Source of the DNA: Daejeonella sp.
GTDB taxonomy: Bacteria; Bacteroidota; Bacteroidia; Sphingobacteriales; Sphingobacteriaceae
DNA: 52,946 nt
NCBI RefSeq assembly: GCF_030695525.1
Contig: NZ_JAUYSS010000042.1
Location: forward strand, 1-52,946
Direction of reading: 5' to 3'
The position numbers and the translations under genes were made by a program. Position 1 is the first letter of the stretch; each line of letters starts with the position of its first letter. Shown here piece after piece: positions 1 through 52,946 of this stretch. The notes below the pieces were generated by a model. It was not told the origin of the DNA and ran no database searches. It was given only the letters and a program-made list of their open reading frames with translations.

Positions 1-1333
1 CAGCGAATACCTTTTGGACATTAGTCTGATAAATTCCTTCATCAGCTTTTACGTTACCCCTTCCATCAAGTTCAAGACCCGCATTTTCCACCAGTCCCGG
101 ATACTGAGGATGAAGGAATCCCATAGCTAAAAGAATTAACTGGCACGGGATTTCACGTTCAGAACCGCTTACCTCATTAAATTTTACCGGACGACCCAAT
201 GCATCAAGCTCCCAGCTCACATCAGACACCAGAATCGCCCTGAGTTCTCCATTTTCATTACCTAAAAAAGATTTCGTATTAATACCCCAGAACCGCTCAC
301 AACCTTCTTCATGCGAACTGGTTGTTTTCAGAAGCATAGGATAGGTAGGCCATGGCATATTCTCTGTACGATCAGCAGGCGGCTGAACCATCAGTTCAAA
401 CTGTTTTACGGTGTTGGCATGCTGCCTGTTAGAGGTTCCTACACAATCAGATCCTGTATCACCCCCACCAATCACCACTACATCCTTATCAGTTGCGAGA
501 ATACGTTCGCCAGTGAACGAAATATTACCTACTGTCTTATTTTGTTGTTTCAGAAAATCCATTGCAAAATGAATACCCTTTAAATCTCTGCCTGGGATGT
601 TCAGGTTACGGGGAATGGTTGAACCACCGGCTGCAACTACTGCATCATGCTGATCAATAAAGGCCTTCATATCTCCATCCTTCCCAACCTCTACATTACA
701 AATAAATTTGATACCTTCCTGCTCCATTATCTCTAAACGACGGTCAATTACTGACTTCTCCAATTTAAAATCAGGAATTCCATAGCGAAGCAAGCCTCCG
801 GGACGATCATCCCGCTCATATACAGTGACATTATGACCAGCTTTGTTCAACTGAGCTGCAGCCGCCAAACCCGCAGGCCCTGAGCCAATTACAGCAACAT
901 TCTTGCCTGTACGTAAAATAGGGGTACTAGGCTTCACATATCCCTTAGAATAAGCAATCTCAATAATATGCCTTTCAATCTCTTCAATAGCAACCGGTGG
1001 CTTATTTATACCCAGAACACAGGCTGCTTCGCAGGGAGCCGGACAAATCCGCCCGGTAAACTCAGGAAAATTATTTGTGGAATTAAGAATCAGATACGCT
1101 TCTTCCCATTTTCCCTGATAAACTGCATCATTAAATTCAGGGATAACATTTCCCAGTGGACAGCCAGAATGACAAAACGGTACCCCGCAATTCATACATC
1201 TTGCTGCCTGTTCATTTAACTTCTGTGGAGGATATTCCTGCACAAATTCATTGTAATTTTCTACTCGTTCTGCAGGGGCAATTTTCTTAGGAAGCTCCCT
1301 GTCATACTCTTTAAATCCTGTTACTTTTCCCAT
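1..1333 (-). CDS. gltD: Glutamate synthase small subunit GltD (partial, 3' end outside window)
   Basis: This is the beta subunit of glutamate synthase. It passes electrons from NAD(P)H through FAD and two 4Fe-4S clusters to GltB in ammonium assimilation. The reading frame starts at the ATG at 1333-1331 and stays open to the window edge, giving about 444 of the usual 480-490 residues. I see the N-terminal cysteine clusters CMNCGVPFCHSGCP and CPAPCEAAC, then the first Rossmann motif (VIGSGPAGLAAA), a second nucleotide-binding motif (VVIGGGDTGSDC) and DFLKQQNK, all typical of GltD. The start codon overlaps the gltB stop codon in a TAATG arrangement, so the two are almost certainly translationally coupled. 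The C-terminus is missing only because of the window boundary. Confidence 0.96.
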   Translation of the reverse strand, partial: MGKVTGFKEYDRELPKKIAPAERVENYNEFVQEYPPQKLNEQAARCMNCGVPFCHSGCPLGNVIPEFNDAVYQGKWEEAYLILNSTNNFPEFTGRICPAPCEAACVLGINKPPVAIEEIERHIIEIAYSKGYVKPSTPILRTGKNVAVIGSGPAGLAAAAQLNKAGHNVTVYERDDRPGGLLRYGIPDFKLEKSVIDRRLEIMEQEGIKFICNVEVGKDGDMKAFIDQHDAVVAAGGSTIPRNLNIPGRDLKGIHFAMDFLKQQNKTVGNISFTGERILATDKDVVVIGGGDTGSDCVGTSNRQHANTVKQFELMVQPPADRTENMPWPTYPMLLKTTSSHEEGCERFWGINTKSFLGNENGELRAILVSDVSWELDALGRPVKFNEVSGSEREIPCQLILLAMGFLHPQYPGLVENAGLELDGRGNVKADEGIYQTNVQKVFA

Positions 1334-4300
1334 TATCCCGCTGATTGCTGTAATTCTTTTTCTATTAATACCTTTTTGTACTCTTTTGGAAATACCTTGA
1401 TGAATGATGACGATTGCTGCGCCCAATCATCAAGAATGTATTTTGCTACCTGACTTTGGGTTAGCTGAACATGCTTATTCAGAAGACTGAGAATTTCTTC
1501 CTCATCTTTTGGCGATAAGGGATCAAGATCTACCATTTCTGTATTGCAATTTTCTACAAAAGAGTTATCCGAATCATAAACCCAGGCTATTCCTCCGCTC
1601 ATACCGGCAGCGAAATTCCGGCCTGTTTTGCCTAAGATTAAGGCTCTTCCACCAGTCATATATTCACAGCCATGATCTCCAACACCTTCTACAACAGCTA
1701 TAGCTCCGGAGTTTCTTACAGCAAATCGCTCTCCTGCCTGTCCTCTGACAAACAGTTCACCCGAAGTAGCTCCATATAATGCTACGTTACCAATGATGAT
1801 ATTCTCCTGAGATAGCACTTTACTTTTTCTGGAAGGATAAATGACCAATTGGGCACCCGAAAGACCTTTTCCAACATAATCATTCGCTTCACCACAGAGT
1901 TCAAAGAATATTCCCCGGGTACAAAAGGCCCCGAAACTCTGTCCGGCAGAACCCGTGAATGTATAATTTATCGTATTCTGCGGAAGTCCGGCAGACTGAT
2001 ACTTCTTTGTGATCTCATTCGAAAGAATAGTACCGGTGGTACGGTCAGTATTTTTGATGTTAAATGAAGCAAATACAGGTTCCTTTGATTCAATAGCCTT
2101 TACAGCTTTTTTAACCAATTCCCAGTCTAGTACATTATCCAAATTATGATCCTGCTTCTCACTGTTGTACAAGGTCATGCCCGACGGATTGTCCATCGGA
2201 TACAAAATCCCTGAAAGATCAATATTTTTCACTTTCCAGTGATCCACATCATCACGCATTTTGAGGAACTGAACCCTTCCCACCATATCATTTATAGTCC
2301 TGAATCCCAGCTCTGCCATGATCTCACGTAATTCCTCAGCAATGAACCTGAACAAATTCACAATATGTTCAGGTTTACCTGAAAACAGTTTTCTTAATTC
2401 AGGATCCTGAGTAGCAACACCTACTGGGCAGGTATTCAGGTGACATTTACGCATCATGATACAACCTCCTGCAACCAATGCAGCTGTTGCAACACCCCAT
2501 TCCTCTGCTCCCAGAAGCGTTGCAATCGCAATGTCTTTACCTGTTTTTAACTGACCGTCAGTTTGAAGCACTACCCTGCTTCTCAATTTATTTTTTACGA
2601 GGGTTTGCTGAGCCTCAGCTAGTCCGAGCTCCCATGGCAAACCTGCATGTTTAATTGAAGTCAGCGGTGAAGCTCCGGTTCCGCCATCATGTCCTGCAAT
2701 TAAAATCACGTCTGCATGGGCTTTTGCAACGCCAGCAGCAATGGTACCTACACCCGCTTTTGAAACCAGTTTAACACTAATACGGGCAGCCCTGTTCGCA
2801 TTTTTCAGGTCAAAGATCAATTGAGCTAAATCCTCGATTGAATAAATATCATGATGTGGTGGAGGCGAAATTAATCCTACACCCGGTGTAGCATGACGCA
2901 CTTTTGCAATCCATTCATCTACCTTATCACCAGGCAATTGCCCACCTTCTCCAGGCTTCGCACCCTGTGCCATTTTGATCTGTAATTCATCAGCATTGGT
3001 CAGGTAATTGGCTGTAACCCCAAATCTGCCTGATGCAATCTGTTTGATTGCGGAGCGCATGGAACCTCCATCTGCTAATGGCACATATCTTAATTCATCT
3101 TCACCACCTTCGCCGGTATTACTTTTAGCTCCAATCCTGTTCATCGCAATCGCAAGTGTGCTGTGTGCCTCATGAGAAATAGACCCAAATGACATCGCAC
3201 CGGTTGCAAAACGCTTCAGTATTACCTCAACAGGCTCAACTTCACTCAATGGCACCGGCTGGCGATGATGGGCAAAATCAAGAAGCCCTCGGATAGTATA
3301 TAAAGTATCTGTTTGTTTATTAATGTGGGATGCGTATTTTTTATAAACATCATAATTATTCGTCCGGGTGGCATGCTGCAGCAAATGAACCGTCTCCGGA
3401 TTAAACAAATGCGCTTCACCCTTTCTTTTCCACTGGTAAACACCACCTTCGGGCAATAATTTTGTTTCTATACCCCTACGCTTAAACCCTGAGAAATGTT
3501 TGCGTAAAGCTTCTTCAGCAATATCATCCAATCCCATTCCCCCAATACGGGAAACTGAACCGGTGAAATAATTATCGATTACATCCTTATTTAAACCTAC
3601 AATCTCAAAGATCTGGGCACCATGGTAAGATTGCAGAGTAGATATTCCCATTTTAGAGAATATCTTCAGCAAACCATCATTAACTGATTTAATATAATTT
3701 TTATATAAATATTTAATATCCAGTGAAGTATCTATTCTTTCATCTGTTTTTAGTTTATGTATTGTGGCTAATGCGAGATATGGATTAACCGCTGTAGCGC
3801 CAAACGCAATGAGGCATGCAAAATGATGAACTTCCCAAACATCCCCTGCTTCGACCATAATACCTACCGCACCCCGAAGACCTTTCTTGATGAGATGATG
3901 ATGCACAGCTGATACTGCAAGTAAGGAAGGAATCGGAGCATGCTCAGAATCAATTGCACGGTCTGATAAGATCAAAACCTCAAATCCGTCATGAACAGCA
4001 TCTTCAGCGTACCTGCAAAGTCGCTCTAATCCGCGCTGCAAGGATCCCTGCTGACCATCAGCCTTAAAATAGGTTTGAAGGGTTTTAGCCTGAAAAGAAC
4101 CGGTATCAATACTTCTGATCTTCTCCAGTTCAGTATTACTCAATACAGGATGAGGCAATGCCACACAATGGCAATGCATTTCATCCTCATCAAGGATATT
4201 GCCATTATTACCCATGAATCCGGCAAGACTCATCACCAGACGCTCCCTGATCGGATCTATCGGCGGGTTGGTAACCTGCGCAAACAATTGTTTAAAATAA

Positions 4301-5859
4301 TTAGCCAGATGCTGGGGCCGGTCAGAAAAAATAGCAAGTGGCGTATCTGTTCCCATTGAACCTATTGCTTCCTTTCCGGTAAGAGCCATAGGCTTGATGA
4401 GAGTATCGATATCTTCACGGGAATAACCAAATACTTGCTGGTATTTGAATGTTGATTCATTTGACAACTGCGTAAAGACAACTCTTGGCTCTGCCAGGTC
4501 TTCAAGACTGATTTTATAGTTTTCTAACCAAGTACCATAAGGCTGCTGTGTAGTAATAGCCTTTTTGATTTCATCATCCTGAATGATGGTTCCTTTAATG
4601 GTATCCACCACCAGCATTTTTCCTGGCTGCAAGCGCCCTTTCTTAACCACTTTCGATTCATCAACAGGTAAAACACCTGCTTCTGAGGCCACAATAATCT
4701 GATTATCATCGGTAATCACGAAACGTTGCGGACGAAGACCATTCCTGTCGAGGGTTGCTCCGATCATATGCCCATCGGTAAAGGCAATAGCTGCAGGCCC
4801 GTCCCAGGGTTCAATCAGGGTAGCATGATATTCATAAAATGCTTTTGTTGCAGGGTCCATCTGATCGTTTCCATCCCAGGCTTCAGGGATGAGCATCATC
4901 ATTACATGTGGCAATGAACGGCCACAATGGAACAATAATTCAACAACATTATCAAGACATGCCGAATCGGATTGATTATTATCAATTACCGGTAAAAGCA
5001 TATCCATCTCATCCTTACTGAAAAAAGGTGATGCAAATGAGCGGATGCCGGAATAGAACCAGTTTAAGTTTCCCTTTAAAGTATTGATCTCCCCATTGTG
5101 CGCAATAAACCGGAATGGTTGTGCCAAACGCCAGGATGGGAAAGTATTTGTAGAAAATCGCGAATGGATCATTCCAAAGGCAGAACTAAGCAGGCTATTA
5201 TTCAGATCAGGGAAATAAATCCTCACCTGACTGCTGGTAAACTCACCCTTATACATGATCACATTCTGAGAAAGCGATACAATATAAAATTGCTGCTCTG
5301 CTCCGGTTACTGTTTCCCTTACCAGTTTGGTAGCATAATTTTTAAGAACATATAGCTTTCGCTCAAAATCTGCAGGTGTATGCAGGGAAGTGGGTTTTGC
5401 AATAAATACCTGCTCAATATCCGGTTCTGAAGAAAATGCAGCTTCCCCTATAATTCCACCATTAATCGGCACTTTCCGGTAACCTAGAATTTTAAGGCCG
5501 AGCTTATCAGCTGCCTTCCCAATCGCTTTGCGGCATTCTTCCTTTATCGTAGCCTTCTTTGGAAAGAAAAGCATTCCTACACCATAAGTGCCGGCCTTTT
5601 CAAGGCGAATATTTAATTTCAGGGCTTCCTGTTTAAAAAATTCATGTGGGATTTGAATTAAAATCCCTGCACCATCACCCGAATCCGGATCACAACCGCA
5701 AGCACCGCGGTGTTCCATGTTCTCTAAAATAGTAAGGGCATCACTTACAATCTTATGCGATTTTTTTCCCTTAATATTTGCAATAAAACCAACTCCACAG
5801 GCATCGTGCTCCATAGAAGGATCATATAAACCCATTGTTTGGTTGTCAGTATTTGTCAT
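1333..5859 (-). CDS. gltB: Glutamate synthase large subunit GltB
   Basis: This is the alpha subunit of glutamate synthase. It hydrolyses glutamine in a class II amidotransferase domain and channels the ammonia to 2-oxoglutarate at the FMN site. At 1508 residues the length is normal. The probable catalytic cysteine is C21 in the motif DACGVGF, so a short propeptide must be removed. The central and FMN domains carry typical motifs (SGRFGVTANYL, PGEGGQLPGDKV). A 3Fe-4S cluster motif with spacing C-x5-C-x4-C is formed by C1133, C1139 and C1144. The C-terminal glycine-rich beta-helix domain (GGRALILGKTGRNFAAGMSGG) is present. It is the first gene of a gltBD operon, and a palindrome lies about 110 bp upstream. 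Confidence 0.98.
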   Translation of the reverse strand: MTNTDNQTMGLYDPSMEHDACGVGFIANIKGKKSHKIVSDALTILENMEHRGACGCDPDSGDGAGILIQIPHEFFKQEALKLNIRLEKAGTYGVGMLFFPKKATIKEECRKAIGKAADKLGLKILGYRKVPINGGIIGEAAFSSEPDIEQVFIAKPTSLHTPADFERKLYVLKNYATKLVRETVTGAEQQFYIVSLSQNVIMYKGEFTSSQVRIYFPDLNNSLLSSAFGMIHSRFSTNTFPSWRLAQPFRFIAHNGEINTLKGNLNWFYSGIRSFASPFFSKDEMDMLLPVIDNNQSDSACLDNVVELLFHCGRSLPHVMMMLIPEAWDGNDQMDPATKAFYEYHATLIEPWDGPAAIAFTDGHMIGATLDRNGLRPQRFVITDDNQIIVASEAGVLPVDESKVVKKGRLQPGKMLVVDTIKGTIIQDDEIKKAITTQQPYGTWLENYKISLEDLAEPRVVFTQLSNESTFKYQQVFGYSREDIDTLIKPMALTGKEAIGSMGTDTPLAIFSDRPQHLANYFKQLFAQVTNPPIDPIRERLVMSLAGFMGNNGNILDEDEMHCHCVALPHPVLSNTELEKIRSIDTGSFQAKTLQTYFKADGQQGSLQRGLERLCRYAEDAVHDGFEVLILSDRAIDSEHAPIPSLLAVSAVHHHLIKKGLRGAVGIMVEAGDVWEVHHFACLIAFGATAVNPYLALATIHKLKTDERIDTSLDIKYLYKNYIKSVNDGLLKIFSKMGISTLQSYHGAQIFEIVGLNKDVIDNYFTGSVSRIGGMGLDDIAEEALRKHFSGFKRRGIETKLLPEGGVYQWKRKGEAHLFNPETVHLLQHATRTNNYDVYKKYASHINKQTDTLYTIRGLLDFAHHRQPVPLSEVEPVEVILKRFATGAMSFGSISHEAHSTLAIAMNRIGAKSNTGEGGEDELRYVPLADGGSMRSAIKQIASGRFGVTANYLTNADELQIKMAQGAKPGEGGQLPGDKVDEWIAKVRHATPGVGLISPPPHHDIYSIEDLAQLIFDLKNANRAARISVKLVSKAGVGTIAAGVAKAHADVILIAGHDGGTGASPLTSIKHAGLPWELGLAEAQQTLVKNKLRSRVVLQTDGQLKTGKDIAIATLLGAEEWGVATAALVAGGCIMMRKCHLNTCPVGVATQDPELRKLFSGKPEHIVNLFRFIAEELREIMAELGFRTINDMVGRVQFLKMRDDVDHWKVKNIDLSGILYPMDNPSGMTLYNSEKQDHNLDNVLDWELVKKAVKAIESKEPVFASFNIKNTDRTTGTILSNEITKKYQSAGLPQNTINYTFTGSAGQSFGAFCTRGIFFELCGEANDYVGKGLSGAQLVIYPSRKSKVLSQENIIIGNVALYGATSGELFVRGQAGERFAVRNSGAIAVVEGVGDHGCEYMTGGRALILGKTGRNFAAGMSGGIAWVYDSDNSFVENCNTEMVDLDPLSPKDEEEILSLLNKHVQLTQSQVAKYILDDWAQQSSSFIKVFPKEYKKVLIEKELQQSAG

Positions 5860-5968
5860 CTATTGATTTTAATTTATAAGCCGCCTAAATTAATCAAAAT
5901 ACGTCGTTTTTATTTAATTTACAACTATTTTTATGATTCAATCAAAAAATCCTATTATTACTGACCAT

Positions 5969-5987
5969 AATTACCATAATGGTAATT
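5969..5987. promoter_or_regulatory. 19-bp palindrome upstream of gltB
   Basis: AATTACCA-TAA-TGGTAATT is a perfect inverted repeat with 8-bp arms, between gltB (minus strand) and the SRP RNA (plus strand). A related half-site (ACCATAAT) sits just before it. It has the size of a dimeric repressor or activator site. No regulator gene is adjacent, so its role in nitrogen control is only a guess. Confidence 0.35.
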
Positions 5988-6072
5988 TTACTACTATTCC
6001 GTTAACACTTTCATATTTCAGATATCATTTTAAGTCCTATGGCCTGAATTTGCTTTTTTTTTCTACTTTTGT

Positions 6073-6180
6073 GCCGGGCAAGTCTTTTACGACCAGCTCC
6101 CTTTGAACTCCCCCAGGGTGGGAACGCAGCAAGGGTAGAAGGTTGTAGCGGTGCGATAAAAGGTGCTTGCCCATTTTTTT
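6073..6180 (+). ncRNA. ffs: Small signal recognition particle RNA (bacterial small type) with terminator
   Basis: This is the RNA of the signal recognition particle that pairs with Ffh for co-translational targeting of membrane proteins. The hallmark apical sequence GGGTGGGAACGCAGCAAGGG (6116-6135) contains the conserved Ffh-binding loop. The ends pair: GGGCAAG (6076-6082) with CTTGCCC (6166-6172), and TCTTTTA with a complementary ATAAAAG. A run of T from 6174 acts as terminator. The -7 element TACTTTTG lies immediately upstream at 6064-6071. No annotated protein overlaps it; the minus-strand open frame across it is spurious. Confidence 0.93.
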
Positions 6181-6194
6181 TTCCTAAATTGAGA

Positions 6195-6223
6195 TAATTA
6201 GCAAATGAGCTAATTAGCAAATT
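6195..6223. repeat. Left inverted repeat of the four-helix-bundle cassette
   Basis: The 29-nt arm is made of two near-identical units (TAATTAGCAAAT ... AATTAGCAAATT). It matches the reverse complement of 6597-6625 at 26 of 29 positions. It ends 10 nt before the ATG of the four-helix-bundle gene. Confidence 0.8.
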
Positions 6224-6233
6224 GCTTCCAACC

Positions 6234-6590
6234 ATGAGCAGGCTTAAAGCTGATGAAAACCCAATCGTTTTAAAAACATTTGCTTTCGCTGTCAGTGCTG
6301 CCAAATATTGCCAGACACTTCAAACAAATAAAAATTTCCCACTGGCAAATCAACTTTTCAAAAGCTCTACTTCTAATGGTGCAAATGTCAGGGAAGCTCA
6401 AAATGCAGAAAGCAAGGCTGATTTTATCCATAAATTCAAAATTGCAGTCAAGGAAGTAGACGAAACCGAATATTGGCTCGCATTATGTAAAGAATTATAT
6501 GATCATGAGGAACTTACCGGATTGAGCGAACAGTTAACTGAAATACAAAAAATCATTAATAAAATAATTTCCACAAGCAAGAAAGCATAA
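6234..6590 (+). CDS. Four helix bundle protein (23S rRNA intervening-sequence protein family)
   Basis: This is a 118-residue protein of the four-helix-bundle family related to proteins encoded in 23S rRNA intervening sequences and to the diversity-generating retroelement accessory protein Avd. Recognition is from the N-terminal pattern NPIVLKTFAFAVSAAK, the central FKSSTSNGANVREAQNAESKADF (here quoted in part: SNGANVREAQNA) and the C-terminal amphipathic helix. Its molecular function is not known in the family; RNA binding is often suggested. I chose the ATG at 6234; the frame also has a TTG at 6222, but that lies inside the left inverted repeat. The gene is framed tightly by 29-nt inverted repeats (6195-6223 and 6597-6625), so the transcript could fold into a long stem with the gene as loop, as in rRNA intervening sequences. 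No reverse transcriptase is nearby. Confidence 0.88.
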   Translation: MSRLKADENPIVLKTFAFAVSAAKYCQTLQTNKNFPLANQLFKSSTSNGANVREAQNAESKADFIHKFKIAVKEVDETEYWLALCKELYDHEELTGLSEQLTEIQKIINKIISTSKKA

Positions 6591-6596
6591 TTTGCT

Positions 6597-6625
6597 AATT
6601 TGCTAATTCACTAATTTGCTAATTA
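6597..6625. repeat. Right inverted repeat of the four-helix-bundle cassette
   Basis: This 29-nt arm begins 6 nt after the stop codon of the four-helix-bundle gene and ends 7 nt before the ATG of the transaldolase gene. It is the reverse complement of the left arm with three mismatches. Confidence 0.8.
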
Positions 6626-6632
6626 AATTAAC

Positions 6633-7292
6633 ATGAAATTCTTCATCGACACCGCAAATCTCGCCCAGATTAAAGAAGCACAGGCTTTGGGAATATTAGA
6701 CGGAGTAACCACAAACCCAAGCCTGATGGCTAAAGAAGGCATCACAGGTGATCAAAATGTAATCAACCACTACAAAGCAATCTGCGCCCTTGTTGAGGGA
6801 GATGTCAGTGCTGAGGTAATAGCCACTGATTTTGAAAACATGGTGAAGGAAGGTGAAATTCTTGCCGCACTTGATCCTAAAATTGTGGTTAAAGTCCCAA
6901 TGATCACAGAAGGCATAAAAGCGATTAAATACTTTAGTTCTAAAGGTATTAAAACAAATTGCACACTTGTGTTTTCTTCCGGACAAGCACTTCTGGCAGC
7001 AAAAGTTGGGGCAACTTATGTCTCCCCTTTCATTGGCCGTTTGGATGATGTTTCTACCGATGGCTTAACGCTGATTGAAGATATACGTCTGATTTATGAT
7101 AATTATGGCTTCGAAACTCAGATTCTGGCCGCTTCAGTCCGTCATCCGATGCATATTATCAATTGTGCTAAGATTGGTGCTGATGTGATCACCGGACCAT
7201 TGGCTGCGATGATTGCCTTATCAAAACATCCTTTGACGGATAGCGGACTCGCAACATTTCTTGCTGATCATGCAAAGGCAGCAGGGAAATAA
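6633..7292 (+). CDS. fsa: Transaldolase / fructose-6-phosphate aldolase family (TalC/Fsa type)
   Basis: This is a small class I aldolase of the transaldolase 3 subfamily, acting either as transaldolase in the non-oxidative pentose phosphate pathway or as fructose-6-phosphate aldolase. The protein has 219 residues, typical for the short TalC/Fsa type. The N-terminus [16 protein letters not shown], the TTNPSL motif at 26-31 and the Schiff-base lysine K87 in VVKVPM are clear. SPFIGRLDD and AASVRHP are also conserved. In Bacteroidota this family usually serves as transaldolase; substrate cannot be decided here. Its upstream region is the right arm of the four-helix-bundle cassette, so its promoter must lie within or upstream of that element. 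A strong terminator follows. Confidence 0.93.
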
Positions 7293-7354
7293 GCTAAAAG
7301 CATAAAGCTAAAAGTCTAAAGCTAAAAGCATAGAGGATAGAACTCTATGCTTTT
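7291..7354 (+). terminator. Three 14-bp tandem repeats leading into a terminator hairpin
   Basis: Three 14-bp units (AAGCTAAAAGCATA, AAGCTAAAAGTCTA, AAGCTAAAAGCATA) begin inside the stop codon of the transaldolase gene. The last one forms the left arm of a 12-bp hairpin, AAAAGCATAGAG (7324-7335) with CTCTATGCTTTT (7343-7354), followed by T residues. The hairpin is a convincing rho-independent terminator. Confidence 0.75.
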
Positions 7355-7401
7355 TGTAATTTCAGACTTCTGGTTTTAAAATTATTGAATGCAAAACAAA
7401 T

Positions 7402-8373
7402 ATGGGATTGGACAATAAATACGATATTCTGATTATTGGTGGGGGGCCAATCGGTCTTGCATGTGGAATTGAGGCAAAAAAAGCCGGACTAAGCTACATC
7501 ATACTCGAAAAAGGCTGTCTGGTTAATTCGCTATACAACTATCCTGCGAATATGACTTTCTTTTCTACTTCCGATAAACTGGAAATCGGTGATATACCCT
7601 TTGTAAGCAATAACATCAAACCTACCCGGTCTGAGGCCCTGGAATACTACAGAAGGGTAACTGAGCACTACAACCTAAATCTCAGGCTTTTTGAAGAGGT
7701 GAAATCTGTCAGAAAAGAAGGTAGTACCTATCATATTGAAAGCAGTAAATCACAATATGCAGCAACAAATATCATTATCTCCACAGGATTTTATGATATT
7801 CCCAATCTGCTGAATATCCCCGGAGAAGACCTTCCGAAAGTAAAACACTATTATAAAGACCCTCATTTTTATGCCAAACAGCATGTACTTGTAGTTGGAG
7901 CCAACAATTCTTCGGTAGATGCAGCACTCGAAACCTTTCGGAAAGGTGCTCAGGTTAGCATGGTAATCCGGGAGTCTGAAATCGGCCAGCGTGTAAAATA
8001 TTGGGTCAGACCGGATATCGTTAACCGGATCAAAGAAGGCAGTATTAAAGCATATTTCAATTCAAACTTAGCCGAAGTCAGGGAAAATGAAGTTGATATC
8101 CTTGGCCCTGATGGAGAAATCACGATTAAAAATGATTTTGTTCTAGCCATGACAGGCTACCAGCCTGATCTTAGTTTTCTAAGGAAATTAGGAATCATTA
8201 TCTCAGATGATGAAGAACAGGTGCCTGAACATAATCCCGAAACGATGGAAACCAATCAGAAAGGCATCTACCTTGCAGGCGTCATCTGCGGGGGTATGAA
8301 TACGCATGTTTGGTTTATTGAGAACTCGAGGGTGCACGCTACCAGGATAGTTCAAAAAATAGTTGAGAATTGA
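7402..8373 (+). CDS. ypdA: YpdA-family putative bacillithiol disulfide reductase
   Basis: This is an FAD-dependent NAD(P)H oxidoreductase of the YpdA family, which in bacillithiol-using bacteria reduces bacillithiol disulfide. The protein has 323 residues. The FAD-binding motif IIGGGPIGLACG is near residue 11. The family signature NYPANMTFFSTSDKLEIGD near residue 46 distinguishes it from thioredoxin reductases, and the redox CxxC of thioredoxin reductase is absent. A second Rossmann motif (VVGANNSSVDAALE) binds the pyridine nucleotide. The ATG at 7402 is the first in frame. The last codons overlap the left arm of an inverted repeat (8361-8383). The gene stands alone after a terminator. Confidence 0.9.
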   Translation: MGLDNKYDILIIGGGPIGLACGIEAKKAGLSYIILEKGCLVNSLYNYPANMTFFSTSDKLEIGDIPFVSNNIKPTRSEALEYYRRVTEHYNLNLRLFEEVKSVRKEGSTYHIESSKSQYAATNIIISTGFYDIPNLLNIPGEDLPKVKHYYKDPHFYAKQHVLVVGANNSSVDAALETFRKGAQVSMVIRESEIGQRVKYWVRPDIVNRIKEGSIKAYFNSNLAEVRENEVDILGPDGEITIKNDFVLAMTGYQPDLSFLRKLGIIISDDEEQVPEHNPETMETNQKGIYLAGVICGGMNTHVWFIENSRVHATRIVQKIVEN

Positions 8374-8462
8374 GAGTGGAGAGTGGAGAATTGGGTATTA
8401 ATTGGAAATTCTCAATGCTCAATTAAAGACAATATGAAACTCTCCATTCTCAATTCTCAACT
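8361..8462. repeat. Inverted repeat with 23-nt low-complexity arms
   Basis: The left arm (8361-8383, beginning AGTTGAGAATTGAGAG) and the right arm (8440-8462, ending TCTCAATTCTCAACT) are complementary at 22 of 23 positions. The 56-nt loop carries no gene. The left arm includes the last codons and the stop of ypdA. The right arm is followed by one more partial unit (CTCAACT). The arms are built from short GAGAATT/GAGAGTG units. Confidence 0.8.
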
Positions 8463-8469
8463 CTCAACT

Positions 8470-8537
8470 GCCGATTGGGGAGATTTTAGGAAAATCCTTA
8501 TAATTAAGCAATCATATTCAAAATCTCCCCAATCGGC
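8470..8537. repeat. 18-bp perfect inverted repeat overlapping the end of gmhB
   Basis: GCCGATTGGGGAGATTTT (8470-8487) is the exact reverse complement of 8520-8537. The second arm lies inside the coding sequence of gmhB, covering codons for QPIGEIL near its C-terminus; the first arm lies beyond the gmhB stop codon. The gmhB mRNA would end in an 18-bp hairpin with a 32-nt loop that contains the stop codon. There is no long T run after it. Confidence 0.75.
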
Positions 8538-8989
8538 TGATCACTATCAATCAATATCCCCTTTACCCCTGCAGCCTCTCCGGCGAGCACATCCCGTTCC
8601 CTATCGCCAATAAAATAGGAGGAGCCCGCATCAATACCGAAACGGGCAACAGCCTTCTCAAGCATGATAGATCCGGGCTTTCGGCAAAGACATTTACCAT
8701 TGTATTCGGGATGATGCCTGCAGTAATAGATATCTGCTAAATGAATCCCCTGATCAGCATATGTTTTTCGTAAGTGATTGTGCATACGATCAAGAGTTTC
8801 TTCAGAATACCAGCCCTTGGCCAATCCGCCCTGGTTAGTTATTACAATCAATAAATATCCCCGTGATTGTAATTCCTTCAAAGCCGGAAAATTATGCTCT
8901 AATACTTTAAAGTCCTCAAACTTGCATACATAATCGCCGAGTTCTTTATTTAAAACCCCATCCCGATCTAAAAAAACGGCTTTTTTCAT
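8504..8989 (-). CDS. gmhB: D-glycero-D-manno-heptose 1,7-bisphosphate 7-phosphatase (GmhB-like HAD phosphatase)
   Basis: This is a HAD-superfamily phosphatase of the histidinol-phosphatase/GmhB type, which removes the 7-phosphate during synthesis of ADP-heptose for lipopolysaccharide. The protein has 161 residues. The nucleophile motif FLDRDGVLN has D8 and D10. Motif II is ITNQGG (50-55), and the zinc loop has C90, H92, C100 and C102 followed by RKP. Motif III is FIGDRERD. All catalytic and zinc ligands of GmhB are present. The gene is isolated and convergent with ypdA. Its 3' end forms part of an 18-bp inverted repeat. Confidence 0.88.
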   Translation of the reverse strand: MKKAVFLDRDGVLNKELGDYVCKFEDFKVLEHNFPALKELQSRGYLLIVITNQGGLAKGWYSEETLDRMHNHLRKTYADQGIHLADIYYCRHHPEYNGKCLCRKPGSIMLEKAVARFGIDAGSSYFIGDRERDVLAGEAAGVKGILIDSDQPIGEILNMIA

Positions 8990-9121
8990 TTTATTTCCTG
9001 TTATTCCTTTCTGACCCTGAACTTAAATTTGTCCGGAGAATAATTTAATTTTCAACCGGACTACTTTATTTCAAATATCACTAAAAGAAGTATCTTTAAT
9101 TAAGAAAAACCATTAAAAAAT

Positions 9122-11173
9122 ATGTCAGACACTACAGAAAAGAAAGAGTTTAAGTCCTATATCAGCTCAGGAAGTCATGTAGCAGAATTTACAGTAAAAT
9201 CAGTATTACTGGGGGCAATATTCGGAATAATCTTTGGAGCAGCAACAGTTTATCTTGCATTAAAAGCGGGATTAACCGTATCCGCCTCTATACCAATTGC
9301 TGTATTGGCTATCTCTATTGGGCGAAAATTTTTCAAAACAACCATACTTGAAAATAACATCATCCAAACTACAGGTTCTGCCGGGGAATCAATTGCTGCA
9401 GGTGTTGTGTTCACCCTGCCCGGATTTCTGTTTCTATCTGCAGGAAGTAACAGTGAATCCTTTTTCTCCTACAGGCCAATTTTCTTTCTTGCTGCTTTGG
9501 GTGGAATTCTGGGAACCCTGATGATGATTCCACTCAGGAGATCACTTATAGTTGAAGAACACCAAAGTTTGCCTTATCCGGAGGGAACTGCATGTGCTTC
9601 AGTATTGATTGCAGGGGAAAAAGGAGGTAACTTTGCCAAAACGGCTTATTACGGACTTGCTTTTGCATTTGCCTATGCCATTCTTCAGAAGATATTTCAT
9701 TTGATTGCAGAGGCTCCTACCTGGGCAACAAGCCAGGCGAACAAATTCTTTCCTTCAGCAACGGTCAATGGCGAAATTACTCCTGAATATATGGGTGTAG
9801 GATATATTATCGGCCCAAAGATTGCCGGAGTTCTGGTAGCAGGTGGTGTACTTGCATGGTTGGGACTTATTCCTTTGCTCGCAACATTAGTACCCGCAGA
9901 AACAATTGCTTATCAATTAGTTAAGCTTGGTTACCTAAAAGATGTATACAGTCCCGGAGGACCGGGAGGATGGGATCCTTTAAACATGGCTTTTGCAAAT
10001 ACAGCTACCGCTATTTACCAGGCCTATGTAAAACAAATCGGTGCAGGTGCAGTAGCTGCCGGTGGGTTCATTACCCTGCTTAAAACCATTCCTACAATTG
10101 TTTCATCGTTCAAATCAAGTCTGGCATCGATGAATAAGTCGAATACAGAAAAGCAGATTATCAAACGTACTGATGATGACCTCTCTTTTAAAGTAGTAAT
10201 TTTTGGAAGTCTTGGACTTATTTTACTGATGGCTTTATTACCGCAAATCCCCGGTGATTCTGTATTAAACAAATTGCTGATCGGTATTCTGGTAATCGTT
10301 TTTGGGTTTTTCTTTGTGACCGTATCCAGCCGGATTGTTGGATTGATCGGAACCTCCTCCAATCCGGTATCCGGAATGACCATTGCCACTTTAATGGGAA
10401 CCTGCCTTATTTTCATCAGCATTGGCTGGACAGGAAATTTATATGAACCTATGGCATTGGTTGTAGGAAGCATGATCTGTATTGCTGCAGCTAATGCCGG
10501 GGCAACATCACAGGATCTAAAAACCGGATATATTGTTGGTGCAACGCCCAGATATCAACAACTAGCTCTCTTCGTAGGCTCCATAGTATCCGCTGTAGTA
10601 ATAGGCCTGACACTCTCAGTGTTAGACAGACCAACAGCTGAAATGACCGCACAAGGTATAACACATGCAATAGGAACTGAAACCTACCCGGCACCTCAGG
10701 GAACTCTGATGGCCACTTTGATTAAAGGATTGCTCTCATTTAACCTCGATTGGCAGTTTGTACTCGTTGGAGTTTTTCTGGCAATCACAATCGAATTATG
10801 CGGGGTTAAATCACTCTCCTTTGCTGTTGGAGCATATTTGCCACTATCCACTACCCTGCCCATTTTTGCCGGTGGTGCCATTAAGGGCCTGGTAGAGATG
10901 AGAACAAAGAAGGATGGTAAAAAATCAGAGGAGGAAGAACTAGGTAAAGGAAACCTGTTTGCTACCGGACTTGTTGCTGGTGGTGCCCTTATGGGGGTTA
11001 TTTATGCCTTCCTCATGGCATTTGAATCAACCGGTGGTCCCGTGGAAAGCTTGAATATGGAAGCGCACCTGAGCGGATTGCTTGGAACCGGAGGATATCA
11101 GATATTAGGTTTTATATTCTTCCTGTTCATGGGCTGGTCTTTATACCGAATTGCAATTAGTAAAGACAAATAA
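9122..11173 (+). CDS. OPT-family oligopeptide transporter
   Basis: This is a polytopic inner-membrane transporter of the oligopeptide transporter (OPT) superfamily. The protein has 683 residues and around 14-16 hydrophobic segments. Near the N-terminus the sequence AAVYLALKAGLTVSASIP-like stretch (seen as VYLALKAGLTVSASIP) and NNIIQTTGSAGESIAAG are typical of bacterial OPT proteins. LPYPEGTACASVL (near residue 155) and GNLYEPMALVVGSMICIAAANAGATSQDLKTG (quoted in part: AAANAGATSQDLKTG) are further family signatures. Substrates in bacteria are thought to be short peptides or metal chelates; nothing nearby tells which. It is monocistronic, followed by hairpins. Confidence 0.92.
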   Translation: MSDTTEKKEFKSYISSGSHVAEFTVKSVLLGAIFGIIFGAATVYLALKAGLTVSASIPIAVLAISIGRKFFKTTILENNIIQTTGSAGESIAAGVVFTLPGFLFLSAGSNSESFFSYRPIFFLAALGGILGTLMMIPLRRSLIVEEHQSLPYPEGTACASVLIAGEKGGNFAKTAYYGLAFAFAYAILQKIFHLIAEAPTWATSQANKFFPSATVNGEITPEYMGVGYIIGPKIAGVLVAGGVLAWLGLIPLLATLVPAETIAYQLVKLGYLKDVYSPGGPGGWDPLNMAFANTATAIYQAYVKQIGAGAVAAGGFITLLKTIPTIVSSFKSSLASMNKSNTEKQIIKRTDDDLSFKVVIFGSLGLILLMALLPQIPGDSVLNKLLIGILVIVFGFFFVTVSSRIVGLIGTSSNPVSGMTIATLMGTCLIFISIGWTGNLYEPMALVVGSMICIAAANAGATSQDLKTGYIVGATPRYQQLALFVGSIVSAVVIGLTLSVLDRPTAEMTAQGITHAIGTETYPAPQGTLMATLIKGLLSFNLDWQFVLVGVFLAITIELCGVKSLSFAVGAYLPLSTTLPIFAGGAIKGLVEMRTKKDGKKSEEEELGKGNLFATGLVAGGALMGVIYAFLMAFESTGGPVESLNMEAHLSGLLGTGGYQILGFIFFLFMGWSLYRIAISKDK

Positions 11174-11187
11174 TTTATAAATAGCAG

Positions 11188-11228
11188 ATAGTGTAAAGTC
11201 CTGTAGAAACACATTGACCTTACACTAT
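11188..11228. terminator. Hairpin downstream of the OPT transporter
   Basis: ATAGTGTAAAGTC (11188-11200) pairs with GACCTTACACTAT (11216-11228) with one mismatch. It lies 15 nt after the OPT stop codon. There is no long T run, so it may be a processing or protective hairpin rather than an intrinsic terminator. Confidence 0.45.
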
Positions 11229-11229
11229 T

Positions 11230-11356
11230 CCCTCTGGTTGGTGTTATCACCGACCACTGGATAAAATCGTGCTTGGTACGGTGAGAACACCGACCAGAGG
11301 GGAACGCGATTTCATGCCGGAACTAACCGGAGGAAAGGGCTGTGCCAGCCTATAAC
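11230..11356 (+). repeat. Structured intergenic repeat, copy 1
   Basis: The element starts with a long imperfect hairpin. Arms 11230-11252 (CCCTCTGGTTGGTGTT...) and 11279-11301 (...AACACCGACCAGAGGG) pair over about 21 of 23 positions. A 55-nt module follows directly (11302-11356), starting GAACGCG, with CCGGAACTA, CCGGAGGAAAGGGCTG and ending CCTATAAC. The same module recurs at 40325-40380 on the opposite strand with roughly 49 of 56 positions conserved. The two copies lie in unrelated contexts and contain no reading frame. The 11174-11469 gap contains nothing else. Confidence 0.7.
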
Positions 11357-11469
11357 AAATAGGTATTGGTTTCCAAAATCATATTATCGTGGCTCAAGAG
11401 TCTTGTCAGATCAATTATAAGCGCATTTTTTACCCTTGCTTATATCGCACTCAGGAAATATTAAGGGTT

Positions 11470-12063
11470 TTATGGAATATGGCTTACTCCTCCTGATACA
11501 ATGAGTTTCATCGCTTCACTGGCACTCATTTTAAGCGGTTTGACACGATCAGAGTGTACAATACATAATTGTCCGGCAAAAGAATAAGATAAAGGAAAGT
11601 AGACCGCTACCTCGCCCGGATATCCAATTTTAGTAAGGTCTTTCTGAGTCAGGAAGCCAATTTTCTTTAATCCTGTCTCATTAACTTCAACCACAACAGG
11701 CTCGTTGAACTTTTTATCATCACCTACAAAGGCCTCAGTAAGATCTTTGAATGAGGTATAGATCACATTAAATACCGGCAATCTTTTGAACCATGACCCA
11801 AACCACTTTTTGATCGGGTCAGTTACAAAATTTGTTACCACAATTCCAACCACAATTAGAAATACCACTACAGTCAGAATTCCTAAACCCGGAATATAGA
11901 TTGGCTTTCCGGCCTGATCAACCCAGATTACATCACTTAAATTAAGTGCAGAATCCAACTTGGAAACCGCCCAGTAAATAAAGAATAAAGCTGCGGCAAT
12001 TGGCAGAATTACCAGGGCGCCTCTAATAAGGTAATTAAATAAAGCTCTGACTATCCTATTCAT
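11470..12063 (-). CDS. DUF502 family membrane protein
   Basis: This is a 197-residue protein of the DUF502 family, whose function is unknown. Two hydrophobic segments (about residues 10-32 and 56-78) form a hairpin in the inner membrane, followed by a soluble C-terminal domain. The family signature is visible in DPIKKWFGSWFKRLPVFNVIYTSFKDL and TQKDLTKIG (quoted separately as FNVIYTSFKDL and IGFLTQKD). The start codon overlaps the end of murF-alr by 8 nt, so it is probably co-translated with that gene and may be cell-envelope related; this is inference from context only. Confidence 0.85.
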   Translation of the reverse strand: MNRIVRALFNYLIRGALVILPIAAALFFIYWAVSKLDSALNLSDVIWVDQAGKPIYIPGLGILTVVVFLIVVGIVVTNFVTDPIKKWFGSWFKRLPVFNVIYTSFKDLTEAFVGDDKKFNEPVVVEVNETGLKKIGFLTQKDLTKIGYPGEVAVYFPLSYSFAGQLCIVHSDRVKPLKMSASEAMKLIVSGGVSHIP

Positions 12064-14515
12064 AATAATAAATTCGTTTCACCCGCTGAGAAATTCCTGT
12101 CAGTACTTCATAGGGTATTGTATCAAGCTGTCTGGCAATATCTTCCACCCGGATCTGATCATTGAACACAATCACCTCATCCCCTTCAACTGCTTCAATT
12201 CCGCTAATATCCAGCATACACATATCCATACAAATCTTTCCAATTGTCGGGACTTCCTTACCCCTGACAATCATTTTCCCCTTTCCATTGCCCAATCCCC
12301 TTCGGTAGCCATCGGCATACCCAATCTTCACCGTTGCAATTTTTCCTCCTTCAGGCATCTTCCCTTCCCTGCCATAACCGATTGTATCGCCCGCAGGAAT
12401 AGTTTTAATCTGTGAAATACTGGTTTTCAGCGAAGTTACGGTTTGTAAGGGAGATTTTGAATCATAAGAAGAATCTATTCCATAAAGTCCGATGCCAAGG
12501 CGAACCATATCAAAACGGGAATCTGGCCAACGGCTGATCCCAGAAGTATTGGAAATATGTTTCATGAATGGATAATTCAGGTTTTGGCTGATCCGTTCAG
12601 AAAGCTTTAAAAAGAGATCGATCTGGTACCTGGTAAATTCATCATGCTCCGGATCCTCACTAGCCACCAGATGAGAAAACACGCTCTGTATACGTACTCC
12701 CTTTGTATTGACAAGAATTTCAAGCAGCTCATCCAGTTCTTCCTCCATAAACCCTAACCGGTGCATACCGGTATCCAGTTTAAGATGGATTGGATAATTC
12801 TCCATATTCTTCCGGTTCAACACCTCCATCAACTGGTTTAAAACCCGGACACTGAATATTTCTGGTTCCAGTTTATGCTGAATGATGGTTTCGAAAGCCA
12901 TCGCATCCGGACTCATCACCATAATCGGCAAACTGCATCCGGCATTCCGTAATGCGACGCCTTCATCCGCATAGGCAACAGCCAGGTAATCAACTTTATT
13001 GAATTCCAGAAGATTGGCTATTTCAAAACTGCCGCTGCCATAAGAAAATGCCTTCACCATGGCCATAATTTTTGTCCCGGCCCCTAATTCCAGCTTATAA
13101 TGATTCAGATTATGTTCCAGTGCATTCAAATTAATCTCCAGTACAGTTTCATGAACCTTCTGAGTTAAAAGCTGGCTGATTTGCTCAAATTCGAAAGACC
13201 TAGCCCCTTTTAAAAGTATAGTCTCATTATAAAACTTTATTGAACTGAAATGTTCCAGGAAATCCGTTGTGCTGGCGAAACATTCGGTCTCAAAAGGATA
13301 ATCAACAACATACTTGCTGATTTGCTCACCTACTGCTAATAATCTGTCGACTGACTTATTCTCCAGCAGATTCCTGACCTGTTCATAAACCACTTCGGAA
13401 TCAGTCCCGGGTATATCAGAAAGTATCAATGTGCGCCGCTGATGCTGCTTTTGCTGTTTTAAAAAATCAAGGGCAATAGCCAATGAGGAAAGGTCGAGAC
13501 TGTAGGAATCGTCGATTACAGAACAGTTATTAATGCCATTCTTAAGTTCAAGCCGCATTCCTACCGGAATGAGCTTCTCAAGCCGCTTATCAGCCTCTTC
13601 AGGCTCATAACCCATTGCCAGTAAACTAGCCCAGCAGATTATCGCGTTCTCAATAGAGGCCTGATCCGTAAATGGAATCATTGCCTGAACATCCTTTCCA
13701 TTGAAACGCGCCCTCAGAAACTGGAATCTTTCCTCAAGCACCTCATCATCAAAAACCTCTAAATTTGCCTGTCCACGATAGTTCCAGGTGAATTTATTCT
13801 TACCGGGTATTTCACCATCATACTGATCCAGATACTTATCTGAGTAAATAAACAGATCCACACCTTCAAACAGCTTCAGTTTTTCGCTGATCTTTTCATT
13901 GAGGCTCTCAAAACCGGTACTATGGGCCTCCCCGATATTGGTTAGTATTCCAATCGTCGGACGAATTATCTTTGCCAGATTTTCCATCTCACCCGCTTTG
14001 GATACCCCCGCTTCAAATATCGCCAGATCATTCTCTTCATTCATTTCCCATACCGAAACGGGTACCCCGATCTGTGAATTATAGCTTTTAGGGCTCCTGA
14101 CTATATTGCTTTCAGGCACCAGAAGCTGATAGAGCCATTCTTTGACGATGGTCTTACCATTGCTGCCGGTGATACCGATGACCGGATAATTGAATTTTGA
14201 ACGATGAGCAGCTGCCAGATCCTGCAATGCCATTAGCGTATCACCAACCTTGTAGAAGTTTGCATCAGGATAAGCTCCGGTATCAAATTCGGAATCAGAA
14301 ATTACAAAACTCCTTACTCCGGCTTCATAAACGGCAGCAATAAAGCTATGCCCGTCCCTCCTCGCTTTCAGCGCAAAAAAGAGCGCATGATTGATATCGC
14401 TAAGCTTCCTACTATCGCTAAGTATGGTCCTGATCAAAATATCCTTATTCTGAATAAAAGACTCCGCTTTGAGGATACCTGTGAGATCTTCTGTTGAATA
14501 TAGGATATGGTTCAT
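12056..14515 (-). CDS. Bifunctional MurF ligase / alanine racemase fusion
   Basis: This fusion joins two peptidoglycan precursor steps: racemisation of L-alanine to D-alanine and addition of D-Ala-D-Ala to UDP-MurNAc-tripeptide. The protein has 819 residues. The N-terminal half is MurF-like, with the ATP-binding loop GITGSNGKT at 114-122. The C-terminal half from about residue 447 is a fold-type III alanine racemase, with the PLP lysine K488 in MVKAFSYG and the motifs KLDTGMHRLGF and GYADGYRRG. Such MurF-Alr fusions are common in Bacteroidota, usually alongside a separate MurF elsewhere in the genome, so the ligase half may be partly redundant. It overlaps the DUF502 gene downstream and is divergent from recX. 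Confidence 0.94.
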   Translation of the reverse strand: MNHILYSTEDLTGILKAESFIQNKDILIRTILSDSRKLSDINHALFFALKARRDGHSFIAAVYEAGVRSFVISDSEFDTGAYPDANFYKVGDTLMALQDLAAAHRSKFNYPVIGITGSNGKTIVKEWLYQLLVPESNIVRSPKSYNSQIGVPVSVWEMNEENDLAIFEAGVSKAGEMENLAKIIRPTIGILTNIGEAHSTGFESLNEKISEKLKLFEGVDLFIYSDKYLDQYDGEIPGKNKFTWNYRGQANLEVFDDEVLEERFQFLRARFNGKDVQAMIPFTDQASIENAIICWASLLAMGYEPEEADKRLEKLIPVGMRLELKNGINNCSVIDDSYSLDLSSLAIALDFLKQQKQHQRRTLILSDIPGTDSEVVYEQVRNLLENKSVDRLLAVGEQISKYVVDYPFETECFASTTDFLEHFSSIKFYNETILLKGARSFEFEQISQLLTQKVHETVLEINLNALEHNLNHYKLELGAGTKIMAMVKAFSYGSGSFEIANLLEFNKVDYLAVAYADEGVALRNAGCSLPIMVMSPDAMAFETIIQHKLEPEIFSVRVLNQLMEVLNRKNMENYPIHLKLDTGMHRLGFMEEELDELLEILVNTKGVRIQSVFSHLVASEDPEHDEFTRYQIDLFLKLSERISQNLNYPFMKHISNTSGISRWPDSRFDMVRLGIGLYGIDSSYDSKSPLQTVTSLKTSISQIKTIPAGDTIGYGREGKMPEGGKIATVKIGYADGYRRGLGNGKGKMIVRGKEVPTIGKICMDMCMLDISGIEAVEGDEVIVFNDQIRVEDIARQLDTIPYEVLTGISQRVKRIYYYE

Positions 14516-14556
14516 TCTGCTAATTTCAATAATTTTTAAAGATTCCTCTCAAATAT

Positions 14557-15063
14557 TTGCGATATTTCAGTGCTTTGAAAAACGAGAACATTAAGCCAAA
14601 AATATTCAGCAGAGAACAGGCTAAACTGAAAGCTGAAAGCTATTGCGCCTACCAGGAAAGGTCGCAGTATGAGGTCAGGAACAAACTTTACGAATGGGGT
14701 TTGCATCAAAAAGATGTAGAGGAGATCATTTCTGAGCTTATTGATCAGAATTTCCTGAATGAAGAGCGTTTTTCGATAGCCTATACAATGGGTAAGTTCA
14801 GAATCAAGGGCTGGGGCAAATTGAAGATCAAACAGGGTTTAAAATTAAAACAGGTTCCTGATAAGATGATCCAGAAAGCACTTAAAAGCATTGATGAAGG
14901 CGATTATTTAATGAGTTTAAGGCAGATCCTTGAGAAGAAATCGAATCTTCTATCAGAGAAAGACCCTTTTAAGCGCCGCTATTTGTTGAGCAGATATGCA
15001 ATGAGTAAAGGTTATGAACAGGACTTGATCTCAGAACTGCTGATAAACAAGAGTTTAGAATAA
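14557..15063 (+). CDS. recX: RecX family regulatory protein
   Basis: This is a helical regulator of RecA, usually an inhibitor of RecA filament extension. The protein has up to 168 residues. The RecX three-helix repeats are visible: SQYEVRNKLYEWG, VEEIISELIDQNFLNEERF and the hallmark FRIKGWGKLKIKQGLK. No ATG is available in the N-terminal region. The frame can begin with TTG at 14557 or TTG at 14575, and no clear ribosome binding site decides between them. The gene lies divergent from murF-alr and is followed by tRNA-Gly. Confidence 0.88.
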   Translation: MRYFSALKNENIKPKIFSREQAKLKAESYCAYQERSQYEVRNKLYEWGLHQKDVEEIISELIDQNFLNEERFSIAYTMGKFRIKGWGKLKIKQGLKLKQVPDKMIQKALKSIDEGDYLMSLRQILEKKSNLLSEKDPFKRRYLLSRYAMSKGYEQDLISELLINKSLE

Positions 15064-15087
15064 TTATTTAAAAAAATTAAAAAATAC

Positions 15088-15117
15088 TTGCCAAAATTGC
15101 TTTTCTGCCTATATTTG
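15088..15117 (+). promoter_or_regulatory. Bacteroidota-type promoter of tRNA-Gly
   Basis: TTG at 15088-15090 and TATATTTG at 15110-15117 are separated by exactly 19 nt. This fits the Bacteroidota housekeeping promoter consensus (TTTG, 19-21 nt, TAnnTTTG). The tRNA begins 35 nt after the -7 element. Confidence 0.8.
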
Positions 15118-15151
15118 TGCCGCAGTATTCCTCCGGAACACTCACCCAAAC

Positions 15152-15227
<76 letters not shown>

Positions 15228-15236
15228 ATATGAAAC

Positions 15237-15260
15237 TCCCTCCTAACAGAGGGAATTTTT
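15237..15260 (+). terminator. Terminator after tRNA-Gly
   Basis: TCCCTC (15237-15242) pairs with GAGGGA (15249-15254), followed by ATTTTTG. This is a short hairpin with a T-rich tail, suited to ending the tRNA-Gly transcript. Confidence 0.6.
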
Positions 15261-15277
15261 GTTTGAAATAGTAATAA

Positions 15278-15326
15278 CCATCTGCTCGGATGGTGGATCC
15301 CGATAGCTATCGGGAGGTAGACACGC
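15278..15326 (+). pseudogene. Partial tRNA-Leu copy interrupted by an 18-bp palindrome
   Basis: CCATCTGCTCGGATGGTGGA (15278-15297) is identical to the leader and 5' end of the intact tRNA-Leu (15354-15373). The copy then carries the perfect palindrome TCCCGATAGCTATCGGGA (15298-15315) where the true gene has ACT in the D loop. It resumes tRNA sequence with GGTAGACACGC (15316-15326). After that the similarity stops, and there is no anticodon arm, T arm or 3' acceptor strand. It cannot form a functional tRNA. Confidence 0.8.
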
Positions 15327-15359
15327 CAATTGGATTGTTAGAGCAAATTATAGCCATCT

Positions 15360-15445
15360 GCTCGGATGGTGGAACTGGTAGACACGCAGGACTTAAAATC
15401 CTGTTCGCCCTAAAGCGAGTGCGGGTTCGATTCCCGCTCCGAGTA
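15360..15445 (+). tRNA. tRNA-Leu (UAA)
   Basis: This is an 86-nt class II tRNA. Acceptor GCTCGGA pairs with TCCGAGT (G-U at the first pair). The anticodon stem CAGGA/TCCTG encloses the loop CTTAAAA (15392-15398) with anticodon TAA at 15394-15396. A long variable arm and the T-arm GCGGG-TTCGATT-CCCGC follow. The discriminator is A15445, as expected for leucine. The CCA end is not encoded, unlike in the neighbouring tRNA-Gly. Confidence 0.96.
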
Positions 15446-15446
15446 C

Positions 15447-15480
15447 AAAAGCTCTTTGGAAACAAAGGGCTTTTGTTTTT
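15447..15480 (+). terminator. Terminator after tRNA-Leu
   Basis: AAAAGCTCTTTG (15447-15458) pairs with CAAAGGGCTTTT (15463-15474) with one mismatch, followed by GTTTTT. A diverged version of the same terminator follows the degenerate tRNA-Leu copy at 15875-15904. Confidence 0.8.
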
Positions 15481-15554
15481 AATATACCTACCGTTTAATA
15501 AGCAGATTTGATTCCTTCCATAATTCTTTCCTAGATTCCTGAAAATTATTTTTC

Positions 15555-15839
15555 ATGTTTTCCACCTATATCTTACAATCTCAAAAAAGCGGCAGATACT
15601 ATATTGGGCATACAGAAAATATTCCGAAAAGATTGCTCAGGCATAATAATGGCCAAGTAACTGCAACTAGAAATAAAGGTCCATGGGTTTTAGTGTATTT
15701 CGAAAATTTCAATTCCAGGATAGAAGCCAATCAAAGAGAGCTTGAAATAAAATCCATGAAAAGCAAAATTTATATCGAAAAATTGATTGCTGATGGTGGA
15801 AGGTTAAGCATGTCCGATAAAAATTGGGGTTCACTCTAA
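15555..15839 (+). CDS. GIY-YIG nuclease family protein (UPF0213 type), inside a tRNA-Leu duplication
   Basis: This is a compact single-domain GIY-YIG endonuclease of 94 residues. The core motif is present as TYILQS and YYIGHT (residues 4-19). The catalytic arginine lies in KRLLRHNNG and the metal-binding glutamate in IEANQRELEIK. There is no additional DNA-binding domain. The ATG at 15555 is the only sensible start. It lies about 75 nt after the tRNA-Leu terminator. The last 15 or so codons (from 15792) coincide with a degenerate tRNA-Leu copy, and the stop codon falls in the sequence CTAAAGCGAGT that matches the tRNA variable arm. The biological role of stand-alone GIY-YIG proteins is unknown; association with tRNA copies suggests a selfish or repair-linked nuclease. 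Confidence 0.88.
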   Translation: MFSTYILQSQKSGRYYIGHTENIPKRLLRHNNGQVTATRNKGPWVLVYFENFNSRIEANQRELEIKSMKSKIYIEKLIADGGRLSMSDKNWGSL

Positions 15840-15873
15840 AGCGAGTACCCCGATTAGTTCGGGGCTCCGAGTA
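15789..15873 (+). pseudogene. Degenerate tRNA-Leu copy with T arm replaced by a palindrome
   Basis: GATGGTGGAA (15792-15801), CTAAAGCGAGT (15836-15846) and GCTCCGAGTACAAAAGC (15864-15880) are identical to the intact tRNA-Leu and its 3' flank, in the same order and near-identical spacing. The anticodon arm is degraded. The T arm is replaced by CCCCGATTAGTTCGGGG (15848-15864), an inverted repeat with 6-bp arms. The first half overlaps the 3' end of the GIY-YIG gene. It cannot act as a tRNA because the T loop is gone. Confidence 0.72.
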
Positions 15874-15874
15874 C

Positions 15875-15904
15875 AAAAGCCCGATATGAAAATATTGGGC
15901 TTTT
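15875..15904 (+). terminator. Terminator after the degenerate tRNA-Leu copy
   Basis: AAAAGCCCGATA (15875-15886) pairs with TATTGGGCTTTT (15893-15904) with one mismatch, giving a 12-bp stem. It is a diverged homologue of the terminator of the intact tRNA-Leu and would end the GIY-YIG transcript. Confidence 0.75.
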
Positions 15905-16035
15905 GTGTTCTATACGTTTTTGCAAGGATCGTATTATTTACGTTTAAAATTTAAAGCTCATGAGTAACCTTTAAATGGTTAATCTTGTTTTACCAAAGTT
16001 TTGAAAGTTTTAACATGCATCTCTTATCTTTGTGT

Positions 16036-16263
16036 ATGGAAGAACCATTTGATATTTTTATAGGATCAGCAACCTATTCCGTATTTCCGGAAGAAGATCA
16101 TACGTTTACTGTTTTCAAAGAAGGCAAAGAATATATCCACATTCAAAAGGATACAGAAGGCGTATGGTTGAAACTCGATTATGAAACTGACCTTCCAATT
16201 TTTGATGAAGATCCTGAGGTAAATGATATTGGTCGCCAGATAAATTTACACCAGGCTGATTAG
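16036..16263 (+). CDS. Small uncharacterised acidic protein
   Basis: This is a 75-residue protein from the ATG at 16036 (MEEPFDIFIGSATYSVFPEE). I do not recognise a characterised family. It is acidic, has alternating hydrophobic and polar residues suggesting a small beta-rich fold, and has no signal peptide or membrane segment. The frame extends upstream to 15985, but the promoter-like TATCTTTG at 16025-16032 (with TTG at 16001-16003) lies just before the ATG at 16036, so the shorter form is preferred. If that promoter is real the mRNA would be nearly leaderless. A bidirectional terminator follows. Confidence 0.65.
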   Translation: MEEPFDIFIGSATYSVFPEEDHTFTVFKEGKEYIHIQKDTEGVWLKLDYETDLPIFDEDPEVNDIGRQINLHQAD

Positions 16264-16310
16264 TTTTATCACTAATTGTTAAAAGACAATAAATGAACCC
16301 TTATAATAAT

Positions 16311-16342
16311 AAAGGCCGCTCCGGAATCCTGAGCGGCCTTTT
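16311..16342. terminator. Bidirectional terminator
   Basis: AAAGGCCGCTC (16311-16321) pairs with GAGCGGCCTTT (16331-16341) and both ends carry A or T runs. It serves the small gene on the plus strand and the hsp20 gene on the minus strand. Confidence 0.85.
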
Positions 16343-16360
16343 GAGTAGACAGGAGATAAA

Positions 16361-16801
16361 TTATTTCAACTCAATTAAACGTGATGTACTTTTAGCTTCC
16401 TCACGTTTACCGATATCGAGTTTAAGTATTCCGTTTTCATAGCATGCTTCGATCATATTAAGATCGGCCTGCTCCGGAAGATTAAAGGACCTGACAAAGG
16501 ATGTAAAGCTATATTCACGACGGGTATAGCGTTTACCTTCTGAACTGTGTTCTTCATTATCCTGATAGGAAATATTCAGAATTTGCCCCTCTACATTAAT
16601 TTTAAAACACTCCTTTTTTAATCCGGGAGCAGCCATTTCTACATGGTAGAAGTCGGCACTCTCACTTGTGTTCACAGCAGGCAGCGAGCCGGAAACCCTT
16701 TCACTGAAAAAGGTGTCATTAAAAATTGATTCGAAAACATCATTAAAGCCTGGCAATAATGATCTGCTTCCATTGTTGTTGTTAAATTTAACCAGCGTCA
16801 T
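16361..16801 (-). CDS. Hsp20/alpha-crystallin family small heat shock protein
   Basis: This is a small heat shock protein that forms oligomers and holds unfolding proteins in the cytoplasm. The protein has 146 residues. The alpha-crystallin domain spans about residues 42-140, with ADFYHVEMAAPGLKKECFKI at its start (quoted in part: AAPGLKKE), the strand region YTRREYSFTSFVRSF, and AGILKL-like ending (here ENGILKLDIGKRE). The N-terminal phrase LLPGFNDVFESIFND is typical of Bacteroidota Hsp20. The gene is monocistronic. Confidence 0.93.
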   Translation of the reverse strand: MTLVKFNNNNGSRSLLPGFNDVFESIFNDTFFSERVSGSLPAVNTSESADFYHVEMAAPGLKKECFKINVEGQILNISYQDNEEHSSEGKRYTRREYSFTSFVRSFNLPEQADLNMIEACYENGILKLDIGKREEAKSTSRLIELK

Positions 16802-16838
16802 AATTGTTATGATTTAATAATTTTAAAATTTCACTTTG

Positions 16839-17375
16839 TTAAACTGTTGGCAGGGCCAGTTTTACTTTCCCGTTCTCATCAAGGTAGACTGCTTTTTTGA
16901 TCATTCCTTTCTTCAATAGCACTTTGTATTCTGTATCCACCCTTCTGCCATTATTATCAATTCGCTCCTCCTTGTCAACAAGCGACCAGCCATTATATTT
17001 CGATTGGATCGTCTGGTTCACTGCTTCAGGTAAAGAGTCCTTTTTGAGGGTCTGTTTTATGCGCATCAGGTTTCCCTTGCTATTGTAAATTGCTTTATAC
17101 CTGCCCTCACTATTGATGATATCCACCTCATAATACAAGGGATCCTGTTCTTCAGAAGCAGGACTGATCTCTACATTCCACTGTTTTCCATAATTCTGAG
17201 CAGTAATTTTAGTAAGGGTCTGGCTAATGGGTTCAGGGAATGATTTCTTAATAGAATCCAACACCACGGTAGGTGTATTGCCATTTTCAGTAGGTTTAAG
17301 AGCTACTTTTACTACTTGTGCGCTGCCTGACAATGTTGCAACGTTCAGCGCCATGATTAAGATTAGTTTTTTCAT
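16839..17375 (-). CDS. Secreted PepSY-like protein
   Basis: This is a 178-residue exported protein. The signal peptide is about 19 residues (MKKLILIMALNVATLSGSAQ). The mature part has two repeats of a PepSY-like pattern: a helix with 'SIKKSFPEPISQ' then strands with 'YYEVDIINSEGRYKAIY', and 'QTIQSKYNGWSLVDKEE' then 'DTEYKVLLKKGMIKKAVYLDENGKV' (given in parts). PepSY-like proteins of Bacteroidota are secreted or periplasmic and of unknown function. It lies 38 nt upstream of hsp20 on the same strand, so co-transcription is possible. Confidence 0.7.
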   Translation of the reverse strand: MKKLILIMALNVATLSGSAQVVKVALKPTENGNTPTVVLDSIKKSFPEPISQTLTKITAQNYGKQWNVEISPASEEQDPLYYEVDIINSEGRYKAIYNSKGNLMRIKQTLKKDSLPEAVNQTIQSKYNGWSLVDKEERIDNNGRRVDTEYKVLLKKGMIKKAVYLDENGKVKLALPTV

Positions 17376-17727
17376 AATTGTTTCTAATTAAAGGTTCAAC
17401 CATAAATAAATTAACTTTTACCATAACGGTGATTCATCCTGTACAAATTGTATGCAAAACCCTGTTTATGACCTTTAAACTGACATTTTGTTAATTTAAA
17501 TATCTGATTTCTGAATTTTTGACTTTTCAGAAATGACATATTTTCAGATATAAATACTGAGCCAGACTGATAACAAAAGAAGATTTGATTTAATGATGGC
17601 GAAGGCACAAAATACCCTGCCTTAATTGTTAAATCAGCTCAGGATAATTTTATGGTGGTAATACGGCTAAATTTCAGGATACTATTGGTCATCTTTGGGA
17701 AGTGGTCTGGAATCCACACTCAGGCAA
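17376..17727. other. Gene-free gap between the PepSY-like gene and the lacI-type gene
   Basis: This 352-nt region is AT-rich. It must contain the promoter of the PepSY-like gene and the 3' end of the regulator transcript. I see no RNA gene, strong hairpin or credible reading frame; a 65-codon minus-strand open frame has no family resemblance or supporting signals. Confidence 0.6.
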
Positions 17728-18753
17728 TCATTTAATTTTAACCGACGATTCCCTGACAATCAATAAAGGCTCAAGAACAATCTTATCAGGTTCTCCATCA
17801 TAAGGATTTGCCTTATTACTCATTGCAAACAGTAATCGGGCGGCCTCCTCTCCCATCTCGACTGTCTTTTGGTTTATCGTAGTTAAACTTGGGGAAATAT
17901 GCTCGCTAAATCCTTCGTTCGAAAATCCAACTACCCCTACATCTTCAGGAATCCGGTATTTTTGAGCTTTTAAGGCTTTTATTGCTCCCAGAGCGGTGAA
18001 ATCTTCAACGGCAACTACCGCATCCGGGACTGATTGAAGCTCTAATAGCTTTTCCATACATTCTGTCCCGGATTTAATGGTGTTTTTACCATAAATGATC
18101 AGTTCTTCTTCAACCGGGATATTATACTTTCTCAAAGCGTCCAGATATCCGCGCAAGCGCTCATTAAAAATTGGAACATGCTTTAAGCCTGAGATATAGG
18201 CAATCCGCTTATATCCGTTTTGAATAAGGTGCTCAGTGGCAATAAAACCGCCTTTGTAATTATCTATCGTTACAGTTGGCACAGGAATATTTTCGTTAAC
18301 AGTATCAAATAAGACCAGCGGAATATTGCGCTTCTTAACTTCAAGGTAATGCTGATAGTTTATGGTCTGCTTCCCCATCGTCGCAATAATCCCGTCAACG
18401 CTCGATTGTATAAACGTGTCTATGCCTTTGATCTCATTTTCGGGCAGTTCATGCGACTGATATAATAAAATACTATAGCCATTTTGGTTAATGATATTTT
18501 CCATGCCGAATACAATGGAACCAAAAAAGCTCTTATCTGCACTCGGAATAATGACACCTATAATTTTGGTTTGGCCGGATTGCAGAGAAGAAGCAATTTT
18601 ATTTGGTCTGTAATTTAATCTTACAACCGCTTCCTCAACCCGCTGTTTAGTACTGGCACTGATACCGGGATGCCCGCTCAGGGCTTTTGAAACACCCGAA
18701 ATCGTCAGGTTTAATTCTTCAGCAATATCCCTAAGCGTAGTTCTTTTTGCCAT
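17728..18753 (-). CDS. LacI family transcriptional regulator
   Basis: This is a sugar-responsive repressor. The protein has 341 residues. The N-terminal helix-turn-helix (TTLRDIAEELNLTISGVSKALSG, residues 4-26, cited in part) and hinge helix (NYRPNKIASSLQSG) are followed by a periplasmic-binding-protein-like domain with IIGVIIPSADKSFFGSI and VVGFSNEGFSEHISPSLTTI-type motifs. It is divergent from the GH88-led operon, with an 18-bp perfect palindrome of LacI type in the shared intergenic region. It very likely represses that operon, and perhaps itself, and is released by a breakdown product of the substrate glycan. Confidence 0.95.
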   Translation of the reverse strand: MAKRTTLRDIAEELNLTISGVSKALSGHPGISASTKQRVEEAVVRLNYRPNKIASSLQSGQTKIIGVIIPSADKSFFGSIVFGMENIINQNGYSILLYQSHELPENEIKGIDTFIQSSVDGIIATMGKQTINYQHYLEVKKRNIPLVLFDTVNENIPVPTVTIDNYKGGFIATEHLIQNGYKRIAYISGLKHVPIFNERLRGYLDALRKYNIPVEEELIIYGKNTIKSGTECMEKLLELQSVPDAVVAVEDFTALGAIKALKAQKYRIPEDVGVVGFSNEGFSEHISPSLTTINQKTVEMGEEAARLLFAMSNKANPYDGEPDKIVLEPLLIVRESSVKIK

Positions 18754-18807
18754 TCCTTTTAAAATGCATTAAAATGATTTGAAAATTGAAAATTAAAAAT
18801 ATACATT

Positions 18808-18825
18808 TATTCAAACGTTTGAATA
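18808..18825. promoter_or_regulatory. LacI-type operator
   Basis: TATTCAAACGTTTGAATA is a perfect 18-bp palindrome with the central CG typical of LacI-family operators. It sits 55 nt upstream of the regulator start and 62 nt upstream of the GH88 start codon. Confidence 0.85.
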
Positions 18826-18887
18826 GCTAAGAATCAAATCATTAACCCTATTTAGCATAATCGCTTTACAGGCGATAAAGATACCTT

Positions 18888-20270
18888 ATGATAAGTATAA
18901 ATAAAACCCTGAAGGCTTCTGACCTTCAAAATAAGCTAAAACAATTCTGGAACCTGTCGGGTCAAAAGATTCAGGATCTGGATAAGAATTATGATGTTTC
19001 AAAAGGTTCCCCTGTTTTTACCGTGAAAGGTAAATACAGTACCCGGGGCTGGACGGAGTGGACCCAGGGCTTTCAATTCGGTTCCGCCATTTTACAGTTT
19101 GATGCAACAGGCGATAAAGAATTTCTGGAGATCGGTCGTAAGAACACTTTGGCGGTAATGGCCCCGCATATCAGCCATATTGGTGTGCATGATCATGGAT
19201 TTAATAATGTGAGCACCTACGGCAATCTCCTGCGCTTAATGAACGAAGGCAAAACAGAATTTAACAAGTGGGAGAAGGAGTTTTATCAGTTAGCCCTTAA
19301 AATTTCAGGTGCGGTACAGGCAAGTCGCTGGACAAATATCAAAAATGGTGGGTTTATTCATTCCTTTAACGGACCGCATTCCTTATTCGTGGATACGATC
19401 CGCTCCTGCCGTGCCTTATTAGTGAGCCATCTTCTGGGTCATGTATTTCAGGCTGAGGGCGATGTAAAGATCAATTTACTGGAACGGGCTATCTTACATC
19501 TTAAAGCCACGGCAGATTATTCAGTTTTTTATGGTGAAGGCCGTGATATGTATGATCTATGGGGCAGAGCTGCTCATGAGAGTGTTTTTAACACCAAGGA
19601 TGGGAACTTTCGCTGCCCAAACTCGCAGCAGGGTTATACCGGCTTCAGCACCTGGACACGCGGATTAGCCTGGGCAATGTGCGGTTTTGCCGAAGAGCTT
19701 GAGTGCTTCGAAAAGCTGTCGGATACTGAACTTGACCTCCTTGGTGGGCGTAAAGAAATAGAAGGCTTTATGCTAAAGGCAGCAAAAGCAACCTGCGATT
19801 TTTATATTGAACATACTCCATCTGATGGTATCCCCTATTGGGATACCGGTGCGCCTGATCTTCATAAACTGGGTGATTATTTAAATCGCCCGGCGGAACC
19901 ACATAATGATTTTGAACCTGTAGATAGTTCCGCAGCGGCGATTGGAGCACAGGGATTACTTCGCCTGGGTAAATATCTGATCAGCAAAGGCGATAAAGAA
20001 TCTGGCGAGCGTTATTGGCAGGCCGGTTTAACGGTATTGAATACTTTATTTGATGAACCTTACCTGAGCACAAGTTCAGATCATCAGGGTTTGATCTTAC
20101 ATTCCATTTATCACCGTCCAAACGGATGGGACCATGTCCCGTCAGGCAGCAAAATACCAAATGGTGAATCCAGTATGTGGGGAGATTATCATGCCCGTGA
20201 AGCTGCATTATATCTTCAGCGGGTAATAAATAATGAATCCTATTTATCATTTTTTGGAGCTTTAAAATGA
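18888..20270 (+). CDS. GH88 unsaturated glucuronyl hydrolase
   Basis: This is a cytoplasmic glycoside hydrolase of family 88, which hydrates the double bond of the 4,5-unsaturated uronic acid left by polysaccharide lyases and so releases it. The protein has 460 residues. There is no signal peptide. The (alpha/alpha)6 barrel motifs are visible: HDHGFNNVSTYG near residue 101, matching the region of one catalytic aspartate, FVDTIRSCRALL near 162 with the second aspartate, and WTRGLAWAMCGFAEEL near 255. It is the first gene after the LacI-type operator and overlaps the next gene by 4 nt (ATGA). Activity on heparinoid, chondroitin-like or other uronate-containing oligomers cannot be distinguished. 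Confidence 0.88.
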   Translation: MISINKTLKASDLQNKLKQFWNLSGQKIQDLDKNYDVSKGSPVFTVKGKYSTRGWTEWTQGFQFGSAILQFDATGDKEFLEIGRKNTLAVMAPHISHIGVHDHGFNNVSTYGNLLRLMNEGKTEFNKWEKEFYQLALKISGAVQASRWTNIKNGGFIHSFNGPHSLFVDTIRSCRALLVSHLLGHVFQAEGDVKINLLERAILHLKATADYSVFYGEGRDMYDLWGRAAHESVFNTKDGNFRCPNSQQGYTGFSTWTRGLAWAMCGFAEELECFEKLSDTELDLLGGRKEIEGFMLKAAKATCDFYIEHTPSDGIPYWDTGAPDLHKLGDYLNRPAEPHNDFEPVDSSAAAIGAQGLLRLGKYLISKGDKESGERYWQAGLTVLNTLFDEPYLSTSSDHQGLILHSIYHRPNGWDHVPSGSKIPNGESSMWGDYHAREAALYLQRVINNESYLSFFGALK

Positions 20271-21100
20271 AGCCGGAACAATTGAGTGATCTTTCACGCT
20301 TATGTGTTCATACCATTACCACCAAACCCTGGACTATTGAGCAGGCTGCAAAGAACTTTTCTGAGGCAGGAATTGGTGGGATTACGGTCTGGCGGGATGC
20401 GCTGAATGGAAGGGATATAAAACAAACGGGGCAAATGCTTCGGGACTCCAATCTGGAAATTGTATCACTCTGCAGAGGAGGATTCTTTCCGCATAATTCA
20501 GCATCAGGTCGGCAGGAAGCAATCGATGATAATCGTAAAGCAATTGATGAAGCTGAAGCTCTGGGAGCCCCGCTGATCGTGTTAGTCTGCGGTGCAGTGC
20601 CCGGACAGCCTTTAACTGAATCGCGCAAGCAAATAAGGGACGGAATTGCGGCTGTTTTACCTTATGCTGAAGCTGCAGGAATAAAACTGGCCATCGAACC
20701 CCTCCACCCGATGTATGCCGACAGTCGCTCGGCGATCAATACCCTTTCTCAGGCAAATGATATGGCTGAAGAACTAAACTCTCCCTGGCTTGGTATTGCA
20801 GTGGATGTGTACCATTTATGGTGGAATCCTGATCTGGAGCAGGAAATTAAACGCTGCGGTCAAAACAATAATCTTTCAGCCTTTCATATCTGCGACTGGA
20901 AAAGCCCTTCGCTCGATATGCTGAATGACCGTGGTTTAATGGGTGAAGGCTGTATCAATATCAGGGAAATACGGGGCTGGGTTGAGGCAGCCGGTTTCAA
21001 GGGATTTAATGAGGTGGAAATCTTTTCTAACTTGTATTGGCAGGAAGATCAGGCAGTTTTCCTGAAAAAAATTACAGAAGCATATTTAAAAAATTCTTAA
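20267..21100 (+). CDS. Sugar phosphate isomerase/epimerase family protein (TIM barrel)
   Basis: This is a xylose-isomerase-like TIM-barrel protein of 277 residues. It starts by ATGA overlap with the GH88 gene, so translation is coupled. Metal-ligand motifs of the family are present: IEPLHPMYAD with a conserved glutamate and histidine, AVDVYHLWW, FHICDWKSP and FNEVEIFS. Proteins of this family isomerise or epimerise sugars and keto-sugars, and some act as lyases on keto-glycosides. In this operon it most likely acts on a uronic-acid-derived intermediate. Confidence 0.85.
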   Translation: MKPEQLSDLSRLCVHTITTKPWTIEQAAKNFSEAGIGGITVWRDALNGRDIKQTGQMLRDSNLEIVSLCRGGFFPHNSASGRQEAIDDNRKAIDEAEALGAPLIVLVCGAVPGQPLTESRKQIRDGIAAVLPYAEAAGIKLAIEPLHPMYADSRSAINTLSQANDMAEELNSPWLGIAVDVYHLWWNPDLEQEIKRCGQNNNLSAFHICDWKSPSLDMLNDRGLMGEGCINIREIRGWVEAAGFKGFNEVEIFSNLYWQEDQAVFLKKITEAYLKNS

Positions 21101-21112
21101 GAACAGAACATA

Positions 21113-22258
21113 ATGAAGGTACATAATATAGGAATCATCATGAATGGCGTCACCGGACGCATGGGAACCAATCAACATTTGTTAAGGTCGATTGCAGAAA
21201 TAATTAAACAGGGAGGCATAAAAGTTAATTCAGACGAAATAATTATGCCTGATCCGATACTTGTAGGTCGTGATATCCATAAATTAGAGAAATTAAGTCA
21301 GCTTTCGGGGGTTAAAAAAATGACTACCAATGTAGATGAAGCCCTTGCCGACCCGCATAACATCATCTATTTTGATTCACAAACTACTGGCAGAAGAGCT
21401 GAAGGTGTAAGGAAAGCAGTACAGGCGGGGAAACATGTTTATTGCGAAAAGCCGATAGCCATTGATACCAAAACAGCACTTGAGTTATACGAACTTTGCA
21501 AGGCTGCAGGATTAAAAAACGGGGTTGTGCAGGATAAGTTATGGCTTCCGGGTATTATGAAGCTGAAAAGACTGATTCAAAATGGCTTTTTCGGGGAAAT
21601 CCTGTCTGTTCGGGGTGAATTTGGTTACTGGGTTTTTGAAGGGCACTCCATCCCTGCCCAAAGACCTTCATGGAATTATCGCAAGGAAGATGATGGGGGT
21701 ATCATTGTAGATATGTTATGTCACTGGCGTTACGTGCTGGATCATGTTTTTGGAAAAGTAAAGGCAGTATCATGCCTGGGTGCAACCCATATCCCCGAGC
21801 GTATTGATGAACAAGGCAAAGCTTATAAATGTACCGCAGATGATTCAGCCTATGCCACATTTGAATTAGAAGGAGGCGTAATCGCACATTTTAATTCATC
21901 CTGGACGGTTCGTGTTCGCCGCGATGATTTGCTGACCCTGCAGGTTGATGGAACGAAAGGCTCGGCGGTGGCAGGCTTACGTGAATGTTATACCCAGCAT
22001 TATGGAAACACACCAAAGCCGGTATGGAATCCGGATATCGAACAACCTATTAAGTTTTTTGAGGGCTGGTCTAAAGTCCCAGAGCAGGAGGTTATTGAAA
22101 ACGCATTCAAAGTGCAATGGGAGCTGTTCTTACGACATGTGGTAAAAGATGAACCCTTCCCATGGGATTTACGGGAAGGTGCAAAAGGAGTTCAATTAGC
22201 TGAAAAAGGTATTGAAAGCTGGGAGAAAAGGTGCTGGGTGGATATTCCAGAGCTTTAA
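21113..22258 (+). CDS. Gfo/Idh/MocA family oxidoreductase
   Basis: This is an NAD(P)-dependent sugar oxidoreductase of 381 residues. The N-terminal Rossmann domain begins with GIIMNGVTGRMGTNQH. The catalytic lysine motif is present as YCEKPIA near residue 111. The GFO/IDH C-terminal domain follows, with DDGGIIVDMLCHWRYVLDHVF placing the conserved aspartate and histidine (cited: DMLCHWRYVLD). It lies 12 nt after the TIM-barrel gene. The combination of the two families resembles modules that oxidise and isomerise unusual sugars; the exact substrate is not visible. Confidence 0.9.
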   Translation: MKVHNIGIIMNGVTGRMGTNQHLLRSIAEIIKQGGIKVNSDEIIMPDPILVGRDIHKLEKLSQLSGVKKMTTNVDEALADPHNIIYFDSQTTGRRAEGVRKAVQAGKHVYCEKPIAIDTKTALELYELCKAAGLKNGVVQDKLWLPGIMKLKRLIQNGFFGEILSVRGEFGYWVFEGHSIPAQRPSWNYRKEDDGGIIVDMLCHWRYVLDHVFGKVKAVSCLGATHIPERIDEQGKAYKCTADDSAYATFELEGGVIAHFNSSWTVRVRRDDLLTLQVDGTKGSAVAGLRECYTQHYGNTPKPVWNPDIEQPIKFFEGWSKVPEQEVIENAFKVQWELFLRHVVKDEPFPWDLREGAKGVQLAEKGIESWEKRCWVDIPEL

Positions 22259-22263
22259 GTTTA

Positions 22264-22295
22264 TTAGATGGGAGATGTGAGATATGAGATGTGAG
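22264..22295. repeat. Low-complexity GATGTGAGA repeat after a stop codon
   Basis: Degenerate 8-9-nt units (GATGGGA, GATGTGA, GATATGA, GATGTGA) start 5 nt after the stop codon of the Gfo/Idh gene. No complementary arm is nearby. The short gap to the next gene (92 nt) contains nothing else recognisable. Confidence 0.5.
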
Positions 22296-22350
22296 AAAGT
22301 TTAAAGAATAGATTAATAATATTTTAATAGGATTTATTAGCCATTTAGGA

Positions 22351-23127
22351 ATGCAGACAAAGAAAATAGCATTTATAACCGGGGGAACGCGTGGGATTGG
22401 TTTTGGCATTGCACTGGAACTGGCGAAGGCTGGTTTTGACCTGGCCATTAATGGTGTCCGTCCGGAGGAAGCAGTACAAGAAGTGATTCGGGAACTTGAA
22501 ACTCATGGCGGAAGAGTACTTTATTGCCGTGGCGATATCGCTTCCAAAACAGACCGGACTGCGATGATTGAAAAAATCAAGGCGCATTATGGCTATCTGA
22601 ATGTTTTGGTTAATAATGCAGGGGTAGCACCAAAAGAACGTAAGGACATTTTGGAAGCATCAGAGGAAAGCTTTGAGTATTTACTTTCAACAAATCTTCA
22701 GGGGCCCTATTTTTTGACCCAGGCAGCAGCAAACTGGATGATTGCTCAACAACAGGAGGATAAAAATTTTAAAGCTTGTATAATCAATGTTTCATCCATC
22801 TCTGCAACAGTTGCTTCAATTAACCGTGGAGAATATTGCGTTGCAAAAGCGGGCCTAAGCATGGCAACACAGCTTTTTGCTTCCCGTCTGGGCGAATTTA
22901 ATATACCGGTATATGAGGTAAGGCCGGGAATAATCCATACAGACATGACAGCCGGGGTTACCGAAAAGTATGATAAATTAATTGCAGATGGCTTATGTGT
23001 TCAAAAGCGCTGGGGTGAGACTTCTGATGTGGCTAAAGCTGTGCTTGCATTGGCTACAGGTTATTTTCCCTACTCCACCGGACAGGTCATTATGGTCGAT
23101 GGTGGTTTAACTCTCTCCCGTTTATAA
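22351..23127 (+). CDS. SDR family oxidoreductase (3-ketoacyl-ACP reductase-like)
   Basis: This is a short-chain dehydrogenase/reductase of 258 residues. The cofactor motif GGTRGIGFGIA is at residues 11-21, NNAG near residue 89, the catalytic serine in INVSSIS and the catalytic YxxxK as YCVAKAG. It ends with the classical GQVIMVDGGLTLSRL. Such enzymes in sugar-acid operons reduce or oxidise keto-deoxy uronates, similar in role to KduD; that is an inference from context, not from specific residues. Confidence 0.9.
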   Translation: MQTKKIAFITGGTRGIGFGIALELAKAGFDLAINGVRPEEAVQEVIRELETHGGRVLYCRGDIASKTDRTAMIEKIKAHYGYLNVLVNNAGVAPKERKDILEASEESFEYLLSTNLQGPYFLTQAAANWMIAQQQEDKNFKACIINVSSISATVASINRGEYCVAKAGLSMATQLFASRLGEFNIPVYEVRPGIIHTDMTAGVTEKYDKLIADGLCVQKRWGETSDVAKAVLALATGYFPYSTGQVIMVDGGLTLSRL

Positions 23128-23153
23128 ATAAAAAGATCTATAAACCCTTAGAA

Positions 23154-24440
23154 ATGAAGCAAAATCCTATTGACAATCAAGCTACTGATCAGGACTCTAC
23201 TGATCCTGTTGATTTTAAATATATACTTAAACAACTGGTACAAATACCGGTAATGGTTGCAGCCCTGGGCTATCTGGTGGATATGTATGATCTGTTTCTG
23301 TTCAGCGTGGTGCGTGTTCCAAGTTTATTGTCACTTGGTATTTCTCAGGAAGCATTATTGGACGACGGCATCATTTTATTGAATTTACAAATGGCCGGAC
23401 TCCTGATCGGCGGTATATTCTGGGGGATATTGGGGGATAAAAAGGGGCGTCTTTCTGTCCTCTTTGGCTCGATCTTAATTTACTCTCTGGCTAATATTGC
23501 GAATGGCTTTGTCACCTCTTTTGAGCAATATGCTGTTTTAAGATTTATTGCAGGTGTGGGTTTGGCTGGTGAGTTGGGAGCGGGCATTACGCTTGTGGCT
23601 GAAATACTCCCCCGCAAAATACGGGGATACGGGACTACGCTCGTAGCAACAATGGGAGTCTTAGGGGCTGTTCTGGCTTATTTCATGGCTGATCTTTTCG
23701 ATTGGCGGACTTCATACTTCATCGGTGGCGGACTTGGTTTATTATTATTAGTACTGAGGATGAGGGTATTTGAATCAGGGATTTTTGTAAAAATCAAGGA
23801 TAAGAATATAGAACGGGGCAATGTTCTAATGCTGTTTAACAATAAAAAAAGATTTCTTAAATATCTTAAATGTATCCTGATCGGATTGCCTATCTGGTTT
23901 GTTGTTGGGATCCTGATTACATTCTCTCCGGAATTTGGTAAAGCCCTTGGCATCACAGAACCAGTAAATGCAGGAAAAGCAGTCATGTTTGCATTCACAG
24001 GTCAGGTAATCGGTGATTTGGCAAGTGGATTTTTAAGCCAGTATTATCAAAGCAGAAAGAAAATCATTTTGACATTTATGCTGATTTCCGCTGCAATGGT
24101 ATCGGTTTACCTTTTATTCCCGACACAGGATATTGTGGTTTTCTATGCCATTTGCGCACTTTTAGGTTTTGCTAACGGCTACTGGACGCTATTCGTGACG
24201 GTTGCTGCTGAGATGTTTGGTACTAACCTCCGGGCAACGGTTGCTACTTCGGTTCCTAATTTTGTCAGGGGCTCTGTAATACCCCTGACGGCACTCTTTA
24301 TTCAGTTTAAAGCGAGCTTAGGCATTATTTACGCGGCAGCCGGAGTTGGTTTACTGTCATTTGTAATTGCTGTAATTGCGCTTCGGTATTTAGATGAGAC
24401 ATTTAGTAAGGATTTGAATTATGTGGAGGAAGATGATTAG
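23154..24440 (+). CDS. MFS transporter
   Basis: This is a 12-helix major facilitator transporter of 428 residues. The N-terminal cytoplasmic tail is acidic. The loop 2-3 motif is GILGDKKGRLSVLFGS, matching the MFS motif GxxxDxxGRR. The segment RFIAGVGLAGELGAGITLVAE is typical of the metabolite:proton symporter (sugar-acid) branch (cited: GVGLAGELGAG). It is 26 nt after the SDR gene, and probably brings the sugar acid or oligomer into the cytoplasm where the GH88 enzyme acts. Confidence 0.9.
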   Translation: MKQNPIDNQATDQDSTDPVDFKYILKQLVQIPVMVAALGYLVDMYDLFLFSVVRVPSLLSLGISQEALLDDGIILLNLQMAGLLIGGIFWGILGDKKGRLSVLFGSILIYSLANIANGFVTSFEQYAVLRFIAGVGLAGELGAGITLVAEILPRKIRGYGTTLVATMGVLGAVLAYFMADLFDWRTSYFIGGGLGLLLLVLRMRVFESGIFVKIKDKNIERGNVLMLFNNKKRFLKYLKCILIGLPIWFVVGILITFSPEFGKALGITEPVNAGKAVMFAFTGQVIGDLASGFLSQYYQSRKKIILTFMLISAAMVSVYLLFPTQDIVVFYAICALLGFANGYWTLFVTVAAEMFGTNLRATVATSVPNFVRGSVIPLTALFIQFKASLGIIYAAAGVGLLSFVIAVIALRYLDETFSKDLNYVEEDD

Positions 24441-24493
24441 GTAATTGACAATGGAGAATGCAAATACATTTTCTGGAGATAAACATAATATAT

Positions 24494-25675
24494 ATGAGGA
24501 TATTACTGATTTTTTGTTTGACACTGGGGGTAGTATTGGAAACATCTGCCCAGGGGTCTAAGACCATTCGGATTGTGAATGATCATATTGTAAGAAAAAA
24601 TAGTATTGTAAAGTTCAAATTAAAGGCTGCAGGCGACAAAGAGGACATATATCTAATCGATAAGGACAAAAACAAGTATCCTGTACAATTTCTGAAAGAT
24701 GGCTATGCCTGTGCGATTATGAGTCTTAATCCGGGGGAAGTTAAAACCTTTAAAACGATCAGAGAATCAGTTTCAGGAAGCAAAGCAGAAGTTTTATTAA
24801 CAGAAGCTGAAGCAAAATTTACTGTAAATGGCAAACAGGTAATCGGGCTGCAAACCGGTAAAAAAGATTTGCCCGCAGAAATTGAACCTGTATTCCGACG
24901 CGGAGGATATATTTTTCCGGTGCTCTCCCCTTCCGGTCTTTCAGTTGCTGATGATTATCCATTAAACCATAAACATCATCATGGAATTTGGGCTGCATGG
25001 ACCAAAACAGAATTTGATGGTCGGCAGCCGGATTTCTGGAATATGGCCGATAAAACCGGTACTGTTCTGTTTGAGGGAATCAAGAATACCCAGGCTGGAG
25101 CAGTATTTGCCTCTTTGGAATCAGGGAATGCTTATTATGATCTATCATTAAATCCAAATAAAAAGGTTTTGGATGAAGAATGGCAAATTAAAGTTTACAA
25201 TTCAGAGGGCGATGAAAAGCCTTATTATGTCTTTGATCTGGAACTCAAACAGCGTCTTTCTACTTCTTCAGTGTTAAAACTTCCGGAGTATTTATATGGA
25301 GGAATTGGCTTTAGAGGCAATGGAGAGTGGAATGGTAAGGATAATGCCTATTTTTTGACTTCAGAAGGAAAAGACAGAAGCAATGGGCATGCTACTACCT
25401 CAAAATGGGTTCATATCAGCGGTAATATTAGCGGAAAACTTAGTGGTATCAGTATTTTATCCCATCCGGATAATTTCCGTTCTCCGCAACCTATGCGTAT
25501 CCATCCTACAGAGCCTTTCTTTTGTTATGCACCATCGCAAGCCGGCGACTTTGAAATACGGCCAGATAAAGAATATATAGCCCGATACCGTTTTATTGTA
25601 TACGATGGTGAACCTGTACCCGGTTTCATCAACAGGATGTGGGATGATTATGCTAATCCACTGGTAATTAAATAA
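24494..25675 (+). CDS. DUF6807 (PmoA-like) family secreted protein
   Basis: This is a 393-residue exported protein of the family named PmoA or DUF6807. I chose the ATG at 24494 because it gives a clean signal peptide (MRILLIFCLTLGVVLETSAQG); an upstream ATG would add 12 residues without signal-peptide logic. Family motifs are seen: YPLNHKHHHGIWAAWT with the conserved HHG, GFRGNGEWNG, and SHPDNFRSPQPMRIHPTEPFFCYAP (cited: HPDNFRSPQPMRIH). These proteins are common in Bacteroidota sugar loci and have no established activity. It lies between the transporter and the cytochrome c-dehydrogenase gene. Confidence 0.82.
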   Translation: MRILLIFCLTLGVVLETSAQGSKTIRIVNDHIVRKNSIVKFKLKAAGDKEDIYLIDKDKNKYPVQFLKDGYACAIMSLNPGEVKTFKTIRESVSGSKAEVLLTEAEAKFTVNGKQVIGLQTGKKDLPAEIEPVFRRGGYIFPVLSPSGLSVADDYPLNHKHHHGIWAAWTKTEFDGRQPDFWNMADKTGTVLFEGIKNTQAGAVFASLESGNAYYDLSLNPNKKVLDEEWQIKVYNSEGDEKPYYVFDLELKQRLSTSSVLKLPEYLYGGIGFRGNGEWNGKDNAYFLTSEGKDRSNGHATTSKWVHISGNISGKLSGISILSHPDNFRSPQPMRIHPTEPFFCYAPSQAGDFEIRPDKEYIARYRFIVYDGEPVPGFINRMWDDYANPLVIK

Positions 25676-25680
25676 TCAAA

Positions 25681-27384
25681 ATGGCTTATTTAAAAATATT
25701 CCTGGTCTTCTGTTTTGCACAGGCCATGATCCTCAATACAGGAGCACAAACAATCAATGATTATCCGGTGGATAAAAAAACAATTGAGGAAGGAAAATCT
25801 TTATTTACCCAGAACTGCAGTTCATGCCATAGCTTTACACAGCGAGGTATTGGTCCGGATTTATCCGGGGTTACTACTGAGCTAACAAAGCCTGCGCTCC
25901 TACGCTTTATTCGCAATTCACAGAGTGTTATTGAAGGTGGAAACCCCCGTGGGATTAAATTGCTGCAGGAGTATAAAGTCCCAATGCCTTCGTTCGAAGC
26001 CCTTAGTAATGATCAGATGCTGTCGGTATTAGCTTATATCAATACATTTAAGGTAAAAATCGAAACATCGACTGAAAAATTCGGGCCTGTATTGAATGAT
26101 CCAATCCCCGAAAAGATTAAAAAATCAGGATTAACTCTTGAACTGGAGGAAGTATTAACAGCAAATCCAACTGCCGATAAAATACCATTGGCCAGAATAA
26201 ATCAAATGCGGATTTTACCCGGCAAAAAGGAACGCAGCTTTATTGAAGATCTGAGAGGTAAATTATATGAGTTAAAAGGCAGGGAATTGTTTGAAGTTAT
26301 GGACATTAGCAAACAAAGACCCGCCTTTATTTCAGTACCCGGCTATGCTACTGGTTTTGGAAGTTTTGCATTCCATCCCAAATTCTATAAGAATGGTCTA
26401 TTCTATACGATACATTCTGAAAAGGCCCGCTCGGCTCCTTCAGATTTCGCATATGCTGACTCAATTCCTGTTCTCATACAATGTGTTCTCACAGAATGGA
26501 AAATAAATGAGCCAAAATCAGGAAAGTTTGAGGGTAAAAGCAGAGAACTTTTGCGAATTGACATGCCGACAGTAATTCATAGTATGCAGGAAATTGTCTT
26601 TAATCCGCTCTCCCGGCCCAAAGATCCAGATTATGGCTTGTTATACCTTACAATGGGTGACGGAGGTTCGGCTGAAGCCGGGTTTTCTTTCCTATGCAAT
26701 ACAAACACTCAAATCAGGGCTTCGGTTTTACGAATAGACCCTCAGGGAAACAATAGCATGAACGGGAAGTATGGCATTCCTTCTATTAATCCATTTGCCA
26801 GCGACAATGATGATAAAACTCTTGGAGAGGTATTTGCTAGAGGTTTCCGAAATCCAAACAGAGTAGCCTGGACACCTGATGGGAAAATGCTGATTTCCGA
26901 TATTGGCTTAAACAGTGTTGAAGAACTCAACCTGATCGAGGCGGGAGCTGATTATGGCTGGCCACAGCGGGAAGGGACATTTTTCCTGAATAATAAAGGT
27001 AAAATGAATAAGGTTTATGCCTTACAGCCTGATGAACCGAACTTTAAATTTGTTTATCCCCTAGCTCAATTTGATCACGATGAAGGGAATGCAATATCCG
27101 GAGGTTATGTTTATGAAGGCAATATTGAACAGCTAAAGAACAAATATATTTTTGGTGATATAACCACCGGGAGAGTTTTTTACATTAATAATGAAGATAT
27201 TAAATCAGGCAAGTCAGCTCAGATTCTGGAATTTGACTTATTATTTAACGGAGTTCCGTCTACCTTCAGAGACATCACCGCCAGCCGCAGGGCTGACCTT
27301 CGTTTTGGTTTAGGAGCTAATAAACAATTTTATCTGTTTACTAAAACTGATGGGAAAATCTGGAAAGTGGCGGGATGTAAGTGA
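25681..27384 (+). CDS. Cytochrome c domain fused to glucose/sorbosone dehydrogenase-like propeller
   Basis: This is an exported redox enzyme of 567 residues. A signal peptide of about 22 residues precedes a class I cytochrome c domain with the haem motif CSSCH (46-50) and a probable axial methionine M102 in VPMPSF. A six-bladed propeller of the glucose/sorbosone dehydrogenase type follows (residues about 160-565), with GFGSFAFHPKF, LYLTMGDGG and EVFARGFRNPNRVAWTPDG (in part). The likely cofactor is PQQ, passing electrons to the fused haem. It is 5 nt after the DUF6807 gene and ends the operon, implying oxidation of a sugar in the periplasm. Confidence 0.88.
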   Translation: MAYLKIFLVFCFAQAMILNTGAQTINDYPVDKKTIEEGKSLFTQNCSSCHSFTQRGIGPDLSGVTTELTKPALLRFIRNSQSVIEGGNPRGIKLLQEYKVPMPSFEALSNDQMLSVLAYINTFKVKIETSTEKFGPVLNDPIPEKIKKSGLTLELEEVLTANPTADKIPLARINQMRILPGKKERSFIEDLRGKLYELKGRELFEVMDISKQRPAFISVPGYATGFGSFAFHPKFYKNGLFYTIHSEKARSAPSDFAYADSIPVLIQCVLTEWKINEPKSGKFEGKSRELLRIDMPTVIHSMQEIVFNPLSRPKDPDYGLLYLTMGDGGSAEAGFSFLCNTNTQIRASVLRIDPQGNNSMNGKYGIPSINPFASDNDDKTLGEVFARGFRNPNRVAWTPDGKMLISDIGLNSVEELNLIEAGADYGWPQREGTFFLNNKGKMNKVYALQPDEPNFKFVYPLAQFDHDEGNAISGGYVYEGNIEQLKNKYIFGDITTGRVFYINNEDIKSGKSAQILEFDLLFNGVPSTFRDITASRRADLRFGLGANKQFYLFTKTDGKIWKVAGCK

Positions 27385-27391
27385 TTATGAC

Positions 27392-27480
27392 GTCTGAACT
27401 GTGATTGAAATGATTAACGTGATTGTAATGAATCGTACTATCATGGTAATCAAACAAATCACCTGAATCACGGTTCAGAC
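27392..27480. terminator. Long imperfect hairpin between convergent operons
   Basis: GTCTGAACTGTGAT (27392-27405) pairs with ATCACGGTTCAGAC (27467-27480) with one G-U pair. The interior repeats degenerate GTGATT/GATTAAC units facing AATCA/AATCAC units, so the stem extends imperfectly inwards. It begins 8 nt after the stop codon and lies between converging transcripts. Confidence 0.6.
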
Positions 27481-27511
27481 AAACAGAATTATTCTCTAAG
27501 TCCATTCATTT

Positions 27512-29797
27512 CTAACAGGGTGCAAAGACCTGAACCTCAAATAATGCCGCAGGAACATTGTCTGAAGGATGTTCCAGGTAAATTCGAATGGATGAAGTAC
27601 TTAAAACCTCATCCAATATTACCTCATTAACATTCTGATAATTTCCTGCTTTTTCAAAGATCAGCTTACCTTCAGCATCCAATATTTTGTAGTTTCTGAC
27701 TGTATGAGGCACCACACGCTCAGGATGAACCCTCAGGGTCGACTCAAGTGGATGGTCAAAATCTGAATCGAAAAATAACACAATCCGCCTGATCTGAACT
27801 GTTTTATTCCAGCTTAAGGTAACATAAGGATTTGCATCAATAAGATCGGCTACCCAGGCATTAGCAGCATTTGTCGGACGGCAGAATCCATTAATCAGGT
27901 TAGAAACGCTGAAAGGCTTGAGCGCAGCAGACAGTTTAAATGCCAGATTTTGGGCTGCAGGTCGCCTTGATGGAAGCCAGAATTCAAAGGAATCGATTCC
28001 GATCCCATCAGGCGGCAACTGTACCCCACTGGTAGCTACAGCTTTATTATAGCGGTTCATTAACATCATGGTTCCGCTAAGGAACATCTTGCTGGTTTGA
28101 ACTGAAACAAGCTCATTTTTTATAATACAGAGAAAAACATACTGTTCCTCCCCGATTATATGATCAAAATCAATACTTAATGTGCTCATTCCCGCGGCAA
28201 CAGAAATTTCACGGCTCTCAAGGATTATTTCGGGGGTATAATTGATTTGTTTGGCACTAACCCGTAATTGCAGCCTTAAACTTGTGCTCTCCTCTGCATC
28301 AATCTCAAAACAGATCTTTATCTGATCTCCAGGAGAAACTGGCAATAACTGAGCAGTAGAATATTCAAGTTTCTGCCAGGTTCCATCAGCTTTTAATTCT
28401 GTAAGTATAAATTCAGAACTGGCGCTGAGAACTGCTTTATGCGCTAAATTTGTCCTTTCCGGCTCCAATCCGGGAATAAAATGCCCCCTTTGCATCAGTT
28501 CCTGCCTCAATTCCTGAACTTTTTCAGAATTGGCGAGGTTTGAAGGAGTGATTCCATTTCTCAGGCAGTATTGGGTAGCTAAGCCTAACACTTGTGCCGA
28601 ATAAGATACAGTAGCCATAACCCTGGCAGAACCGAATGCGACATGACTTGCACTGATAATCCTGCCTGCTAACCAAAGATTTTTAATATTTTTACTGTAC
28701 ATGCAGCGAAGCGGGATCTGATAAACCCCCTTAGAATGCCATTGATTACAGCCCGGCCGATCACTGAAAACCCCGTCGGCGGGATGCAGGTCCAATGACC
28801 AGCCTCCATAAGAGACTGCATCCTGATGCTCCCGCTGTTCCACAACATCCTTTTGAGACAGAATATAATCGCCTTCAAAGCGCCGGCTCTCCCGCTTACC
28901 CGGAATGTGTCCAACCCATTCCAGTGTCAGGTTTTCGGCTTCAGGATATTTCCCTGAGTTTTTAACATGATCCCAAATTCCATAGATCACTTTCCATAAT
29001 TCCCATTTAATTTCTTCGGTCTGATGAATGGTATCGAGTCTGCCCCCGTATTCAAGCCACCAGAGTTTGCAGCCATGATCACTGATGTCATATGAGCGGT
29101 ATTTAACAATCGAAGAAACGTCTTTTAAAGCGTACGAAGGCGCAGTAAATGTAATTGGCCTGCCGGCATTCTTTGTAAAGAAGTAAATGGAATGCCCTAA
29201 TAGTTCTCCGTACTCTTTATCTGGTGCAAAACCCTCGTCAAATTCATCTTTAGACTCCGCTCCCATCCTGAAAGCGGCACCTGCCTGAAAAGCCACTATC
29301 CCATCACCGGATGCATCACAGAAATAAGGTGCTGATAAAATATAGCGTGTCGAATTCTGGCTGCAAAAACCTATAACCTCACTGATCACATCATCAGCCG
29401 ATTTTACAACTTCATAAACCGCAGTATTTAAGAGGAGTGTTAAATTCTGCTCATTTTTCACCTTTTCCAGCAAAATAGTATCCAGTATAATTGCATTTCC
29501 ATCCGGGTTACGGTACATATTGTCGATCAGAATTTCACTCAATACCCCACCTTCCCTCGACCAGCGATTATTATTTCCCATACTGGAAGTCGCTCCTAAA
29601 ATCCACAATCTCACTTCACTGGATGCGTTTCCACCAAGTACCGGTCTGTCCTGCACCAGAATAACTTTTAAACCCTCCCTTGCAGCAGCAATAGCTCCGC
29701 AGGTTCCTGCAATACCACCTCCAATGAAAACCAGATCAGCATTCATTCGGAGCTCAAAAACTGAACGACCGGTGGAGGAAAATTCACTTTTAATCAT
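27512..29797 (-). CDS. Large FAD-dependent oxidoreductase (FAD_oxidored family) with C-terminal discoidin-like domain
   Basis: This is a 761-residue flavoprotein. The N-terminal dinucleotide-binding motif is VFIGGGIAGTCGAIAAAREG (residues 23-42), followed by RPVLGGNASSEVRLW, which is characteristic of the FAD-dependent oxidoreductase family PF12831 (sometimes mislabelled xanthan lyase). A second FAD-contact region is KNLWLAGRIISASHVAFGSARV (cited: NLWLAGRIISASH). Residues from about 640 to the end resemble a coagulation factor 5/8 type C fold (WVADLIDANPYVTLSWNK). No signal peptide is visible, so it is probably cytoplasmic. It lies 26 nt downstream of the symporter gene. The substrate is unknown; a sugar derivative is plausible from context. 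Confidence 0.82.
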   Translation of the reverse strand: MIKSEFSSTGRSVFELRMNADLVFIGGGIAGTCGAIAAAREGLKVILVQDRPVLGGNASSEVRLWILGATSSMGNNNRWSREGGVLSEILIDNMYRNPDGNAIILDTILLEKVKNEQNLTLLLNTAVYEVVKSADDVISEVIGFCSQNSTRYILSAPYFCDASGDGIVAFQAGAAFRMGAESKDEFDEGFAPDKEYGELLGHSIYFFTKNAGRPITFTAPSYALKDVSSIVKYRSYDISDHGCKLWWLEYGGRLDTIHQTEEIKWELWKVIYGIWDHVKNSGKYPEAENLTLEWVGHIPGKRESRRFEGDYILSQKDVVEQREHQDAVSYGGWSLDLHPADGVFSDRPGCNQWHSKGVYQIPLRCMYSKNIKNLWLAGRIISASHVAFGSARVMATVSYSAQVLGLATQYCLRNGITPSNLANSEKVQELRQELMQRGHFIPGLEPERTNLAHKAVLSASSEFILTELKADGTWQKLEYSTAQLLPVSPGDQIKICFEIDAEESTSLRLQLRVSAKQINYTPEIILESREISVAAGMSTLSIDFDHIIGEEQYVFLCIIKNELVSVQTSKMFLSGTMMLMNRYNKAVATSGVQLPPDGIGIDSFEFWLPSRRPAAQNLAFKLSAALKPFSVSNLINGFCRPTNAANAWVADLIDANPYVTLSWNKTVQIRRIVLFFDSDFDHPLESTLRVHPERVVPHTVRNYKILDAEGKLIFEKAGNYQNVNEVILDEVLSTSSIRIYLEHPSDNVPAALFEVQVFAPC

Positions 29798-29823
29798 AAA
29801 TTATTTTAACATTTATAAACATA

Positions 29824-31518
29824 CTAGTCTTTAGAATAGAATACAATTCTTCTTGAGGCCCTCCATGGGATGATTGCGAGAACAAAAATCAGTGCCGCTA
29901 TCGAAGCCAAAAGACCAAAATTATCTCCGGTAATTAAGCCCAGAATCAATAAGAGAAATGCTGTAAATGCGAGTGCAAAAGCAGTGATTTTCAGACCAAA
30001 TTTATTTTGCTGTAATGATTCACTGATTTCTTCCTTTGTTAAATTTGCCTGTTGAGTCTTTCTTGAGCTTTTTTGAGCTTCAAATTCCAGGTACTGCGGA
30101 CTGAGATAATTGGCATAATAAGCCCTGATTTCATTGCCTATAAGCATCAGCAGCGGTACACCCACCCCAACCAGCATTTCCTCTGCCCGGCTAAGCTTGA
30201 ACTCAATTAGGAAGGGTAAAATAATTTTAAAGATCAGATTAATTCCCAAACTGACATAAGTGATGATCAATGTGGCTTTTCCGCTTAGCCTTTTGGAGAA
30301 CAATGCCCAGATTGGTGGAGCTAAAATGGGACCTCCGGTAATTGCTCCTACGCTGATGGTCACATTCACCAAGCCACCGATATAAGGCACCATGAGCGCA
30401 ATGGCGATCATTCCGAGACCAATTGTCCAGGATGACAATCGGGCAACCCGCATTAGTTTTCGATCGCTTGCCGCCGGATTAATCCTGCCTTTGTAAATAT
30501 CATTTGTAAATACCGCTGAAACAACATTTAAGGTTGTATTTGCGGATGCAGAAGTTGAAAAATACATTCCGGTGAGCATTAAGCCTAATAATCCGGGAGG
30601 GAGCACCAATTGACAGATCATCAAATAAGCATTTTCTGTATCCAGACCAATCAGAGAGGGATTAATGGTCTTGTAAATCATTGGCGGCAGCATCCATAGC
30701 ACCGGGCTGATCAGATACAAACCCGCAAACAGATAAGCTACTTTTCTCGCTGATTGGCTATCTTTAACACTGGTATATCTTTGTACGAATGTCCAATTAC
30801 CACCTATATAGAAAATATGATAAAGTGTAAATGCTATAATAAATCCCAGGGTAAATTCCCCATTAATCAGTTCAAAAAAACCTTCCTGTGCATTCGCCTG
30901 AAATTTTGCGAGGCCTCCTGCTGCATCAAATGAAAGTGGAAGAATAATTAGTACAGCGGCCATTAATATCACAAACTGAAGGATATCAGTCACCATAACT
31001 GCCCAGAGTCCGCCAACAGCAGTATAAGCGATCATAAATAAGCCCAGCACGATAGTGGAAGGCATTAATGGATAACCCAAAGAAGCGCTGACAAGCTTTG
31101 CAACCGGATACAATACGGTTCCTTTAATGAATAAAGAAACCAGCATAAAAATATAGATATAAGTCTTTTGTACCTGTAGACCAAGGCGCTCTTTGATAAA
31201 TTCTGCCGCGGTAAGGTTACCCGTAGATTTCCATAAGGGAGCAAGATACATCCCGCTGATCAGAGCCCCAATACACATAGTCCACTGGATTGTAATTGCA
31301 ACCCATCCGTATTTATATGCTATTGAACCCCAGGCTACGAATGTTCCTGCAGAGAAAAAACTCATGAAGAGCGATAATCCTCCAATAAACCATGGGACAG
31401 ACTCTCCACCTGCAAAAAACGATTTTAAATTAATTCCTGTCCTTGCAAACACAAGGCCTATGCATAATACGAATGCCGAAAAAACAAAGATGACTATGGT
31501 ATCTATATTTGGACTCAT
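29824..31518 (-). CDS. Sodium:solute symporter family protein (SSS)
   Basis: This is an inner-membrane transporter of 564 residues with about 13-14 hydrophobic segments. Typical SSS features are the N-terminal FFAGGESVPWFIGGLSLFMS motif (cited: AGGESVPWFIGG), the segment AYTAVGGLWAVMVTDILQF, and SASANTTLNVVSAVFTNDIY in helix 8. Sodium-coupled uptake of a sugar or organic acid is the likely role. It is the first gene of a two-gene minus-strand operon with the FAD oxidoreductase, and converges on the LacI-regulated operon. Confidence 0.92.
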   Translation of the reverse strand: MSPNIDTIVIFVFSAFVLCIGLVFARTGINLKSFFAGGESVPWFIGGLSLFMSFFSAGTFVAWGSIAYKYGWVAITIQWTMCIGALISGMYLAPLWKSTGNLTAAEFIKERLGLQVQKTYIYIFMLVSLFIKGTVLYPVAKLVSASLGYPLMPSTIVLGLFMIAYTAVGGLWAVMVTDILQFVILMAAVLIILPLSFDAAGGLAKFQANAQEGFFELINGEFTLGFIIAFTLYHIFYIGGNWTFVQRYTSVKDSQSARKVAYLFAGLYLISPVLWMLPPMIYKTINPSLIGLDTENAYLMICQLVLPPGLLGLMLTGMYFSTSASANTTLNVVSAVFTNDIYKGRINPAASDRKLMRVARLSSWTIGLGMIAIALMVPYIGGLVNVTISVGAITGGPILAPPIWALFSKRLSGKATLIITYVSLGINLIFKIILPFLIEFKLSRAEEMLVGVGVPLLMLIGNEIRAYYANYLSPQYLEFEAQKSSRKTQQANLTKEEISESLQQNKFGLKITAFALAFTAFLLLILGLITGDNFGLLASIAALIFVLAIIPWRASRRIVFYSKD

Positions 31519-31668
31519 AATTACATAATATATCAGTTTGAAATGCCTTCAATAATTTAAGATGGCAAAAGCAATCTTATTAAACACTTTTATAAATGTA
31601 TTGTTAAGATTAAAACTTTGTCCTAAGCCTGCAAAAAAAATATTTATAGATTTATAAAAAAATAAAAA

Positions 31669-32814
31669 ATGATCAAAGCAATTTCCCAAAAAATTTTATC
31701 CTTCATTTTCCTACTCACCTGTTCAATAGCTGTTTTCGCTCAAAATGAAAAAGCTGAAGCGGATTTGCGTGAAATCATGAAAAAGCTAGATGTGGTAGGA
31801 CTTTCTGTTGCCGTAGTAAAAAAAGGCAATATCATTTATAGCAATTCTTTGGGTTTGAAAGATATCGGGACAAAAGCCCCACTTTCGGATACAGATATCT
31901 TCCGGATTGCATCCATATCCAAGTCATTCTCAGCAACTTCCATCATGCAGTTGAGGGAAGCCGGGAAGCTTACACTTGATGATGATTTCAGCGATCTTGT
32001 AGGCTTCAAAATCAGGAATCCGAAATTTCCGGATAAGGTAATCACATTGAGAATGATCCTATCGCATACATCAAGTATAAATGATAGTCAGGGTTATTTT
32101 ACGCTTGATGCTATTAATCCTTCCAAAAACCCGGATTGGGCTAAATGCTATAGCGACTACGCCCCAGGTGCTGGATACAGGTATTGTAATTTGAATTATA
32201 ATATGGTGGGTACGGTTATTGAAAAGCTTAGTGGTGAACGCTTCGACAATTATGTTAAAAATCATATTTTAAATCCACTCGGACTTTATGGGGGTTACAA
32301 TGTAGACTCGCTGGATGCTAATCGCTTTGCGACCCTGCATGAATATGATGCCGCAACGAAGACATTTAAACCCTCCCCGGCAGCCTATAATCCAAGACGT
32401 GAGGAAATCAGAAATTATGTAATGGGCTATACAACCCCGATTTTCTCACCAACAGGAGGAATGAAAATCTCGGCCAGTGATCTGGCAAAATACATGAGCA
32501 TGCACATGAACATGGGTAAATATAAAGGCAAAAGAATTATGTCGAAAAAGAGTGCAAAACTAATGCAGACTAAAGTTGCTGATGAAGAAGGATATGCCCT
32601 CGCCCTGACAAACCTCGATGATTTCATACCAGGAAAAATGATGGTTGGGCATACCGGTTCAGCTTATGGATTATACAGCGCGATGTTTTTCCATCCCAAA
32701 GAGAAATTTGGAATTGTAGTGATAACCAATGGTTGTAATCCTACTTATACAAAAGGGATAAATGATGTTTTGAGGGCTGGGGTGAATAGTTTGTATGAGA
32801 ATTTTATTAAGTAG
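31669..32814 (+). CDS. Serine hydrolase (class C beta-lactamase family)
   Basis: This is an exported penicillin-binding-like or esterase-like serine hydrolase with 381 residues. A signal peptide of about 24 residues ends in SIAVFAQ. The catalytic SxxK motif is SISK in FRIASISKSFS. The second motif is YCN in YRYCNLNYNMVG, and the third is HTG in VGHTGSAYG. Overall it resembles the broad beta-lactamase-related family found in many Bacteroidota, covering D-aminopeptidases, esterases and peptidoglycan-active enzymes. There is no operon partner. Confidence 0.9.
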   Translation: MIKAISQKILSFIFLLTCSIAVFAQNEKAEADLREIMKKLDVVGLSVAVVKKGNIIYSNSLGLKDIGTKAPLSDTDIFRIASISKSFSATSIMQLREAGKLTLDDDFSDLVGFKIRNPKFPDKVITLRMILSHTSSINDSQGYFTLDAINPSKNPDWAKCYSDYAPGAGYRYCNLNYNMVGTVIEKLSGERFDNYVKNHILNPLGLYGGYNVDSLDANRFATLHEYDAATKTFKPSPAAYNPRREEIRNYVMGYTTPIFSPTGGMKISASDLAKYMSMHMNMGKYKGKRIMSKKSAKLMQTKVADEEGYALALTNLDDFIPGKMMVGHTGSAYGLYSAMFFHPKEKFGIVVITNGCNPTYTKGINDVLRAGVNSLYENFIK

Positions 32815-32997
32815 TATCAAGAACCAGGTATCAAGAATCAAGAGCCAAGAACCAAGAACCAAGTATCAAGACTAAATCCTTGTTCATATTAAATTTAGGT
32901 TTCAGACTTACGAATTTACCTAAGCATCATGAAAGTTAAATTCGTAAGTCACTTACTAATATCTAAGTATCAAGATCCAAGAACAAAGACTAAATTG
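32812..32997. repeat. Degenerate CAAGAACCAAG-type repeats enclosing a 13-bp-arm hairpin
   Basis: Short units (AAGAACCA, GTATCAAG, AATCAAG) run from the stop codon of the serine hydrolase to about 32875. A second set (AAGTATCAAGATCCAAGAAC) lies at about 32966-32990. Between them is a perfect inverted repeat, GACTTACGAATTT (32905-32917) with AAATTCGTAAGTC (32938-32950). A further tandem pair (ACCAACCAACAAAA) is at 33067-33098. No gene is visible in the 400-nt gap 32815-33214. Confidence 0.6.
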
Positions 32998-33214
32998 GAG
33001 TTCAATGAAATTTTATACTAAAGGATATTGGCTATTACTAAGCATTTTAAAATTCGGATAATTTACTAACCAACCAACAAAAACCAACCAACAAAAACCA
33101 AACTGCCTTTTCTGTAAAATATAGGATAGAAACACCCATTACAATTTCTTTTCAATAGACTTGTAGGGTATGATTTATTTCCCTATTCAGCAAAAACAAT
33201 AAAAACCCTTTAAA

Positions 33215-35008
33215 ATGACTAAAATACTTCAATCATTTCGCAGACTAAAAATGTCAAAACTCTATATTTTTGTATTGTTAGCTGTGTTTTTTGCTGCATA
33301 TGGATTTACACTTTACCAAACGCCTAAATTGCCTCCGGGTGATCCGAATAATGCAGGATTGGTTCTCCCCGACGGATTTGAAGCGCTGGCGGTGGTCGAT
33401 AGCCTGAAAGGTAATGCAAGGCATCTTGCCGTAAACAGCAATGGTGATATTTATGTCAAAACCCGTCATCATGCAGTTACTGAAGGTTTCGGTAATGTGG
33501 CTTTGAGAGATACAGATGGTGATGGCAAGGCAGATATTATCACTCATTTCAACAAATATGAAAGCGGGCAGTATGGAACTGCGATGAAAATCCATAATGG
33601 CTACTTATATTATAGTTCTACACTGATCGTCTATCGTCAGAAGCTTAAACCCGGCCAATTGGTTCCTGATAGTAAGGTGGATACGATTGTAATTGACAGT
33701 CCACCTGTTCACTCACACCAAAGTAAACCGATAGCTTTTGATGGAAAAGGTTATATGTATGTGGGCTGGGGTGCTGATTCTGATGTTTGTTCCGACAAGC
33801 GTCCCGGTTCTTTGGGAGTAGGCAGACCGGATGCAGAGATTCCCGGAGAGGGTTGCCCTCATCTCATCGATCATGCTGGTATCTGGAAGTTTAGTGAGAG
33901 TAAATTGAACCAAACCCAATCCGAAGGTCTTAGATATGCCACAGGGTTAAGAAGTATTGTAGGTATGGATTGGGACAAAACCAGTAATTCACTTTATGCT
34001 GTTATACATGGAAGAGACTTCTTCAGAATGCTTTGGCCAGGGATGTTCTCTCCATGGGAAAGTGCTATGCTTCCTTCTGATGAATTATTTAAGGTGCATA
34101 AGGATATGGATGGTGGCTGGCCATACTATTATTATGACCACATGAAAGGGAAGAAATTATTAAATCCAGAATATGGTGGTGATAAGATTAAAGAAGGTAA
34201 CGGAGCTAAACTCACCCAGCCGGTAATGGGCTTCCCGGGCCACTTTGCACCCAATGATATATTATTTTATAAGGGAAACCAGCTTCCTGAACGTTATAAG
34301 AAAGGCGCATTTGTAGTTTTACATGGCTCAACCATCCGCCAGCCTTATCCTCAGGCCGGATATTTTGTAGCTTTCGTTCCAATGGTAAACGGAGTAGTAA
34401 CAGGTCCATGGGAGGTCTTTGCAGACGGTTTTATACAAAATGATCCGGTTTTAACAGCAAATACTGCAGGTTACCGCCCGATGGGAATAACCGAAGGGCC
34501 TGATGGTTCATTGTATATCAGTGAGACAGAAAAAGGAAAAATCTGGAGGGTCATGTTTAAAGGAGATAAAACAAAGTTCGGAGCTGCTCAACTGGCAAAA
34601 ATGGTTGCCCGGAAGAAAACAGCAAGTAATATTAAAGATCCGGATCCGATAAAGGATGACCTTGACCGTGGTAAACCTGTAGTGGCTTCAGCTGTATACA
34701 CCATGTATTGTGGTGCCTGCCATCAGCGTGACGGGAAAGGTGATGGTGGTAGATTTCCTCCATTAAATGAATCTGAGTGGGTGAACGGAGATAAGACCAG
34801 GCTAATCAATATAGTTCTTAACGGGCTTTCTGGTCCAATAACTGTAAAAGGATTACCATACAGTGAAGCCATGCCTGCACATCGCAGCTTCCTGAATGAT
34901 GATCAGGTAGCCGAGGTATTGACCTATATCCGCAAAAATTGGGGTAATAATTCGGATGCAATTAGCCCTCAGGAAGTTGCAGTAGTTAGACGATCAGGTA
35001 CTAAATAA
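33215..35008 (+). CDS. Membrane-anchored sorbosone dehydrogenase-like protein with C-terminal cytochrome c (paralogue 1)
   Basis: This is a 597-residue periplasmic redox protein. An N-terminal uncleaved transmembrane anchor or signal (residues about 16-33) is followed by a six-bladed propeller of glucose/sorbosone dehydrogenase type with LPDGFEALAVVDS, RDTDGDGKADI (an EF-hand-like calcium loop), GWGADSDVC and GYRPMGITEGPDGSLYISET (in part). The C-terminal cytochrome c has CGACH at 499-503 and a probable axial methionine M553 in MPAH. The domain order is the reverse of the operon protein at 25681. The start at 33215 is supported because the paralogue aligns from its own start; a second ATG lies 12 codons in. 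It is 21 nt upstream of its paralogue. Confidence 0.88.
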   Translation: MTKILQSFRRLKMSKLYIFVLLAVFFAAYGFTLYQTPKLPPGDPNNAGLVLPDGFEALAVVDSLKGNARHLAVNSNGDIYVKTRHHAVTEGFGNVALRDTDGDGKADIITHFNKYESGQYGTAMKIHNGYLYYSSTLIVYRQKLKPGQLVPDSKVDTIVIDSPPVHSHQSKPIAFDGKGYMYVGWGADSDVCSDKRPGSLGVGRPDAEIPGEGCPHLIDHAGIWKFSESKLNQTQSEGLRYATGLRSIVGMDWDKTSNSLYAVIHGRDFFRMLWPGMFSPWESAMLPSDELFKVHKDMDGGWPYYYYDHMKGKKLLNPEYGGDKIKEGNGAKLTQPVMGFPGHFAPNDILFYKGNQLPERYKKGAFVVLHGSTIRQPYPQAGYFVAFVPMVNGVVTGPWEVFADGFIQNDPVLTANTAGYRPMGITEGPDGSLYISETEKGKIWRVMFKGDKTKFGAAQLAKMVARKKTASNIKDPDPIKDDLDRGKPVVASAVYTMYCGACHQRDGKGDGGRFPPLNESEWVNGDKTRLINIVLNGLSGPITVKGLPYSEAMPAHRSFLNDDQVAEVLTYIRKNWGNNSDAISPQEVAVVRRSGTK

Positions 35009-35029
35009 TTTCATATATATCTTAAAATC

Positions 35030-36796
35030 GTGTTGAAAATTTTCATCAATCGAAAGAAATCTCTGTTTTGTGCTGCAGTATTTGCAGTCATTTTAACAAT
35101 CTATGGCTTTACACATTACTCTAAGCCAGCCTTACCTCCGGCTGACCCAAATAATGCCGGACTCTTTTTGCCTGATGGCTTCGAGGCTTTAGCAGTGGTT
35201 GATAGTATAAAAGGAAGTGCAAGGCACCTCTCGGTAAACAGCAACGGTGATATTTATGTCAAAACACGGTTTCATGCCCGTACTGAGGGATATGGCAATG
35301 TGGCTTTACGCGATACTGACAATGATGGTAAGGCAGATATCATTACCCATTTCTCAAAATATGAAAGCGGTCCATTCGGAACTGCAATGAAAATCCATAA
35401 TGGATACCTGTATTTCAGCTCAAACCTGATGGTTTTCCGACAGAAACTGATTCCCGGACAACTATTGCCAGAAAACAAAATCGACACAATCGTGATTGAT
35501 AATCCCCCGGCTCATATCCATCAGGGAAAATCCATTGCTTTTGACGGTAAAGGATACATGTTTGTAGGCTGGGGAGCAGGATCTGATGTCTGTGCAGACG
35601 GAACTCCGGGTTCCAAAGGTGAGGGAAAACCGGATGCTGTTATTCCTGGTGAAGGCTGCCCCCATCTGATCGACCATGGTGGTATCTGGAAATTTAATGA
35701 AAATAAACTGAATCAGGTTCAATCTCAGGGTTTGAGATATGCCAACGGAATGCGGAGTGTGATCGGTATGGATTGGGATAAAAGCACTAATTCTCTGTTT
35801 GCAGTAGTACATGGCAGGGATTATTTGCACATGCTCTGGCCAAAACTTTTTTCTCCATGGGAAAGTGCTGTATTGCCTGCCGATGAGTTATTTAAGGTAG
35901 ATCAGGGAATTGATGGCGGATGGCCTTATTATTATTACGATCAGATCAAAGGAAAGAAATTATTAAATCCTGAATACGGTGGTGATAAAATCAAAGAAGG
36001 GAATGGAGCAAAATTAGCTAAACCCCTGGTAGGTTTCCCCGGACATTTTGCCCCGAATGATCTCCTATTCTATAAAGGAAATCAGCTTCCTGCACGATAC
36101 AAAAATGGGGCATTTGTTGTTCTTCATGGTTCTACAATCCGACAACCATACCCACAGGCTGGTTATTTTGTGGCCTTTATTCCAATGGTAAAAGGTGTGG
36201 TTACCGGACCATGGGAAGTTTTTGCTGATGGTTTTATTCAAACAGATCCTGTCGTGACTGCCAATGCAGCCGGGTATCGCCCGATGGGAATTGCCGAAGG
36301 ACCTGATGGTTCTTTGTATATCAGTGAAACAGAAAAAGGAAAGATCTGGAGGGTGATGTTTAAAGGCGATAAAAGCAAATTCGGAACTGCCCAATTAGCT
36401 AAAATGGCGATCCGTAAGAAAACTGCGAGCAATATCAAAGATCCTGATCCTGTAAAAGATAATCTTGAACTGGGTAAGCCTGTGGTTGCATCGGCTGTTT
36501 ATACCATGTACTGCGGCACTTGCCACCAAAAGGATGGCAAAGGAGATGGAGCCCGCTTCCCCCCTCTTGAAGGTTCAGAATGGGTAAATGGTGATAAAAG
36601 CAGACTGATCAAAATTGTATTGAATGGTTTATCGAGACCAATTACAGTCAAAGGCATTCCATACAGCGAAACCATGCCTGCACATGGCAGTTTTCTGAAT
36701 AATGAACAGGTAGCCGAGGTATTGACCTATATCCGAAAAAGCTGGGGAAATAATTCGGATGCTGTTACTAATGCTGAGGTTGCGGCATTGAGGTAG
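35030..36796 (+). CDS. Membrane-anchored sorbosone dehydrogenase-like protein with C-terminal cytochrome c (paralogue 2)
   Basis: This is a 588-residue tandem paralogue of the preceding gene, closely similar over the whole length. It has the same anchor (CAAVFAVILTIYGFTHY), the loop RDTDNDGKADI, GWGAGSDVC and a cytochrome c with CGTCH at 495-499 and MPAH. No ATG is available at the N-terminus. The start is GTG at 35030 or TTG at 35033, and alignment with the paralogue supports starting here. The two genes form an operon with a 21-nt gap. Differences concentrate in the N-terminal anchor and in scattered propeller positions, so substrate or partner divergence is possible. Confidence 0.87.
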   Translation: MLKIFINRKKSLFCAAVFAVILTIYGFTHYSKPALPPADPNNAGLFLPDGFEALAVVDSIKGSARHLSVNSNGDIYVKTRFHARTEGYGNVALRDTDNDGKADIITHFSKYESGPFGTAMKIHNGYLYFSSNLMVFRQKLIPGQLLPENKIDTIVIDNPPAHIHQGKSIAFDGKGYMFVGWGAGSDVCADGTPGSKGEGKPDAVIPGEGCPHLIDHGGIWKFNENKLNQVQSQGLRYANGMRSVIGMDWDKSTNSLFAVVHGRDYLHMLWPKLFSPWESAVLPADELFKVDQGIDGGWPYYYYDQIKGKKLLNPEYGGDKIKEGNGAKLAKPLVGFPGHFAPNDLLFYKGNQLPARYKNGAFVVLHGSTIRQPYPQAGYFVAFIPMVKGVVTGPWEVFADGFIQTDPVVTANAAGYRPMGIAEGPDGSLYISETEKGKIWRVMFKGDKSKFGTAQLAKMAIRKKTASNIKDPDPVKDNLELGKPVVASAVYTMYCGTCHQKDGKGDGARFPPLEGSEWVNGDKSRLIKIVLNGLSRPITVKGIPYSETMPAHGSFLNNEQVAEVLTYIRKSWGNNSDAVTNAEVAALR

Positions 36797-37005
36797 TAAG
36801 AGAAACAAATTAAGCCTAATGAAATGAATATCAATAAATTATGCAGAGATATTCAATAGTACGAATTTAAAGATAATTCTGTATTCTGTTTAAAGATTGA
36901 TTGGGCATGGCAAGACGGGGAAAGATCCTGTACCAAACCCTCTGCTGTTTCTACGAAGCTGATTTTAATAATTGCTCATCGATAATTTAAGTCAGAAAAT
37001 TCATC

Positions 37006-37524
37006 TTACCAACCAATATAATTTGGCGGACTCAACATATTTAAACGTAAGTAAACAATTAATTGAGCTCTATGATGTGTTTGATGATCCTGAATTAAAT
37101 TCAGAAATTGAACCTTATTTAACTTTCTGCCTGAAAACGGAAATTCTTTAGACAATGATTCTGACCTTACATTCATAATTGCTTGACCGGCAAATTCATA
37201 GGCTCCTGAAATAAAATCAATTGCCTGACCCTTAGTCATATTTTTGGCAATAACTGATTGCTTTGCATTTAAGTCCGGAGCTTCAATTATAAATGTAGAT
37301 GATAACCAGTAAAGGTTTTTCCCTATGTGAATAATCTGCTCCTTAAAGCTCATTTCATCAACAACAGGCTTGAAATCATACATAGATTCAGGCATTAATT
37401 CCGCAACCTTCAAAGTATATTCTTTCGCATTTTTCAATTTTTCAGCATGGCTCTGAACAAGTAATTTCTGATCCTGGGCCATAGATTGAAAGGAGACAAG
37501 CAATAAACAAACTAAAAATTTCAT
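37006..37524 (-). CDS. DinB-family protein with signal peptide
   Basis: This is a four-helix metal-binding protein of the DinB superfamily, 172 residues from the ATG at 37524. That start yields a signal peptide (MKFLVCLLLVSFQSMAQDQ); a start 7 codons upstream would spoil it. The conserved histidines lie in EQIIHIGKNLYW and DHQTHHRAQLIVYLRLN, and the protein ends PPNYIGW as in family members. Secreted DinB-like proteins are frequent in Bacteroidota; some relatives are thiol-transferases, but no activity can be assigned here. Confidence 0.87.
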   Translation of the reverse strand: MKFLVCLLLVSFQSMAQDQKLLVQSHAEKLKNAKEYTLKVAELMPESMYDFKPVVDEMSFKEQIIHIGKNLYWLSSTFIIEAPDLNAKQSVIAKNMTKGQAIDFISGAYEFAGQAIMNVRSESLSKEFPFSGRKLNKVQFLNLIQDHQTHHRAQLIVYLRLNMLSPPNYIGW

Positions 37525-37768
37525 TTCTATTTCAATTATATACAAGCAAACATAATCACTAAATCAAGGTTTAGCTTTTGTTTTTAAAAATATTACTAAC
37601 TCTCGTTTTAATCTATTTAATATTTTTTTGGTAAGGTAAAATTGGATAATATGCATCACCACATTCTACCTCCCCACCACCGGATTTCCGATAAAAAATC
37701 GTAGCAGGCTACGAACCTTGCCCTTAATCGTATGAATCAGCCTCCAAATTACAGATGTTCTTTATAGA
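37525..37768. other. Gap with a small palindrome
   Basis: No gene is seen. CGTAGCAGGCTACG (about 37701-37714) is an inverted repeat with 6-bp arms. The minus-strand frame around it is open without stops for about 28 codons but has no start and no family resemblance. It may be part of whatever sequence replaced the missing end of the toxin gene. Confidence 0.4.
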
Positions 37769-37855
37769 TTAAGCTTTGACAAATCCTGTCAGATATTCAA
37801 GAATCCGGAAATAAGTAATACTGGCCGTTGGAGACCAGACAATAGACTTAGACAT
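37769..37855 (-). pseudogene. Truncated ParE/RelE-type toxin
   Basis: The ATG at 37855-37853 overlaps the antitoxin stop codon (TAATG). The frame encodes 28 residues, beginning MSKSIVWSPTASITYFRIL, and then stops. That start closely resembles the N-terminus of Bacteroidota ParE/RelE-family toxins (an SIVWSP.A...Y..IL.YL pattern), which are normally about 95-100 residues. No continuation with the conserved central and C-terminal strands is visible in any frame downstream. The toxin is thus probably inactivated by deletion or insertion. Confidence 0.6.
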
Positions 37856-38088
37856 TACTTTTTCAAATAACGATCTTTAACATCAGACATGATACTGGAA
37901 TGAGAGATACCTTCTCCACGATCAATCTCATCTTTAGCATTTTGTATTGCATGCTTTACTTCAGCCGGGAGCCCGGGCCAATAATCTTTTTCTGAAAAAC
38001 CAACTAATGATTTAATTTCATTAAGTAAGGCATCATCATTACTCTGAATAATCCTCTCAACTATCCTATATTTTAATGCAAAATCCAT
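37855..38088 (-). CDS. Antitoxin-like small protein
   Basis: This is a 77-residue protein with N-terminal helical segment MDFALKYRIVERIIQSNDDALLNEIKSL, then FSEKDYWPGLPAEVKHAIQNAKDEID and a C-terminal basic tail (cited in part). The layout resembles Bacteroidota antitoxins that precede ParE/RelE toxins: a coiled N-terminal part followed by 'W..L....K..I..A..E.D.G'. The following gene overlaps by 1 nt and begins like a ParE/RelE toxin but is truncated, which supports the assignment and makes this an orphan antitoxin. Confidence 0.6.
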   Translation of the reverse strand: MDFALKYRIVERIIQSNDDALLNEIKSLVGFSEKDYWPGLPAEVKHAIQNAKDEIDRGEGISHSSIMSDVKDRYLKK

Positions 38089-38436
38089 AGTTTAGTCGTT
38101 TGAATAAAGATAGTAATTAAATTTTGACAGGTCAATCCAAAGCAGATAAATGGACTTTAATGATCAAATATTTTACTTCTTATATCATTAAATCAGGCCA
38201 TGGAATATAGGTATATTTTACTTTTAGGTCTGGATGGATTTTGCTGCTTGCTTCGCCAATTATTTATAGGCTTCTCAAATTGCCTTTGTTAATTATTCAT
38301 CCTACAAAATCGTCTAAACTATTATTCGCAGATTCATTGTACCGATACTCGCATTCAGTTAAATTAAATCAGAGAGACGAATAAGACTATTTGTTCAATC
38401 AACAACAAATCTGTAACAAAACCTAAATCAATTAAG
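38089..38436. other. Gap between the two toxin-antitoxin loci
   Basis: The 38089-38524 interval is AT-rich and divergent, with promoters for the antitoxin (minus) and hicA (plus). TAAAGATA at 38104-38111 is a near match to a minus-strand -7 element. Two inverted repeats before hicA are listed separately. No convincing gene is visible. Confidence 0.5.
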
Positions 38437-38450
38437 CATTGTAAACAATG
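38437..38450. promoter_or_regulatory. Candidate operator 1 upstream of hicA
   Basis: CATTGT-AA-ACAATG is a perfect 14-bp palindrome 75 nt before the hicA start. It shares the TGTAAAC core with the second site, suggesting a dimeric repressor such as the HTH-containing HicB. Confidence 0.5.
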
Positions 38451-38460
38451 CTTTGCATTT

Positions 38461-38480
38461 ATGTAAACGATTGTTTACAT
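38461..38480. promoter_or_regulatory. Candidate operator 2 upstream of hicA
   Basis: ATGTAAACGATTGTTTACAT is an inverted repeat with 8-bp perfect arms and a 4-nt centre, 45 nt before the hicA start codon. It contains the same GTAAAC half-site as the palindrome at 38437-38450. Confidence 0.55.
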
Positions 38481-38524
38481 TTACGTAATGATCCAAATCC
38501 AATGCTTTCAACAAATTCGAGAAT

Positions 38525-38731
38525 ATGAAATGTTCAGAATTACTGAGATTACTAAAGAAAGCAGGGTGGATCATTATTAGGGAAGGTAAAGGAAGCCATA
38601 AGATTTTATCACACCCGGATAAGCCTGGCATAATTATTACATTTCCTGATCACGGATCAGATGAAATGGGTAAAGGCTTAGCTGAGAAAATTAAAAAACA
38701 AGCCGGGCTTAAATATGCTTTGATAAAATAG
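38525..38731 (+). CDS. hicA: HicA-family toxin (mRNA interferase)
   Basis: This is a 68-residue toxin with the double-stranded RNA-binding-like fold of HicA. It cleaves mRNA in the ribosome-independent manner known for the family. The conserved catalytic histidine is H25 in GKGSHKIL, followed by HPDKPGIIITFPDHG, which matches the family pattern. It precedes a hicB gene as in canonical hicAB order. Two palindromes upstream are likely autoregulatory sites. Whether the toxin is neutralised depends on whether the frameshifted hicB is functional. Confidence 0.88.
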   Translation: MKCSELLRLLKKAGWIIIREGKGSHKILSHPDKPGIIITFPDHGSDEMGKGLAEKIKKQAGLKYALIK

Positions 38732-38852
38732 TAATATTAAATAAACAGTCTCTGCTTACTGTGAAAAGTAGACGCATATCCCGGCGATTGGGATTCAAAC
38801 ATATGCATTTACAAGATGTAAAGCATACAATTAGCCAGGCATCGGCAAAATT

Positions 38853-39253
38853 ATGGCAGCAAAGATCGTATTCATCGTTGAAAAGACTTCAACCGGTTTT
38901 TCAGCATTCGCCCTAGATTTCGAAACTTATCCTGTGGGCACAACCGGAAAAAATTTTACAGAATTAAAATCAAACATTATTGAGGCTTTAAATTTACATA
39001 ATGAATACCAGGGCTTAAAACAGTTACCGAAGATGATGTTACAATTCAGGTCGATATACCCCAATTCTTTGAGTATTATAACGTGATCAATGCCAAAGCT
39101 TTAAGTGAAAGGATCGGCATTAATCCAACTGTTCTCTCTTTGTATGTAAATGGGCATAGAAAGCCTTCAGCAAAACAGGTCTCAAAAATTCTAACAGGGA
39201 TTAAAGAAATAGGTAAAGAATTATCAAGTCTTGACATTGTAATGCCGATCTAA
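38853..39253 (+). CDS. hicB: HicB-family antitoxin with internal -1 frameshift
   Basis: The first part (38853 to about 39020) encodes the HicB RNase H-like fold (MAAKIVFIVEKTSTGFSAFA, FETYPVGTTGKNFTEL, IIEALNLHNEY). In that frame a stop comes at 39084-39086. Reading one base back from the A run at 39017-39020 (TTA AAA C) opens a frame that continues TVTEDDVTIQVDIPQFFEYY, then an XRE-type helix-turn-helix (LSERIGINPTVLSLYVNGHRK, in part) and ends MPI at 39253. The two parts together match long HicB proteins with an HTH, about 133 residues. It is either a recent frameshift mutation, a sequencing error, or programmed -1 slippage on AAAA. The 121-nt gap to hicA is longer than usual. Confidence 0.75.
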
Positions 39254-39287
39254 TAATGGATTGAACGACAAATAATATGATTTATAC

Positions 39288-40202
39288 TTAAATAAAAGTC
39301 CATGCCAGCATCCTGCTTGACTTCTGCCCCTGTTTCATATCAATCGTTCTTACCTCTTTTACTTCCAAAGTTTCAAGTACTTTATAACAGGCTGCCAAAG
39401 TTTCTTTTTTAGAAACCAGGGATGTAAACCATTGAACCGATTGGGCAAAACGGGCACTCTCTTCAATCATCCGCAAAAGAAAACCTTCCTCCCCGCCTTC
39501 GCACCATAATTCTGCATTTTTACCACCAAAATTCAGGTCGATTCCATCCTTTTTATCCTTACCAAGATTTTTCCATTTTCGCGCGGTCCCTTCTGCGGCT
39601 TCTTTCATTGACGAATGAAAAGGAGGATTACAGATAATTAAACTGAATTTTTCTCCCGAATGAATTATATCGGTAAATATTTGATCTGAAGAACGTTGCC
39701 TACGGATACTTATGAATTTTGACAGTCCGTTGGCTTCAATAATGTTTGTTGCAGAACGGCTGGCAAGCTGATCGATCTCTGAGCCTACAAAAGTCCAGCC
39801 ATATTCATAATGGCCGATCAGAGGGTAAATACAATTTGCTCCAACCCCTATATCCAGAACTTTGATATGTTTGCCTTTGGGAAGCTTTTCATCTTCTCCA
39901 ATCAACAAATCTGCAGCATAGTGAATATAATCAGCTCTTCCGGGTATCGGCGGGCATAGGAACCCATCCGGAATATCCCATAAAGCAATATTATAAAATT
40001 GCTTGAGCAGAGCTTTATTCAATGCTTTAACTGCATTTGGATCAGTAAAATCAATAGAAAGATCCTGAAATTGGTTTGTAGAAACATATTCTGCAAGTTC
40101 AGGGCATGCCTTGATCAGTTCCGGGAAATTATATCTAAGCCTGTGCCTGTTTCGGGGATGAAAACTATCTTTTTCTTCAAACAGGGATTTCTTTTTGGGC
40201 AT
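39288..40202 (-). CDS. rlmF: 23S rRNA (adenine(1618)-N(6))-methyltransferase RlmF
   Basis: This is a SAM-dependent methyltransferase that modifies A1618 of 23S rRNA. The protein has 304 residues, normal for RlmF. The N-terminus HPRNRHRLRYNFPELIKACPEL (cited: HPRNRHRLRYNFPEL) is characteristic. The SAM-binding region is VLDIGVGANCIYPLIG near residue 110, and the N6-adenine methyltransferase motif NPPFHSS is near residue 192. The gene appears monocistronic, followed by hicB on the other strand. Confidence 0.95.
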   Translation of the reverse strand: MPKKKSLFEEKDSFHPRNRHRLRYNFPELIKACPELAEYVSTNQFQDLSIDFTDPNAVKALNKALLKQFYNIALWDIPDGFLCPPIPGRADYIHYAADLLIGEDEKLPKGKHIKVLDIGVGANCIYPLIGHYEYGWTFVGSEIDQLASRSATNIIEANGLSKFISIRRQRSSDQIFTDIIHSGEKFSLIICNPPFHSSMKEAAEGTARKWKNLGKDKKDGIDLNFGGKNAELWCEGGEEGFLLRMIEESARFAQSVQWFTSLVSKKETLAACYKVLETLEVKEVRTIDMKQGQKSSRMLAWTFI

Positions 40203-40324
40203 TCAGCTAAATTATCTAAATAACCTGAATTGGCTTATAAGGAAGGATAAAATAATACGGTTATAATTCGTCAGATAAGGCTCTGGAGTCATAAGAATTT
40301 TATTTTTGAAAGCAATACCTGTGT

Positions 40325-40425
40325 GTTATAGGATGGTTCAGCCCTTTCCTCCGGAGTAGTTCCGGCAAGAAAGCGCGTTCTATTTCAAATTACCAATAGC
40401 CGGAAGCTACCTCCTTCGGCAAGGT
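40325..40425 (-). repeat. Structured intergenic repeat, copy 2
   Basis: Read on the minus strand, the module at 40380-40325 starts GAACGCG and contains TGCCGGAACTA, CCGGAGGAAAGGGCTG and CCTATAAC. It aligns with 11302-11356 with about 49 of 56 positions equal and one indel. Just 5' of it (minus strand) is a different hairpin, GCCGAAG-GAGGTAG-CTTCCGGC, in place of the long hairpin of copy 1. The copy sits between rlmF and the DUF2064 gene with no reading frame. The rest of the 40203-40490 gap holds nothing I recognise. Confidence 0.68.
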
Positions 40426-40490
40426 TTATTTTACCCAGAGTTGTATTTCATAGGAACGGGCAGCCCTACATAAGAACACTCTGACTCTAT

Positions 40491-41096
40491 CTAAATTGAA
40501 ATTCCATTCTCTTCCAGGTCTGTACTATCATCAATATCACTGAGCTCTTCAAGTAAGGCATAAGAAATACCCTGATTAATGAAATCATCGATTGTTTTTG
40601 CAAAAACCTTGTCAGTACTCCAGGGCTTGTTGATAAACAAATCAGGGTAAAATTTAGTTAATCCAAGCAGATAATAACCTCCGTCACTTGCAGGACCAAT
40701 AACAGCTGCATTAGATTCCAGTAAAGCAACCGCTTCCTCAAGAGTTTCTGTTTTTAACTGTAAACAATCACTGCCAATGATGATAATCCGGGTAAAACCC
40801 TGATCAAAAAGCTCTTTGAAAGAATTTAGCATCCGCTCTCCAAGATCATTTCCATTTTGTTTTCTTTTAGTATAGCCTGGAACGCTCCAAAGGTCATAAT
40901 CACTTACTTCATCAGCATAATAAATAAACTTTCTGAAACTTAAGCCTCTGGTAATTTCAAGGGTATGCTGAAGCAATTGAAGATAAATTGCAAGAGCCCG
41001 TTCATCGCCAATATCCTTTGCCAGACGTTTTTTTACCTGCCCTGAAATTGGGTTTCTGACAAAAATCACTAAAGCGGTGGTATTGAGCATGGTCAT
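40491..41096 (-). CDS. DUF2064 glycosyltransferase of the arsenosugar-associated type (TIGR04282)
   Basis: This is a small GT-A-like sugar or nucleotidyl transferase of 201 residues. The motifs VIFVRNPISGQVKKRLAKDIG at the N-terminus (in part), IIIGSDCLQL near residue 100 and AAVIGPASDGGYYLLGL near residue 130 match the DUF2064 family member associated with arsenosugar biosynthesis. The ATG directly follows the arsS stop codon (no gap). A second ATG two codons in is possible. It is the last gene of a three-gene operon. Confidence 0.85.
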   Translation of the reverse strand: MTMLNTTALVIFVRNPISGQVKKRLAKDIGDERALAIYLQLLQHTLEITRGLSFRKFIYYADEVSDYDLWSVPGYTKRKQNGNDLGERMLNSFKELFDQGFTRIIIIGSDCLQLKTETLEEAVALLESNAAVIGPASDGGYYLLGLTKFYPDLFINKPWSTDKVFAKTIDDFINQGISYALLEELSDIDDSTDLEENGISI

Positions 41097-42146
41097 TTAA
41101 ATTGTAAGGCTTCCTCCACAGCTGGATCCTTCGCCGGCGGTACATCCAAAGCAATGTTGTTTTACGACAATATTTCTGTATTTTAGTATCTCATAATCAA
41201 AATCTGAGATATGCTGACTATTTTGAGCGCTTACTTTAAGGTCAAGCATCTGATTAAAATCGCAATCATACAAATATCCATCCCAACCTACTGAAAGCGT
41301 ATTACGGCACATGAGATTCTGAACTGAGGCAGGATTAAATGCGGAAATCAGTTTATACATATACCTTTGGTAGTTTCCGGAACTCAATAAATAATCAAGA
41401 TAACGGCTTATCGGCATATTTGTAATCGCGAAAAGCTGGTTAAAAACGATACCATATCTTGATGCGAGTTCTAATTTGTATTCTTTTTCAAGCGCAACTT
41501 GTGATGGAGGGAGAAAAGCTCCTGCCGGATTGTAAACCAAATTCAGTACTAACCCACTTCCCTCCTGTCCGTATCCTACATTATTAAGCATTTGAAGGGC
41601 CGTGATGGAGTCTTCAAAAACCCCATCCCCACGCTGCCTGTCTGTTCGATCCCGGGTAAATCCGGGCAGTGATGATACTACTTCAACCTGATGCCGTTTA
41701 AAGAACTCCGGCAGATCATGGAATCGTTTATTAGCAAGAATGATCGTCAGATTACATCTCACGATAATATGCTTACCTAATTGCTTTATTTGTTCTACAA
41801 ACCATCGGAAATCAGGATTTAGTTCTGGAGCCCCTCCGGTAAGATCAACGACCTCAATATCAGAGTTTTTAAGTATATCCAGGCATAATTGCATCGTACT
41901 GCGGCTCATCATTTCCTTTCTGTCAGGTCCTGCATCTACATGACAGTGCTTGCAGGTTTGATTGCACATTTTCCCCAGATTCAGCTGCATGATATCAATG
42001 CCCGAAGTCTGAAGTGGACGCATACCGCAAAGCCCTAGTTTCTCATTAAAGGTCGGATGAAAACTCCCTATGGAATTTTCAAGTACTTCCAGCTGATTTT
42101 CCGAATCTGCTAAAGGATGATGTAAAACTTTTAATGATTTAATCAT
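41097..42146 (-). CDS. arsS: Arsenosugar biosynthesis radical SAM protein ArsS
   Basis: This is a radical SAM enzyme of 349 residues of the ArsS family (TIGR04167), which makes the 5'-deoxyadenosyl-arsenical precursor of arsenosugars. The 4Fe-4S motif is CNQTCKHC (Cx3Cx2C) in NLGKMCNQTCKHCHVDAGPD. TGGAPELNP matches the SAM-contact region. The C-terminus is cysteine-rich (CFGCTAGEGSSCGGSLTI), as in the family's second cluster domain. It lies 6 nt after the AhpD-like gene and directly before the DUF2064 gene. No arsenite methyltransferase gene (arsM) is present in this window. Confidence 0.92.
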   Translation of the reverse strand: MIKSLKVLHHPLADSENQLEVLENSIGSFHPTFNEKLGLCGMRPLQTSGIDIMQLNLGKMCNQTCKHCHVDAGPDRKEMMSRSTMQLCLDILKNSDIEVVDLTGGAPELNPDFRWFVEQIKQLGKHIIVRCNLTIILANKRFHDLPEFFKRHQVEVVSSLPGFTRDRTDRQRGDGVFEDSITALQMLNNVGYGQEGSGLVLNLVYNPAGAFLPPSQVALEKEYKLELASRYGIVFNQLFAITNMPISRYLDYLLSSGNYQRYMYKLISAFNPASVQNLMCRNTLSVGWDGYLYDCDFNQMLDLKVSAQNSQHISDFDYEILKYRNIVVKQHCFGCTAGEGSSCGGSLTI

Positions 42147-42152
42147 AACATA

Positions 42153-42488
42153 TTACATTCCAATTTCTTTGACCTTGTTCATCATCTGTACACTATGAAC
42201 AAGAACCGCACCACCTTTAATTGCGGAAGCCACATGGACCGCTTCCATCATCTGTGCCTCACTATAGCCCTTTTCAAACGCATCACTACTGTAAGCATCA
42301 ATGCAATAAGGGCACTGAACAGCATGAGCAACAGCTAATGCAATCAATGATTTTTCCTTTGCTGTTAAATGGCTGTCTTTAAAAACCTCTCCATAATATG
42401 AAAAGAACTTATCGGACAGCTCTTTCTGATATTCAGCGATATCAGCAAATTTGCCCAAATCCCCGGCATTATAATAATGATTTTCCAT
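42153..42488 (-). CDS. Arsenosugar-associated peroxidase-like (AhpD/CMD family) protein
   Basis: This is a 111-residue carboxymuconolactone-decarboxylase-like protein. The redox pair is C-x-x-C in AVQCPYCIDAYSSDAFEKG, with the downstream histidine typical of AhpD-like proteins. The N-terminus (YNAGDLGKFADIAEYQKEL) matches the family that occurs next to arsS in Bacteroidota. It is the first gene of the operon with arsS and the DUF2064 gene. Its biochemical role is not established. Confidence 0.85.
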   Translation of the reverse strand: MENHYYNAGDLGKFADIAEYQKELSDKFFSYYGEVFKDSHLTAKEKSLIALAVAHAVQCPYCIDAYSSDAFEKGYSEAQMMEAVHVASAIKGGAVLVHSVQMMNKVKEIGM

Positions 42489-42760
42489 TTTCTATACTTT
42501 TTTATTATCAATTTAGGTAATCGACCCAGGTATTCAAGAAATATTTGGCTTTAATTAAATCAGAGAAATTATCAGACTCCTTCATGCTATGAGATGCTCC
42601 ATGCTTATTACCAAATCTTTAAGATAGTAAGATATAAGGATAAAAATCCCTGATGAATTCTTGAAATCAAGAACAGGCTCTATCTCAGTCTATTATTTTT
42701 TATTTACAATCTCCTATTTGAAATTGATGCTCAGTGATGAGGTAATTTTGAATTTTTAAC
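42489..42760. other. Gap upstream of the arsS operon
   Basis: This stretch is AT-rich and carries the promoter region of the arsS operon. A small palindrome (TTCTTGA-AA-TCAAGAA, 42658-42673) is the only structure I see. No ArsR-type regulator gene is adjacent. Confidence 0.4.
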
Positions 42761-42789
42761 AAAAAAAGGACGGGATTGCTCCCGTCCTT
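42761..42789 (-). terminator. Terminator of the OmpA-family gene
   Basis: AAGGACGGG (42766-42774) pairs with CCCGTCCTT (42781-42789). Read on the minus strand the stem is followed by seven T residues. It lies 27 nt after the stop codon of the OmpA-family gene. Confidence 0.9.
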
Positions 42790-42816
42790 AAACAAAATTT
42801 ACAGATTTTTTACCCT

Positions 42817-44754
42817 TTAATTAGGAACAATATCAATTATTACTGTTCTGTTGTAAAAACGTTCTTCAGGTAAGTTATTCTCAAATGGCGATTGACTTGG
42901 ATCTTCACCATAACCAATGGTATCATATCTTACATTTCTCTTGCCTGCAGCGTTCACAGCTCGCTCAATGATTTTCTGAGTCTGCATCGCTCTGCTTTCT
43001 GACAAGGTGTTGTTATATTCTTCAGATCCAATGATGTCGGTATGGCCATGAATAATAACTCTTGAACCATCTGAAATCAGAGGCACAACCGTTTCGACAA
43101 TGAATTTTTCATAAGAATCAACCGACTTTGTCTTGTCAAAATCGAATAAAATACTAAAGCGATATGCTTTTTCTAAGGTCTCCGTTTGACGCTCCAGACG
43201 GACCGTACTTTCTTTTCTGATCGTTAGACCATTTTGGGTCTCACCGCTCATCACTACTTTATAATTACCTTCTGCACGATTACCTAATATATCCTTACCC
43301 GGAATATTCACCACTTCTCTGGTGTAAGGGCCAAATCGCTGGGTACTACCCTGATCGTTTGAAATATCCATTGACCAGCTTTTCAGAACTTCTCTGGCTC
43401 CTCCTACCTGGAATACCACATGGCTATCCATTGGATCAACCTGGATTGCATCAATGGTAACTGGCTTCATCATCCCACCACCAACTTCAAGCATCAGTTC
43501 AGGGGAAGAACTCACTATATCCACACGACGGTCTCCCTCACGTAGCAGGGTTAGCTCTTTGCTACCACCCGGTTGTTCCGAAGGAATTAAAGGCTTGGTA
43601 CGACCATCAGTCGTAATCCGGTTCCCATCAATACCAAACCTATCCACAAGATAGTATTTGATCGCTTCTGCGAATTCTTTGCCTTCCCTCGCACCTTTCA
43701 TTGATGCTCCGCTCAAGGAAATACGGGTTCCCGGATTTGACCGCATTCGGTCGCCCGTGATATTCAAAATATTATGATATACATTCAACTGCCTTGCAGA
43801 ACGTCCGGTCATACTTTCAGTTTGAACACTTTGTAATTGTACCTCCCTGAATGAATTGGCCTGATCTTTACTCAGCATCACATAGCGATTTGGTATCTGG
43901 CTTGATCCTTCATCAAAAAATACATAGTTACGCAATGGAAGGGTTTCACTTACCTGACGCTTCAATGGCACATATTTAGGTGCACGAACGCTAAAGTTAA
44001 CATCACGAACAGGTGCCATAACCTGTGCTGCTTCCTCTATAATTGCAGCAGCTTTACCTTTTCCGAATTTAAGTGCTACACCTGCCCTAAGTGTGGAAAC
44101 CGACCAGCTTTCAATCGTACGGGTATCCTGTCCGAAATAGGGATGGTAAGAAACAAAAGGTGATAAAGCCACTTTATTTTCATTGCTGACTGGAGATAGC
44201 TGGAAATCATATCCAACTCCAATCTGACCTGACAAAAGTGTTTTACGTATGGCACTAAATTCACCATCCGTATCAGGTTGTTTCTCCTGAGTGTACCAGA
44301 ATTCTTTATCAAAATTGAAGGCTACACGAGGACCTGCAAAAAAGTAAAAATTTGAAGTGGGTGAACCTAAACGTAAGTTCGGTTCAATTGTCCAATAGCT
44401 AAGGTTTGTTTTAAGGGTAGCCGGGCAATCACATGGTGCAATCACATTATCGAATTTACCACCGCGTCCGTCATATCCCAGGTTTAACATAAAACCCCAA
44501 ACTGGTCCGGGGCGGTATTCCATCAAAATGGAACCAAATGGTCTGATTCCCTCACCTTTATGAAAGGCTGTTGGAACAAACAATGAATTATTCATTCTTT
44601 GGGTTGTTCCATCGTAAAAATTGAAGTTGGCCGCTCCCGACAGTCCGAACCACCAGGTTGGCTGCAGATTCTGAGCCTCGGCCTTGCTTTGGGCAAAGAT
44701 GATCATCAAGAGTAAGATGGTCAATCGCTGCATTATTTTATTTATAGTTGACAT
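42817..44754 (-). CDS. OmpA-family outer-membrane protein with N-terminal beta-barrel
   Basis: This is a 645-residue envelope protein. A signal peptide is present (LTILLLMIIFAQSKAEAQ). Residues about 30-235 form an outer-membrane porin-like beta-barrel with alternating aromatic strands (GFMLNLGYDGRGGK, WTIEPNLRLGSPTSNFYFFAGPRV, in part). The middle is an extended linker with OmpA-like 'R..NV..NILN..GDRM' pieces. The C-terminal OmpA domain (about 530-645) has SILFDFDKTKS, HGHTDIIGSEEYN, LSESRA and a closing NRTVIIDI, which would bind peptidoglycan. It likely anchors the outer membrane to the wall. It follows the ice-binding protein gene but is separated by a terminator-like hairpin. Confidence 0.88.
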   Translation of the reverse strand: MSTINKIMQRLTILLLMIIFAQSKAEAQNLQPTWWFGLSGAANFNFYDGTTQRMNNSLFVPTAFHKGEGIRPFGSILMEYRPGPVWGFMLNLGYDGRGGKFDNVIAPCDCPATLKTNLSYWTIEPNLRLGSPTSNFYFFAGPRVAFNFDKEFWYTQEKQPDTDGEFSAIRKTLLSGQIGVGYDFQLSPVSNENKVALSPFVSYHPYFGQDTRTIESWSVSTLRAGVALKFGKGKAAAIIEEAAQVMAPVRDVNFSVRAPKYVPLKRQVSETLPLRNYVFFDEGSSQIPNRYVMLSKDQANSFREVQLQSVQTESMTGRSARQLNVYHNILNITGDRMRSNPGTRISLSGASMKGAREGKEFAEAIKYYLVDRFGIDGNRITTDGRTKPLIPSEQPGGSKELTLLREGDRRVDIVSSSPELMLEVGGGMMKPVTIDAIQVDPMDSHVVFQVGGAREVLKSWSMDISNDQGSTQRFGPYTREVVNIPGKDILGNRAEGNYKVVMSGETQNGLTIRKESTVRLERQTETLEKAYRFSILFDFDKTKSVDSYEKFIVETVVPLISDGSRVIIHGHTDIIGSEEYNNTLSESRAMQTQKIIERAVNAAGKRNVRYDTIGYGEDPSQSPFENNLPEERFYNRTVIIDIVPN

Positions 44755-44796
44755 GAGATTTTGCTTTAATATGTTGTGTAAAATATATCCTTTATA

Positions 44797-44824
44797 AAAT
44801 CCCCCAGTCAGAGACGGGGGGATT
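44797..44824 (-). terminator. Terminator of the ice-binding protein gene
   Basis: AAATCCCCC (44797-44805) pairs with GGGGGGATTT (44815-44824 region). Read on the minus strand the stem is followed by an ATTTTAT tail. It separates the ice-binding protein gene from the OmpA-family gene. Confidence 0.75.
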
Positions 44825-44834
44825 TATTGAATTT

Positions 44835-47102
44835 TTATGGCTTAAGTACTGTACTAGCATTCAATGTCACAGCAGTTTGTGCCAATAACCTGCCAGTAAT
44901 CTTTGAACCAGTATTCATAGAAATAAGAGTCTTACTCAGGATATTTCCACTAACATCAGCGTTTGAGCCAATAGTAGCCTGTCCTGATACCACCCAGAAG
45001 ATATTCTTGGCTTGTGCTCCACCTAATAATGTAATTTTCGCATTATTATTTATCGTCAGGTTTTGTGCAATCTGGAATACCCAGGTATCATTTGGACCAC
45101 CTGTAAGAGTTACACCGGCACTGGTTACTAATACACCAGTACTCCATTTGTAAAGTCCCGCAGTAAGTATCCTTCCGCTGATATTACCAGCATAAAGATC
45201 TACAATCGGAGCCGGGGTAGTCAGGCCGTTTGCGGTAGTAAATGCAGTTTCCATATCACTTACAGCCGTAGTCATTTTAGCAGGTGTTGGAGCTGCATAA
45301 TCAGATGCGTAAGCTTTCCCGATAACTATTGGGGTGTGTGACGACTGACCATTAGTATCCATAATCAAACCAAAGCCTGTCATTGCCGTTGCTGCTGCCG
45401 GACTGACACCAATATCTCCAGTAATGGATGTAATACCGGTTGTTGAGATCCCTGATTTAGTCAGGATTGCAAAATCTCCGGCTGTTCCAAGATTAACTGC
45501 TGTTGGTCCAACTCCCGGAAGTGCTGTGAAGTTAGCAGTGATGTTTTTATTGGCATTCATGTTCACAGTCAGAGGATTAACTGAACCTGTGGCATCTCCG
45601 CTCCAGGATGAGAAAGCATAACCTGCAGCCGGTGTAGCAGTAAGCACTACGTTGCTTCCACTAGTGTAAGTAGGCTGATCAGCAACTTTTGCAACCGAAC
45701 CATTCACAGCATTCACTGTAAGAGTATATTGATTTGCTGGTATAGCAGTGAAATTTGCAGTGACCGTTTTATTACTCGTCATATTAACAGTAATAGGATT
45801 GGTTGTGCCGGTAGCATCTCCTGACCATGAAGAGAAAATGTATCCTGCGGCTGGTGTTGCAGTTAATACAACATTAGTTCCATGATTATAAGTAGGCTGA
45901 TCCGGCGCTTTTGCAACTGTACCATTAGCTGAAATCACAGTCAGTATATAGGTATTTATTGCGAAATTAGCGACCAGGTTTCTATTTGCAGTTAAAGCGA
46001 ATGTATAATTCGGACTGGTGGATAATACTGCTCCACTTGCCAGATCCGTCCAGTTTGTAAAGTTATATCCAGTATTTGCCACAGCGCTTACTGTAACTGA
46101 AGTACCGGAAGGATATGGACCTTCACCATCTGTTGTTCCGCCTGCAGCAGGACTTGATGTTAAAAGAACTGCAAATTGAGCTGCTGGAATTGCCCTGAAA
46201 TTAGCAACAAAGTTTCTGTTAGCATTTAATGTGAACTGAATGTTTGAGCTTGTAGATACCCTTACACCATTTTCAGTCCAGTCAACAAATGTATAACCCG
46301 GGTTTACCCTTGCTGATACGGTGACACTTGTGCCTTGATCATACGAGCCTGCGCCGATTGTTGTTCCACCTGCGCTTGGGAGGGCAGATAATATCACAGC
46401 AAATCGATTAGGTGGAATCACGTCAAAATTAGCGATGAGTGTTCGGTTCCCATTCATAGTGAACTGATAACTGGCACTGGTAGAAATAGCCGGACCATTA
46501 TCAGACTCTGTCCAGTTAAGGAAGGTATATCCTGCCGCCGGGACTGCATTTACTGTAACCACAGAGTTTTGAGCAAAAGCCCCGCCTCCTGTAGCTGTTC
46601 CACCTGCTACCGGATCTGCTGATACCGAAAGTACCGGAATGGTCGTAAAGGACCAGACATAATCTTCAACCATAGCCGTACGTAAAGTATCTGTAACCGC
46701 CTTACTTATCGTTCCGGTATAGGTAGTAAATGGCAAAAGATCCACATCCGGATCAAATGTAAAAACAGCTGCATCTGCTGTAGGTGCAATTTTTCCTGTA
46801 ATCACAGTGGTGCCCTGTTTTATAACAAATGTTGAATTGTTAATAGTCGAGGCCTTCATTATAGTATTAAAAGTTGCGGTTATTACCTTATTTAGCGGCA
46901 CATCAACAGCTTTATCCATTGGATCGGTTGTAACCGTCGGACATACTCCGATCACCTCCCCTGTAAAATCATCCTTCTTACATCCTGCAAGAAAGGCCAC
47001 AAAAAGTAAAGCCATAAAAGCTATGGATTTGCTGATTGTATAATAGCCTTTACTTTGACGCAGTTGAGGACTATTACTAAAAACAGTAATTTTTTTGTTC
47101 AT
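44835..47102 (-). CDS. Ice-binding (DUF3494) lipoprotein with Ig-like and InlB-type repeats
   Basis: This is a large cell-surface lipoprotein of 755 residues. The lipobox LAGC puts the lipidated cysteine at C41, after an unusually long 29-residue N-terminal extension; a start at M30 is possible. Domains in order: an Ig-like (Big_5-type) domain (about 53-155, with TDPMDKAVDVPLNKVITATF), five InlB B-repeat-like modules of about 75 residues ending ANF (GYTFLNWTESDNG..., LIANF, FVANF, LVANF, VTANF, ITANF), and a C-terminal ice-binding domain of the DUF3494 family (about 536-755) with NLGTAGDFAILTKSGIS, ITGDIGVSP and the ladder-like VFQIAQNLTINNNAKITLLGGA (in part). The protein could bind ice or an equivalent ordered surface. 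Horizontal spread of DUF3494 genes is well known. Confidence 0.9.
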   Translation of the reverse strand: MNKKITVFSNSPQLRQSKGYYTISKSIAFMALLFVAFLAGCKKDDFTGEVIGVCPTVTTDPMDKAVDVPLNKVITATFNTIMKASTINNSTFVIKQGTTVITGKIAPTADAAVFTFDPDVDLLPFTTYTGTISKAVTDTLRTAMVEDYVWSFTTIPVLSVSADPVAGGTATGGGAFAQNSVVTVNAVPAAGYTFLNWTESDNGPAISTSASYQFTMNGNRTLIANFDVIPPNRFAVILSALPSAGGTTIGAGSYDQGTSVTVSARVNPGYTFVDWTENGVRVSTSSNIQFTLNANRNFVANFRAIPAAQFAVLLTSSPAAGGTTDGEGPYPSGTSVTVSAVANTGYNFTNWTDLASGAVLSTSPNYTFALTANRNLVANFAINTYILTVISANGTVAKAPDQPTYNHGTNVVLTATPAAGYIFSSWSGDATGTTNPITVNMTSNKTVTANFTAIPANQYTLTVNAVNGSVAKVADQPTYTSGSNVVLTATPAAGYAFSSWSGDATGSVNPLTVNMNANKNITANFTALPGVGPTAVNLGTAGDFAILTKSGISTTGITSITGDIGVSPAAATAMTGFGLIMDTNGQSSHTPIVIGKAYASDYAAPTPAKMTTAVSDMETAFTTANGLTTPAPIVDLYAGNISGRILTAGLYKWSTGVLVTSAGVTLTGGPNDTWVFQIAQNLTINNNAKITLLGGAQAKNIFWVVSGQATIGSNADVSGNILSKTLISMNTGSKITGRLLAQTAVTLNASTVLKP

Positions 47103-47225
47103 AATAGGTTTTTTATAGATTTTGTATAGTCCTATAGCATGAATTTAACAGACCATAGGACAATACAAACCTACGTCAGCAGGCAAATATGGCTGTTATA
47201 TAATTCTGTAAATTAGTTACACAAT

Positions 47226-47786
47226 TCACACATTCTGATGCAGCATAGGGCTGCTTACAGTCATATTTTTGTATTGAGAGGGGGTGATTCCTGTTACTTT
47301 TTTGAACTGTGACGAGAGATGCGCCACACTGCTGAAGTGCAGTTTCCAGGAAATTTGAGTTAGGGTTAACTCATTGTACAAAATCATTTCTTTTACACGA
47401 TCGATTCTGATTCTAATAATAAATTGTTCAATAGTAGAACCAGTAGTTTCAGAAAATATATTTGCGAGATAGGTGTAATCAAAATCCAGCTTATTACTTA
47501 AATAATCCGAAAAATTCGTTTTAAGCGGTGCGTCAAAATTATATACCAATTCAATAATGGTATGCTTAATTTTTTCTACTAGTATGATCTTTTTGTTATC
47601 AATTAATTCAAGTCCGGAACTTTCTAATGCTATCTTGAAATCATGGAGCTGCTCAATGCTTGGAGTGTTAATTGTTTTAACCCTTCCCAGTTCAATTTCA
47701 TGACAATAAATTCCGAGTTTTTCAAGCTCGAGCTTAACTAACATCTTGCAGCGGGTGCAAACCATATTTTTTATAAAGATCTCCAT
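47226..47786 (-). CDS. AraC-family regulator with N-terminal HMA-like CxxC domain
   Basis: This is a 186-residue transcription factor. Residues 1-65 look like a ferredoxin-like heavy-metal-associated domain with the pair CTRC (IKNMVCTRCKMLVKLELEKLG, in part). Residues about 85-186 form an AraC/XylS DNA-binding domain with two helix-turn-helices (YTYLANIFSETTGSTIEQFI, LTQISWKLHFSSVAHLSSQF). This compact CxxC-AraC arrangement recurs in Bacteroidota; the metal or thiol sensing is plausible but unproven. Its targets may include the divergent GH5-like gene or the ice-binding locus. The upstream gap is long (658 nt). Confidence 0.85.
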   Translation of the reverse strand: MEIFIKNMVCTRCKMLVKLELEKLGIYCHEIELGRVKTINTPSIEQLHDFKIALESSGLELIDNKKIILVEKIKHTIIELVYNFDAPLKTNFSDYLSNKLDFDYTYLANIFSETTGSTIEQFIIRIRIDRVKEMILYNELTLTQISWKLHFSSVAHLSSQFKKVTGITPSQYKNMTVSSPMLHQNV

Positions 47787-48444
47787 CGACCTTTATAACG
47801 CAAAGGGAGTGCCTAGTAAAATGTATAGCTATTCAACTTATTCAAAAAGCCATAGGATGGAGTGATAATTTACAAAAAATGATTAATCTTTTAATTAAAA
47901 ATTAATTATATTATATTTTTCAATATATAATTGAACTATAATTAAAATTTGCGTTTTAAATTCAGAAGAATATGCAGACACCTCCAATTTTAAATATTGC
48001 TCATTATAATGGAAATTGTGTATTGATTATACTAAACATTTCCATGGATGAATTGATAAAATCATAAAAACCGAAAAAATTCCTTACTTCAATCCCCCCA
48101 ACCTTCGAAATACGGAAATGTTACTTTGCTCGCTGCAATCTGAAATCGGGCTCTTCAAGTTATATAATATTGAATAGAATAAAACAAAGAGTTTAGTCCG
48201 CTTCCAGCTTGAATATCTGCAAACATTGATATAACAAACGAATTGGGAAAGCGATTGGTATATGAATACTATATTTAGATGCTTAAACTTATCAGCAAAA
48301 AATTAGCTAATATTTTTAACCTATTGCACACGATTAATTCATCAAATTAATTAAATTCATGCTTAGGTTAACGATAGAAGTTCAATCAATTGGTCGGCAA
48401 ACTTGTTTAATAATTCAGAATCAGAATAAATGGAAGTTTAAAAT
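47787..48444. other. Long AT-rich gap
   Basis: These 658 nt are strongly AT-rich, particularly 47870-47960. I see a few possible short frames (the longest about 31 codons from 47981) but no family resemblance. No RNA gene, operator or strong hairpin is evident. The region must contain the promoters of the AraC-type and GH5-like genes. Confidence 0.5.
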
Positions 48445-49503
48445 ATGAAAATCAGATCTGCCCTTGTTGTTGCTTTTTTATTGGCAATAACTATTCAGTC
48501 CTATGCACAAATTGCTGGTAAGTGGAGTTTAGAAAAGGCTAATATCTGGCAAAAAGAGAATCCATGGATCAATGGGGCTAATTTTATTCCCAGCACCGCA
48601 ATCAACCAATTGGAGATGTGGCAGGCTTCCAGTTTTGATCCCCAAACTATCGATCGTGAACTTGCTTGGGCCGAAGGGATCGGCTTTAATACCATGCGTG
48701 TATATTTACACAGTCTGGCCTATAAACAAGACCCTGTGGGCTTTAAAAGCAGGATTGATCAATACCTGAGAATTGCCGATAAACATAAAATGAAAACCAT
48801 TTTTGTATTTTTTGACGATTGCTGGAATAAAATAGGAGTCATTGGGAAACAACCCGCACCAAAACCGGGAATTCATAATTCTGGCTGGGTGCAGGATCCC
48901 GGCGATCCGAATTATAAGGAGACTGAGAACTTCCCTGCACTCGAAACTTATGTGAAGGATGTCATGCGTCATTTCGCAAAGGATAAGCGTATTCTTCTAT
49001 GGGATTTATACAATGAGCCGGGAAATTCGGGTAAACTGGACACTTCCCTGCCGCTTTTAACGAAAGTTTTTGAATGGGCAAGGCAGGTCAATCCCGACCA
49101 GCCCATATCTGTTGGGCTCTGGAGATGGGATTTTGAAAAACTGAATGCATTCCAGGTGCTGAATTCCGACATCATAACCTATCATAATTATGAGGCACCA
49201 GAATGGCATAAAAGGGTCATACAATTGTTGAAAACACATGGCAGACCTCTGATCTGTACAGAATTTATGGCAAGGACCAATAATAACACTTTCGTCAATA
49301 CGATGCCCATGCTACAAAAAGAAAATATTGGTGCAATTAACTGGGGTCTCGTATCCGGCAAAACCAATACGATTTATGCCTGGGACAAACCCATTCAGGA
49401 TGGAGCACAGCCTGACCTGTGGTTTCACGACATTTTCTGGCCGGATGGAAGACCTTACCGGAAGGAAGAAACTGATCTTATCAAAAAACTGAATAAAAAA
49501 TAA
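48445..49503 (+). CDS. GH5-like secreted glycoside hydrolase
   Basis: This is an exported TIM-barrel glycoside hydrolase of 352 residues. The signal peptide is MKIRSALVVAFLLAITIQSYAQ (cut after Q22). The acid/base glutamate is E191 in LWDLYNEPGN, and the nucleophile glutamate is E273 in LICTEFMAR. Other GH-A clan signs are NTMRVYLHS and DIITYHNYEAPEWH. Closest in appearance to the cellulase-family or 1,4-beta-xylanase annotated proteins of Bacteroidota. The substrate is not clear. It is monocistronic; the downstream aldehyde dehydrogenase starts 61 nt after. Confidence 0.85.
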   Translation: MKIRSALVVAFLLAITIQSYAQIAGKWSLEKANIWQKENPWINGANFIPSTAINQLEMWQASSFDPQTIDRELAWAEGIGFNTMRVYLHSLAYKQDPVGFKSRIDQYLRIADKHKMKTIFVFFDDCWNKIGVIGKQPAPKPGIHNSGWVQDPGDPNYKETENFPALETYVKDVMRHFAKDKRILLWDLYNEPGNSGKLDTSLPLLTKVFEWARQVNPDQPISVGLWRWDFEKLNAFQVLNSDIITYHNYEAPEWHKRVIQLLKTHGRPLICTEFMARTNNNTFVNTMPMLQKENIGAINWGLVSGKTNTIYAWDKPIQDGAQPDLWFHDIFWPDGRPYRKEETDLIKKLNKK

Positions 49504-49564
49504 ATACCAAACCTGATATAGGGATTAATTTTTGTGGGCAAACTATCCTCCCATAATTTTATAT

Positions 49565-50932
49565 ATGAGCATAAAATCGATTAATCCGGTAAACGGACAA
49601 ATAATTCAAACATATCAAGCGCATACTTCTGCGGAAGTCAGCAAAATCATTGACGGCACACATCAGTCCTGGGGAAAATGGAAAGAAACACCCATGTCTG
49701 TACGCAGTTATCACTTACATATTGTGGCTGGTATCTTGCGCAGCAGAAAGGAAGAACTCGCGACACTTATGGCTCTTGAAATGGGTAAACCCCTGCAAGG
49801 CGGTCGTGCAGAAATTGAGAAATGCGCAGATGTTTGTGAATACTATGCTAAAAATGCAGAACAATTCTTAAATGATGAACCTGTTGATACCGAAGCCTCA
49901 AAAAGTTATATAAGTTACCAGCCATTGGGAATTGTATTGGCAATCATGCCCTGGAATTTTCCATTCTGGCAGGTTTTTCGTTTTCTTGCCCCGGCCCTGA
50001 TGGCTGGTAATGCTGCATTATTGAAACATGCTTCCAATGTTTTTGGTTGTGCAATTGAGATTGAAAATATAATTATTGAGGCAGGCTTTCCTCAAAATCT
50101 CTTCAGCACACTGCTCATCCCGGGCAATGAAGTAGATCAGGTGATTGAAAACCCTTTGATTCATGCGATTACCCTTACTGGAAGTACTGAAGTGGGTAAA
50201 AAAGTGGCAGCTAAAGCAGCTTCCTTACTCAAAAAATCAGTTCTGGAACTTGGTGGAAGCGATGCCTACCTTATTCTTGAAGATGCTGACCTCGAGCTTG
50301 CTGCTGAAGCCTGCGTAACCAGCAGACTTATAAATAGCGGACAAAGCTGCATTGCAGCCAAACGGTTTATTGTATTAAAGTCCATTGAAAAAGAATTTAC
50401 TGAACTTTTCAGACAAAAAATGGCTGCAAAAGTTATGGGCGATCCGATGGATAAAAATACGGATATCGGCCCTCAGGCAAGACCCGATCTCAGGGATGAA
50501 CTGCATCAGCAAGTACTAAAGAGCATCACACTGGGTGCTAAATGTATTTTAGGCGGAGAAATACCGGCAGGAGCTCATTCCTTTTACCCTCCTACCATAC
50601 TCACTGAAGTAAAAAAAGGTATGCCCGCCTATGAGGAAGAACTTTTCGGACCGGTGGCAGCAATTATTTCGGCAGCCAATGAAGTAGAGGCCATTCAAAT
50701 TGCGAATGACAACCCATTTGGTTTGGGTGCTGCAGTATTCACAAGAAATTTAAGTCGTGGAGAGGAAATAGCCTCCCGTCACCTGGCAGCAGGTTCATGC
50801 TTTGTCAATGCCTTAGTTAGATCAGATCCAAGATTACCTTTTGGAGGGATTAAAGAATCAGGTTATGGCCGGGAGCTTGGATTGTATGGTATCCGGGAAT
50901 TCGTAAATATTAAGACTGTCTACATTAAATAA
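49565..50932 (+). CDS. NAD(P)-dependent aldehyde (succinate-semialdehyde) dehydrogenase
   Basis: This is an aldehyde dehydrogenase of the short succinate-semialdehyde branch (455 residues from the ATG at 49565). The earlier frame start at 49532 is not ATG and adds 11 residues out of family register. Motifs: MPWNFPFWQVFRFLAPALMAGN, LTGSTEVGKKVAAKAA, the general base glutamate in LELGGSDAYL and the catalytic cysteine in NSGQSCIAAKRF. It ends FGGIKESGYGRELG. It oxidises succinate semialdehyde or a related short aldehyde to the acid. Context with the GH5-like gene suggests no shared pathway. Confidence 0.92.
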   Translation: MSIKSINPVNGQIIQTYQAHTSAEVSKIIDGTHQSWGKWKETPMSVRSYHLHIVAGILRSRKEELATLMALEMGKPLQGGRAEIEKCADVCEYYAKNAEQFLNDEPVDTEASKSYISYQPLGIVLAIMPWNFPFWQVFRFLAPALMAGNAALLKHASNVFGCAIEIENIIIEAGFPQNLFSTLLIPGNEVDQVIENPLIHAITLTGSTEVGKKVAAKAASLLKKSVLELGGSDAYLILEDADLELAAEACVTSRLINSGQSCIAAKRFIVLKSIEKEFTELFRQKMAAKVMGDPMDKNTDIGPQARPDLRDELHQQVLKSITLGAKCILGGEIPAGAHSFYPPTILTEVKKGMPAYEEELFGPVAAIISAANEVEAIQIANDNPFGLGAAVFTRNLSRGEEIASRHLAAGSCFVNALVRSDPRLPFGGIKESGYGRELGLYGIREFVNIKTVYIK

Positions 50933-51028
50933 TGATGTAGCGAGTTCAGTCAGACATGATAAAGCAGCCAGAGTTGCACATTATAGATATTCTATAGCCA
51001 TGCTCAAAATAATCAATAAATCCTTAAT

Positions 51029-51061
51029 AACATTACCAGCCATGTTGGGGCTGGTAATGTT
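51029..51061. terminator. Bidirectional terminator
   Basis: AACATTACCAGCC (51029-51041) pairs perfectly with GGCTGGTAATGTT (51049-51061) around a 7-nt loop. It lies between the convergent aldehyde dehydrogenase and dodecin genes. Confidence 0.85.
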
Positions 51062-51161
51062 GATTTGATTAAGAGCAGCATAATTCTATAGAACTACATT
51101 TCTATGTTTTAATTACATATTGAATACTTGTTCTAATTATACTGTTCCAATTAACAGATAT

Positions 51162-51362
51162 TTAATCCAGCCTGAAGGATATTTTACAAACACAGCCAAA
51201 GGTGGTTACATTACCATCTTTTACATGGGCTTTAATATCCTTCACATACACCGAGTCAATATTTCGGATAGTTTTTGATGCTTCTTTTACCGCCTGGCGG
51301 ACTGCATCATCAATACTAATTTCAGAAGAAGCAATTACTTCAATAACCTTTACAAGTGTCAT
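51162..51362 (-). CDS. Dodecin family protein
   Basis: This is a 66-residue flavin-binding storage protein that assembles into a dodecameric shell. The pattern VKVIEVIASSEISIDDAVRQAV (in part) and the C-terminal strand VTTFGCVCKISFRLD are typical of dodecin. Length is normal. Dodecins sequester riboflavin or related flavins in the cytoplasm. The gene is monocistronic. Confidence 0.92.
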   Translation of the reverse strand: MTLVKVIEVIASSEISIDDAVRQAVKEASKTIRNIDSVYVKDIKAHVKDGNVTTFGCVCKISFRLD

Positions 51363-51434
51363 AATTATTAATTTATAGTTTAAAAAACATTAATAGTGTT
51401 TAAATAGAATTTTGGTCTTTAGCTGAGCTGAAAC

Positions 51435-51548
51435 ATGGATTCACCGCAGTATTTTTATCCGGGCTTCAATGCCACAATTTCATATAACAAAATCAATGCC
51501 GCTTTAAAAGCTGCTTTGGATTTTAATCCCATTTCGAATTACAGGTAG
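51435..51548 (+). CDS. Possible 37-residue small protein
   Basis: An ATG-started frame encodes MDSPQYFYPGFNATISYNKI and 17 further residues ending FNPISNYR. It has a plausible protein-like composition in a 338-nt gap between dodecin and mnmA. I see no promoter or ribosome binding site for it and no family. It may be chance or a decayed gene fragment; the rest of the gap 51363-51700 contains only the mnmA promoter region. Confidence 0.2.
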   Translation: MDSPQYFYPGFNATISYNKINAALKAALDFNPISNYR

Positions 51549-51651
51549 CTAGCGGAAGGACCTAAACGAACTCCCTGTAAACCGGAAATTCAGAATCTCA
51601 TAATTTACCTCACACTGACTATCCTTATATTATACTTTTCGCTTAAAGCCC

Positions 51652-51659
51652 TATCTTTG
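51652..51659 (+). promoter_or_regulatory. -7 promoter element of mnmA
   Basis: TATCTTTG matches the Bacteroidota TAnnTTTG element exactly and lies 41 nt upstream of the mnmA start codon. A clear TTG element 19-21 nt upstream is lacking, so only the -7 half is supported. Confidence 0.55.
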
Positions 51660-51700
51660 CAAATAATTTCAATAGACCCGACAGTGGTCAGAATAGTACA

Positions 51701-52789
51701 ATGAGCAAAAGAGGAAGAGTATTGGTTGCAATGAGTGGTGGAGTAGATAGTTCTGTTGCTGCAGTTATGTTGCATGAACAGGGTTATGAAGTAATCGGCC
51801 TGACCATGAAGACCTGGGATTATGCTTCATCCGGTGGCTCCTCAAAAGAAACGGGTTGCTGCAGTCTGGATAGTATCAATGATGCCCGGGCTCTTGCGGT
51901 TGCCTATGGCTTTCCACATTACATTCTGGATATCCGTTCTGAGTTCGGTGATTTTGTGATCGACAATTTCGTAGATGAATATATTGCAGGCAGGACTCCT
52001 AACCCCTGTGTATTATGTAATACCCATATCAAATGGGAGGCTCTGTTAAAACGTGCTGATAAGCTGGATTGTGAGTTCATTGCAACCGGACATTACGCCA
52101 ATATCCATTTACAGGAGAATGGCCGATATGTAATTTCTAAAGGAAAAGATGAACATAAAGATCAGTCTTATGTGCTTTGGGGTGTATCTCAGGAAAACCT
52201 GGCCCGTACTCAGTTTCCTCTGGGAAGCTTTGCAAAATCTGAAATCAGGCAGATGGCTAAGGATATGGGACAGCTGGAACTGGCCAACAAATCCGAAAGC
52301 TATGAGATTTGCTTTGTTCCAGACAATGATTACCGTGCTTTTCTTAGGAATAAGGTTCAGGATCTCGATGAACGTATCGGTCCCGGCAACTTCATGCTTA
52401 GCGATGGCAGCATCGCAGGGAAGCATCTGGGTTATGCTTATTATACTATCGGACAGCGTAAAGGACTGGGTGTAGCCTTTGGCCACCCTATGTTTGTAAC
52501 ACGAATACTACCCGAAAGCAATACTGTCATGCTCGGCACGATCGAAGAGCTTGAGAAATCGGAAGCTCTGGTTAGAAATATCAATCTTGTAAAATATGCA
52601 AGCATACCTGAGCCTATGGAAGCCATTAGCAAGATCCGTTACAAGGATTCCGGTGCTATGAGCACTTTGACACAAGAAGGTGATATGATCAGGATTAATT
52701 TCCATCATTCAGTTTCAGGAATTGCACCGGGTCAGTCGGCAGTTTTCTATGAAGGAAATGATTTAATTGGGGGTGGCTTTTTGGTCTGA
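51701..52789 (+). CDS. mnmA: tRNA-specific 2-thiouridylase MnmA
   Basis: This enzyme places sulfur on U34 of tRNAs for Glu, Gln and Lys, using ATP and persulfide relay. The protein has 362 residues, normal for MnmA. The PP-loop is SGGVDSS at 12-18. The nucleophilic cysteine C106 is in TPNPCVLCN, and the persulfide cysteine C204 is in SYEICFVPDND. GYAYYTIGQRKGLG and the C-terminal beta domain VSGIAPGQSAVFYEGNDLIGGG (in part) are conserved. It has its own -7 element upstream. A perfect palindrome includes its stop codon (52787-52806). Confidence 0.97.
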   Translation: MSKRGRVLVAMSGGVDSSVAAVMLHEQGYEVIGLTMKTWDYASSGGSSKETGCCSLDSINDARALAVAYGFPHYILDIRSEFGDFVIDNFVDEYIAGRTPNPCVLCNTHIKWEALLKRADKLDCEFIATGHYANIHLQENGRYVISKGKDEHKDQSYVLWGVSQENLARTQFPLGSFAKSEIRQMAKDMGQLELANKSESYEICFVPDNDYRAFLRNKVQDLDERIGPGNFMLSDGSIAGKHLGYAYYTIGQRKGLGVAFGHPMFVTRILPESNTVMLGTIEELEKSEALVRNINLVKYASIPEPMEAISKIRYKDSGAMSTLTQEGDMIRINFHHSVSGIAPGQSAVFYEGNDLIGGGFLV

Positions 52790-52806
52790 TCTGCTTCAGC
52801 AGATCA
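52787..52806. terminator. Palindrome at the mnmA stop codon
   Basis: TGATCTGCT-TC-AGCAGATCA has perfect 9-bp arms, and the first three bases are the TGA stop of mnmA. No T run follows, so it is a weak terminator candidate. Confidence 0.4.
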
Positions 52807-52850
52807 CTAAAGTTTGGCTAATTACGAGCGTAAAACAAGTTAGACAGTGA

Positions 52851-52925
52851 ATGTATTGGGTTATTTTTTGCACTTTGCTGTTTCTGTTCCATTGCAACGA
52901 AGTCGGAGAAATTGATTCTAACTGA
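52851..52925 (+). CDS. Possible lipoprotein start, broken or cut by window end
   Basis: The frame beginning MYWVIFCTLLFLFHCNEVGE has a lipobox-like FLFHC and stops after 24 residues. In the +1 frame the sequence stays open to the window edge. It could be a lipoprotein gene with a frameshift or a chance hydrophobic frame. The window ends too soon to decide. Confidence 0.2.
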   Translation: MYWVIFCTLLFLFHCNEVGEIDSN

Positions 52926-52946
52926 ATCAGTCCAGCTTATGGCCTT

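Follow-up and report, generated by a model that had tools for sequence, protein, structure and literature searches.

Free-standing homing endonucleases are known in phages and organelles, and tRNA-targeted integrative elements are bounded on both sides by direct repeats of tRNA sequence. SegB of phages T4 and T6 is a free-standing GIY-YIG homing endonuclease encoded within a tRNA cluster (PMC13096335, PMC2988022). For T6 SegB, cuts inside tRNA genes have been reported, with a motif RAWTSGAAC, as has a role in driving tandem amplification that yields 718-bp repeats of tRNA-Tyr plus segB (PMC13096335); the 5' end of the tRNA and the 3' end of segB are also described as sharing microhomology (PMC13096335, PMC2988022). 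From its letters, we read the motif as the reverse complement of the T-loop. In fungal mitochondria, mORFs such as those in atp6 of Allomyces and Glomus are reported to arrive with a substitute for the end of the gene they invade (PMC3630166).

Here we analysed a window, meaning the whole stretch of 52,946 nucleotides of Daejeonella sp. DNA, in which a small GIY-YIG nuclease gene lies between copies of a tRNA-Leu gene. As with SegB, a GIY-YIG nuclease is found beside tRNA genes, and tandem repeats of tRNA plus nuclease occur in its family. Unlike SegB, the family resides in bacterial chromosomes at housekeeping tRNA genes, its proteins of about 80–100 aa consist of the catalytic domain only, its flanks are broken, palindrome-bearing copies of the same tRNA, and each lineage keeps to one isoacceptor, whereas the SegB paper reports no favoured isotype. 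With mORFs it shares an endonuclease gene in an essential gene, where a duplicate end is reported to join the working gene and the native end to be displaced (PMC3630166); mORFs, as described there, enter protein-coding mitochondrial genes and are mostly LAGLIDADG, whereas the present unit concerns tRNA genes, is far smaller, and forms arrays and carries palindromes. It differs from tRNA-targeted integrative elements in having no integrase-sized ORF, in being shorter than 0.5 kb and in containing nearly whole tRNA copies. A full-text literature search, which covered few subscription papers and no preprints, found no report of a bacterial chromosomal GIY-YIG/tRNA cassette. We think that the unit is probably a site-faithful, minimal selfish cassette dedicated to one tRNA isoacceptor, in which a free-standing homing-type nuclease sits between copies of its target tRNA.

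The tRNA-Leu locus and its nuclease

A sequence-only reading of this DNA had described an intact tRNA-Leu(UAA) with its terminator, followed by a GIY-YIG gene, a decayed tRNA-Leu and a second terminator, and this order was confirmed (Table 1). The same reading had placed direct repeats about 426 bp apart around the nuclease gene. The spacing holds (GCTCCGAGTACAAAAGC, 17/17 matches at an offset of 428; GTTCGCCCTAAAGCGAGT, 16/18 at an offset of 426), but the description of the repeats as 3' halves does not, as the downstream relic spans tRNA positions 6–87. Its alignment runs on into the terminator, with 74 identities in 111 positions and a score of 66 versus 26 for the best of 40 shuffles. The nuclease gene was correctly said to end within tRNA-like sequence: its final codons and TAA stop lie there, the TAA belonging to the CTCTAAAGCGAGT of the 3' relic. 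A second partial tRNA-Leu copy, a 5' part upstream of the intact gene, had been missed. It belongs to a 76-bp upstream unit that, among five aligned relatives, is missing in L170 and L175 and found in L172, L173 and L178 (loci carry L numbers and genomes G numbers). In L172, a terminator near-identical to terminator 2 lies directly 3' of the intact tRNA-Leu, without a nuclease gene.

Table 1. Features of the tRNA-Leu locus, in window positions
Feature	Position	Strand	Basis and remarks
tRNA-Gly(gcc)	15152..15227	+	ARAGORN; upstream neighbour; tRNA-Gly–tRNA-Leu order kept in relatives
76-bp upstream unit (leader end, tRNA-Leu 5' relic, spacer)	15275..15350	+	Alignment
tRNA-Leu 5' relic (acceptor strand and D arm), palindrome-broken	15284..15326	+	Direct repeat; ends set by eye
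Palindrome TCCCGATAGCTATCGGGA	15298..15315	.	In D loop of tRNA-Leu 5' relic
Intact tRNA-Leu(UAA)	15360 to 15445/15446	+	ARAGORN (taa anticodon); 59.3 bits in Rfam
Terminator 1	15447..15479	+	Directly 3' of intact tRNA-Leu; close likeness in L170, L173
GIY-YIG nuclease gene, 94 aa	15555..15839	+	ORF list; Pfam PF01541
tRNA-Leu 3' relic (tRNA positions 6–87)	15792..15873	+	Overlaps nuclease gene end
Palindrome CCCCGATTAGTTCGGGG	15848..15864	.	Replaces T arm of tRNA-Leu 3' relic
Terminator 2	15875..15906	+	Inverted repeat

The intact tRNA-Leu(UAA) is uninterrupted. It is the sole match found in this genome assembly (98% complete), and because of this the window's cassette could hardly be lost whole. 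We rejected a group I intron, as an Rfam search (E ≤ 1) of positions 14800–16500 returned no intron family and the intact tRNA is unbroken; matches to two sRNA families within the unit were ignored, being far under their gathering scores.

The nuclease matches PF01541 with an E value of 4.4e-15 and 56.2 bits against a cut-off of 22.6. No Pfam domain besides GIY-YIG was found in the window protein, which, with regard to target choice, we count against a selfish cassette. Residues Y5, Y16, R26, H30 and E62 are invariant across 22 aligned members and are presumably the catalytic Tyr, Tyr, Arg, His and Glu, with roles as in I-TevI. The ratio dN/dS was 0.04–0.17 in 11 of the 12 between-locus pairs with defined dS; the twelfth, L030–L061, gave 0.44 on just 9 differences, and in nine further pairs dS was saturated and thus undefined. 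Copies within arrays, for example at L157 and L044, are likewise under purifying selection. The low ratios indicate that the protein is maintained by selection, and they rule out a pseudogene. By profile, the closest solved structures are the UPF0213 proteins 1zg2 (E 1.4e-13) and 1ywl (5.3e-13) in the PDB, which we take to be YhbQ-like, together with SLX1 (4.9e-08), annotated as a structure-specific endonuclease subunit; we know of no tRNA link for UPF0213 GIY-YIG proteins. The window protein had no PHROG or NCBIfam match at E 0.01. Matches to phrog_314 'homing endonuclease' were obtained for 12 of the 22 members (best 3.4e-6), and matches to TIGR01453 'group I intron endonuclease' for 13 (best 4e-7).

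A nuclease family at tRNA genes

We assembled 146 distinct family loci, the best-scoring places among the matches listed, with weaker places left out (90 from the window's family, 29 from a Bacteroidota-wide search and 37 from a further search, less 10 duplicates among the 156 fetched). A locus counted as tRNA-linked if any of its family ORFs lay within 500 bp of a same-strand tRNA gene; L163 qualified through a second ORF, other than the one that retrieved it. By this measure 133 of the 146 loci were tRNA-linked, and an opposite-strand tRNA was found at 0 of 146. When the other 13 were compared with 136 intact tRNA sequences, 11 showed a same-strand remnant at the nuclease gene, which was a relic except for a few tRNAs truncated where the contig stops (scores 37.5–119 versus shuffled maxima of up to 32.5). 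The same comparison found no tRNA sequence near L011 and L151. The Leu-type nuclease gene of L011 (G143:C110:21420-21659) has no adjoining relic, although its contig carries a tRNA-Leu match 4.4 kb away (26065–26149).

Chance adjacency was rejected. Genes for tRNA are sparse, since scoring 150 of 318 candidates gave 33 matches across the 4.2-Mb genome, and control GIY-YIG loci had a tRNA at 0 of 29 within the fetched stretch of about 1.5 kb on each side. The controls came from 61 of the same genomes and were the 30 best loci of a second small GIY-YIG protein encoded in the window's genome; one of them, L227, proved to belong to the tRNA-linked family and was left out. With a tRNA gene at 133 of 146 loci, and at 144 once remnants are included, the minimal unit of GIY-YIG nuclease and tRNA gene suggested from the sequence is strongly supported. 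The association proved general, and neither of the two outcomes named as counting against that suggestion, an arrangement shared by all relatives or a lack of tRNA association, was observed.

The window protein has matches in 82 of the 151 genomes of its taxonomic family (E 0.001, a count that includes a repeat-associated sister family), and a tRNA-linked copy was confirmed in at least 59. Across Bacteroidota, 252 of 395 genomes had matches, again with the sister family included; the window's own genome had 5 in this search, 1 of them tRNA-linked. In the Bacteroidota-wide sample (L104–L132), 26 of 29 loci had a same-strand tRNA and the other three (L105, L119 and L126) a remnant. Family loci have named twins in Pedobacter polaris, P. 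montanisoli, P. cryophilus and P. arcticus. Outside Bacteroidota, a tRNA gene for Ala, Ile, Pro, Gln, Ser, Thr, Arg or Glu adjoins 15 of 17 distinct loci. The records bear the names Armatimonadetes, Fimbriimonas, Parcubacteria, Kerfeldbacteria, Moraniibacteriota, Kazan, Omnitrophota, Victivallis, Verrucomicrobiota, Kiritimatiellales, Pontiellaceae, Calditrichaeota, Dehalococcoidia and one unplaced bacterium; since all of these records are metagenome-assembled, individual cases may be binning errors. We rejected carriage by phages: a set of 50,697 phage records gave one partial match (43% identity), and viral contigs yielded one relative, at a contig end, with no tRNA found.

In a typical unit, the single-domain nuclease gene has beside it one intact and one truncated tRNA copy on its own strand, the truncated one often broken by a palindrome. 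Two layouts recur. In layout A, that of the window, the order is tRNA, terminator, nuclease and 3' relic, the last followed by a second terminator, and 5' relics are often found upstream as well; the tRNAs of this layout are mostly Leu, Val, Asp, Asn, Met, Ala, Thr and half of Arg-cct. In layout B, a leader and 5' relic precede the nuclease, which is followed by the intact tRNA; here we found most Ser, Pro, Gln and Arg-acg units and the other half of Arg-cct. The 5' relics usually stop around the T arm and the 3' relics usually begin around the D arm, with wide scatter. Some units form tandem arrays, with 8 nuclease ORFs at L038 (7 of them in register at 358 bp), 4 at L041 and 3 each at L039 and L040. 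Within the tRNA-Val/GIY-YIG array of L038, a 1.03-kb insertion with inverted ends ACCTGAGTTCGATTA ... TAATCGAACTCAGGT (1683–2716, reverse-complement orientation) is probably an insertion sequence. Upstream of the cassette of L130, six tRNA-Gly/tRNA-Asp genes follow one another at an even 101-bp spacing (499–1078, reverse-complement orientation).

Each of the two broken tRNA-Leu copies in the window contains a palindrome. The 16-nt core of the upstream one, CCCGATAGCTATCGGG (window 15299–15314), has 22 exact copies in the 4.2-Mb genome, and a reversed control pattern has 0. In 220 relics, with tandem copies counted separately, a hairpin with arms of at least 5 bp was present in 91 of 137 insertions of 6 nt or more versus 10 of 137 after shuffling. 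Palindrome sequences vary between species; at L039 and L088, an identical palindrome occupies the same position in both the 5' and the 3' relic. Confinement to tRNA loops was unconvincing, with 52 of 83 palindromes at or beside a loop or junction. Of the 22 copies of CCCGATAGCTATCGGG, 7 have flanking direct repeats of at least 6 nt versus 9 of 440 random pairs, as if they had been inserted with target duplication, although these flanks are often of low complexity; for that reason we did not accept the palindrome as a transposing unit. REP/RAYT systems are defined by a Y1 (HUH) transposase tied to palindromes. A sister group of GIY-YIG genes of about 100 aa (L001–L004 of the window's own genome and L200–L222) lies amid REP-like repeats such as TTCCAGCGAAGGCTGGAATCTCC and does not adjoin tRNA genes. 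Repeated bases numbered 17–1221 in each of the 23 loci L200–L222, and there were none in six remoter relatives (L223–L226, L228 and L229). It is possible that the sister-group nuclease is tied to palindromic repeats in a RAYT-like manner.

Orthologous sites and isoacceptor fidelity

The sequence-only reading had called for a search for empty orthologous sites, and sites without the unit do exist, at the Leu, Ser and Val loci alike; at each, alleles with and without the nuclease gene were found at the same place. Of the 17 genomes of the window's genus with a match, 11 were compared at the tRNA-Gly–tRNA-Leu locus, which showed seven states. The site is empty in L171, L174, L175 and L176 and holds a 5' relic alone in L178 and L181. 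L172 has a 5' relic and a terminator resembling terminator 2 of the window, with the nuclease absent; L173 has both relics, with the nuclease gone; L170 has the nuclease without a 5' relic, at a contig end; L177 has several relics and a decayed nuclease; and the window is the seventh state. The intact tRNA-Leu is identical between carriers and non-carriers of the genus, a result that we count against a selfish cassette.

At the Ser(gct) locus, the upstream anchor was found in 17 of the 18 genomes of the G113 genus. Upstream of the tRNA, a cassette is open in G097, G113 and G084, decayed in G108 and missing in 13. What separates G097 from G018 is a 354-bp segment placed exactly where the tRNA begins; over the 95 nt that lead up to the tRNA, the two are identical. 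G018 has probably lost its Ser cassette by recombination; loss is the simpler reading because G113 and G084 also carry the cassette. The AGAGG allele of the tRNA-Ser D-loop was present in 7 of 17 genomes, including 4 carriers (one decayed), whereas the AGTGG allele was present in 10, with 0 carriers (Fisher p 0.015, in one post hoc test that ignores relatedness). Such a link is expected if the tRNA travels with the cassette. For the Val array, 14 of 18 genomes have the anchor gene, and in four of them it adjoins tRNA-Val. Of these four, G113 carries the array, G084 a single relic and no nuclease, G018 nothing and G108 its own nuclease ORFs. Loss explains the empty Ser and Val sites of G018 as well as or better than gain, and among the loci compared we identified no recent gain of a cassette, nor did we come upon a recent transfer between distant hosts. 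The arrays and clean losses look like the products of homologous recombination between tRNA copies.

We mapped tRNA isoacceptors onto a tree of 134 nuclease domains, built from 77 columns with incomplete domains dropped and many weak forks, in which L036 and L046 are one place. The isoacceptor changed 37 times over the 118 rows with a label, and none of 300 shuffles was as low (mean 89, minimum 83). Within the window's family, 19 isoacceptor states over 77 rows required 18 changes, the least possible, and genus on the same rows required 40 (shuffled mean 50, minimum 44). Some of the labels look like relics misread by ARAGORN (Ile-tat, Phe-aaa and Tyr-ata among Val types), and some Leu-type rows carry the label of the neighbouring tRNA-Gly. 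Agreement between tRNA type and nuclease tree would also be expected from vertical descent at fixed loci. As a side observation, apparent relics at L019, L027, L047 and L053 were called tRNAs with odd anticodons (tat, aaa, ata or 'Stop') by ARAGORN, and the automatic annotations of these genomes may contain false tRNAs.

A proposed selfish cassette and its alternatives

By analogy with homing endonucleases, we infer cleavage and movement of the cassette. The nuclease would cut cassette-free tRNA genes of its own isoacceptor, and the break would be repaired from a cassette-bearing copy, with the tRNA copies serving as homology arms. The resident tRNA gene would become a relic and the cassette's tRNA the functional copy, indispensable to the cell; recombination between the same tRNA repeats would delete or multiply the nuclease. 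A more far-reaching version is tentative, and we regard it as doubtful: an undescribed, phylum-crossing class that takes its host hostage, in which the nuclease breaks the resident tRNA gene, repair installs a cassette that brings a tRNA gene of its own and palindromes seal the cut sites. Palindromic insertions at former cut sites would then make the relics uncuttable, with the working tRNA carried in the cassette, and the palindromes would record where the nuclease cut.

We consider it unlikely that the nuclease is instead a resident, non-selfish host gene, passed on vertically at each locus, whose role is the upkeep of tRNA genes, perhaps through gene conversion or amplification of tRNA copies. 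The purifying selection on the nuclease, the stable tie between lineage and isoacceptor, the promoter-like region shared by nuclease and intact tRNA in layout B, the existence of arrays and the clean absences that look like losses would all suit such a gene. However, just 82 of the 151 family genomes have matches (E 0.001) and 59 a confirmed tRNA-linked copy, close relatives include decayed and absent states, and the arrays multiply broken tRNAs together with the nuclease. It is also quite improbable that the nuclease belongs to a tRNA-cleaving toxin or another RNA-level system, acting on tRNA with the broken copies as decoys or regulators. The tie of each nuclease lineage to one isoacceptor is consistent with that idea, and the 5' relic of the Ser locus would be transcribed, given a TTTGCA motif, presumably promoter-like, upstream of it; but the relics lack a T arm or acceptor half and vary widely, loss of the nuclease only is seen, and the GIY-YIG enzymes known to us cut DNA. 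Scars of ordinary integrase-based islands, with the repeats as attL/attR and the nuclease as passenger DNA, are highly improbable even though tRNA 3' ends are classic integration sites and direct repeats of the tRNA 3' end are present, since between the repeats the nuclease gene is accompanied only by overlapping ORFs no longer than 55 aa, the relics often extend to the D arm with copies of leader or terminator, layout B duplicates the 5' part, and the same nuclease recurs by tRNA genes at 133 of 146 loci. The sequence-only reading was right, judged by ORF size, that the unit has no integrase, the nuclease being the largest ORF between the repeats, but its likeness to attL/attR falls with the lack of any integrase-sized ORF and with the nature of the repeats, which are copies of a tRNA gene, one intact and the others palindrome-broken; on the anatomy of the unit (ORFs, repeats and relic alignment), we rejected integrase att sites.

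If the units are indeed selfish cassettes dedicated to one isoacceptor, this chromosomal family at essential tRNA genes, present in several phyla besides Bacteroidota, would rank with the smallest selfish elements known to be autonomous. The tRNA pseudogenes of these genomes, and their tandem tRNA-like repeats, would find an explanation, and the units may supply site-specific nucleases against many tRNA genes. The cassette permits a direct test of how a selfish gene locks onto an essential RNA gene.
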